Assembly (NCBI GenBank): GCA_023664105.1
Contig: JAMPGF010000004.1
Coordinates: 1 to 37,951 of the forward strand
DNA: 37,951 nt
From: Butyricicoccus sp.
GTDB taxonomy: Bacteria; Bacillota; Clostridia; Oscillospirales; Oscillospiraceae
Direction of reading: 5' to 3'
The notes beneath the pieces were generated by a model. It worked only from the letters and a program-made list of their open reading frames with translations, did not search any database and had not been told where the DNA came from. Below are positions 1 to 37,951 of this stretch, piece after piece; the first letter of the stretch is position 1; every line of letters starts with the position of its first letter. A program made the position numbers and the translations under genes.

Positions 1-106
1 AGCGGCAAAGAACTGGCGACGGTCGTGACCGCCGCGCTTGAGGCGCATCCGGTGGAGACCATCACCTCGGATCGGGGCAGCGAGTTCCTCTATCATGAGC
101 ACATCA
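1..106 (+). pseudogene. IS30-like transposase fragment (both ends missing)
   Basis: Frame 1 is open from the first base and encodes about 35 residues including ETITSDRGSEF, which resembles the second catalytic Asp region of the DDE core of IS30-type transposases (SDRGSEF followed by a His-rich stretch, YHEHI). The left part lies outside the window. On the right the frame runs straight into the three-hairpin repeat at 107, so the catalytic Glu and the C-terminus are absent here. The open frame continues only into repeat sequence. I infer a transposase gene truncated by, or recombined at, the repeat. The family call rests on one motif. Confidence 0.6.
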
Positions 107-237
107 TACTAAACCCTGATAAAAAGCTCCAAAAGCTTTTTATCAGGGTTTTAATAAGACGGCGCGACGCGCTTTGCGCGCCGCGAGCGTGCGCAGCACG
201 CGGAATTCTCGATTGAACTTTCAATCGAGAATTAGTA
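107..237 (+). repeat. Three-hairpin interspersed repeat, copy 1 (131 bp)
   Basis: The element begins TACTAA and ends TTAGTA, a 6-bp terminal inverted repeat. Inside are an AT-rich stem (AAACCCTGATAAAAAGCT pairing with its complement), a GC-rich double stem (GGCGCG/CGCGCC, then GCGTGC/GCACGC) and a right stem, AATTCTCGATTGA pairing with TCAATCGAGAATT. Copy 2, in inverted orientation, is at 22587-22730, and a right-end fragment is at 28266-28309. It carries no ORF of its own, so it is either a REP-like sequence or a non-autonomous element. It interrupts the transposase fragment to its left. Confidence 0.85.
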
Positions 238-283
238 TTATACTCCGGGAGTGAAAACCGATTTCAAATGATCACTGCAATTT

Positions 284-319
284 CGCGGAAAAACCGCCGG
301 TTCCGGCGGTTTTTCCGCG
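284..319. terminator. Perfect 17-bp hairpin, probable terminator
   Basis: CGCGGAAAAACCGCCGG pairs perfectly with CCGGCGGTTTTTCCGCG across a two-base TT loop. It lies downstream of the minus-strand Nudix gene, 67 bp past its stop, and is the likely end of the methylase/nuclease/Nudix transcript. There is no long U tract on either side, but the stem itself contains a T5 run. Confidence 0.6.
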
Positions 320-385
320 TTTAATGTTCGTTTTTTGGCAGGATTGTTTCACTTGTTCCCGTCCCCCAGACACATAAGGCAGGCA

Positions 386-775
386 TCACATCCCGTCGGC
401 TTCCTTCAGCCTGCTGAGTATTTCTTCATCTGCCGGGCAGAAGGCATAGCGGTCAATCTCCCCCACTGTGATCCAGCGAATGTCGTTATGCTCCAGCTTC
501 CGGGGGACGCCTTCCCTTATGGCGGCGTGGAAAAGTGTCAGATGCACGGTCAGATCCGGGTATTCATGCTTCACATCCATAAACACATCGCCCACATCTA
601 CGGTAACGCCCAGCTCCTCCCGGCACTCCCGGATAAGCGCCTGCTCTTTTGTTTCGCCCGGCTCCACCTTGCCGCCCACGAACTCCCAGAGCAGCCCTCT
701 GGCCTTGTGGGCCGGACGCTGGCAAATCATAAATTTATTCCCATCCCAAATCAGGGCTGCTGCTACTTCCGTCAT
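386..775 (-). CDS. Nudix hydrolase (MutT-like)
   Basis: The 129-residue protein carries a complete Nudix box, GX5EX7REUXEEXGU, seen as GGKVEPGE...RECREELGV at about residues 34-57. An aromatic WEFVGGK precedes the box, as in 8-oxo-dGTP/dCTP diphosphatases. The predicted reaction is Mg-dependent hydrolysis of a nucleoside diphosphate-X substrate to NMP and pyrophosphate in the cytoplasm. Length is normal for MutT. The start lies 21 bp after the stop of the nuclease gene on the same strand, so the two are probably co-transcribed. The ribosome site is weak (GGGAG about 13 bases upstream). Whether it sanitises nucleotides generally or serves the restriction cassette cannot be told from sequence. 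Confidence 0.9.
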   Translation of the reverse strand: MTEVAAALIWDGNKFMICQRPAHKARGLLWEFVGGKVEPGETKEQALIRECREELGVTVDVGDVFMDVKHEYPDLTVHLTLFHAAIREGVPRKLEHNDIRWITVGEIDRYAFCPADEEILSRLKEADGM

Positions 776-796
776 AATTTTACAAATACTCCCTTT

Positions 797-2005
797 TTAA
801 TCTGAATTCTCCAAGCACTCGCTTCTGGGGCGGTTCGCCCTTTTCCAGCGGTAGAAGGTTTTTCCCATATACTCACTCCGCACCACCTTTGGCGAGAGCA
901 ACGTGTCCCTGTCATTATAGCGGCAGGACGCCGGAATGCCCGCCAATAAAGAGCGCAGCTGAGGCTCATCCAATACATGGGCATAATACTTTCCCACATT
1001 CATGTCACAGCAGCCGCGGGACCTCCCGGAGCAATAGTACCCGTATTGTCCGTATCTTATCGGCGCACCGCACAAGGGGCAGCAAAGGCCGTCAGGGGCG
1101 GCTGTGCCGGGCGAGGAAATGAAGCGCCGTATGACAGAGTCCAAGCTTCCTTCTCCATGCAGCGGGAGCTTCATGGCTCTTCTCCGGAAGCGCAGGAAGT
1201 ATTCCGGCTCGGACTCGTCAATATCGCCGATATCAAAGAACGAGACATATCCCGCTGAAAGCGGCGCTCTTTTCTCGTGATGGAGGAGCCAGAAGTCGGC
1301 GCCGATCATTTTGGCAAACATATGCTGCAAAATATAATCCGGCTTGTCGTATTGGGGATACCATTCGGGTATCCAGGGGGCTTCCGAGGAGCGCTTAAAC
1401 TCTACCAAAGCTGTTTTTCCGCTCTTTTCGTTAAAAATGAAGCCGTCCAGATCAAACTTGATAATATGCCGGGTCAGGCATTCGCGGCTCCACACATGGA
1501 AATAGTCGGCAAGCGTTTTGTTTTTCTTCTTCGCTGTCCCGGTGTCTGAATAGCTGACGTTCAAGAAACCGTAGATTAGCGCTCTCAGCGCCGCGCCGCT
1601 CACCGTGCCGCCCCGAAAGGAATCCCTGCTGTTCGTGCAGAAGAATTTCACCCGCTCCGGGTCGTATTTGCTCACGGACTCCTCCCATCTTCCCTCGAAC
1701 TCCTTCCGCATGGAGGGGTAGACGATCACCGCGAACGGCAGATTCATCTTCTTTGCGAATTTGCTTCCATACCAGAGAAGCATTCGGAAAGTAAGGTCGT
1801 CGGAAAAAAGCGTCCCCAGGACCTCCCTGATTCGCGCCTCCGGAAGCGCATACGGATCATACTCCAACCCAATCACCACAGAACACAGCGCGGGCGTATG
1901 CCTGTCCGCCCTTTCCGTACCCCATATCAGAAGATTGCAGTCGTCGCCTCCGGTAATAAAGTTGTCCGGGTAATTCTCCAGCATGTATTTGCCCAGCTCA
2001 TTCAC
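797..2005 (-). CDS. PD-(D/E)XK-type restriction endonuclease with C-terminal zinc finger
   Basis: This protein of about 402 residues follows a DNA methylase gene. In mid-protein (about 180-206) the segment KFDLDGFIFN...ALVEFKR fits the PD-(D/E)XK nuclease core, with an Asp in the first strand and E-F-K in the second. Near the C-terminus (about 308-335) CCPLCG...YYCSGRSRGCC resembles the zinc fingers of topoisomerase I. I infer the cleavage subunit of a type II-like restriction system. The start chosen is GTG at 2005, seven bases after GGGGAGGG; a TTG at 2011 is in frame but too close to that site. The stop lies just before the Nudix gene and the start is 20 bp after the methylase stop, so the three genes form one operon. 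Confidence 0.7.
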   Translation of the reverse strand: MNELGKYMLENYPDNFITGGDDCNLLIWGTERADRHTPALCSVVIGLEYDPYALPEARIREVLGTLFSDDLTFRMLLWYGSKFAKKMNLPFAVIVYPSMRKEFEGRWEESVSKYDPERVKFFCTNSRDSFRGGTVSGAALRALIYGFLNVSYSDTGTAKKKNKTLADYFHVWSRECLTRHIIKFDLDGFIFNEKSGKTALVEFKRSSEAPWIPEWYPQYDKPDYILQHMFAKMIGADFWLLHHEKRAPLSAGYVSFFDIGDIDESEPEYFLRFRRRAMKLPLHGEGSLDSVIRRFISSPGTAAPDGLCCPLCGAPIRYGQYGYYCSGRSRGCCDMNVGKYYAHVLDEPQLRSLLAGIPASCRYNDRDTLLSPKVVRSEYMGKTFYRWKRANRPRSECLENSD

Positions 2006-2025
2006 AGTCAAACCCTCCCCTGCCG

Positions 2026-3909
2026 TTATTCTATCTTCTTTCCGTGTCGCTCAACGAAATCGGCCTCCTGTTCGCTCAAGCCGTACTTTTTGTACAGGCA
2101 GCGGTCAATCTCAGAAATGGGTTTTGTCCAGTCGATATCGGAGTTGGAGGTGAAATCCTGAAGAGGGACATGCTCCCATTTCTGCGGGGTTATGTCCTGC
2201 GTGGTTTTCAAAACGCCGAGCATAATTCTTGCAAACTTCGTTTTGATATACTTCAAAGCAGCCTGCGCTTCGTCCAAGTTATCAAAGGCCCCAATGCCAA
2301 GGAATGTTTCGGTTGCCGCGACGCCCGGCCCGGCTAAAACCGGCGGTGAAAGGGCTTCGCCCAATTCGCCGGCCCCGTTCGCTTTGGAAAGATAAATCTT
2401 GTATTTATAAAGATTGGCCACCCTGTTTACATAGTCTTCCCTGATGTATTTGTAAACCCTTTCAACGCCCTCGCGCCCGAGGATCTGAACATATTCATGC
2501 CCGTCCCGGGGCTTATCGCCAAAAAACACCAGCGGCAGCCGCTGGAATATATTCGTCGACATATCATAGGCATGGCCTTCGCTGAGCTGATGAATTGCCT
2601 GCGGGTAATCGGCGTGCAGCTTATCGGTAAGCCGGTACGCCGTTCGTGTTATGACGATGGAGCTGAAGCTTGAAAAATCCTGCCGCTGACGGACCTTCTG
2701 CAAAATTGAATCCAGCTCCGGGTACGCCGTAAATGTTCCAATGGGGCCAAAATCCATGCTGTCATCATGGTATGTAATGGCGACCCCGCCTTTGATCTCT
2801 GTGTTATTGAAAATTCTGCCGGCATCGCGCTCATAGTACAGCACCTTCAAATGAGGATCCGAAAGCATCCGCCGGTTCCATGCCTTTGGGGTAGAGCCCG
2901 CGTCAAACAAAAACCTGGCCGGGTGGATCAGCTCAGCTCTGTCCGCCACTTTATATGAGGCGTCGATCAGCTGATGATAGATGGGGCGGGCATATGTTCT
3001 CTGCTCCCCCACGGCTACATTTTGATACGGCGGATTTCCAATCACGAAATCAAACTTCCTGCCTGTCGGCAACGCTGAAAACTCAAAACTGCCGCCGTTC
3101 CAGTCACGGACAGGGCAGCGCGGCAGCGCGCCTCCCTCGCCGGGCACAGTCCCCGTCAGACCGTCCATCTGCCAGATGTTCCAGGTTATGATGCTGACGA
3201 GCTTCTGCCGCTCCTCACTCGACGGCTCACGCCCCCAGCTCTCACGCAGGTATTCCTCAAAGGTCATCAGCAGATTGACACGGGCAATCAGCAAATTATC
3301 CCCCTGAAGCTCATAGCCATACGCGGCGCGGAACGCCCGAAACGCCCACTCCAGCCATTCCTCTTCGCTCTGCGCGTTCTCGCTGACCACGCGAAGCTTT
3401 CGGTCCAACAGCCCGACGCGCTCGGGGACGGGAAGCATCTCGCCGGTTTCCACATCATAACGGGTCACCAGATAAGGGGCCTCGCCGCAGGTGAGCTCCA
3501 GCCGCCGGGAGTCCACATATTCCTTCCAGCTTCTCCCATGTGGAAAAACCACCGCCGGAGTTGGTCTGCCCTCCCGGAAGAACACCCCTTCGGAGCCAAA
3601 CCACACCTTGTCCGCGTGGTCATTCATCTTTCGGCAGATCCAAAGCGGAGTAAACACCTCCGCGTGCCGCCGCGTCCGCTCCGATTGCTGCTCTGCGGCT
3701 TTCCGTGCGCGCGCCTTGATCACGCCTGAGTCGGAGGCGGCAATCTGCTCCGTGGTAATTTCCCCGCCGCGCTCATATCCCGCGCCGAGGGAGCGGTAAG
3801 CATCGGTCGCCCAGATGATATTCTTTTTCGTGGTTCTATCGGCCAACAGCTTGTCCAGAAGGCCCAGCTTGTGAATTCTAAGGAGCTCGTCCTGTATGTC
3901 GATAACCAC
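2026..3909 (-). CDS. Eco57I-like adenine-specific DNA methyltransferase
   Basis: The protein has about 627 residues. The N6-adenine methylase catalytic motif NPPY is at about 292-295 (FVIGNPPYQN). RHAEVFTP at about 81-88 fits motif X, and LTCGEAPYL at about 139-147 sits where motif I (S-adenosylmethionine binding) is expected, in the divergent form seen in this family. The C-terminal 250 residues probably hold target recognition. The start is GTG at 3909, preceded by AAGGAGGG at good spacing. A longer frame opens at 3969, but that ATG lies within the promoter spacer at 3960-3988. The product should methylate adenine in host DNA, protecting it from the neighbouring nuclease. No separate specificity subunit gene is present. 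Confidence 0.85.
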   Translation of the reverse strand: MVIDIQDELLRIHKLGLLDKLLADRTTKKNIIWATDAYRSLGAGYERGGEITTEQIAASDSGVIKARARKAAEQQSERTRRHAEVFTPLWICRKMNDHADKVWFGSEGVFFREGRPTPAVVFPHGRSWKEYVDSRRLELTCGEAPYLVTRYDVETGEMLPVPERVGLLDRKLRVVSENAQSEEEWLEWAFRAFRAAYGYELQGDNLLIARVNLLMTFEEYLRESWGREPSSEERQKLVSIITWNIWQMDGLTGTVPGEGGALPRCPVRDWNGGSFEFSALPTGRKFDFVIGNPPYQNVAVGEQRTYARPIYHQLIDASYKVADRAELIHPARFLFDAGSTPKAWNRRMLSDPHLKVLYYERDAGRIFNNTEIKGGVAITYHDDSMDFGPIGTFTAYPELDSILQKVRQRQDFSSFSSIVITRTAYRLTDKLHADYPQAIHQLSEGHAYDMSTNIFQRLPLVFFGDKPRDGHEYVQILGREGVERVYKYIREDYVNRVANLYKYKIYLSKANGAGELGEALSPPVLAGPGVAATETFLGIGAFDNLDEAQAALKYIKTKFARIMLGVLKTTQDITPQKWEHVPLQDFTSNSDIDWTKPISEIDRCLYKKYGLSEQEADFVERHGKKIE

Positions 3910-3959
3910 GCTGTTCCCTCCTTCGACTTTTTCTGCCGCGCACTGCCGTCGACAGGAAA

Positions 3960-3988
3960 ATGATACCACAAACGGGTAAAAAAGTCCA
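3960..3988 (-). promoter_or_regulatory. Sigma-A promoter of the methylase cassette
   Basis: On the minus strand, TGGACT (3983-3988) and TATCAT (3960-3965) are separated by 17 bp. Transcription would start near 3953, giving a leader of about 45 bases before GTG 3909. The position excludes the upstream ATG at 3969 as a start. Confidence 0.55.
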
Positions 3989-4013
3989 CAGCTATGCGCC
4001 CGTACCGCGCGTA

Positions 4014-4045
4014 AAGCAGCCGTGCGAAAGCACGGCCGCTTTTTC
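4014..4045. terminator. Hairpin terminator with GAAA loop
   Basis: AAGCAGCCGTGC pairs with GCACGGCCGCTT (one mismatch) around a GAAA tetraloop, followed by TTTT on the plus strand. It sits 11 bp past the stop of the last gene of the minus-strand sugar operon and probably ends that transcript. Confidence 0.7.
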
Positions 4046-4055
4046 TCATTTCTTA

Positions 4056-4487
4056 CTATGCGCGCTCTCCCAGCGCGGCGAGGACCTGCTTTTGCGCGGG
4101 CAGGCGGCTGAAGCGGGGATAGTCTTTTTTGTAACGCGCGTACAGCGCCGCGGCGTCGTCAGGGCTCAGCAGCCCGATAAGCTCAAGGCTCAGTCCCTGC
4201 GCCGCCAGAAGCGTCCAATAGGCCGCGTTAGCCCCGCCCTGAAGCGGCGCCGGATCGCGGAAAACGACCTCCAGCGCCTCCCGCACCTCCCCGGAGGAGG
4301 CTCCCCTGCCGGCAATGTCCGACAGCAGGACCTTCAGCTCCTCCAGCATCTGCCCGTGGCAGGGCAGGTCGCCGGGCCCCACGCCCATGCCGAGAATGCC
4401 CTGGCCCGGCCCCCGCTTGCTGTCCTGTTCGCGGAACTGCTCAAGGTAGTCCGCGTACAGCTTTTCAATCTCCTGTGCCGCCGGCAT
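4056..4487 (-). CDS. Hypothetical protein at the end of the sugar operon (143 aa)
   Basis: I do not recognise this family. It is a soluble, mostly helical-looking protein of 143 residues without signal peptide or membrane segment. The N-terminal part has EIEKLYADYLEQFREQ, the middle is Gly-rich (GPGQGILGMGVGPGDLPCHG), and the C-terminal half (YWTLLAAQGLSLELIGLLSPDDAAALYARYKKD) looks like packed helices. It starts 6 bp after the stop of the isomerase gene and precedes a terminator, so it is the last gene of the sugar operon. The tight spacing suggests a role tied to the isomerase, but no function can be assigned. Confidence 0.7.
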   Translation of the reverse strand: MPAAQEIEKLYADYLEQFREQDSKRGPGQGILGMGVGPGDLPCHGQMLEELKVLLSDIAGRGASSGEVREALEVVFRDPAPLQGGANAAYWTLLAAQGLSLELIGLLSPDDAAALYARYKKDYPRFSRLPAQKQVLAALGERA

Positions 4488-4493
4488 AGGCGC

Positions 4494-5978
4494 TCAGGCG
4501 AAGGGGTTCTCCGTGGGATAGGGCAGGGACTTGGGCTGGTTGTACGCGATGTCCTCCACGCCGAGGAGCCTGAACACCTCAAACAGAGCCTTCCCGTAGT
4601 GCCCGAAGGCCACCGCGCCGTGGTGCGGATAGCGCTTCTGGATGAGCACATGGCGATAGAAGCGGCCCATCTCGGGGATAGCGAACACGCCGATGCCGCC
4701 GAAGGAGCGGGTCCTGACCGGCAGCACCTCGCCCTGGGCGATATAGGAGCGCAGAACGCCGTCGCTGTCGCACTGGAGGCGGTAGAAGGTAATATCGCTG
4801 GCCGCGATGTCACCCTCGAGGGTGCCGCGCGTAAAGTCGGGTTCGCCGCCGGACTCAAGCAGGCGGTTCTGAATGAGCTGGTACTTCACCGCGCGGTCGG
4901 CGCACAGCTTGCAGGCCGGCGTGTTGCCGCAGTGGAAGCCCATGAAGGTATCGGTCAGGCTGTAGTCATACTTGCCCTTGATGTCCTCGTCATAAAGGTA
5001 TTTCGGCACGGAGTTGTTGATATCCAGCAGCGTCACGGTGTCGCTGGAGACGCACATGCCTATGTACTCGCTCAGCGCGCCGTAGATATCCACCTCGCAG
5101 GACACGGGGATGCCGCGGCTGGCGAGACGGGAGTTGACGTAGCAGGGCTCGAAGCCGAAGGCCTCGGGGAAGGCTGGCCAGCACTTGTCGGCAAAGGCCA
5201 CGTACTTGCGGCTGCCCCTGTGAGCCTCGGCCCAGTCAAGCAGCGTCAGCTCAAGCTGCGCCATGCGCTCGTTCAAATCGGCGTAATAGCAGCCCTCGCC
5301 CATCTCCTTTGCCATGTCGGCGCAGACCTCGGCTATGCGCGGGTCGCCGGCGTGTGCCTTGTAGGACACCAGCAGATCCAGCTCGGAGTTTTCCTCAATC
5401 TCCACGCCCAGCTCGTACAGGCCCTTAATGGGCGCGTTGCAGGCGAAGAAGTCCTGCGGACGCGGGCCGAAGGTGATTATCTTCAGGCCGCTGAGCCCCA
5501 GCAGCGCGCGGGCGATGGGCTCAAACTCGCCGATCATCTTCGCCACGTCCTCCGCGGTTCCCACGGGGTACTCGGGGATGAACGCCTTGAGATGGCGCAT
5601 GCCAAGGTTATACGAGCAATTGAGCATACCGCAGTAGGCATCGCCGCGTCCGTTTATCAGGTCGCCGTCACCCTCCGCGGCGGCGGCGTACATGCACGGG
5701 CCGTCGAAGTTCTTTGCGATGAGCGTCTCCGGCGTCTCGGGACCGAAGTTGCCCAGGAACACCACGAGGGCGTTGCAGCCGGCGTTCTTCACGTCCTCGA
5801 CCGCGGCGAGCATATCCTTTTCGTTCTCCACGGTCACGGGGCACTCGTAAATCTCTGTTCCCTGCTCCCGGCACGCGGCGGCCACAGCGGCGCGGCGGCG
5901 CTCGGACAAAGAAATAACAAAGCAGTCGCGGGATACGGCAATGATGCCCAGCTTCACCTGCGGAATGTTGGTAAGCAT
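4494..5978 (-). CDS. L-fucose/L-arabinose isomerase family protein
   Basis: The 494-residue protein matches the FucI/AraA fold in length and pattern: an N-terminal Rossmann-like domain (VKLGIIAVSRDCF, LVVFLGNFGPETP) and a C-terminal part with likely Mn ligands Glu295 (CEVDIYGA), Asp319 (LLDINN) and a late His in HHGAVAFGHYG. It would convert an aldose to its ketose. The substrate is uncertain. The operon has a xylulokinase-like kinase and no aldolase, which fits a pentose (for example D-xylose or D-arabinose) better than L-fucose. The start is ATG 5978 after AGGAGGAGATCTGTT; an upstream in-frame start at 6002 lies before that ribosome site and overlaps the preceding gene. Confidence 0.8.
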   Translation of the reverse strand: MLTNIPQVKLGIIAVSRDCFVISLSERRRAAVAAACREQGTEIYECPVTVENEKDMLAAVEDVKNAGCNALVVFLGNFGPETPETLIAKNFDGPCMYAAAAEGDGDLINGRGDAYCGMLNCSYNLGMRHLKAFIPEYPVGTAEDVAKMIGEFEPIARALLGLSGLKIITFGPRPQDFFACNAPIKGLYELGVEIEENSELDLLVSYKAHAGDPRIAEVCADMAKEMGEGCYYADLNERMAQLELTLLDWAEAHRGSRKYVAFADKCWPAFPEAFGFEPCYVNSRLASRGIPVSCEVDIYGALSEYIGMCVSSDTVTLLDINNSVPKYLYDEDIKGKYDYSLTDTFMGFHCGNTPACKLCADRAVKYQLIQNRLLESGGEPDFTRGTLEGDIAASDITFYRLQCDSDGVLRSYIAQGEVLPVRTRSFGGIGVFAIPEMGRFYRHVLIQKRYPHHGAVAFGHYGKALFEVFRLLGVEDIAYNQPKSLPYPTENPFA

Positions 5979-5998
5979 AACAGATCTCCTCCTATTAA

Positions 5999-6637
5999 TC
6001 AAATGTCGTTTGCAATATCAATATTCTCGCCGTACAGCAGCACGCTTGCCCCGTCGGCGGCCTCGGCGCTCCCGGGATGGGCCAGCAGCCACTTGTTGCA
6101 GGCGCGAAGCGTCGCGTCCTCGGCGTTGAGCGCGGTGATCTCCGGCTTCGGGCCGTTTGTGCCGCGCGGCAGGGCAATCATCACGCGAAAGCCCTTTTCC
6201 GCGTCCGCGTGGCAGGGCGCGTAGTGCAGCGTGGTGGCGTAAACCTCCACCAGCACTCCGGCAGGCGCGCGGAAAGCCTTGACCTTACCCGTGTCCAGCC
6301 GTCCGTCCGGCTCAATGTCCTGCTCGCGCGCGAGCAGAAGAACAAAGTCCTCCGTGCCGCAGTTGAGCTCGCTGCTGCGGTGGTACTCAAGGCAGTTGAG
6401 CTTCGTGTTGTGCCCGTTGCACCAGCCAAGCTGCACGGGCATCCCGCCGTAGGCGTTGTCGGCTATCTGCCGGGCTATCGGCAAGGCCTCAAGCTCCGCC
6501 TGCGAGGGCACATATTCCACGCCCTCCGGCAGCGGCGTGTACTCGCGCAGCGCCGCAAGCATAGGCGCGGTGTCGTAGCCGCCCAGCACCCTGCCGTATT
6601 CGGCAAAGGCGGGGTCATTGATTGACAAAATTTTCAT
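5999..6637 (-). CDS. DUF4867 family protein
   Basis: The 212-residue protein resembles DUF4867, a cupin-like family common in sugar operons of Clostridia and distantly similar to ureidoglycolate lyase. Visible features are the N-terminal MKILSINDPAFAEYGRV, a central CNGHNTKLNCLEYHRSSELN segment with likely metal-binding His/Glu residues, and VEVYATTLHYAPCHAD. Its start overlaps the stop of the YczE-like gene (ATGA), and the isomerase follows after 20 bp. The position suggests handling of a sugar anomer or a related intermediate, which is inference from context. No enzyme activity is established for the family to my knowledge. Confidence 0.8.
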   Translation of the reverse strand: MKILSINDPAFAEYGRVLGGYDTAPMLAALREYTPLPEGVEYVPSQAELEALPIARQIADNAYGGMPVQLGWCNGHNTKLNCLEYHRSSELNCGTEDFVLLLAREQDIEPDGRLDTGKVKAFRAPAGVLVEVYATTLHYAPCHADAEKGFRVMIALPRGTNGPKPEITALNAEDATLRACNKWLLAHPGSAEAADGASVLLYGENIDIANDI

Positions 6638-7299
6638 GTTTTATGATTCTCCCCAAATTTTTTGAGCACCGTATCGCATATCCGTCCGCTCAGCGGCATG
6701 AAAAGCTGCGCGCACGGCCCCACGAGCCCGGCGCACACCAGCGTGCCCAGCCCCACGACGCCGCCCAGAAGCCAGCCGAGCAGGGCAAAGGCCAAATCCA
6801 CGGCAACCCGGACGATACCGAAGCTTTTCCGTGTCTTGTCGCTTATCACGACGGCAACAAGGTCATTCGGTCCCGTTCCGGCCTCGGAGCGAATAACAAC
6901 GGTCATTCCAAAGGCCAAAATGACGCATCCCAGCACCAGTGCCGGCAGGCGCGCGGGAAGGCTCATTCCCTCGCCGAACAGCGGCGCAATCGGTATGCTC
7001 CACAAATCAATTATCGGCCCGCCAAGCGCCATGCACAGCAACGTGCCGACACGCACATAGCTCCTGTCCACGAACAGAAGCGCCAGCACAATGAGCAGGC
7101 ACACAAGCAGATGCACCCGACCGTGGGTCATAAATTCGGGCCACGGTATGCTCCGGTACAGCCCCTGCACGAGCACATTGAAGGGGTCCGAGCCGATGTC
7201 CGAGCACAAAAACAGCGTCACGCCCAGGTGTGCCACGGTCAGTCCCGCCAGAAGCAGAATGATCTGCGCCGCCAAACGCGGCCAGTTGACGTTCCTCAT
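6634..7299 (-). CDS. YczE/YyaS/YitT-like membrane protein
   Basis: The protein has 221 residues and about five hydrophobic segments: residues about 10-30 (IILLLAGLTVAHLGVTLFLC), 53-75, 78-100, 110-130 and 160-190. The signature GSDPFNVLVQGL after the first helix and GTGPNDLV after the fourth are typical of YczE/YitT-type integral membrane proteins. These are of unknown transport role. It overlaps the preceding small membrane gene by 4 bp (ATGA) and the following DUF4867 gene by 4 bp, so translation is coupled. It may move a sugar or small metabolite. No ATPase partner is needed for this type. Confidence 0.85.
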   Translation of the reverse strand: MRNVNWPRLAAQIILLLAGLTVAHLGVTLFLCSDIGSDPFNVLVQGLYRSIPWPEFMTHGRVHLLVCLLIVLALLFVDRSYVRVGTLLCMALGGPIIDLWSIPIAPLFGEGMSLPARLPALVLGCVILAFGMTVVIRSEAGTGPNDLVAVVISDKTRKSFGIVRVAVDLAFALLGWLLGGVVGLGTLVCAGLVGPCAQLFMPLSGRICDTVLKKFGENHKT

Positions 7300-7580
7300 T
7301 CCTCCTGCTCCCCGCGAAGCTGTTCGAGCTCCTCGTCCGTCAGCACGGCGTCCTCACAGTCGGCGCGATAGCGCTTGCAGGTAAACACCCCGAAGCCAAT
7401 CGCCGCAATGGCCAGCACCGCGCCCGCAGCCACCCGCGCCACGGGCGGGAAGGTGGCGTCCTGAATCCTGAAGCAAAGCTGGTAAGCCGAATACAGCAGG
7501 AAGACCGCCACGATTCCCCGCATCAGGGCGCGCATGTCCGCGCGGTTTTTGTCGGCTATGCGGTACTTCTTTTTCTCCAT
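7296..7580 (-). CDS. Small two-helix membrane protein
   Basis: This protein of about 94 residues begins with a basic segment (MEKKKYRIADKNRADMR), then has two predicted membrane helices (about 20-38, MRGIVAVFLLYSAYQLCF, and about 50-68, VAAGAVLAIAAIGFGVFTC) and an acidic C-terminus (LTDEELEQLRGEQEE). I know no family for it. The start is ATG 7580 preceded by GAGGGGA; the GTG three codons upstream overlaps the kinase stop. It overlaps the YczE-like gene by 4 bp, which suggests that the two membrane proteins are made together and may interact. Confidence 0.75.
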   Translation of the reverse strand: MEKKKYRIADKNRADMRALMRGIVAVFLLYSAYQLCFRIQDATFPPVARVAAGAVLAIAAIGFGVFTCKRYRADCEDAVLTDEELEQLRGEQEE

Positions 7581-7585
7581 TCCCC

Positions 7586-9064
7586 TCACCCGTTGAGCGC
7601 GGCGAACACGCCCTTGAGCGCGGGATACAGCATGCGGTACTGCTCATAGCGCTTTTCGTACAGCGCGGCAAGCTCCGGCTCGGGCTCCACGGTCTGGGCC
7701 GTGCGCACAAGCGCCTTACAGGCGTCCGCCACCGTGGGGTACGCCCCGCAGGCGACCATCGCCAGCATCGCGCCGCCCATTCCGGGGCCCTGCTCGGACT
7801 CCGGGATGTCGAGCGAGATATTGAGCACGTTGACGAAAATTCTCCGCCAAAGCGGGCTTTTCGCCCCGCCTCCGCAAATCTTGCTCCGGCTTATTTCAAT
7901 GCCCAGCGCCCTGGCGACCTCAATGCTGTCGCGTATGGCGAAGGCCACACCCTCGAGCACCGCAAGCAGCATATCCGCGCGGGAGCTGTCCAAGCTCAGG
8001 CCAGTGAAGGTGCCGCGGGCATTGGTGTCGTTAATGGGCGAGCGCTCACCCATGAGGTAGGGCAGGAAAAACACGCGGTTTTTCCCCAGCTTATCCTCCG
8101 AAATCTCCGCCTGCGCCCCGGCGTAATCCTCCGTGCGCAGGATATCGTCCATCAGCCACTTGTTGCAGCTGGCGGCGGAGAGCATACAGCCCATGAGGTG
8201 GTATTTCCCGTCCGCGTGGGCAAATGCGTGCAGTCCGTTGCTGGAGTCCACGCCGAAGCTCTCGCTGGAGATGAACACGGTGCCGGAGGTGCCAAGCGAG
8301 ATGTTGCACTCACCCTCGCCCACCGTCCCGGTACCCACGGCGGCGGCGGCGTTGTCCCCAGCCCCGGCGCAGACCTTCACGTTTTCCGGCAGCCCCAGCT
8401 CGCGGGCAAGCTCCGGCTTGAGGGTGCCGACGGCCTCGTAGCTTTCAAACAGACGCGGCATCTGCTCCTCGCTAACGCCGCAGATGTCCAGCATCTCCTT
8501 CGACCAGCACCTGTGCTCCACGTCCAGCAGCAGCATACCGCTGGCATCGGAGTAGTCTGTGCAGTGCACGCCGGTGAGGACATAGTTTATGTAGTCCTTG
8601 GGCAGCATTATCTTGTCAATGCGCGCGAACAGCTCCGGCTCGTTTTCCCGCAGCCAAAGAAGCTTCGGCGCGGTAAAGCCGGCGAAGGCGATATTCGCGG
8701 TGTACTTTGACAGCTTATCGCGTCCCACCGTCTCGTTGAGGTAGTCCACCTGCTTTGCGGTGCGCCCGTCGTTCCAGAGGATGGCCGGGCGGATAACATT
8801 GTCCTCAGCGTCCAGCACCACGAGCCCGTGCATCTGTCCGCCGGCGCCGATGCCAGCGACCTCGGCGGCGTCAAAGCCGCCGAGCAGCCGGGGTATGCCC
8901 TCGAGCACCGCTTTTTTCCAGTCCTCTGGGTTCTGCTGGCTCCAGCCCGGCTGGGGGAATTCCAGCGGGTATTCCAGCGAGACGATGTTTTTTATATCTC
9001 CCTGCCCGTCCATGAGCAGAAGCTTCACGGCGGAGGTACCAAGGTCGATACCAATATACAGCAT
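7586..9064 (-). CDS. xylB: Xylulokinase-like FGGY sugar kinase
   Basis: The 492-residue protein starts MLYIGIDLGTSAVKLLLMDG, the phosphate-1 motif of the ASKHA/FGGY kinases. It continues with the substrate segment GQMHGLV and ILWNDGRT, a phosphate-2/adenosine region (GAGDNAAAAVGTG), LGTSGT, and ICGGGAKSPLWRRI near the C-terminus. This pattern fits xylulokinases, which phosphorylate D-xylulose to xylulose 5-phosphate with ATP in the cytoplasm. The start is ATG 9064 after GAGGAAG; a longer frame opening at 9124 has no ribosome site and overlaps the permease. It follows the permease gene by 10 bp. Related FGGY kinases take other ketoses, so the exact sugar is inferred. Confidence 0.85.
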   Translation of the reverse strand: MLYIGIDLGTSAVKLLLMDGQGDIKNIVSLEYPLEFPQPGWSQQNPEDWKKAVLEGIPRLLGGFDAAEVAGIGAGGQMHGLVVLDAEDNVIRPAILWNDGRTAKQVDYLNETVGRDKLSKYTANIAFAGFTAPKLLWLRENEPELFARIDKIMLPKDYINYVLTGVHCTDYSDASGMLLLDVEHRCWSKEMLDICGVSEEQMPRLFESYEAVGTLKPELARELGLPENVKVCAGAGDNAAAAVGTGTVGEGECNISLGTSGTVFISSESFGVDSSNGLHAFAHADGKYHLMGCMLSAASCNKWLMDDILRTEDYAGAQAEISEDKLGKNRVFFLPYLMGERSPINDTNARGTFTGLSLDSSRADMLLAVLEGVAFAIRDSIEVARALGIEISRSKICGGGAKSPLWRRIFVNVLNISLDIPESEQGPGMGGAMLAMVACGAYPTVADACKALVRTAQTVEPEPELAALYEKRYEQYRMLYPALKGVFAALNG

Positions 9065-9074
9065 AAGCTTCCTC

Positions 9075-10253
9075 TTACTTCTTTCCGGACTTGCGGCTGG
9101 TGACCACGTCGAAGATGACGGCAATCAGCAGAACTCCGCCCTTGATAACATACTGCCAGGCGTCGCCAAGGCCCATGATAGACATGCCCATGTTGATAAC
9201 GCCCAGGAGCATAGCGCCGATGACGACGCCGCCGACGGTGCCGCTTCCGCCGTAAGCGGAGGCGCCGCCGATGAAGCAGGAGCCGATGGCGTCCATCTCA
9301 AAGGAGGTGCCGGTGGAGCCGTTGACGGAGCCGACGCGGGCGGTGCACAGCAGGCCGCACAGGCCGGCCAGCAGGCCCATGTTGGCGTAGGCGATAAAGT
9401 AGATCTTGTCGGTGTTGATACCGGAGAGCTTGGTCGCCTTCTCGTTGCCGCCGACAGCGTAGAAGTAACGGCCGAAGGCGGTCTTGGAGGTGATGAAGTT
9501 GTAGATAAGGCAGATAGCCACGACCCAGACGAGCATGACGGAGATGCCGCGGTACCGGCTGAGCATCCAGCTGTACCAGATTATCAGGGCGGCGATGATG
9601 ACGGCCTTGGCAAAATCACTCACGGCGCTGTTCTGGCGGTAGCCCTTTCTGGCCCTGTCGCGGCGGTTTTTCACGGTGCTGATAATAACCAGAACCGCGG
9701 CGATGATGCCCACGATGAGAGCCGAGAGCTTGAGGTCCCCGTCGTCAAGTCCGGGGATTTTAATGTAAGCGGTGAAGATGTTCAGGAAGGTGGGGTCCTG
9801 AACGGCGACAGTCTTGCTGTTGAGCACGAAACGGCCCAGGCCGCGGAAGATGAACATGCCGCCCAGGGTGGTGATGAAGGGCGGGATGCGCACATAGCCT
9901 ATCCAGTAGCCCTGCCACACGCCTACCAGCAGGCCGATCACAAGGCAGATAAGAATGGCGGGAATGGCCGGCAGGCCCATGTTGGAGATCATGACCGCCG
10001 CCAGGCCGCCGACGAGGCAGACCACGGAACCGACGGACAGGTCGATGTTGCCGCCGGTGAGTATGCACAGCAGCATGCCGCAGGCCATGACCAGAACGTA
10101 GCCGTTCTGAAGCAGCAGGTTGGTCATGTTCTGGGCGGAGAGCAGGACTCCCTTGGTCAGCACGGAGAACAGAGCAAATACGATCACCAGGGCAATTACC
10201 ATGGCGTATTTGGTCAAAAACTTTACCAGATTGAATTCTTTCTTCTCAGTCAT
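9075..10253 (-). CDS. Monosaccharide ABC transporter permease (XylH/MmsB-like)
   Basis: The 392-residue protein has about ten hydrophobic segments and the RbsC/XylH-family pattern GYVLVMACGMLLCILTGGNIDLS near residue 50, IPPFITTLGGMFIFRGLGR near 120, and the C-terminal GGASAYGGSGTVGGVVIGAMLLGVINMGM. It forms the membrane pore for sugar uptake with the ATPase and binding protein encoded just upstream. The size of about 390 residues, longer than RbsC, is typical of xylose or multiple-monosaccharide transporters (XylH, MmsB, GguB). The start has GGAGGG with seven bases of spacing. It lies between the ATPase (16 bp upstream) and the kinase (10 bp downstream). Confidence 0.9.
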   Translation of the reverse strand: MTEKKEFNLVKFLTKYAMVIALVIVFALFSVLTKGVLLSAQNMTNLLLQNGYVLVMACGMLLCILTGGNIDLSVGSVVCLVGGLAAVMISNMGLPAIPAILICLVIGLLVGVWQGYWIGYVRIPPFITTLGGMFIFRGLGRFVLNSKTVAVQDPTFLNIFTAYIKIPGLDDGDLKLSALIVGIIAAVLVIISTVKNRRDRARKGYRQNSAVSDFAKAVIIAALIIWYSWMLSRYRGISVMLVWVVAICLIYNFITSKTAFGRYFYAVGGNEKATKLSGINTDKIYFIAYANMGLLAGLCGLLCTARVGSVNGSTGTSFEMDAIGSCFIGGASAYGGSGTVGGVVIGAMLLGVINMGMSIMGLGDAWQYVIKGGVLLIAVIFDVVTSRKSGKK

Positions 10254-10269
10254 ATTGTTACCCTCCTTT

Positions 10270-11814
10270 TTACGCCTTTGCGGTGTCCCGGATGATGTAG
10301 CCCATGATGCTCTCCTGAGTGGCGTCCTTGGCGTCCAGCTCGGCGAGCAGGCGGCCCTCGTTCATCACGTAGATGCGGTCGCACATGCCCAGCAGCTCAG
10401 GCATCTCGGAAGAAATCATCATAACGGACTTGCCCTGGGCCACCATCTGGTTGATGAGGCAGTAGATTTCATATTTCGCGCCCACGTCGATGCCGCGGGT
10501 GGGCTCATCCATGATAAGGATATCCGGCTCGGTGAACATCCACTTGCCCAGCAGGGCCTTTTGCTGGTTGCCGCCGGACAGGTTGCCCACATCCTGCTCG
10601 ATGGTGGGGGTCTTGGTGCCCATTTCCTTTGTCATCTGCTCGGCCACGCCGACCTCCTGGTCGCGGTCAATAACCCCCACGCCCTTGCACACCTTATCCA
10701 GACGCGCAAGCGTGGTGTTGAAGCGTATCGACTCGTCAAGTATCAGGCCGTTAGTCTTGCGGTCCTCGGTGACATAGGCCAGACGGCGGTGGATGGCCTC
10801 CTGCGGGGAGCGCAGCTCGACCTTCTCCCCTCCGATGTACAGCTCGCCGCTGATGTTCGTGCCGTAGCTCCTGCCGAAGATGGACATGGCCAGCTCCGTG
10901 CGCCCCGCGCCCTGAAGGCCCGAGAAACCGACGACCTCGCCCTTGTGGATATTGAAGGAGATGTTGTCGTCCACTACCCTCTCCTGGTACAGCGGGTGGT
11001 GCACCGTCCAGTTTTTGACCTCGAGGTTTATCTCCGGCTGGACATTGTGCTCGCGGCTGGGATAGCGGTCCTCCATGGAGCGGCCGACCATGCCCTTTAT
11101 GATGCGGTCCTCGCTGAACTCATCCACGCCCTTGACCAGCGTCTCAATGGTTGAGCCGTCGCGGATAATCGTGGCCTTGTCGGCGCAGTAGATTATCTCG
11201 TTGAGCTTGTGGGTAATGATGATGGAGGTGAGGCCCTCCTTCTTGAACTCCATCAGCAGATCCAGCAGCATCTTGGCGTCCTCGTCGTTGAGCGAGGAGG
11301 TGGGTTCGTCCAAAATAAGCAGCTTGACCTTCTTGGAAAAGGCCTTGGCTATCTCAACGAGCTGCTGCTTGCCGGTGCCGATGTCCTTGACGAGGGTCTG
11401 GGCCGACTCGTTGAGCCCGACCTGGCGCATGTGGCGCTCGGCCTCGCCGTAGGTCCTGTCCCAGTCTATGTAGCCCATCTTGTTCTTTATCTCATTTCCC
11501 AGGAACATGTTCTCGCCTATGGACAGCAGGGGGATAAGCGCCAGCTCCTGGTGGATGATGACAATGCCGAGGGCCTCGCTGTCCTTCTGGGTCTTGAACT
11601 GGCACAGCTTGCCCTCGTAATAGATATCGCCGGTGTAGGTGCCGGCGGGGTAGGTGCCCGAGAGCACGTTCATCAGGGTGGATTTACCCGCCCCGTTCTC
11701 GCCGATCAGGGCGTGGATTTCCCCGGCCTCAACCTTCAGATTGACGTTATCCAAGGCCTTGACGCCGGGAAACTCCTTGGTGATTGACTTCATTTCCAAA
11801 ATCGTACTTGCCAA
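10270..11814 (-). CDS. Monosaccharide ABC transporter ATP-binding protein (two NBDs)
   Basis: The 514-residue protein has two ABC ATPase domains in tandem, as in RbsA, XylG and MmsA. The first has Walker [10 protein letters not shown] (about 38-46), signature-like [13 protein letters not shown] and Walker [12 protein letters not shown]. The second has the degenerate P-loop GLQGAGRTE typical of the family, signature LSGGNQQK and Walker [13 protein letters not shown]. It powers sugar uptake by the adjacent permease. It begins with TTG, eight bases after AAGGAGG. Between it and the upstream binding-protein gene lies a strong hairpin that probably lowers its expression relative to the binding protein. 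Confidence 0.93.
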
Positions 11815-11845
11815 GCGGTGTTCCTCCTTCCGAACTAAAAATAAA

Positions 11846-11873
11846 GGAGGGCGGGGCGAATGCCCCGCCCTCC
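11846..11873 (-). terminator. Intra-operon attenuating hairpin
   Basis: GGAGGGCGGGGC pairs perfectly with GCCCCGCCCTCC around a four-base loop. On the minus strand it is followed by TTTATTTTT. It stands between the binding-protein stop (11900) and the ATPase start (11814), the usual position of a partial terminator or RNA-stabilising stem that gives excess binding protein. Confidence 0.8.
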
Positions 11874-11899
11874 GGTTATGCTATGAGGGATTTGCCAAA

Positions 11900-13108
11900 T
11901 CAGCCGTTGGTGGGCTTGAGATAGCCGTCGTCGCCCACGGTGTAGTAGCCGGGAGTGACCAGCTTGGCCTCCATGTTGTCAGCGGTGACAACATCGGGAA
12001 CCAGCAGGAAGGACGGGCACTTGTTGCCGGCGGAGGTCTCATAGGACTCTGTGTCGTAGGCGCAGTCGAAGCCCCAGCCGGAGGCGGAGATCAGGCTCTC
12101 GCCGATGTCGGCACCGTCAAGGATGGCCTTGGCCAGGTCAAGGGTGACGACGGCCTCGTTGGCCACGGCCTTGTAAACGGTCATGGACTGGATGCCGTCC
12201 TTGATGTTGCGCAGGTTGGCCTCGTCGCCGTCCTGGCCGGTGGTGATGACGGTGTTGCCGCCGGTATAGTCAGCAGTAATAGCCTGGGTCACGCCCATGG
12301 AGGTGGAGTCATTGGAGCACAGCCAGGCATCCAGCGTAGTGCCGTCGGAGTAGTAGGAGGCCAGGACGGTCTGGGCGCGGTCGAGCGCCACATCGGTCTG
12401 CCACTGGTCGGTAGCGACCTGCTCGAACTTGGTCTGGCCGGAGGGGACGATGACCTTGCCGCTGTCTATGTAGGGCTTGATAACGTCCATGGCGCCGTTG
12501 AAGAAGTAGCCGGCGTTGTTGTCAGCGGGGTCGCCCGCGGTGAACTCCATGTTGAAGGGGCCGGCGGCGTTGTCCAGATCCAGCGCGTCGCGCACGAACT
12601 CGCCCTGGAGCTTGCCGACGGTGTAGTTGTCGAAGGAGACGTAGTAGGAGGTGTTGTCGTTCATGATCAGGCGGTCATAGGCGATGACAGGGACGCCCTG
12701 GGAGCCCGCGTCATTCATGACGGTGTTCAGTCCGGCGCCGTCGATGGCGGCGATGATGAGCAGATCCACGCCCTGGGAGAGCATGTTCTGGATGTCGTTG
12801 ACCTGCTGCTCGTTCTTGTTGTCGGAATAGGTCACGATGGTGTTGTAGCCGGCGGCCTTGAACTGCTCGTCAAGGTAAGCGCCGTCGCGGTTCCAGCGCT
12901 CGAGGGACTTGGTGGGCATCGCGATGCCGACGGTCTTGGCGCCGTCAGCGGGGGTGGAGCTGTTGTCAGCCGGTGCGGCGGAAGAGCTGTTGTCCGCGGG
13001 CGCGGTGGAAGAGCTGTTGTCAGCCGGGGTGGTGCTGCTGCTGTCGCCGCATGCGGCAAGGCACAGGCACATGCAAAGCGCGAGGATCAGTGCAAGGACT
13101 TTTTTCAT
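11900..13108 (-). CDS. Sugar-binding lipoprotein of the ABC transporter (ChvE/XylF-like)
   Basis: The 402-residue precursor starts with a lipoprotein signal (MKKVLALILALCMCLCLAAC, Cys20 as lipid anchor). A low-complexity linker of about 35 residues follows, built from repeats of S-S-S-T/A-x-P-A-D-N. The mature part (from about 58) is a periplasmic-binding type 1 fold: KTVGIAMPTKSLERWNRDG, LLIIAAIDGAGLN, VPVIAYDRLIMN, NNAGYFFNGAMDVI and TGQDGDEANLRNIKDG, close to xylose or multiple-sugar binding proteins. It captures sugar outside the membrane. It is the first gene of the operon, behind a sigma-A promoter and a 20-bp palindrome, and probably repressed by the divergent ROK protein. Confidence 0.92.
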   Translation of the reverse strand: MKKVLALILALCMCLCLAACGDSSSTTPADNSSSTAPADNSSSAAPADNSSTPADGAKTVGIAMPTKSLERWNRDGAYLDEQFKAAGYNTIVTYSDNKNEQQVNDIQNMLSQGVDLLIIAAIDGAGLNTVMNDAGSQGVPVIAYDRLIMNDNTSYYVSFDNYTVGKLQGEFVRDALDLDNAAGPFNMEFTAGDPADNNAGYFFNGAMDVIKPYIDSGKVIVPSGQTKFEQVATDQWQTDVALDRAQTVLASYYSDGTTLDAWLCSNDSTSMGVTQAITADYTGGNTVITTGQDGDEANLRNIKDGIQSMTVYKAVANEAVVTLDLAKAILDGADIGESLISASGWGFDCAYDTESYETSAGNKCPSFLLVPDVVTADNMEAKLVTPGYYTVGDDGYLKPTNG

Positions 13109-13136
13109 TTTTCCAATTCCTCCTTAAAGGTTTTTT

Positions 13137-13160
13137 ATTTCCCCCGTTTTCGGGGGAAAT
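13137..13160. promoter_or_regulatory. Hairpin in the leader of the sugar operon
   Basis: ATTTCCCCCG pairs with CGGGGGAAAT around TTTT. It directly abuts the 20-bp palindrome and lies in the untranslated leader ahead of the binding-protein ribosome site. There is no U tract after it, so a 5'-stabilising stem is more likely than a terminator. Confidence 0.6.
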
Positions 13161-13180
13161 AAAACGAGAGCTCTCGTTTT
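13161..13180. promoter_or_regulatory. Probable ROK repressor operator (perfect 20-bp palindrome)
   Basis: AAAACGAGAGCTCTCGTTTT is a perfect inverted repeat. It begins eight bases downstream of the -10 box (13188-13193) of the minus-strand sugar operon, covering the expected transcription start. A divergent ROK-family repressor gene starts at 13447, so this is the natural candidate for its operator. Binding is inferred. Confidence 0.75.
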
Positions 13181-13187
13181 CGCTTTT

Positions 13188-13216
13188 ATTTTATAAAGGT
13201 ACTTCACAAATGTCAA
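13188..13216 (-). promoter_or_regulatory. Sigma-A promoter of the sugar operon
   Basis: Minus strand: consensus TTGACA (13211-13216), 17-bp spacer, TAAAAT (13188-13193). Start is expected near 13181, at the edge of the palindromic operator. The leader is about 70 bases to ATG 13108. Confidence 0.85.
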
Positions 13217-13373
13217 TACCCTTTTTTCTTCTCGCGGACTTTTTGATGGTTTTGAACTGTTTTATATACCTTGATTTGTATATTATGTCAGGCCGCCTTG
13301 TTGTTTTTTGTAAAGTCTGTTGACTTATTATTGTTGCATCCTACAGTTTTTCCCCCTTTGGGGATGTTGTTTC

Positions 13374-13402
13374 TTGTTTTGGGCGCTTATGTTTGGTATA
13401 AT
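13374..13402 (+). promoter_or_regulatory. Sigma-A promoter of the ROK repressor gene
   Basis: TTGTTT (13374-13379), 17-bp spacer, consensus TATAAT (13397-13402), then AAGGAGG at 13432-13438 before ATG 13447. The divergent region 13109-13446 otherwise holds the sugar-operon promoter, operator and leader hairpin; I see nothing else in 13217-13373. Confidence 0.75.
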
Positions 13403-13446
13403 AGGTTTAGCCAAGCGCGAAAAAAACGGCGAAGGAGGTGCTCGGC

Positions 13447-14574
13447 ATGGCGGCGGATAATGTGAAAAGCTCGGTCGCGGGCAGAATTTACAGCTTCCTC
13501 TATCATTCCACAGGCTTCTGCTCGCGCCAGACCCTGGCGCGCGAGCTGGGGCTGAGCATGCCCACCGTTTACCAGAACCTGTCGAAGCTCATGGAGCTTG
13601 GGCTGGTCTGCGAGAGCGGCGAGCAGCTTTCCACCGGCGGGCGCAAGGTCAGCGGCCTGTCCGTCACCGCGAACGCGCGCACTGCCGTGGGCGTGTCGGT
13701 CACGGATAACCACCTGCGCCTTGTCGCGTCCGATTTGCTGCTGGGCGAGCTGGCCTACCGTGAGCTTCCCGTCCAGGCCGGAGTTTTTTCCTCCGGCGCC
13801 GGAAAGCTCCTTGCCGAAGCGTTGGAGAGCTTTCTTGACGGCAACGGCATCGACCGCTCCCGGCTGCTGGGCGTGGGTATCGCCATTCCCGCCGTGATGT
13901 CTCCGGACGCCCAGCGTATAACCGCCGCGCCCACTCTGCACCTGCGCGACATCTCCCTCGACGAGCTGACGGAGCATATCCCCTACCCCACATACATCGA
14001 AAACGACGCCACCTGCAGCGGCTACGCCGAGTGGTTCGTGCGCAGCCGCCCCGGTGACATGGCCTACCTCTCCCTTGAAAACGGCGTCGGCGGGGCCATA
14101 CTTCTCGGGGGCCGCCCCTATTCCGGCGACAACCGCCGCAGCGCCGAGTTCGGGCACATGTGCGTCGAGCCCGGCGGCCTTACCTGCACCTGCGGCAGGC
14201 AGGGCTGTCTTGAGTCGTACTGCTCCCCGCGCCGGATACAGAGCGTTTTCGGCGTCACGCTGGAGGACTTTTTCTCCGTTCTTGAGCAGCGCGGCCCCGG
14301 ATATCAGGAATACTCCGCGCTGTGGGAGAACATGCTCAGGCACCTGGCCATCGGCGTGCACAACATACGCATGGCCCTCGACTGCGACGTTGTCCTGGGC
14401 GGGCGGATGCGCGAGTTCCTTCCCCCCTATCTCCCCCGGCTGAAGGAATATGCCGCCGGAATCGACCCCTTCAACCCGGACGCGGAGTACCTGCACCTGA
14501 GCGCCCTGCGCCGCCACGCCGTCCCGCTGGGCGTGGCATTGCACTTTGTGGTGGATTTTATAAATCAGATTTAA
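13447..14574 (+). CDS. ROK-family transcriptional repressor
   Basis: The 375-residue protein has a winged-helix N-terminus (SRQTLARELGLSMPTVYQNLSKLMELGLV, about 26-54) followed by GGRK and a ROK sugar-kinase-like domain. The ROK zinc motif is visible: His237 in EFGHM and C-x-C-G-R-Q-G-C at 247-254. LGVGIAIPAV and IENDATCSGYAEW match the ROK sugar-binding site. It should bind an operator upstream of the divergent sugar operon and release it when a sugar or sugar phosphate is bound. ATG 13447 is chosen for its spacing from AAGGAGG; an in-frame GTG at 13438 overlaps that site. Confidence 0.9.
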   Translation: MAADNVKSSVAGRIYSFLYHSTGFCSRQTLARELGLSMPTVYQNLSKLMELGLVCESGEQLSTGGRKVSGLSVTANARTAVGVSVTDNHLRLVASDLLLGELAYRELPVQAGVFSSGAGKLLAEALESFLDGNGIDRSRLLGVGIAIPAVMSPDAQRITAAPTLHLRDISLDELTEHIPYPTYIENDATCSGYAEWFVRSRPGDMAYLSLENGVGGAILLGGRPYSGDNRRSAEFGHMCVEPGGLTCTCGRQGCLESYCSPRRIQSVFGVTLEDFFSVLEQRGPGYQEYSALWENMLRHLAIGVHNIRMALDCDVVLGGRMREFLPPYLPRLKEYAAGIDPFNPDAEYLHLSALRRHAVPLGVALHFVVDFINQI

Positions 14575-14580
14575 GGATTC

Positions 14581-14614
14581 AGCCTCCGCTCACAGCTGAG
14601 CGGAGGCTTTGTTT
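14581..14614. terminator. Convergent terminator between ROK and radical SAM genes
   Basis: AGCCTCCGCTCA pairs perfectly with TGAGCGGAGGCT around CAGC, followed by TTGTTTTA on the plus strand. It lies 6 bp after the ROK stop and also just beyond the stop of the minus-strand radical SAM gene, so it can serve both. Confidence 0.85.
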
Positions 14615-15549
14615 TACAAATGCTTCAAATTCCCCCTGTACCGCTGCAGCTCCTCCTCGCTAAAGCTGCTGACGGCGCCGTCCAAAGTATTGAGCATCTC
14701 CTGCCGCTCCCGCGGCAGCTCTCCCTCCACGAGCACGGCGTTGGACGCGCCGAGGGTGGCGAAATGCACCGGTATTTCCAGCAGCTCGATCAGCGTTCTT
14801 ATCTCCGCCAATTTTTCCAGCTCCCCCGCCTCAACCCAGCGTCCCGCGCGCACCTCGCCGTACAGCGCCGAGTTCGGGTACAGCGTTAGCATGGACGAGC
14901 CGATTATCTTCGGCTTGGTCTGATTGAACACCCGCGCGCTTTCCTTCGCGCCGGTCTGTCCGCGCCCCGCGCCGGAGATTCCGGCAAGGTACGTAAAATT
15001 GTAGGAGATGCCCGCCCCGTCCAGCCGCCGCGCCTGGCGTACGATCTCCTGGGCGGCGTAGCCCTTGTTCATAAAGCTCAGCGCCGCGTTGTCGCCCGTC
15101 TCCGCGCCTATGGTCAGTCCGTCGTACCCCATCGCGCGCAGCCGGGGCAGCTGCGCGTCCGTTTTAGCTCCCACATCCGTGACGCGGGCGAAGCAGCCGA
15201 TGCTCTCAACTTGCGGAAGATACCGCCGTACCAGTTGTGCAATGTCCTCCAAACGCTCAAAGCTCAGCACAAAAGGATTTGCCCCTGTCAGGAAAACCCT
15301 TCGCGGCGGCCGCGGCCTCTCAAGCCCCTGAAGCCTTGCGCCGAGCATGGCCCTCGGGTCGTTCACGAGCATCTGGAGATCGCGCAGATCGTCCTCAATT
15401 TCCCCCCGCGGCGAGGCGCGGAAGCGGAAGGGCAAATCGTCGTACAGCGTGCAGAATTTGCAGCCGTGGTGCGTACAGCCCGCCGTGGCCTGAAGCAGCA
15501 GTGAGCCCGCCTCATAGGGCGGCCGCCAGATTGTTCCCGTAAAATGCAT
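14614..15549 (-). CDS. Radical SAM protein
   Basis: The 311-residue protein has a C-x4-C-x2-C cluster motif (GCTHHGCKFC, Cys25, Cys30, Cys33), the spacing seen in a group of Elp3/COG1032-like radical SAM proteins, which would hold the 4Fe-4S cluster for S-adenosylmethionine cleavage. The barrel follows: VFLTGANPFVL, IGCFARVTDV, LTIGAETGDN and FTYLAGISG. The C-terminal tail has no obvious extra cluster. The substrate is unknown. The start has AAGGAGCTGATCCC ahead of ATG. It is transcribed alone, divergent from an HxlR regulator gene, which may indicate control by that regulator. Confidence 0.85.
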   Translation of the reverse strand: MHFTGTIWRPPYEAGSLLLQATAGCTHHGCKFCTLYDDLPFRFRASPRGEIEDDLRDLQMLVNDPRAMLGARLQGLERPRPPRRVFLTGANPFVLSFERLEDIAQLVRRYLPQVESIGCFARVTDVGAKTDAQLPRLRAMGYDGLTIGAETGDNAALSFMNKGYAAQEIVRQARRLDGAGISYNFTYLAGISGAGRGQTGAKESARVFNQTKPKIIGSSMLTLYPNSALYGEVRAGRWVEAGELEKLAEIRTLIELLEIPVHFATLGASNAVLVEGELPRERQEMLNTLDGAVSSFSEEELQRYRGNLKHL

Positions 15550-15658
15550 GGGATCAGCTCCTTTCTTTTGGCCATAATAGCGCGCGCGGCAAGGCGGCGC
15601 AAGTACGGTCTTTTTTAGTAGACAGTACCTTTTTTAATACTGTTTTCAAATGGAGGCG

Positions 15659-15687
15659 TTGATTTTCCTGACAATCCGGTATATAAT
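15659..15687 (+). promoter_or_regulatory. Sigma-A promoter of the HxlR gene
   Basis: TTGATT (15659-15664), 17-bp spacer, consensus TATAAT (15682-15687). The start would be near 15694, so the in-frame ATG at 15650 is not translated from it. Just upstream, TTTTTTAGTA (15611) and TTTTTTAATA (15630) repeat at 19-bp distance and may be regulator sites for the divergent pair. Confidence 0.75.
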
Positions 15688-15712
15688 CCCTTCAGAGGGG
15701 AGTGAGGCGCAG

Positions 15713-16108
15713 GTGGCGCAGAATAAATTCCAGACTGAGGAGGCGGCAGCCCGCTGCGTGCCAATGAGCGCGCTTCAGTCCGTGCTTGCGGGCAAGTGGA
15801 AGATACTCATTTTGTGGTACGTCTCGTTTTATAAGGTCCAGCGCTTCGGCCAGCTCCTTCGCCGGCTCGATGGCGTGACTCACTCCACCCTCACCCGGCA
15901 GCTCCGCGAGCTGGAGAGCGACGGGTTCCTGAAACGCACCGTGTACGGCGAGGTGCCGCCCCGGGTGGAATATACTCTCACGCCCCTTGGCGAGAGCTTC
16001 ACGCCGCTCCTGACGCAGATGCTGACATGGAGCGAGCAGAACCTATGCCCGCCGGACTACGTCAATCCTTACTCCGGCGCTGAAAGAGAGCCGATAAGGG
16101 GAATTTGA
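15713..16108 (+). CDS. HxlR-family transcriptional regulator
   Basis: The protein of about 131 residues is a winged-helix HxlR/YodB type: a Cys near the N-terminus (ARCVPM), GKWKILILWYV, RFGQLLRRLDGVTHSTLTRQLRELESDGFLKRTVY, and PPRVEYTLTPLGESFTPLL. In related proteins the N-terminal Cys senses electrophiles or oxidants, so redox control is possible here. The start is taken as GTG 15713, downstream of AGGGGAGTGAGG, because the promoter at 15659-15687 lies after the only upstream ATG (15650). Divergent to the radical SAM gene, which is a plausible target. Confidence 0.85.
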   Translation: MAQNKFQTEEAAARCVPMSALQSVLAGKWKILILWYVSFYKVQRFGQLLRRLDGVTHSTLTRQLRELESDGFLKRTVYGEVPPRVEYTLTPLGESFTPLLTQMLTWSEQNLCPPDYVNPYSGAEREPIRGI

Positions 16109-16153
16109 AAATGTCAAAAAAGCTTATGCTTCGCCTGAATGGAGGATACGCCC

Positions 16154-16393
16154 ATGCCCTTCACAGATGATAAGACAAGTCCCGAAAACGAGGACGCCGA
16201 GCGGCTTGCGCAGCTCGCCGCGCAGGAGGAGCTCGCCCGCAAGCTTGACGAGATAACGCGCCTTCTGTGCCGTATGCTTGTCCTCGCGGAGCTGTCCGTC
16301 AGCGACGCGGATGTCGACCGCCAGCTCCTTCAAAAAACGCTCGAGCGCCTCAAGGCCGAGGTCGAGCGCATTGCCGACGGCATTGACCTGTAA
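16154..16393 (+). CDS. Small helical hypothetical protein (79 aa)
   Basis: No family recognised. The protein is acidic and almost wholly helical, with heptad-like leucines (LAQLAAQEELARKLDEITRLLCRMLVLAEL and VDRQLLQKTLERLKAEVERIADGI), so a coiled coil or helical hairpin is likely. The start at 16154 follows GGAGGA by six bases; the ATG at 16139 overlaps that ribosome site. It follows the HxlR gene by 45 bp and ends 1 bp before a terminator, so it may share that transcript. Confidence 0.65.
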   Translation: MPFTDDKTSPENEDAERLAQLAAQEELARKLDEITRLLCRMLVLAELSVSDADVDRQLLQKTLERLKAEVERIADGIDL

Positions 16394-16418
16394 AAAAATC
16401 CCCCGTTTGGGGAATTTT
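16394..16418 (+). terminator. Hairpin terminator after the small protein gene
   Basis: An A-rich arm with TCCCC pairs with GGGGA and a following TTTT run. It directly follows the stop of the 79-residue gene. Confidence 0.65.
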
Positions 16419-16509
16419 GCGTTTTCGGGCCTTGCACACAAAGCTGTCAAATATCAGGAAATATAATCGCCTTTCCGCTACAATATACACGCACGAAGGG
16501 GGGAGTGAA

Positions 16510-17373
16510 ATGGACTGGGTTCGCGGCATACAGTCGGCGCTCGACTACATCGAAGCGCACCTCACCGACGAGCTTGATTGCTCGCAGATAGCCCGCGCAG
16601 CGGCCTGCTCGCCGGTGTACTTCCAGCGCATTTTCGGCGTGCTGTGCGGTATGCCTCTGGGCGAGTACATCCGGGCGCGGCGGCTCACCCTTGCCGGCAG
16701 GGAGCTGTCGCTCACGGGCGCGCGGGTCATCGACATCGCGCTCAAGTACGGCTACGAGAGCCCCGAGAGCTTTGCCCGCGCTTTTGGGAAATTCCACGGC
16801 ATAAGCCCCTCGGAGGCAAAGCGGGACGGCTCGCGCCTTCGCAGCTTCTCTCCCCTTTCCGTGCAGATCATATTGAAAGGCGGAAGCTATATGGACTACA
16901 AAATTGTTGAAAAACCCGCGTTTAAGGTACTGGAAAAGGTGGAGCGCCACCGCATTGCCGACGCTGACGGCGTCAACGAGGTCCCTGATTTCTGGACCCG
17001 CTGCCACGCTGACGGCACCGTCGCGCGCCTGCTGGAGCTGACGCATGACAGAAGCTTCATCTACGGCGTGTGCCACGGCAACAAGCCCACGGACGACAAG
17101 ACCTTTGACTACGGCATCGCCGCGCTCTACGACGGCCCCGCCGTCGAGGGCTTTCGCATAAGCGAGATACCCGCGCGCACCTGGATGGTGTTCGAATGCC
17201 GCGGCCCCATGCCCGAGGCCATAACCAGCGTCTGGCACAGGCTCTACTCGGAGTTTTTCCCCGCCAGCGAGTACCAGCCCACCTATGAGATGGACATTGA
17301 GGCGTACACCGCCGGGGACATGAACGGGCCGGATTACCGCAGCGAGATCTGGATACCCATAGCGAAAAAGTAA
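16510..17373 (+). CDS. AraC-family regulator with GyrI-like effector domain
   Basis: The 287-residue protein has two AraC helix-turn-helix units at the N-terminus (IQSALDYIEAHLTDELDCSQIARAAACSPVYFQRIFG, then ARVIDIALKYGYESPESFARAFGKFHGISPSEAKR, to about 105). From about 125 a GyrI-like small-molecule-binding domain follows (MDYKIVEKPAFKVLEKVERHRI ... RTWMVFECRGPMPEAITSVWHRLYSEFFP ... YRSEIWIPIAKK). This Rob/BmrR-like layout is typical of activators that answer hydrophobic or cationic drugs. The start is ATG 16510 with GGGGGAGTGAA; the frame extends upstream without a ribosome site. No target gene is obvious next to it. Confidence 0.9.
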   Translation: MDWVRGIQSALDYIEAHLTDELDCSQIARAAACSPVYFQRIFGVLCGMPLGEYIRARRLTLAGRELSLTGARVIDIALKYGYESPESFARAFGKFHGISPSEAKRDGSRLRSFSPLSVQIILKGGSYMDYKIVEKPAFKVLEKVERHRIADADGVNEVPDFWTRCHADGTVARLLELTHDRSFIYGVCHGNKPTDDKTFDYGIAALYDGPAVEGFRISEIPARTWMVFECRGPMPEAITSVWHRLYSEFFPASEYQPTYEMDIEAYTAGDMNGPDYRSEIWIPIAKK

Positions 17374-17392
17374 AATCAGCATCAGCAAAATG

Positions 17393-17422
17393 CGCCGGCG
17401 CGGGAGCTTTCCCGCGCCGGCG
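17393..17422. terminator. Convergent terminator (AraC / feoB)
   Basis: CGCCGGCGCGGGA pairs perfectly with TCCCGCGCCGGCG around GCTT, then TTTG on the plus strand. It lies between two convergent genes. Confidence 0.85.
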
Positions 17423-17437
17423 TTTGTATTATCCAAT

Positions 17438-19555
17438 TTATCCGAAAATCCGCGCCGCTAAATTCACCAGCGCGCAGGCGATGACCCCGCAGGCGCTCGG
17501 CAGCGCGGCGGCAAGCAGGGTGTATCCGGCGCTGCCGCTCTCTTTTTTTATTGTCATCAGCGTCGTGGCGCAGGGCCAGTGCATCAGCGAAAACAGCAGC
17601 ACGCACAGCCCCGTGACCGCGCTCCAGCCGTTTGCCAGCAGTATCTCACGCAGCTCGGCAATGGAGGCGTAGTCCATCAGGCTCCCGCCGGAGAGATAGC
17701 ACATGAGCATCACGGGTATGACGATCTCGTTTGCCGGAATACCCACGATGAATGCCAGCAGTATTGCCCCGTCCATGCCGATGAGCCGCGCGGCGGGGTC
17801 CAAAAATGCGCAGCATCGCGCCAGAACCGTCTCCCCGCCGGGCGTGACATTCCCCAGCAGCCAGATGATAAGCCCCGCCGGGGCAGCGGCCTTGAGCGCG
17901 CGCACCAGCACGAAAAGCGTCCGGTCGAATACCGAGCGCACCACCACCTCGCCCACCTTCGGCCGGCGGTACGGCGGCAGCTCCAGCGTAAAGGACGAGG
18001 GCACACCCCGCAGTATGGTACACGACAGCAGCTTTGACGCACACAGCGTCATGACCACGCCCAGCACGATAAGCCCCGTAAGCATCAGCGCCGAGCGCAG
18101 GGAGGCCGCCGCCCCGCTTCCGGCAAAGAAGATTGTGATGAGCGCGATCATCGTCGGAAAGCGCCCGTTGCATGGGACGAAGCTGTTTGTCAGAATGGCG
18201 ATAAGCCGCTCGCGCGGGCTGTCGATAATCCGGCACCCGATGACCCCCGCGGCGTTGCAGCCGAAGCCCATCGACATGGTCAGTGCCTGCTTGCCGCAGG
18301 CGTCGCAGCGCTTGAAGAAGCCGTCGAGGTTGAAGGCCACGCGCGGCAGAAGCCCCACGTCTTCCATGAGCGTGAACAGCGGGAAAAATATCGCCATCGG
18401 CGGCAGCATTACCGCCACAACCCAGGCCGCGGTTTTGTACACCCCATCGCACAGCAGCGACATCAGCCGTTCCGGCACGCCCAGCGCCGCCAATCCCGCG
18501 CCCAGCGCGTCCCCCAGAGCAAACAGCGCACCCGACAACAGCTTTGACGGATAGTTCGCCCCGCTTATGGTCAGCCACAGCGCCCCCGCCAGCAGCAGGA
18601 GCATCAGTGCCCATCCCCAGATTTTGTGCGTCAGCAACCGGTCGATCCGCTCCTCCCGCACAGCCCCGCGTGCCTTTTTCGTCACGACCTCACCGCAGAT
18701 ACGCTCCGCCCGGTCGCCTATGGCCTGGGCGCTTATGTCGGACAGCCGCTGAGGGTCTATGCCCAGAGCGCGAAGGTTTTCCAGCGCTGCTGCGCGCGCT
18801 TCGGCAAGCTCCCCGTCTTCAAGCTCCATACCCAGGTGCTCGCGCAGGCTCTCCATAAGCGAGGCCTCCCCCTCGCACACGCGCAGGGCCAGCCAGCGCG
18901 GCGGCAGCGGCGGGCGGTAAGCCTCGAAATAGTCCGTCAGCGGCTGCATGGCGCGCTCAAGCTCCCAGCCGCAGCAGACCGGGCGCGGCTGCGCGCCTTG
19001 AACAGCCCCTTCCAGAGCCGGAACAAGCGCGTCTATGCCTCTCCCACGCCCCGCGCTCATGCCGATAACCGGTACGCCCAGCAGCTCACTCAGGCGCTTC
19101 AGGTCCACGCTCACGCCCTTTCGCGCGGCCTCGTCGAGCAGGTTTACGCACACCACCACGTCGCCGCAGACCTCCAAAATCTGCAAAACAAGGTTCAGGT
19201 TCCGCCGCAGACAGGTCGCGTCGCACACGACCGCCACCGCCTCGGCCCCGCCGAACAGCAGCAGGTCACGCGCCACGGCCTCCTCGGCCGAGCGGGCGAG
19301 GAGAGAATATGTACCTGGAATGTCGGCGAAGATCCAGCTTTGCCCGTCCTGCCGCAGCGTGCCGTAGGCGCTGCCGACGGTCTTGCCCGGCCAGTTGCCC
19401 GTGTGCTGGCGCATACCCGTCAGCGCGTTGAAAAGCGTGGATTTGCCCACGTTCGGGTTCCCCGCCAGGGCTATCAGGCGCGCGTTTTCCTCCCTGTCGA
19501 GCTCGGCATCGGCGTTTTTCGCCCCCGCGCCGACGCTGCTGCTTGTAAGACCCAT
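17438..19555 (-). CDS. feoB: Ferrous iron transporter FeoB
   Basis: The 705-residue protein has the FeoB layout. An N-terminal G domain shows G1 GNPNVGKST (32-40), G3 DIPGTYSL and a G4-like NLLD. A helical guanine-dissociation-like segment follows, and then a C-terminal membrane part of about eight helices with two Gate motifs (MSMGFGCNAAGVIGCRI and GIPANEIVIPVMLMCYL). It imports Fe(II) across the cytoplasmic membrane in a GTP-dependent way. It begins with ATG after GGGGGG and is preceded by feoA with about 120 bp between, which contains a hairpin. The N-terminal extension of about 25 residues before the G domain is slightly long. Confidence 0.95.
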   Translation of the reverse strand: MGLTSSSVGAGAKNADAELDREENARLIALAGNPNVGKSTLFNALTGMRQHTGNWPGKTVGSAYGTLRQDGQSWIFADIPGTYSLLARSAEEAVARDLLLFGGAEAVAVVCDATCLRRNLNLVLQILEVCGDVVVCVNLLDEAARKGVSVDLKRLSELLGVPVIGMSAGRGRGIDALVPALEGAVQGAQPRPVCCGWELERAMQPLTDYFEAYRPPLPPRWLALRVCEGEASLMESLREHLGMELEDGELAEARAAALENLRALGIDPQRLSDISAQAIGDRAERICGEVVTKKARGAVREERIDRLLTHKIWGWALMLLLLAGALWLTISGANYPSKLLSGALFALGDALGAGLAALGVPERLMSLLCDGVYKTAAWVVAVMLPPMAIFFPLFTLMEDVGLLPRVAFNLDGFFKRCDACGKQALTMSMGFGCNAAGVIGCRIIDSPRERLIAILTNSFVPCNGRFPTMIALITIFFAGSGAAASLRSALMLTGLIVLGVVMTLCASKLLSCTILRGVPSSFTLELPPYRRPKVGEVVVRSVFDRTLFVLVRALKAAAPAGLIIWLLGNVTPGGETVLARCCAFLDPAARLIGMDGAILLAFIVGIPANEIVIPVMLMCYLSGGSLMDYASIAELREILLANGWSAVTGLCVLLFSLMHWPCATTLMTIKKESGSAGYTLLAAALPSACGVIACALVNLAARIFG

Positions 19556-19637
19556 TTATGATCCCCCCAATACAGGTGCTGCACCCATACTATGCGCACC
19601 GCCGCGCTTTTGCCATCCCGCCGCGCCAACAAAGTAC

Positions 19638-19659
19638 GCCCGCCCTTTACAGGGCGGGC
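19638..19659. other. Hairpin between feoA and feoB
   Basis: GCCCGCCCT pairs perfectly with AGGGCGGGC around a four-base loop. The location, 21 bp after the feoA stop in transcript direction, suggests an attenuator or RNA-processing stem setting the FeoA:FeoB ratio. No strong U tract follows on the minus strand. Confidence 0.6.
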
Positions 19660-19679
19660 ATAAAAGCGCCTGAATATGT

Positions 19680-19916
19680 TTACAGCGGTTCGATAAGTAT
19701 TGTCTGCGAGTCCTCGCGCCGCAGGGCGATTACCGTGTCGTGTATGAGATAGGCCACGGGATCGCCAGAGCAGCTCCTGAACAGCGCCCGCACCGGCGAG
19801 CCCGGCGAAAAGCCCATGTCCAGAAGGCGACGGCGCATTGCGCCCTCAGTGCGCAGCGCGCTGACAACGGCGCCGCTGCCGCATTTCAGGCCGCTCAATG
19901 TATTTGTGGGCGGCAT
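19680..19916 (-). CDS. feoA: FeoA-like SH3-domain protein
   Basis: The protein of about 78 residues has the FeoA pattern: LSGLKCGSGAVVSAL, RRRLLDMGFSPGSPVRALF and the C-terminal DTVIALRREDSQTILI, a small SH3-like fold. It assists FeoB in ferrous iron uptake. The start is ATG 19916, six bases after AGAAGG; an ATG at 19922 overlaps that ribosome site. It heads the feoAB operon and is divergent from an AbrB-like gene. Confidence 0.9.
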   Translation of the reverse strand: MPPTNTLSGLKCGSGAVVSALRTEGAMRRRLLDMGFSPGSPVRALFRSCSGDPVAYLIHDTVIALRREDSQTILIEPL

Positions 19917-19941
19917 AGTCATCCTTCTTGTTTATAAATTC

Positions 19942-19955
19942 GGGAAGCTGTTCCC
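19942..19955. promoter_or_regulatory. Inverted repeat upstream of feoA
   Basis: GGGAAgctgTTCCC lies 26 bp upstream of the feoA start in the feoA/abrB-like divergent region. It could be a metalloregulator or leader site. I do not recognise it as a Fur box. Confidence 0.35.
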
Positions 19956-19996
19956 ATTACAGCTTATGACGCCCGGAGAGAAAATGCGAAAAGTAC

Positions 19997-20061
19997 TTGA
20001 CAAACGCGGTGTGATAAGTTATACTTTTCTTACAAATTGCAAATACTTGTACTTTTCTTAC
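19997..20061 (+). promoter_or_regulatory. Promoter and direct repeats upstream of the AbrB-like gene
   Basis: TTGACA (19997-20002), 17-bp spacer, TATACT (20020-20025). The 12-base sequence TACTTTTCTTAC occurs twice, at 20022-20033 (over the -10 box) and 20050-20061 (just before the ribosome site), 28 bp apart. GAAAAGTAC, the inverse of their core, stands at 19988-19996 just before the -35 box. This layout suggests autoregulation by the AbrB-like product. Confidence 0.75.
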
Positions 20062-20080
20062 CAAGAAGGAGGATAAATCC

Positions 20081-20332
20081 ATGACAATGAAGATACCCAA
20101 GGGAAAATACATCAGCACTGTCAGTCTCGGCGAAAAGGGCCAGATCGTGATTCCCAAAAAAATGCGCGACATGTTCGGCATACAGCCCGGCGACACGCTG
20201 CTGCTGCTGGCGGATGTAAAGCGCGGCATAGCCATTACCAAGTACGACGCCATGGGCGGACTGTTCGAGCGCGCGCTGGCCGACCAGCGCGAAGCCGACG
20301 CGGAGGAAGGCGACGGAGATGCCGGCGATTGA
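20081..20332 (+). CDS. AbrB/MazE/SpoVT-type regulator
   Basis: The 83-residue protein has the swapped-hairpin DNA-binding core of AbrB proteins: STVSLGEKGQIVIPKKMRDMFGIQPGDTLLLLADVKRGIAI (about 12-52). A helical tail (YDAMGGLFERALADQREADAEEG) follows, which may serve dimer contacts. The start has AAGGAGGATAAATCC. The ABC transporter ATPase gene begins inside its last codons (14-bp overlap), so the three genes form one unit. It probably represses its own operon through the repeated sites in the promoter. An antitoxin role is less likely because the partner is a transporter rather than a toxin. Confidence 0.88.
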   Translation: MTMKIPKGKYISTVSLGEKGQIVIPKKMRDMFGIQPGDTLLLLADVKRGIAITKYDAMGGLFERALADQREADAEEGDGDAGD

Positions 20333-21050
20333 GATACTCTCCCTGACCCGCCGCTTCGGCAGCAGGACGGCGGTGGACGCGCTGAACCTGAGCGTTGAGG
20401 AAGGCGAGCTCTTCGCCCTGCTGGGCGTAAACGGCGCGGGCAAGACCACGACGGTGAAAATGCTCTCCTGCCTGCTCAGCCCCACGGAGGGCGATGCGCG
20501 CGTGCTCGGCAGCAGCATCACATCCCAGCCCCGCGAGGTGAAACGGGTCATAAACGTCTCCCCGCAGGAGACCGCCGTGGCCCCGAACCTGACGGTACGG
20601 GAAAACCTCGAGCTCATCGCGGGGGTCTACGGCGCGGGCCGCCGACAGGCAGCGGAAAAGGCGCGGGAGACGATAGAGCGCTTCGGCCTCGTAGAGGTTG
20701 AGAATAGCCGCGCGAAGATCCTCTCCGGCGGCTGGCAGCGGCGGCTGAGCATAGCTATGGCACTGATAAGCTCTCCGCGTGTGCTGTTTCTGGACGAGCC
20801 GACGCTGGGACTGGACGTGCTCTCCCGCCGCGCGCTGTGGGATATCATCCGCTCGCTCCGGGGCGAGACCACGGTGGTGCTCACCACGCACTATCTGGAG
20901 GAGGCCGAGGCGCTGTGCGACCGCATAGCCGTCATGTCCCGGGGCCGTCTCCGCGCCTGCGGCACCGCCGCGGAGCTGAAAGCCCTCGCCGGCTGCGAGA
21001 ATTTTGAGGACGCCTTCGTGCGTCTTTCAACGGGGGAGGCGGGCGCGTGA
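20319..21050 (+). CDS. ABC transporter ATP-binding protein (exporter type)
   Basis: The 243-residue ATPase has Walker A GVNGAGKTT (about 36-44), a Q-loop region (VSPQET), signature LSGGWQRRLS, Walker B VLFLDEPTLGLD and the H-loop TTHYLEEAE. It resembles the DrrA/CcmA group of drug or lipid exporters. The signature has Trp where many family members have Met. It overlaps the regulator gene by 14 bp and the permease gene by 4 bp (GTGA), so the subunits are translationally coupled. The substrate is unknown. Self-protection or envelope export is a reasonable guess only. Confidence 0.92.
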   Translation: MPAIEILSLTRRFGSRTAVDALNLSVEEGELFALLGVNGAGKTTTVKMLSCLLSPTEGDARVLGSSITSQPREVKRVINVSPQETAVAPNLTVRENLELIAGVYGAGRRQAAEKARETIERFGLVEVENSRAKILSGGWQRRLSIAMALISSPRVLFLDEPTLGLDVLSRRALWDIIRSLRGETTVVLTTHYLEEAEALCDRIAVMSRGRLRACGTAAELKALAGCENFEDAFVRLSTGEAGA

Positions 21051-21778
21051 GCTTTTTTGCCGTCAGGAATTTCAAGGAGATGCTCAGGGACAGGCTGAAC
21101 CTGCTCTTCGGGCTGGGCTTTCCCATAATCGTGTTGCTTTTGCTGACGATGATCCAGTCCAGCATCCCCATCCCGCTTTTTGAGCTCGAGCGCCTGACCC
21201 CGGGCATCGCGGTGTTCGGGCTGTCGTTCATTTCGCTGTTCTCCGGAATGCTCATCGCCCGCGACAGATGCGAGAGCTTTCTCACCCGCCTGCTGTCATC
21301 ACCGCTTCGCAGCGTTGACTACATCGCGGGCTATCTTCTGCCGCTTCTGCCGCTTGCCATGGGGCAAATAACCTGCTGTTTTGCCGCGGCCCTTCTCTTG
21401 GGCCTCAAAATGAGCTTTAACGCATTTTTGTGCGTCGCGGTATCTCTGCCCTCCGCGGTGCTTTTCGCCGCCCTGGGGCTGCTGTGCGGCTCCCTGCTGA
21501 CGGACAGACAGGTCGGCGGCGTGTGCGGCGCGCTTTTGACCAATCTCAGCGCCTGGCTTAGCGGCACCTGGTTCGACCTCGACCTGCTCGGCGGCGCGTT
21601 CCGCAAAATCGCCATGGCGCTGCCCTTTGCCAACGCCGTCGAGGCCGGGCGCGCCGCGCTGGGCGGCGACTACGCGCGGATAATGCCGCATTTGTGGATA
21701 GTCCTGGTCTGGTGCGCGTTGCTGCTTATCCTTGCCGTCGCGGCTTTCGCGCGGAAAATGCACGCGGGAAATATATGA
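21047..21778 (+). CDS. ABC-2 type transporter permease
   Basis: The 243-residue membrane protein has about six predicted helices: FGLGFPIIVLLLLTMIQSS, GIAVFGLSFISLFSGMLIA, the central LLPLLPLAMGQITCCFAAALLLGL, FLCVAVSLPSAVLFAALGLLCGSLL, a segment around GGVCGALLTNLSAWLSG, and WIVLVWCALLLILAVAAFA. The loop DRCESFLTRLLSSPLRSVDYIAGYL after helix 2 is typical of ABC-2 permeases, where it contacts the ATPase. It starts with GTG overlapping the ATPase stop. Together with the ATPase it makes a half-size exporter. Confidence 0.9.
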   Translation: MSFFAVRNFKEMLRDRLNLLFGLGFPIIVLLLLTMIQSSIPIPLFELERLTPGIAVFGLSFISLFSGMLIARDRCESFLTRLLSSPLRSVDYIAGYLLPLLPLAMGQITCCFAAALLLGLKMSFNAFLCVAVSLPSAVLFAALGLLCGSLLTDRQVGGVCGALLTNLSAWLSGTWFDLDLLGGAFRKIAMALPFANAVEAGRAALGGDYARIMPHLWIVLVWCALLLILAVAAFARKMHAGNI

Positions 21779-21786
21779 GTTAATAA

Positions 21787-21815
21787 TTGCAAAAGCCGGG
21801 CAATAGTGTTATACT
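21787..21815 (+). promoter_or_regulatory. Sigma-A promoter of the DUF975 gene
   Basis: TTGCAA (21787-21792), 17-bp spacer, TATACT (21810-21815). The leader is short, with AAGGAGG before ATG 21840. The gene can thus be expressed apart from the exporter operon. Confidence 0.7.
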
Positions 21816-21839
21816 GTTGCAAAAAAGGAGGCGGTGGAT

Positions 21840-22586
21840 ATGCCGACACGCGCGCAGCTCAAGCAAAGCGCCAAAAACGCCATGCGCAATACCAAGCCGA
21901 GCGTGATGCTCATAGCGCTGGTTTATCTCATCATTATTTACGTTCTGGAGCTCCTCGAGTACAAGGTCATGTTCCCCGGGATGAGCCTTTACCGCATCTA
22001 CATGACGATTCTCGACGGCGGGCTTCCTCCCATGAACACCGGCGCGGCGAGCCAGCTCATCCGGCTGGCAATCCAGGTGATGGGCACGATGCTCGGCATT
22101 GGCATAACCTCGGTTTGCCTGAACGTCAGCCGTTTCAGGAGCGTCGACTTCGGCAGCCTGTTTGATCCCTTCGCCATGTTTTTCAAGCTTCTGTGGCTGG
22201 ACATTCTCATGGGGATTTACGTTATGCTGTGGTCGCTGCTGTTCGTCATCCCCGGCATAATCGCCAGCTACCGCTACAGCATGGCGGTTTATATCATGCT
22301 GGACAATCCCGAGTACTCCGCCTCTGAGTGCATCCGCCGCAGCAAGGAGATGATGGACGGTAAGAAACTTGACCTGTTCGTCCTTCAGCTGAGCTTCATC
22401 GGCTGGCAGCTTTTGACCATAATCCCCTTCGTGGGCATATACGTCCTGCCCTACGCGCAGACGACCTACGCCAATTTTTACAACGCCCTTTCCGGCTACA
22501 TCCCCGAGGCGGACTACACCGTCCACGGCGACAACGGCCCATACAACGGCGGTGGCTGGGACAACGGTAAAGACCCGTGGGACTAA
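21840..22586 (+). CDS. DUF975 family membrane protein
   Basis: The 248-residue protein begins MPTRAQLKQSAKNAMR, the DUF975 start pattern (K-x-x-A-K-x-x-L/M), and has about five hydrophobic segments including VMLIALVYLIIIYVLELL, LLWLDILMGIYVMLWSLLFVIPGIIASYRYSMAVYIM and FIGWQLLTIIPFVGIYVLPYAQTTYANFYN. The loop NPEYSASECIRRSKEMMDGKKLDLF is diagnostic of the family. The function is unknown. The tail (PYNGGGWDNGKDPWD) is soluble. Its TAA stop is the outermost part of the adjoining repeat (TAATACTAA), so the repeat touches the last codon. ATG 21840 fits AAGGAGG spacing better than GTG 21834. Confidence 0.88.
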   Translation: MPTRAQLKQSAKNAMRNTKPSVMLIALVYLIIIYVLELLEYKVMFPGMSLYRIYMTILDGGLPPMNTGAASQLIRLAIQVMGTMLGIGITSVCLNVSRFRSVDFGSLFDPFAMFFKLLWLDILMGIYVMLWSLLFVIPGIIASYRYSMAVYIMLDNPEYSASECIRRSKEMMDGKKLDLFVLQLSFIGWQLLTIIPFVGIYVLPYAQTTYANFYNALSGYIPEADYTVHGDNGPYNGGGWDNGKDPWD

Positions 22587-22730
22587 TACTAATTCTCGAT
22601 TGAAAGTTCAATCGAGAATTCCGCGTGCTGCGCACGCTCGCGCCGCGCAAAGCGCGTCGCGCCGTCTCATTAAAACCCTGATAAAAAAGCTCTTGGAGCT
22701 TTTTATCAGGGTTTTTATCAGGGTTTAGTA
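22587..22730 (-). repeat. Three-hairpin interspersed repeat, copy 2 (inverted, 144 bp)
   Basis: Reverse complement of copy 1 (107-237), with the same TACTAA/TTAGTA ends and the same order of stems. It is 13 bp longer because the left arm unit ACCCTGATAAAA is tandemly duplicated and a T run has one extra base. Remaining differences are few. It directly follows the DUF975 stop codon. With copy 1 it forms a 22-kb inverted pair. Confidence 0.88.
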
Positions 22731-22743
22731 TAATATACAATAA

Positions 22744-22767
22744 GACGCCGGATGAATCTCCGGCGTC
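22744..22767. terminator. Hairpin terminator after the 263-aa gene
   Basis: GACGCCGGA pairs perfectly with TCCGGCGTC around a six-base loop, 16 bp past the stop of the minus-strand gene at 22783. On the minus strand it is followed by TTATTG. Confidence 0.65.
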
Positions 22768-22782
22768 CTACTATAGTTTCCC

Positions 22783-23574
22783 TTACACCCACATGTTGAT
22801 GCCAGCCTTGTAATCGTCCAAAATGCTGACGTCAAACTTGTCGCCCCACATCGTCCAGTTCGGGTCCCTCCCCTTGATGTGCTCCCCGATCCGGTCCAGT
22901 TCGCTCTCCCATACCTTGTTGATGGTATTGAGCGCCGCTGCCCGTCTGGAGGGTGCAAACCTCTGAACCTCTCCCTGGATCATATCAAGGCGGTCCTTCT
23001 TGGAAAGGGCAGACGCAGCCGCATCCGTCTCGCCGCCCTCCTGCGCACCGGCGCTGTTCTTCGCATCGCTCAGCGCCAGCTCCTGAATCTTTTTTGTCGT
23101 CTCATCGGACAGGGTAACCGTCTGCAAACGGCTGACAAGGCCCTCGGCAATGCTCTGAAGCTGCTCAAAGCTGCCCGAAACCGTTTTATCCGGCTGGTAG
23201 GCCTGCTGCAGGGCTTCCGCCTTTGCCCTGAGCTGCTCCTGAAGAGCCTTCAGGGTTTGATCTTCGCCTGCACTGTAACTCCCCTGCGTGATATTCGCTG
23301 TATTTTTATCCGCGGCGGCATCGGAAGAAAAGCTGGCGTCATACAACCGCTTCGCGATCTGACGGGGGGTACCCTGAAGCGCGGCCGGCGACGAAAAGAA
23401 GTTGTTCTCATTGTCTTTTGCGCTGCTGCTTGTGCCCCATCCGTTGAGCAGAGCACTGTAAGCGGAAATCTTTGATGATGACGCCGCCGGGTTCGCGGAA
23501 TAGCCGCTGCTCACGTTCTTATTTGCAATTTTGTAGAGCATCTGCTGGTTTCGTGCGATTTGTCCAATGTTCAT
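22783..23574 (-). CDS. Hypothetical protein, helical, 263 aa
   Basis: I do not recognise the family. The N-terminus (MNIGQIARNQQMLYKIANKNVSSGYS) lacks a signal peptide, and no membrane segment is seen. A Ser/Ala-rich stretch (about 20-75) is followed by helical, coiled-coil-like regions (LKALQEQLRAKAEALQQAYQ; FEQLQSIAEGLVSRLQTV) and an aromatic C-terminus (WTMWGDKFDVSILDDYKAGINMWV). The general look, a polar N-terminus resembling flagellin-type chaperoned proteins with helical body, might suggest a secreted or surface-assembly protein, but this is a guess. It has its own strong promoter (23639-23667), AAGGAGCG six bases from ATG, and its own terminator. It is monocistronic. Confidence 0.75.
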   Translation of the reverse strand: MNIGQIARNQQMLYKIANKNVSSGYSANPAASSSKISAYSALLNGWGTSSSAKDNENNFFSSPAALQGTPRQIAKRLYDASFSSDAAADKNTANITQGSYSAGEDQTLKALQEQLRAKAEALQQAYQPDKTVSGSFEQLQSIAEGLVSRLQTVTLSDETTKKIQELALSDAKNSAGAQEGGETDAAASALSKKDRLDMIQGEVQRFAPSRRAAALNTINKVWESELDRIGEHIKGRDPNWTMWGDKFDVSILDDYKAGINMWV

Positions 23575-23638
23575 AATGATCGCTCCTTCGCTGTCTACCG
23601 CTGTCTATATCCGTTATTCCCGACTATATTTCACCAAT

Positions 23639-23667
23639 ATAATACAGCATCAAGCCGGAATAGTCAA
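23639..23667 (-). promoter_or_regulatory. Sigma-A promoter of the 263-aa gene
   Basis: Minus strand: TTGACT (23662-23667), 17-bp spacer, TATTAT (23639-23644). The leader is about 57 bases to ATG 23574. Confidence 0.75.
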
Positions 23668-23732
23668 GAGTGCAAAGTGACCGAATTTGCTTTCCTCACT
23701 GTTCCCTGCGCTCACAGGTATTTTATCATGAG

Positions 23733-24578
23733 TCAGGCACGGCCTGTCGACCCGAAAAGCTCCATTTTGTTCCGGACCACCCGCTTCATGGCCTCGATCT
23801 CATAGGGAATCAGCCCCATCATGGTCTTAGCGCCGGCGGTAAGGCCTTCCTCGATCCCTGCCTTGCCGGCCTTGTCGAGGTCGGTAAAAATATTCACCTT
23901 GCAGACGCCCTTTTGCACGGCGGTCCGGAAATCGTCATCCGCCAGCCCGCTGCCGCCGTGGAGCACAAGCGGCAGCTGCGTGCGCGCGGCGATTGTCTCA
24001 ATGCGCTCAAAGTCCAGCTTTGGCGGGAACTTATAGTCGCCGTGGGCGTTACCGGCCGCCACAGCCAAAGCGTCTATTCCGGTGCGGGAAACGAAGTCAG
24101 CCGCCGTGTCCGGGTCCGTGAAGTAATCGCTTGGGTTTTCCAGCCGGCCCTTACCCTCGTTGTCGCCGACGTGTCCCAGCTCGCCCTCCACTGTCGCGCC
24201 CATGGCGCGGCAGATTTTTACCATCTCCGCCATCCGGGCGGCATTTTCCTCGTATTCAGCGGTGGAGCAGTCATACATGACGGAGGTAAAGCCCAGCTTC
24301 AGGGCCTCCATACACCTGTCAAACGTCAGGCCGTGGTCGTAGTGGACACAGACTGGGACCGCCGCCTTCTCCGCCATTGGGATCAGGTACTCCGCCACCC
24401 GCTCCAGTGACATCGCCGGCAGCAGTATCTCCGCCGTGCCGATCATGACCGGCGCGCGCAGCTCCTCCGCGGTCTCGATCACCGCGCGGGCCATCTCCAC
24501 GTTGACGGCGTTGAAGAAGCCCACGCCGTATCCCGCTTCCTTCGCCGGAAGCAGTATGTCGTTCATGTTTACCAGCAT
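23733..24578 (-). CDS. Class II fructose/tagatose-bisphosphate aldolase family
   Basis: The 281-residue protein is a class II (zinc) ketose-bisphosphate aldolase. It shows GVGFFNAVNVEMARAVI at 18-34, the catalytic Asp81 with zinc ligand His82 (VHYDHG), Glu134 in VEGELGHVG, His179 (GNAHGDY, where most members have TSHG), His207 in LHGGSGL and the phosphate-binding VNIFTD. It cleaves a ketose phosphate to dihydroxyacetone phosphate and an aldehyde. It is the last gene of an isomerase-kinase-aldolase operon, so the substrate is probably the ketose phosphate produced by the kinase. The ribosome site GAGGTG overlaps the kinase stop. Confidence 0.9.
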   Translation of the reverse strand: MLVNMNDILLPAKEAGYGVGFFNAVNVEMARAVIETAEELRAPVMIGTAEILLPAMSLERVAEYLIPMAEKAAVPVCVHYDHGLTFDRCMEALKLGFTSVMYDCSTAEYEENAARMAEMVKICRAMGATVEGELGHVGDNEGKGRLENPSDYFTDPDTAADFVSRTGIDALAVAAGNAHGDYKFPPKLDFERIETIAARTQLPLVLHGGSGLADDDFRTAVQKGVCKVNIFTDLDKAGKAGIEEGLTAGAKTMMGLIPYEIEAMKRVVRNKMELFGSTGRA

Positions 24579-24582
24579 TTTT

Positions 24583-25695
24583 TCACCTCATAGCTTCCCA
24601 TCCGGCGTTTATGCGCGCTTCCAGCTCTTCGAGCGGCTTCAGGCCGCTGAGGGCGTCATATGCCGTGACGCTGCACGCGCCCTCAGCGGCGGCAAGCGCC
24701 GCGCACTCCCGTGGCGGTTTCCCCCGCAGCACCGCCGCGAGGAAGGCCGCGATGCTCGCGTCACCCGCTCCGGTGGCCGAACGCACGATGTCAGCCTTAA
24801 AGCTGGGCTGAACGCCCTCCTGATTGGCCCACAGCTCCGCGTCCAGGCCCAGGCGGGAGCCGGCGCGCTCCATCTCCGCGCGGCTTGCCGTGCGGTAATA
24901 CATCCCCGCCGTGCCGCACTTTATCAGTACTGCCCTGCCGCCGCGCTCCATAAGGCTGTCCGCCAGCGGCTTTGCCTCCGAGGCCATATCCAGCCCCCGC
25001 GTCATGTCTCCGCCTTTCGCTGCAAGACGCTCGTACCGCCCGCGGTCGAGCATGAAGCACAGCTCCTCAAAGCTGGGGACGAAGAAGTCGACCCAGGGCA
25101 ATACGCTGTCAATAATAGCGCCCCAGTCCGCCCGCCCCGCCTCCGAATTGGGGTCAACGGCGGCAAAGTCAAGGCTTGTGGCAATCCCCTTTTCCTTCAT
25201 GCGCCGGAATATGGCGGTCAGCTCCGCGCCGCCGTCCTGATACATTTTCTTCATCAGCGGCGGATATCCGAAGTGAAACAGGGCCGCATCCGTCAGCGCC
25301 GCGTCCGGAATATCCCGGTTGGAAAAGGTGTCGTTTGCGCCGGGGTTATGCAGAAAGATACGGTCAATACCCGGGATAGCCAAAACAACGGAATATGACG
25401 TCGAGCTCTCCGCATCCGCCAGCAGGCCTCCGGCACCGTGCTGCTCCAAAAGCCGCGACAGCAGCGCGCCGAAGGCGTCCGCGCCCGCCTTTCCCATGAG
25501 TGTGACGTCAACGCCCAGCTTCTTCAGCGCAAGGCCGGTGTTTGCAACGCTCCCGCCGGTGTGTACGTCGGCCTGCTCCACATTCAGCAGCTTCCCCGGC
25601 TCGAGCAGCTCGCCCACACGGGAGTATGTCCGGCTGTGGGGTATCACGGGGGTGATGTCCAGGCAGATGTGCCCGGCCGCTATCACCTTTTTCAT
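24583..25695 (-). CDS. PfkB-family sugar kinase
   Basis: The 370-residue protein has both PfkB/ribokinase signatures: GGSVANTGLALKKLG (47-61) near the N-terminus and SATGAGDASIAAFLAA near residue 306-321, with Asp312 as catalytic base. It transfers phosphate from ATP to a sugar or sugar phosphate. It is longer than ribokinase (about 310); the extra residues are in the middle (about 205-290). Its ATG overlaps the TGA stop of the isomerase gene by one base, and the aldolase begins 4 bp after its stop, so the three are tightly coupled. It probably phosphorylates the ketose made by the isomerase. Confidence 0.9.
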   Translation of the reverse strand: MKKVIAAGHICLDITPVIPHSRTYSRVGELLEPGKLLNVEQADVHTGGSVANTGLALKKLGVDVTLMGKAGADAFGALLSRLLEQHGAGGLLADAESSTSYSVVLAIPGIDRIFLHNPGANDTFSNRDIPDAALTDAALFHFGYPPLMKKMYQDGGAELTAIFRRMKEKGIATSLDFAAVDPNSEAGRADWGAIIDSVLPWVDFFVPSFEELCFMLDRGRYERLAAKGGDMTRGLDMASEAKPLADSLMERGGRAVLIKCGTAGMYYRTASRAEMERAGSRLGLDAELWANQEGVQPSFKADIVRSATGAGDASIAAFLAAVLRGKPPRECAALAAAEGACSVTAYDALSGLKPLEELEARINAGWEAMR

Positions 25696-26729
25696 CAGTC
25701 GATACCCATGATGAGGTTCATCACGTACATCTCAAGCTGCTCAAGCTTGCGCTCGGCGATGAGCTTATTGGCGTAGTCGTAGTCGTATTTCGCCACCTTC
25801 GCCTCCAGCGCCTTGAACACGTTGAGGCTGTTGCGCAGATGCTCATAGCTGTCCTCGTCGGAGGTGGTGCGCATGGCCTTGACATCCAGACCGACGTACT
25901 CGCCCTTCGAGCCGTAGTTGTTCTCAACCAGCACCTTAACCTGGTTGAAGGCCGCGCGAAGGTTCTCGACACCGAAGGACTTGTCCTGGTCATAACGGAT
26001 ACCGTTCTGATCGTTCAGGTGCACGGTGAACAGCTTGTCGAATGCCAGCGCGAAGCCGATCTCATTGGCCGGGTCCAGTCCGGCCAGAATGGCGTGAGCG
26101 GATTCAAGGTTGCCGCCGACACGCTTGGGGTCAATTGTAGCCGCGGAGACGGCCATCACATGCCCCATGGTGCCGCAGATTGAGCGGTCAATGGGCTCGT
26201 TGGGCTTCGGCTCGATGCACACGCGGATTTTATCGTCGTAGCTGAGCATCTTGTTTATGGCCTCGACAAGCTGCTTCGTGGCCCAGACGGGGCTCTTGCT
26301 CTCGGCGCAGAGGGTACCCTCGCGCGCAAGCCAGAGCACTATCATGTCTCAGCCCAGCTCGTTTGCGATGTCGATGGAGCGGTAGGCGCGCCACATGGCA
26401 AACTCGCGGTCGGCTTCGCAGGTGCTCATAAAGCCGCCGTCCCTGGTGCGGCCGTCCATCCACAGGCGCGGGGCAACAAACTCAGCCTTCAGGCCGTACT
26501 TATCCAGCAGCTTCTTCACGCCGCGGGCATGCTCCCTGATCTCCTCCTCGGTCATGTTGTTCATGTCGGGCACCGCGTCGTCGTCGTGGAACTGGACGGC
26601 GGAGAAGCCCAGCTCGGCGAACCTGGCAAATTTGCTTTCAAGATCAATGGGCTGACGGGTTTCCGGGCCGTAGGAATCCGCGCCGGTATGTACGTTCCAG
26701 GGGCCCACGGAAAATTTGAAGTTTGACAT
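25695..26729 (-). CDS. TIM-barrel sugar isomerase (xylose isomerase-like) with in-frame TGA
   Basis: Two open segments in the same frame (126 and 217 codons) are separated by one TGA at 26349-26351. Joined they give 344 residues, a plausible full length. The N-terminal part (FKFSVGPWNVHTGADSYGP, FAELGFSAVQFHDDDAVP) and the C-terminal part (IVLWLAREGT, IEPKPNEP, GGNLESAHAILAGLDPA, FTVHLNDQNG, GEYVGLDVKAMR) carry the barrel strands and metal ligands of xylose-isomerase-like enzymes. No frameshift or other damage is seen. The TGA falls between ELG and DMIVLW. It may be a recent nonsense mutation, a sequencing error, or a selenocysteine codon; a GC-rich stem-loop follows it. First gene of the isomerase-kinase-aldolase operon, with AAAGGAGAAACTGCC before ATG 26729. 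Confidence 0.75.
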
Positions 26730-26795
26730 GGCAGTTTCTCCTTTTCACTTTTATTTGTGCGGCGGCAGTTACCTCTACGCCGCTCTGTCGGGTTC

Positions 26796-26801
26796 ATTAT
26801 A
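26796..26801 (-). promoter_or_regulatory. -10 box of the isomerase operon
   Basis: Minus strand TATAAT, with no recognisable -35 box at 17-18 bp (CAGGAA or AGGAAG). A good -10 without a -35 fits a promoter that depends on an activator, and an AraC-type gene is divergent at 26915. Confidence 0.5.
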
Positions 26802-26854
26802 CTCCGCAGCCAGCGCCTCTTCCTGCATTAGTTCACTGAAAATAATAGATTAAT

Positions 26855-26884
26855 TTGCTTTTTGTTCCCCGGCCGTGCTATAAT
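26855..26884 (+). promoter_or_regulatory. Sigma-A promoter of the divergent AraC gene
   Basis: TTGCTT (26855-26860), 18-bp spacer, TATAAT (26879-26884). Transcription would begin near 26891, only about 24 bases before the first family-like residues of the AraC protein. Confidence 0.65.
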
Positions 26885-26914
26885 TTTAAGAAAAATGTTT
26901 GGGGGGGCTGCACT

Positions 26915-27901
26915 ACGGCAAAGGAATATGAGGTCGTTTCCCATCCTCACCTGAATCACATCAACGCGTTTCTCGTCCGCATGGTAGAGCGTTCAACCCA
27001 CATCCACCGTGACCTGGAGCTTGGCATGGTTCTGGAGGGCTCTATCACATTGAAAATGAATCGCGGTTCATACCTGTTGGAAGAAAAAGACATTTATTTG
27101 GTTAATCCGATGGAATCCCACGAGCTTATATCGGACGGACACGGTGCGTTATTGCTGGCCATACAATTATCGCCCCTGCTGACTGAGCCTGTCTTTCCGG
27201 ACGCACCCAATATCCGCTACTTAGGCAGCGCCAATCTGCGTGAGTGTTTTCAGAAGCTTCCGCAGCGCTATACGATCCTGAGTGCGCTCTGTGTAGAATT
27301 GGCCTGCAGCTATTTGGAGCGCCGATCAAATTATGAATTTAAGTGCTTCAGCCTCGCCGCAACACTATTCCACTTGCTGCACGCATCAATTTCCTGGGAA
27401 GTTATGAGCAGAGAGGATTATCTGCCTATGAAGCACCGGACAGACCGTATTCTCTCTATTACGGATTACATTGAGCAAAACTTTCAGCGCAAACTGCTGC
27501 TGAATGATATTGCCAGGAGGGAAAAGCTTTCGCTGACCTACCTTTCCCACTTTTTCAAAGACGCGCTGGGGATGACATTTCAGGAATACCTGAATCAAAA
27601 GCGGTTTGAGTATGCCTGTCATCTCCTGGCAACTACAGACCGAAAAATTCTGGATATCAGCCTGAACAGCGGTTTTTCCGATGTGCGTTACTTTAATCAG
27701 GCGTTTCAGAAGCAATTCGGCTGCACGCCAAGAGATTACCGTCGCGGGAAAAGCGGCGTATTTCTAAAGCTTCGCGTGCTGACCGGCACGACACAATACT
27801 TTTTTGCACCAGAAGATGCCCGGCTATTACTGGCTTCGCCACGGCAGAGCCTGTGGGTACAATTAAAGAACGATTCATTGTCCTGTTTTTTTGAGGAATA
27901 A
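26915..27901 (+). CDS. AraC-family regulator with cupin domain; non-standard start
   Basis: The protein of about 328 residues has an N-terminal AraC-ligand cupin (LVRMVERSTHIHRDLELGMVLEGSITLKMN ... DIYLVNPMESHEL) and a C-terminal pair of helix-turn-helix units (ITDYIEQNFQRKLLLNDIARREKLSLTYLSHFFKDALGMTFQEYLNQKRF; ILDISLNSGFSDVRYFNQAFQKQFGCTPRDYRR). It probably activates the divergent isomerase operon in response to a sugar. No ATG, GTG or TTG is in frame between the promoter and the conserved KEYEVVSHPH segment. The only candidate with a purine-rich ribosome site (GGGGGGG, seven bases before) is ACG at 26915. The ATG at 26855 lies in the promoter. A tail of about 50 residues after the second helix-turn-helix is unusual. 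Confidence 0.85.
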   Translation, partial: TAKEYEVVSHPHLNHINAFLVRMVERSTHIHRDLELGMVLEGSITLKMNRGSYLLEEKDIYLVNPMESHELISDGHGALLLAIQLSPLLTEPVFPDAPNIRYLGSANLRECFQKLPQRYTILSALCVELACSYLERRSNYEFKCFSLAATLFHLLHASISWEVMSREDYLPMKHRTDRILSITDYIEQNFQRKLLLNDIARREKLSLTYLSHFFKDALGMTFQEYLNQKRFEYACHLLATTDRKILDISLNSGFSDVRYFNQAFQKQFGCTPRDYRRGKSGVFLKLRVLTGTTQYFFAPEDARLLLASPRQSLWVQLKNDSLSCFFEE

Positions 27902-28012
27902 GCAAAAAGCGGCAGATTCAGCAAAACAGTTGCAGCTAAGCTCTTCCGGCACAATCAGGCGCATAAGCCTTGTCATATATTTTGGCAAATAAATAACAAG
28001 TGTGGTTAAATT

Positions 28013-28269
28013 ATGCAGTACACAAAATTGGGCAATTCAGAATTAAGAGCTTATCCCGAAATCAGGCTTGTGCAGATCGCGCAGCAGATATTGTGCCGGG
28101 CAAGGCGATTTGGCGCAGGAAGGCTTTGTGCCTTTCAAGCCAAAGCAGCGCCGCACAGCGGAAAATATGCAGGCAGGATGTGCGCGGATAATCTCGGGAT
28201 ATGTTCTAAATGTTTCCCGCATCTGCCTTGGCTGTATGGGCTTCGGGGATGCCGCGAAAGGCCAGCAGC
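28013..28269 (+). pseudogene. Aldo/keto reductase remnant interrupted by a MITE
   Basis: The first 11 codons read MQYTKLGNSEL. After a 160-bp insertion (28047-28206) the frame resumes as NVSRICLGCMGFGDAAKGQ, the typical N-terminus of a large aldo/keto reductase family. Removing the element and one copy of the TAA duplication restores the frame exactly. After about 30 residues the gene ends at the partial three-hairpin repeat at 28266-28309, so more than 90 percent of the gene is gone. It lies just after the AraC gene and was probably its neighbour. Not functional. Confidence 0.85.
28047..28206. mobile_element. MITE-like element, 160 bp, with TAA target duplication
   Basis: The ends are imperfect 16-bp inverted repeats: GAGCTTATCCCGAAAT at the left and, read inward from the right, GAACATATCCCGAGAT (13 of 16 match). 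Both flanks are TAA (28044-28046 and 28207-28209), a 3-bp target duplication within an aldo/keto reductase reading frame. The interior has no transposase. Several frames are open through it by chance. It must be moved by a transposase encoded elsewhere. Confidence 0.82.
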
Positions 28270-28309
28270 ATGCGGAATTCTCGATTGAACTTTCAATCGA
28301 GAATTAGTA
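28266..28309 (+). repeat. Right-end fragment of the three-hairpin repeat (copy 3)
   Basis: From the GC-stem edge (CAGCATGCGG) onward the sequence matches copies 1 and 2 through the right stem AATTCTCGATTGA/TCAATCGAGAATT to TTAGTA, followed by TTA as in the others. The left two thirds are missing, and the break point joins the aldo/keto reductase remnant. Confidence 0.85.
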
Positions 28310-28353
28310 TTAGACTTTTTTCGCGGCGTGCGCGCAGCGAACAGCTGTGCATC

Positions 28354-28390
28354 AAGAATTTGTAAGCGGCAAAGCCGCTAACAAATTCTT
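28354..28390. repeat. Long imperfect palindrome
   Basis: AAGAATTTGTAAGCGGC pairs with GCCGCTAACAAATTCTT (one mismatch in 17) around AAA. It has no relation to the three-hairpin repeat and lies in the relic zone. It could be a terminator-like stem or another interspersed palindrome. Confidence 0.65.
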
Positions 28391-28416
28391 AGATCTACGA
28401 GGTTTTTGACAGTCTG

Positions 28417-28443
28417 AAAGGCCGGGGCACAGCCCCGGCCTTT
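28417..28443. terminator. Terminator hairpin after the ferredoxin-type reductase
   Basis: AAAGGCCGGGGC pairs perfectly with GCCCCGGCCTTT around ACA, 14 bp beyond the stop of the minus-strand reductase gene. The rest of 27902-28456 holds the relics described; no intact gene is present there. Confidence 0.75.
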
Positions 28444-28456
28444 GCTTATGCCTGTG

Positions 28457-29644
28457 TCAGCGCGCCGTCTTTCGCAGCATGATCTTGCGCGCGGCGTTGA
28501 TGCCTATTTTATACGGCAGGGGCCGCAGGGCGCGGTCCGCCTCCTTCAGCTTTTCGCGGATGCTGATATGCTGGGGGCAGTGCTGCTCACACTTGCCGCA
28601 GCCGACGCACTGCGCGGCAAAGCCCGGCTCGCGGCGTATGCCCAGATTCTGCGCAAACTCCATGCGCGCGGAGGACTTTTTCTCCATGTACATCAGGTTG
28701 TAATAGAAGAAGTTTCCCGGAATGTCCACGCCCTTCGGGCACGGCATGCAATAGCGGCAGCCCGTACAGCCCACCTTCTCACGCTCGCGGATGATTTGCT
28801 TTATTTGCCCGAGCGTCTCCATGTCCTCCGGCGTCAGATGCCCGGGCTCCGCCTCGGACGCTACGCGTATATTCTCGCGCACCATCTCCACGGAATTCAT
28901 GCCCGAAAGCACGCATGTGACCTCCGGCTGGTCCCAAAGCCAGCGCAGTCCCAGCTCGGCTGGGGTATAGCCGCTGCCGCCGGAGGCGAGAAGCTGCATG
29001 GCCTTGTCCGGCAGCCTTACAAGCTTGCCGCCGCGAAGCGGTTCCATGATTATGACCGGTATCCCCTTCTCCGCCGCGGCCTGAAGCCCGCGCCGCCCCG
29101 CCTGAGTGTGCTCGTCGAGGTAGTTATACTGTATCTGGCAGAAGTCCCAGTCATAGGCGTCCAGGATACGCAGAAACATATCCGTGTCGCCGTGGTAGGA
29201 AAAGCCGATATTGCGCACGCGCCCCGCCGCCTTCTGGCGCGCGATCCAATCCTCGATGCCCAGGGCCTTGAGGTGCTCCCACTCCGAGCAGTCCGTGAAC
29301 ATGTGCATCAGGTAGTAGTCGATGTGATCGGTGCGCAGGCGCTTTAGCTCCTCGTTGAAGGTCTTGTCTATCGCCGCGGCGGAGCGCATGAGGTACTGCG
29401 GCAGCTTGGTGGCAATGCAGACACTGTCGCGGCAGTGGTTTTCGTCGAGAATACGGCCGAGGCATTCCTCGCTGCCGGGGTATATGTAGGCGGTGTCGAA
29501 GTAATTGACACCGTTCTCGATGGCGAGCAGAACCTCCCGCTCAGCCTTTTCGTAGTCGATGCCGCCGCCCTTTCTGGTAAACCTCATGCAGCCGTAGCCC
29601 AGCTGGGACAGCTGCTTTCCGTATCGGTCGGGTCTGTATTTCAT
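28457..29644 (-). CDS. Aldo/keto reductase with C-terminal 4Fe-4S ferredoxin domain
   Basis: The 395-residue protein has an aldo/keto reductase barrel with the tetrad Asp50, Tyr55, Lys80 and His114 (FDTAYIY, IATK, YYLMH), and ends with two cysteine clusters, C293-C296-C299-C302-P and C346-C349-C352-C356-P, which can bind two 4Fe-4S centres. Such fusions are common in anaerobes and are thought to pass electrons between ferredoxin and a carbonyl substrate. The substrate is unknown. AGGAGG precedes ATG by eight bases. The stop of the AbiH fusion gene lies only 48 bp upstream without a visible terminator between, so readthrough is possible. Confidence 0.92.
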   Translation of the reverse strand: MKYRPDRYGKQLSQLGYGCMRFTRKGGGIDYEKAEREVLLAIENGVNYFDTAYIYPGSEECLGRILDENHCRDSVCIATKLPQYLMRSAAAIDKTFNEELKRLRTDHIDYYLMHMFTDCSEWEHLKALGIEDWIARQKAAGRVRNIGFSYHGDTDMFLRILDAYDWDFCQIQYNYLDEHTQAGRRGLQAAAEKGIPVIIMEPLRGGKLVRLPDKAMQLLASGGSGYTPAELGLRWLWDQPEVTCVLSGMNSVEMVRENIRVASEAEPGHLTPEDMETLGQIKQIIREREKVGCTGCRYCMPCPKGVDIPGNFFYYNLMYMEKKSSARMEFAQNLGIRREPGFAAQCVGCGKCEQHCPQHISIREKLKEADRALRPLPYKIGINAARKIMLRKTAR

Positions 29645-29692
29645 ACCGGTTCCTCCTGTAATTCGATTAAACGCTTCAATGCGCCTGCTTCT

Positions 29693-31369
29693 TTAAGAAC
29701 CCTTTACCAGCTTGAAGTCAAAGATTCCTTCAGTACCTATTACATAAATCTGTTTTTCGGTTGTCTCACGCGTAGTCCCTGAGATACCGACGTTATCGAA
29801 AAAACGTTTCAGAACCTTTTCCTTTTTTCCCCTGTCAGTTCTCCCGACTCTGCTCGAATTCATCTCTCTTGAAAAAATAATCAGCATATGCGCCGTATCC
29901 TGTTTAAGCCATTCCGCGATAGATTGCCACCACATTTTATCTGTCTCCCCAAATGACATGCCAAATATACAAATAATATCGCTCTTGTCCAAAATGCTGT
30001 GCATTTCTTCAGCATTTTCGTTTTTGTAGATAATCTTATTTATATCTTTTTTTACCAAAGAAAATTTCTCATCAGATTTTCTGAATTCTTCATTGGCGAT
30101 CTGGCTTTCGTCATTGACGCCCAATACTATATAACGCTCCTGTATGCGTCCATGGACGTGCAGAGCCCTTCTGCCGTTGAAAGGAGAAATATGAATCCAA
30201 TTAAAACGGTCTGCAAAAATGTCCAAACATTGATCCAGTACATCAGTATAATTGAAGTTTACAAAAGCGTAATTTTTTTGAGCTCCGGACTCGAGCAGGA
30301 TCTTTCTTACTTCCCCCGCGTCTTCCCCTTGACTGATCTCGTAAAAACGCCTTATTGTAGAATTCATTTCACGTCCTATTCTTTCCTTGTCCCCATAATC
30401 AACTGATTTCGCCTGTTCATCCAGGTATTCTGCAAGCTTACTTTCCAAATTCGCTTCGCTTTCACTAAATTCCCCAATATCCTCCGGGGATAACTCTCCC
30501 GTATATTTCCCAAGGCCGGATTCCAGGTCGGACCAGTACTTTGAATCACGGAATCTGTCTCCCGCTATCGCTCTTGCCAGCAAATCATCCGGACATTGCT
30601 TGCAGTAGAAATCATAGAAATCCCTATACCCCGTTTTCATGCCAACATTCAAATCAAATCCATTTCCGACCAGGAAGGTTATTTGCATGATTTCTTTTTT
30701 CGGGGAGTCTTCTTTTATTTGTATTTCTGCATTTTCTGCTGTTTTTTTCTCATTTTTTAAATACATTTTCTGCAAAGCGGCGTTATATTCGTATTTAATC
30801 GACTCCCAGATATGTCCGCAATATATATCCCCATCATTACATGCCTTAGGATGAATATTGGAATACCTTCCATGAAATGTTTCCCGCGTATCCATAGGCA
30901 TTCCGCGGTCATTTAATTGCAGGACCGAAGCCGTAGGTGTTCGGAGACCATGAAACACCATTGTCACAAATTGGTTTTCTTTTTTTATGTAAATTTCGTT
31001 AGGGCTGCAGTTAAACAGCGAGCAGGTAATACATCCGGCATAATTAGGATCAACGGTTGTGGAGCTGACAATAATCCCCTTAAGGGCATAAGAGCCGCGT
31101 GAATGTAAAGTTGCCATATATTGAGAGGACAGGTATATAAATTCTTTACTGATAACCAAATAACGCTGACCCGGCAAAAGCGTATATCTGTCATTATTAT
31201 CCTTATCTTTAATAGTTGCGGGTTCTTCTCCCGTATCCGCATCGCGGATAAACCCAATCGTGAGATCGTATCCCAAACCGGTAATGCTTTTTTCGCGTCT
31301 GTTTAGGATTATAATTCCATCGTTGTCAGTAAGGATCCTATTTAAATCTTTATCACTCAATACTGCCAT
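29693..31369 (-). CDS. Fusion of a dCTP-deaminase/dUTPase-fold domain with AbiH
   Basis: The 558-residue protein has two parts. Residues 1 to about 205 match the Dcd/dUTPase fold: LGYDLTIG at 32-39, LHSRGSYALKGI (88-99, motif with Arg and Ser) and VDPNYAGCITCSLFN (106-120). Where dCTP deaminases have the catalytic Glu (LEFYN) this protein has Ser117, while Asp107 matches the dUTPase motif-3 Asp. A charged linker (about 205-227) leads to an AbiH domain (about 228-558) with its family motifs: FLVGNGFDLNVGMKTGY, FVNFNYTDVLD, LHVHG, LGVND and IFGMSFGETDKMWW. AbiH acts in abortive infection of phages. The gene starts 10 bp after the nucleotidyltransferase stop, with GAGG overlapping that stop. AT-rich, unlike its neighbours. 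Inferred role: phage defence, with nucleotide sensing by the N-terminal domain. Confidence 0.85.
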   Translation of the reverse strand: MAVLSDKDLNRILTDNDGIIILNRREKSITGLGYDLTIGFIRDADTGEEPATIKDKDNNDRYTLLPGQRYLVISKEFIYLSSQYMATLHSRGSYALKGIIVSSTTVDPNYAGCITCSLFNCSPNEIYIKKENQFVTMVFHGLRTPTASVLQLNDRGMPMDTRETFHGRYSNIHPKACNDGDIYCGHIWESIKYEYNAALQKMYLKNEKKTAENAEIQIKEDSPKKEIMQITFLVGNGFDLNVGMKTGYRDFYDFYCKQCPDDLLARAIAGDRFRDSKYWSDLESGLGKYTGELSPEDIGEFSESEANLESKLAEYLDEQAKSVDYGDKERIGREMNSTIRRFYEISQGEDAGEVRKILLESGAQKNYAFVNFNYTDVLDQCLDIFADRFNWIHISPFNGRRALHVHGRIQERYIVLGVNDESQIANEEFRKSDEKFSLVKKDINKIIYKNENAEEMHSILDKSDIICIFGMSFGETDKMWWQSIAEWLKQDTAHMLIIFSREMNSSRVGRTDRGKKEKVLKRFFDNVGISGTTRETTEKQIYVIGTEGIFDFKLVKGS

Positions 31370-31379
31370 TTCTGACGCC

Positions 31380-32120
31380 TCAATTCTTTAATATCTCTTC
31401 TGTTAATCTTACAGCTTTCGGGGTATCCACATCCCACATATCCTGAATAGGCATTTCAAATACCGAATGCGTCGGAATATATTGCTCCAAAAAAGTGGAA
31501 ATTCTGTATTGCCGCTCTGACAGGTGTTTATCAACAATTGAAAATGGGCTGCTGAGCCATAGATATACCATTCCACCGTATTTTATTTCCTGCGTACACG
31601 TTATCCGGTCAATAATGCCGTCTTTTTGATACTTAATGACTCTCCCATTTTCTGTAAGTAAAGCTTTCTCAGAAAGAATCGAAGGTGTCCGCACGGTCTG
31701 AACAATCAAATCAGCCCCGCCTGCAAGATATTTTCTTGCGAAATCCATCATATCAACAAAATCACTTTTCCGCGCAACAACATCTTCAAAGGCCATGATA
31801 AAGGGAGGGGCAAGGATTTCCTTTATTCTCGAAAAAGTCAATAACGTTCCTCTTTGCACATCCTCCTCGATAAACTCAAGGTGCTCAGCATAGCTGGGAA
31901 AATAATCAATAAGATTCAAAACATCCGCGGTTACAGAATGGTAAACAATATATATTTTTTCAATGCCTGTATCTATCAAAAGATCTATAATATATGAAAT
32001 CAAAGGCTTTTGACAGATTGGTGTCATTGGCTTTGAGGGAAAGGAAGAAGCTTTCTGCATTCGTTTTCCGTAACCGCTTGCAAGAATAACCGCATGCTTA
32101 ACCTGAATATGGGAGCACAT
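31380..32120 (-). CDS. Nucleotidyltransferase paired with the Dcd-AbiH gene
   Basis: The 246-residue protein is a GT-A fold sugar-phosphate-type nucleotidyltransferase. It has the N-terminal AVILASGYGKRM (G-x-G-x-R at 16-20), Lys30-Pro31, KPLISYIIDLL, a metal-binding Asp in AFEDVV and the closing DVDTPKAV. These enzymes join an NTP to a phosphorylated sugar or alcohol. The start at 32120 follows AAGAGGT; the promoter at 32170-32199 rules out the longer frame to 32246. It is translationally coupled to the Dcd-AbiH gene. It may supply or modify a nucleotide used by that protein, or be a surface-sugar enzyme in a mobile operon. AT-rich like its partner. The substrate is unknown. Confidence 0.82.
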   Translation of the reverse strand: MCSHIQVKHAVILASGYGKRMQKASSFPSKPMTPICQKPLISYIIDLLIDTGIEKIYIVYHSVTADVLNLIDYFPSYAEHLEFIEEDVQRGTLLTFSRIKEILAPPFIMAFEDVVARKSDFVDMMDFARKYLAGGADLIVQTVRTPSILSEKALLTENGRVIKYQKDGIIDRITCTQEIKYGGMVYLWLSSPFSIVDKHLSERQYRISTFLEQYIPTHSVFEMPIQDMWDVDTPKAVRLTEEILKN

Positions 32121-32169
32121 TCCTGGTTGACCTCTTTTCTGCTGCATAATTACCAATGTATTGTAAACC

Positions 32170-32199
32170 ATTATAGCACAGGCCCGCCCCAATAAACAA
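32170..32199 (-). promoter_or_regulatory. Extended -10 promoter of the nucleotidyltransferase/Dcd-AbiH operon
   Basis: Minus strand: TTGTTT (32194-32199), 18-bp spacer, TGCTATAAT with TATAAT at 32170-32175. The start is expected near 32163, 43 bases before the coding start. The operon thus has its own promoter. Confidence 0.8.
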
Positions 32200-32223
32200 G
32201 CATCTATGGCTTTTTCCGCACGT

Positions 32224-32255
32224 TGAGCCGCAGTGATTTTCATCACTGCGGCTCA
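32224..32255. terminator. Perfect 14-bp hairpin upstream of the defence-like operon
   Basis: TGAGCCGCAGTGAT pairs perfectly with ATCACTGCGGCTCA around TTTC. It lies between the Bce permease stop (32415) and the operon promoter, and probably insulates the operon from the transporter transcript. No U tract follows. The remaining sequence at 32256-32414 shows nothing I can assign. Confidence 0.6.
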
Positions 32256-32414
32256 GCAAACAAACTGTAGCGGGCTCACAATACATCTTAAAAATTGATA
32301 TTGGCTTTTCTTGCCTGGCTGCACAAGTCACGCGTTGGCAAAGTGTAATCCTTCGCTATGCTTGCGGCAGCCGCGCCACGGATTCCGCATTGCCATAATT
32401 TCATCCTTTCATCT

Positions 32415-34391
32415 TTAAAACTGCCTCTCGGGAAGAACATTCCGTTTCATACTGGTATAGGCAACAACTGTATAAATCAGGTACACCAGAAAAAACGATC
32501 CCAGCGAGACCGCCAGAATGACTGCGGGGCTGTTTGCGCCAACCAGAGTTCCCGCTTCTGTCATGCCGCACAGATCCAGGATAAAAGGGACCGCGACCAG
32601 CACCGGGGGAACCACCGGCATGAGGAAATAGATCGCCAGCTGCCGAAACAACGCCCGCCTCATTTCCCGGCTGTCCATGCCCAGCTTGCGCAGCAGTTCA
32701 AACTGGCGGCGGTAACGCCCCGCCTCGCTGAGCTGTTGGACGGTCAGAACGGTGGCGGCGGTCATAGCCAGTGTCAGGGACAGATAAAAAAGCGGGAAAA
32801 CCGTCATCGCGGACCATGCCGCTGTGTCGGAAACATTGACTGACTTGGAAAACAGTAGATCCCATTTGCTTGACAGGCTGTGAACGCCATCCGCAGCCCA
32901 TTCGGCGAGGGACAGCTGCAGCGCCGTGTATTGCTCCAGCGAGACGTTGTGCTCCGTCATGGCGGCAAAGCAGTATCGGACCGGTGTAAGACCGGCGCAG
33001 TCCGCGTCCGGGACGACCAGCAGGAATTGATGCCCGTTGCCGTTCCAGAGATTTTGCGCAAACTGTTCTGTATAAATCTCTCCGATCGACAACGCTTTCC
33101 CGTCCAACGAGAGGGCCCGGTTCAATTGCCGCAACGGTTCTTCCAGATATGGCATGCAGTGAATGATGCAACAGCCCGGTTCCAATTCCGCCGCCGGCAA
33201 TCCCAGCATATCCCGTAAGGCGGTGTAATCGCTGAACGCCATCATTGCGCACTCATTGAAATCATGGTCGTAGCTGTACCGCTGATAGCCGGCAGTTTCT
33301 ATCAGATAATCAATGATGGAATCATCCTCGCCCGGATACAGCTTGTACTGCCAGGATGCGGTCAACGGAAGCTGTTCAGCCATATTTTCCCGGCACAGAT
33401 CCGTATGACTTTCCTGGTCTGAAACGAACAACAAATCAAAAGCATTCCGTTCCAGCCGCCCCTGGAAGATACCGTTGAACACCATCCCGCTTCCTTCCGT
33501 GAGCAAGGTAGCGGTAAAGAGCAGAGATACCGTTGCCATAACGATACCCATTGTTGCCAGTTTACTGGTAAGGGTGCGGAAGATCATCAAATTCTGCCCC
33601 TGATATTTCCGCTCCGGCTTTCGCTCAAAAAAGGCAGCAACCCCGGAGGAAAAGCTGGTAAAGAAACCGTAGATGAATACGATGATACATACCGCGCCGA
33701 TGACGCCAATCAGCAATTCCGATGCTGTCATCAGCAGAAGCGTCCCCAAAATGCCAAAGACGATAGAGACAGCAAACAGCGTCTTGCGCGTTTTTCCCTT
33801 TTTCACAAGCGCCGCCTCATTTTGCCGCTCAAAGTAAATGAGGTCATATATTTTCATATTGCGGATTCGTTTACGGCTCCTGATGAGCGCGAAAAGGTAG
33901 ATGGCGGCAAAATAGGCCAAGGTCAGTCCAATGGCTTTCAGGGAAAAGTCATAACGGAAGTGATACGGCTCGCTGAACATGGTCAGCAGGATCGCCCGCA
34001 GCGCCTGATAAACCAGATTGCCCAGAGGAATGCCGAACAGCAGCGCTACGCCGCCCACCGATAAGTTTTCCAAAAAGAACAGTCGCGCCACCTGCTTGTT
34101 TTCCAACCCGATGAGCAGATAAGTCCCCAATTCCCGGCTGCGGCGGGAGAGCATAAATCCGGTAGTGTAGGACACCAGCCAGCCAACGATGAAAATAACC
34201 GCGATACTGGCAAGCACAATCGTCAAGGTCATATTATCCAACATACCGGACAGATTGTGGATTTCCTTTGAAAACACCAGGCAGTTGAATGCATAGAGCA
34301 TCGCGCACACCATCACAACAGTGACAAAGTAGATCAGATAATCATCGGCTTGCCGCCTGGCGTTGCGGAAAGACAGCTTAGATAACGTCAC
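32415..34391 (-). CDS. Bce-type ABC transporter permease (FtsX domains)
   Basis: This permease of about 658 residues has the BceB layout: a first helix near residue 15 (YLIYFVTVVMVCAMLYAF), an FtsX block of helices, a large extracellular domain of about 200 residues (about 310-510), and a final helix trio (VNVSDTAAWSAMTVFPLFYLSLTLAMTAAT; LAIYFLMPVVPPVLVAVPFIL; VILAVSLGSFFLVYLIYTVVAYTSM). Such transporters sense and remove antimicrobial peptides such as bacitracin and signal to a linked histidine kinase. GTG 34391 is chosen because GGGGGG lies eight bases before it and MTLSKLSFRNARRQ is the usual start. The gene overlaps the ATPase gene by 14 bp. Confidence 0.9.
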   Translation of the reverse strand: MTLSKLSFRNARRQADDYLIYFVTVVMVCAMLYAFNCLVFSKEIHNLSGMLDNMTLTIVLASIAVIFIVGWLVSYTTGFMLSRRSRELGTYLLIGLENKQVARLFFLENLSVGGVALLFGIPLGNLVYQALRAILLTMFSEPYHFRYDFSLKAIGLTLAYFAAIYLFALIRSRKRIRNMKIYDLIYFERQNEAALVKKGKTRKTLFAVSIVFGILGTLLLMTASELLIGVIGAVCIIVFIYGFFTSFSSGVAAFFERKPERKYQGQNLMIFRTLTSKLATMGIVMATVSLLFTATLLTEGSGMVFNGIFQGRLERNAFDLLFVSDQESHTDLCRENMAEQLPLTASWQYKLYPGEDDSIIDYLIETAGYQRYSYDHDFNECAMMAFSDYTALRDMLGLPAAELEPGCCIIHCMPYLEEPLRQLNRALSLDGKALSIGEIYTEQFAQNLWNGNGHQFLLVVPDADCAGLTPVRYCFAAMTEHNVSLEQYTALQLSLAEWAADGVHSLSSKWDLLFSKSVNVSDTAAWSAMTVFPLFYLSLTLAMTAATVLTVQQLSEAGRYRRQFELLRKLGMDSREMRRALFRQLAIYFLMPVVPPVLVAVPFILDLCGMTEAGTLVGANSPAVILAVSLGSFFLVYLIYTVVAYTSMKRNVLPERQF

Positions 34392-35136
34392 TGACGTCAC
34401 CCCCCAGCAAGGCCAGCACATCCAATATCTCATGGTAGAATACCGAGCGGCTGCGCTCTCCACGCATCAGTTCATTGAATAACCGCCCGTCCTTCAAAAA
34501 CAATACCCGCCCCGCATAGCTGGCACTGTATGCGTCGTGCGTAACCATCAGAATAGTGGCTCCCATGTCCTGATTCATGGTTGTCATGATTTCCAGCAGG
34601 TTTTTGGAGGACTTAGAATCCAATGCTCCCGTGGGCTCATCGGCCAGCAGGAGCGATTGCCCCGCAACGATGGCTCTGGCGCAGGCGGCGCGCTGTTTCT
34701 GGCCTCCGGATACCTGATAGGGGAATTTGCCCAATATGTCAGTGATACCCAGCTTCTGGGCCACATTACTCACCTGCCGCCGGACTGCGTCAGGGTCGGA
34801 GTGGTTGAGAGCCAGGGCCAGACCGATGTTTTCCTCAACAGTCAGGGTATCCAGCAGATTGAAGTCCTGAAACACAAAGCCCAGCCGCTCACGGCGAAAC
34901 ATGGCCAGTTCGCTGTCAGACAAATCCGCAATGCTTTCTCCGTCCAGCAGAATATCTCCGGCGCTTACTGTGTCAATCGTGGAAATGCAGTTGAGCAGGG
35001 TCGTTTTCCCGCTGCCGGACGCTCCCATGATGGCGATAAACTCTCCGTCCGCCACATCAAAGCTGACGCGGTCCAGAGCTTTTGTAACATTGTTTTTGCC
35101 ACCGTAGTATTTTTCAATGTTTTTTACTTGCAGCAT
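34378..35136 (-). CDS. Bce-type ABC transporter ATP-binding protein
   Basis: The 252-residue ATPase has Walker A GASGSGKTT (about 37-45), Q-loop FVFQDFNLL, signature VSGGQKQR, Walker B LLLADEPTGALD and H-loop VTHD, all typical of BceA/LolD-like proteins. It pairs with the adjacent FtsX permease in resistance to peptide antibiotics. It starts with ATG after AAAGGAGG. A palindrome at 35211-35226, about 75 bp upstream, probably serves as the response-regulator site for this pair. Confidence 0.93.
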   Translation of the reverse strand: MLQVKNIEKYYGGKNNVTKALDRVSFDVADGEFIAIMGASGSGKTTLLNCISTIDTVSAGDILLDGESIADLSDSELAMFRRERLGFVFQDFNLLDTLTVEENIGLALALNHSDPDAVRRQVSNVAQKLGITDILGKFPYQVSGGQKQRAACARAIVAGQSLLLADEPTGALDSKSSKNLLEIMTTMNQDMGATILMVTHDAYSASYAGRVLFLKDGRLFNELMRGERSRSVFYHEILDVLALLGGDVSDVI

Positions 35137-35210
35137 ATCACAGCCTCCTTTGCTTTGCCCTATGGTACAGCAAAAGAGACGCTTCTTGTATCGAAGTCAT
35201 ATTGAATTTC

Positions 35211-35226
35211 CTTACATTTTTGTAAG
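35211..35226. promoter_or_regulatory. Candidate response-regulator box for the ABC genes
   Basis: CTTACATTTTTGTAAG, an inverted repeat of TTACA and TGTAA with 6-bp spacing between the half-sites. It overlaps the last codons of the histidine kinase and lies upstream of the ATPase gene. TTACA/TGTAA half-sites resemble those I recall for BceR/GraR-type regulators. Confidence 0.6.
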
Positions 35227-36222
35227 ATTTCCTTTTGCCGGGAATGTAAGACTGACTGTTGTGCCTGTTCCGGGCTCCGACGTGATCTGCAAATCAATTT
35301 GCAGGCAATCCGCCAGCTTACGGCAGAGGTACAGTCCCATCCCTGTGGAACCGCCGCGGCAGCGTCCGTTGCTGCCGGTAAAGCCGCGGTCAAAAACGCG
35401 GGGCAGTTCATGGACTGGAATACCGATCCCATTATCCTGTACGATCAACTGCACTTGCTGTCCAATCCGTTTTGCCCGTAACTCCACAACCGGCTGCTCA
35501 CTCCGATAGCGGACGGCATTTTGCAATAGCTGTCCTACGATAAAAGCCGCCCATTTCCCGTCCGTGTAGACGATTTGGCCTAAACAGTCTGCGTCCACTT
35601 TTACACCGCTTTGCATCAATAATGTTCGGTGCCGGTTAAGGGCCTGCGCCGTGATTTCCGCAAGGTCTGTCTGGCGAACGATGAAGTCCTTTTCCGGGCT
35701 TTCCGCCCGCGCATAGAATAAGGCCCGCTCCACATGGGACTCAATCTGCGCTAATTCCGGCGAAAGCTTACGCCGCACTTCCGGCTCGGCACAGCGGCAA
35801 ATCAAACTCGCCGCCGTAATCGGCGTTTTGATTTCATGCACCCAGCTCTCTACATACTCCCGGTACTCCCGCTGTGCAGCCTCTGCGTCGGAAACGGCCT
35901 GTATCATGTGCCGCCCGGCTCTGCGAAACAATTCAAACAGCCTGCGCTCATAAGCATTCCGTGCATTGGGAACGCACTCGGCAAACAGATACTTTTTATC
36001 CAGCCCTGCCAGAATTGCTTCCAGCTCCTCCAGCCGGGCGCGGCATTTCATAAGATCTATTGCCTGTTCCAGTACAAAAATCAGCGCCAGAATGACCAGC
36101 AAAAGAACAGCTACGCCGGACTGCGTTCCCGTAGCAAGCAGGAATACCAATGCCGCCGTCATCACTATGCCATGCAAAATCAACCGTACCAGCCGGTCAG
36201 ACAGGAATTCTCCAAACGTCAT
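35212..36222 (-). CDS. Bce-like sensor histidine kinase
   Basis: The 336-residue kinase has two close membrane helices (about 14-32 and 36-54) with almost no extracellular loop, the intramembrane-sensing type. The phosphoacceptor is His129 in SWVHEIKTPI. The N box (QLLQNAVRYRSEQ) and G boxes (DNGIGIP, GSTGMGLYLCRKLA) are present. It probably takes its signal from the BceAB-like transporter. Its ATG overlaps the regulator stop (ATGA), so kinase and regulator are translated together. Confidence 0.92.
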   Translation of the reverse strand: MTFGEFLSDRLVRLILHGIVMTAALVFLLATGTQSGVAVLLLVILALIFVLEQAIDLMKCRARLEELEAILAGLDKKYLFAECVPNARNAYERRLFELFRRAGRHMIQAVSDAEAAQREYREYVESWVHEIKTPITAASLICRCAEPEVRRKLSPELAQIESHVERALFYARAESPEKDFIVRQTDLAEITAQALNRHRTLLMQSGVKVDADCLGQIVYTDGKWAAFIVGQLLQNAVRYRSEQPVVELRAKRIGQQVQLIVQDNGIGIPVHELPRVFDRGFTGSNGRCRGGSTGMGLYLCRKLADCLQIDLQITSEPGTGTTVSLTFPAKGNLTKM

Positions 36223-36884
36223 AACTGATACCCCAATCCCCGACGGGTCTTGATCAAATCAGGCAGACCAAGCTCCTCCAATTTTCCACGCAGCCGTGTG
36301 ACATTGACGCTGAGCGTATTGTCGTCAATATAGATTTGGCTTTCCCACAACACTTCAATCAAATCGGCGCGCGGGACAATCTTTCCCGCGTGGGTCATAA
36401 GATGGGAAAGTATTTTCAGTTCGTTGCGTGTCAGCTCAACCGATTTCCCTCCCGCTGATACCGTTGCCTGCGTCAAGTGAAGCGTGAGGGCGCCTGCCGC
36501 TAACGTGTCCGGCTCCCCCGCCCCGCCTGAGCGGCGAAGGACGGCTTTGATTCGGGCCAGCAGTACGGGGATGTTATAGGGCTTTGTGATGTAGTCGTCC
36601 CCGCCGAGGCTTAAAGCGTGCAGCTCATCAGCGGCGGAGTCCCGGCTGGTGACAAAAATGACAGGCGTCTGGCTGACCTTACGGATGTCCCCGCACAGCG
36701 AAAGGCCGTCACGCTTCGGCAGATTCAGGTCCAGCAAAATCAAGTTTGGGCTGCACTCCAAAACCTTTGCAGCGGCATTGGTAAACTCGGCAACAAAAGT
36801 TGTCCGGTAGCCTTCGTTGGACAACAAAAGGGCCAGCTCATCCCTGATTACAGGATCATCCTCAATTATCATAATCTTTTGCAT
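36219..36884 (-). CDS. OmpR-family response regulator
   Basis: The protein of about 221 residues has a receiver domain with acidic pair Glu-Asp-Asp (8-10), phosphoacceptor Asp52 (LLDLNLP) and Lys in ITKPYN, followed by a winged-helix DNA-binding domain (VELTRNELKILSHLMTHAGKIVPRADLIEVLWES ... VNVTRLRGKLEELGL). It should activate the ABC genes downstream through the TTACA/TGTAA palindrome. ATG 36884 is chosen since the promoter at 36916-36945 excludes the ATG at 36959; ATG 36905 would leave almost no leader. Confidence 0.92.
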   Translation of the reverse strand: MQKIMIIEDDPVIRDELALLLSNEGYRTTFVAEFTNAAAKVLECSPNLILLDLNLPKRDGLSLCGDIRKVSQTPVIFVTSRDSAADELHALSLGGDDYITKPYNIPVLLARIKAVLRRSGGAGEPDTLAAGALTLHLTQATVSAGGKSVELTRNELKILSHLMTHAGKIVPRADLIEVLWESQIYIDDNTLSVNVTRLRGKLEELGLPDLIKTRRGLGYQL

Positions 36885-36915
36885 TTTCCCAATACCCTTC
36901 CCCATTGTTTTTCTT

Positions 36916-36945
36916 ATTCTATCACATATAAGAGAACGGTGTCCA
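36916..36945 (-). promoter_or_regulatory. Sigma-A promoter of the two-component operon
   Basis: Minus strand: TGGACA (36940-36945), 18-bp spacer, TAGAAT (36916-36921). Confidence 0.65.
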
Positions 36946-37090
36946 GCTGCGCTTGGCATTTCCGGTCAAGAGGCGGCGCCGGGAACCGCCAGATTTTGGG
37001 CATTCCGATAAATTTCCCGTAAAAGTCCCCCATGGGGGGATTTTGCACTTGCTTTTTATCCGCATTTTTGTTATTATAAAGAATAATGTA

Positions 37091-37120
37091 TTGTGAAAAA
37101 TGTGACAATACGATTATAAT
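37091..37120 (+). promoter_or_regulatory. cooS promoter with a Rex-like operator
   Basis: TTGTGA (37091-37096), 18-bp spacer and TATAAT (37115-37120) form the promoter. TTGTGAA-AAAT-GTGACAA at 37091-37108 matches the 18-bp Rex site TTGTGAA-N4-TTCACAA in 12 of 14 half-site positions and covers the -35 box. Rex senses NADH/NAD+ and represses redox genes in Gram-positive anaerobes. Binding is inferred. Confidence 0.65.
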
Positions 37121-37150
37121 CAGATTTTCTATTTGAGAGAAAGGAGCACA

Positions 37151-37173
37151 GAAAGCGCAAACCGTGCGCTTTC
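37151..37173 (+). promoter_or_regulatory. Hairpin between ribosome site and ATG of cooS
   Basis: GAAAGCGCA pairs perfectly with TGCGCTTTC around a five-base loop. The only Shine-Dalgarno-like sequence, AAGGAG (37141-37146), lies upstream of the stem, and ATG 37186 lies downstream. Folding shortens the apparent distance from about 39 to about 16 bases. Confidence 0.65.
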
Positions 37174-37185
37174 CACATTCCGACT

Positions 37186-37951
37186 ATGAAACTGATCACT
37201 GTCGAGCAAATGGAAGCCGCCACCGAACGGCTGCTGGAAAACGGCCGTCAGGTGGGCGCGGACTCCTGGCAGCAGCGTGTCAAGAACCAGACCCCTCACT
37301 GTAAGTTCGGCGAGGACGGCGTCTGCTGCCGCATCTGCTCCATGGGCCCCTGCCGCATCACTCCCAAGGCCCCCAGAGGCATCTGCGGCTGCGACGCCCA
37401 TGGCATCGTCGGCCGCAACTACCTGCGTTTTACCGCCGGCGGCGCCGCCACCCACTCCGACCACGGCCGTAACATCTGCCACACCCTGTACCAAGCCAAG
37501 GACAGCGGCAGCTACACCGTCAAGGATCCCGAAAAGCTGAAGAGGATCGCCGGCGAGTGGGGCATCGAGACCGAGGGCAAGGATATCTACGACCTGGCCC
37601 ACGAGGTCGCCGAAACCGCCCTGATGGAGTACGGCAAGCCCTTCGGCGTCTCCCGCTGGCTCAGCCGCGCTCCCGAACACACCCAGAAGCTGTGGCATGA
37701 CGCGGGCATCGAGCCCCGTGCCATCGACCGCGAGGTCTCCCAGTCCATGCACATGACCCATATGGGCTGCTCCTCCCTGCCCGAGGCCCTGGTCCGCCAG
37801 TCCCTGCGCTCCGGCCTGAGCGACGGCTGGGGCGGCTCCATGTGCGGCACCGAGTTCTCCGACGTGCTGTTCGGCACCCCCAAGCCGGTGGACACTACCG
37901 CCAACCTGGGCGTCATGGAGAAGGACATGGTCAACATCGTCGTCCACGGCC
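37186..37951 (+). CDS. cooS: Anaerobic carbon monoxide dehydrogenase catalytic subunit, 5' part
   Basis: The frame is open from ATG 37186 to the window end (255 codons; the full protein is usually about 630 residues). The N-terminal cluster cysteines of CooS/AcsA are visible: Cys39, Cys47, Cys48, Cys51, Cys56 (CKFGEDGVCCRICSMGPCRI) and Cys67/69 (GICGC), which hold the B and D 4Fe-4S clusters. VGRNYLRFTAGGAATHSDHGR and MGCSSLPEALVRQSLRSGLSDGWGGSMCGTEFSD also match the family. The enzyme interconverts CO and CO2 with ferredoxin at a Ni-Fe-S cluster, either for energy or for the Wood-Ljungdahl pathway. A Rex-like site overlaps its promoter. There is no ribosome site directly before the ATG; see the hairpin. 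Confidence 0.93.
   Translation, partial: MKLITVEQMEAATERLLENGRQVGADSWQQRVKNQTPHCKFGEDGVCCRICSMGPCRITPKAPRGICGCDAHGIVGRNYLRFTAGGAATHSDHGRNICHTLYQAKDSGSYTVKDPEKLKRIAGEWGIETEGKDIYDLAHEVAETALMEYGKPFGVSRWLSRAPEHTQKLWHDAGIEPRAIDREVSQSMHMTHMGCSSLPEALVRQSLRSGLSDGWGGSMCGTEFSDVLFGTPKPVDTTANLGVMEKDMVNIVVHG

Follow-up and report, generated by a model that had tools for sequence, protein, structure and literature searches.

An in-frame TGA within a xylose-isomerase-like gene of Butyricicoccus sp. is probably a recent nonsense mutation rather than a selenocysteine codon

A single in-frame TGA inside an otherwise intact bacterial gene can signal either a selenocysteine codon or the loss of the gene product, and a sugar isomerase gene of Butyricicoccus sp., a gut-type member of the Clostridia, poses exactly this question. 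The gene lies in a 37,951-nt stretch of DNA (hereafter, the window), which is contig C132 of a 2.02-Mb draft assembly (187 contigs; completeness 89.8%, contamination 1.2%). Read on the minus strand from 26729 to 25695, its frame runs M...NELG-TGA-DMIVLWLAREGT...MNLIMGID-TGA, with the internal TGA flanked by two open reading frames in the same frame, of 126 codons (26349-26729) and 216 codons (25695-26345). An earlier note, based on the letters of the window, had described a lone TGA after ELG with both halves undamaged and in frame, and had seen no other inactivation; translation and alignment to homologues bear out both descriptions, since no frameshift, indel, or further stop was found in the isomerase frame. 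Of the two explanations offered at that stage, recoding or a very recent mutation, the latter fits all the evidence presented below, while recoding as selenocysteine is contradicted by the missing machinery.

Table 1 Features of the isomerase locus (positions in the window).
Feature	Position	Strand	Remark
Xylose-isomerase-like TIM-barrel gene	25695..26729	-	344 codons; one in-frame TGA inside
Internal in-frame TGA, codon 127	26349..26351	-	Sole internal stop; no stop in 83 homologues
ATG two codons past the TGA	26343..26345	-	Candidate start for re-initiation, giving the C-terminal 216 codons
Hairpin 3' of the TGA	26298..26338	-	Judged fortuitous; overlaps codons of the conserved WLAREGTLCAES motif
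Normal TGA stop of the isomerase	25695..25697	-	Conserved C-terminus; overlaps the kinase ATG (TGATG)
PfkB-type sugar kinase, intact	24583..25695	-	Next operon gene; 63-72% identical neighbours in homologous loci
Class II ketose-bisphosphate aldolase, intact	23733..24578	-	Third operon gene; TIGR00167 248 bits, cut-off 215.6
AraC-family regulator, divergent	26855..27901	+	ORF sequence; homologue beside the isomerase in 50/82 homologous loci

The identity of the gene is clear at the level of fold. It matches PF01261 (E 8.6e-22; 78.5 bits, above the gathering cut-off of 31.1), aligns to xylose isomerases in the PDB (E about 1e-44), and has 80 homologues that are 76-90% identical across its full length, with residues 1-343 of the 344-residue translation free of indels relative to homologues of 90% identity. 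In alignment A1, row L010 shows the wrong strand and is disregarded. Its score against TIGR02631 (xylA_Arthro), 194 bits, falls below the curated cut-off of 447. With a score so far under the xylose isomerase family cut-off, the gene is called xylose-isomerase-like here. It heads a conserved isomerase-kinase-aldolase operon (Table 1): 35 of 82 homologous loci have all four of regulator, isomerase, kinase, and aldolase, and others have part of the set, in some cases because the contig ends; aldolase counterparts in these loci reach 84% identity. The isomerase is single-copy, and no second intact copy was found elsewhere in the host genome. Further along the window, a xylulokinase (XylB, 560 bits) and a sugar ABC transporter cluster lie at 7586-13108, with no isomerase seen beside them.

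Searches of plasmid DNA and an Rfam scan of the whole window returned no match. Mis-binning of the contig was considered and rejected, because many other contigs of the genome carry copies, at 81-98% identity, of 50-172-nt repeats from the window, and the congeners carry less similar ones; these shared repeats place the contig in the bin. Repeats carrying the palindrome AATTCTCGATTGAACTTTCAATCGAGAATT, REP- or MITE-like in character, lie at 137-240, 22584-22687, and 28265-28316 and are present on many host contigs. One of them is found at an apparent aldo/keto reductase gene start at 28013-28316 (MQYTKLGNSEL...VSRICLGCMGFGDAAKGQ; a weak assignment, E 0.03), which is interrupted by a repeat of ~172 nt (28040-28211) and cut short by the palindromic repeat (28265-28316). 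Copies of the 172-nt repeat are 81-91% identical on other host contigs and more diverged in congeners. The apparent breakage of this reductase-like start by a repeat indicates that gene decay does occur in the region.

TGA is evidently used as a stop in this genome. It terminates 7 of 15 genes in the window, and the isomerase's own normal end is a TGA (Table 1), so the codon functions as a stop here. A genetic code in which TGA is sense (e.g., table 4) was rejected on the same count, together with the finding that in the host genome Trp is read by a CCA anticodon only. Among the tRNA loci scanned, ARAGORN identified no UCA anticodon (two weak or truncated tRNA-like matches aside).

We looked for selA, selB, selC, and selD, a check that the earlier note had proposed, and only selD was found in the host genome (89.8% complete). 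SelA was detected neither there nor in two congeners. SelB was likewise missing above cut-off from all three, the matches being EF-Tu and other GTPases (best host match, an EF-Tu-like protein of 405 aa, under the cut-off). For tRNA-Sec, no host match exceeded the cut-off, the best at 43 bits being a tRNA-Ser, and the two congeners lacked it too. The positive control performed as expected, with scores of 66-76 bits in 7/7 tested SelA-positive relatives, and the cut-off was reached by none of 8 others. We estimate the chance of missing selA in all three drafts through incompleteness alone at about 0.10 x 0.13 x 0.29 = 0.4%. Because SelA is present in just 17 of 61 sampled genomes of the same family, the cooS gene, read in the earlier note as a hint of selenium use, carries little weight.

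The SelD of the host has a Cys-type active-site motif (SCAGCGAK) and adjoins YqeB (359 bits, cut-off 220) and YqeC (146, cut-off 73), in a locus that also holds XdhC-like, YedE, and SsnA proteins. This selenium-cofactor locus (L111:6935-18390, contig C187 of the host genome) comprises XdhC-like, YqeC, YqeB, Cys-type SelD, YedE, a cysteine desulfurase/selenocysteine-lyase-like protein, a permease, and SsnA, with SelD and YqeB overlapping tail to tail. In the family sample, 9 of 25 full SelDs have an in-frame TGA (Sec-type; e.g., L112, L114, and L115); all nine belong to SelA-positive genomes, and the host SelD and the others are without internal stop. In orphan-selD genomes with selenium-dependent molybdenum hydroxylases, selD invariably lies near TIGR03309 (PMC2276186). 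SelD can thus be present without Sec decoding, since the selenium-cofactor trait needs no UGA decoding, and gene content points to selenium being used in the host most likely as a cofactor. Cys-to-Sec changes are possible only where the Sec-decoding trait already exists, and Sec-decoding bacteria without FdhA all have a Sec-containing SelD (PMC1794560).

Downstream of the TGA, the pairing described in the earlier note is present: GAGG (26321..26318) and CCTC (26313..26310) enclose a GTAC loop (26317..26314) that begins 31 nt past the TGA, within a longer imperfect stem of about 26338..26298. Under loose SECIS rules, with which we approximated the published consensus (at least 4 bp of stem; a 3-14 nt loop with G at an early position; a distance of 16-37 nt from the TGA), a qualifying hairpin follows 4489 of 6422 codon positions (70%) in 15 genes of the window; the figure for the isomerase itself is 200 of 320. 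One also occurs at the same place in 65 of 82 homologues, all without a TGA. The folding energy is nothing unusual against dinucleotide shuffles (z = -1.05). By strength the fold does rank in the top 5% among 60-nt stretches in genes of the window, and it is only moderately stronger than synonymous-codon resamples, 1.4% of which reach its energy (1.9% when GC-matched; p about 0.014-0.019, for a test picked post hoc). Codon 186 of the isomerase has a stronger fold, and Rfam gave no match at the hairpin site. The signal is weak and post hoc, and we treat the hairpin as fortuitous.

The residue replaced by the TGA is variable among relatives. Across 83 homologues (60-90% identical), the codon-127 column holds 47 Cys (57%), 31 Thr, and 5 Ala, and no stop. 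Whether Cys occupies this position, a check proposed in the earlier note, thus has a mixed answer: it often does, with Thr and Ala also accepted. The Cys count passes the selenoprotein filter of >50% Cys/TGA at the aligned position (PMC1088965), but the occurrence of Thr and Ala argues against a redox residue. In a class-wide sample of 391 genomes, no other isomerase homologue had an internal TGA; one homologue flagged with a single internal TAA (G255) was set aside as not comparable, its aligned region (residues 4-342) being stop-free. On a tree built without the codon-127 column, Cys and Thr replace each other repeatedly, and parsimony assigns Thr to the nearest node, with poor support. The predicted model puts residue 127 between a helix (105-125) and a strand (129-133), that is, at the N-terminal end of beta-4; solved xylose isomerases have Ala at the aligned position. 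TIM-barrel active sites lie at the C-terminal ends of the strands. Residue 127 would thus lie on the non-catalytic side of strand 4, remote from the C-terminal face that carries the active site, and we regard it as a small structural residue and no redox centre.

Both halves of the isomerase are under strong purifying selection. For the 216 codons 3' of the TGA, dN is about 0.05-0.09 against a near-saturated dS, and wherever a position is conserved in at least 95% of 80 homologues, the window protein is unchanged. Since neither half has decayed, the stop must be very recent, polymorphic, or an assembly error. Taken by itself, this sequence conservation would fit read-through and a very young mutation equally well.

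Taken together, these results point to a very recent single-base nonsense mutation in the only isomerase copy, with TGA acting as a stop, as the probable explanation. That the codon is a stop and not selenocysteine follows from the absence of selenocysteine machinery, named in the earlier note as a refutation of recoding and established as far as a draft 89.8% complete allows. The main competitor, possible but clearly less probable, is that a one-base error of sequencing, assembly, or strain mixing produced the TGA in a metagenome-assembled genome, with the living population carrying a sense codon and a normal isomerase. The perfect conservation of the rest of the gene, the unbroken state of the remaining operon genes, the fragmentation of the draft into 187 contigs, and the prevalence among homologues of Cys codons, one base from TGA, are all in keeping with such an error, whereas the nearby reductase-like gene appears truly broken. 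Consensus errors in short-read assemblies are also rare per base, and few of them create stops. Nonsense mutations, for their part, are common in bacterial genomes. Because of this, and of the other broken gene nearby, we favour a real mutation and infer that the TGA base is about twice as likely to be genuine as to be an assembly error.

By comparison, it is extremely improbable that Cys has changed to Sec here, with UGA decoded as selenocysteine and the hairpin serving as its SECIS element. The predominance of Cys in homologues, the G-containing loop at a suitable place, the hairpin's moderate excess over synonymous resampling, selection on the codons past the TGA, and the presence of SelD would all agree with it, but SelA, SelB, and tRNA-Sec were not found in the host and two congeners although positive controls worked, and the host SelD is Cys-type, which conflicts with the Sec-containing SelD of all Sec decoders without FdhA (PMC1794560), if FdhA is absent here. 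Nor does it sit well with a predicted non-catalytic residue that tolerates Thr and Ala, a TGA common to no homologue, and a hairpin of a kind that follows most codons. Only marginally less improbable is read-through or bypass without Sec machinery, by a near-cognate or suppressor tRNA or by re-initiation yielding a two-piece enzyme. The conserved downstream codons and the ATG close behind the stop (26345..26343) would suit it; however, no UCA-anticodon tRNA was found, and this ATG is unconserved (Leu often stands here in homologues) and has no clear Shine-Dalgarno sequence. A two-piece enzyme would moreover have barrel strands 1-3 and 4-8 on separate chains according to the predicted model, and no split homologue was seen among the homologues or in the class-wide sample. 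Overall, we see a very slim chance that codon 127 is nonetheless translated, whether through an unrecognised read-through mechanism or as Sec, with selABC lying in the tenth of the genome that the draft lacks.

Under the favoured nonsense mutation, a one-base change would have created the TGA at codon 127, and translation would end after the first three barrel strands, probably leaving no active isomerase. As the kinase start overlaps the normal isomerase stop, the kinase is probably translated less well too. If the TGA is real, one sugar-use pathway would have been lost in one strain or species; if codon 127 were translated instead, this would be the first sugar isomerase with the xylose isomerase fold to depend on selenium or on read-through. 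The main value of the locus is as a warning: a single TGA that aligns with a column rich in Cys and is followed by a hairpin mimics a selenoprotein and even passes simple Cys/TGA and hairpin filters, in a genome that has selD. The case is decided only by the lack of selA, selB, and selC and by the cofactor-type selD locus.

Compared with known systems, the window isomerase shares with actinobacterial-type XylA (TIGR02631; PF01261) the TIM-barrel fold, full-length alignment, and the conserved FHDDD and EPKPNEP motifs, but it has 344 residues versus about 388, and its partners are a PfkB kinase and a ketose-bisphosphate aldolase where that of XylA is xylulokinase. It resembles bacterial selenoproteins with Cys homologues (Sec/Cys pairs) in its downstream hairpin and in a TGA that stands opposite Cys in slightly more than half of its homologues, and differs from them in the absence of SelA, SelB, and tRNA-Sec, in a non-catalytic site that takes Thr or Ala, and in having no other TGA-containing member. 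The host selD, beside yqeB (TIGR03309), yqeC (TIGR03172), and genes for XdhC-like, YedE, and SsnA proteins, corresponds to the orphan-selD trait of selenium-dependent molybdenum hydroxylases (PMC2276186, PMC2432076), and its locus lies apart from that of the isomerase. It is also like nonsense-mutated bacterial (pseudo)genes, in which a single internal stop is the sole damage, other species have intact homologues, and machinery to decode the codon is lacking, all as observed here. The isomerase departs from the typical case in showing no secondary decay yet, and its stop is therefore either very young or an artefact; in kind, it is an ordinary premature stop.
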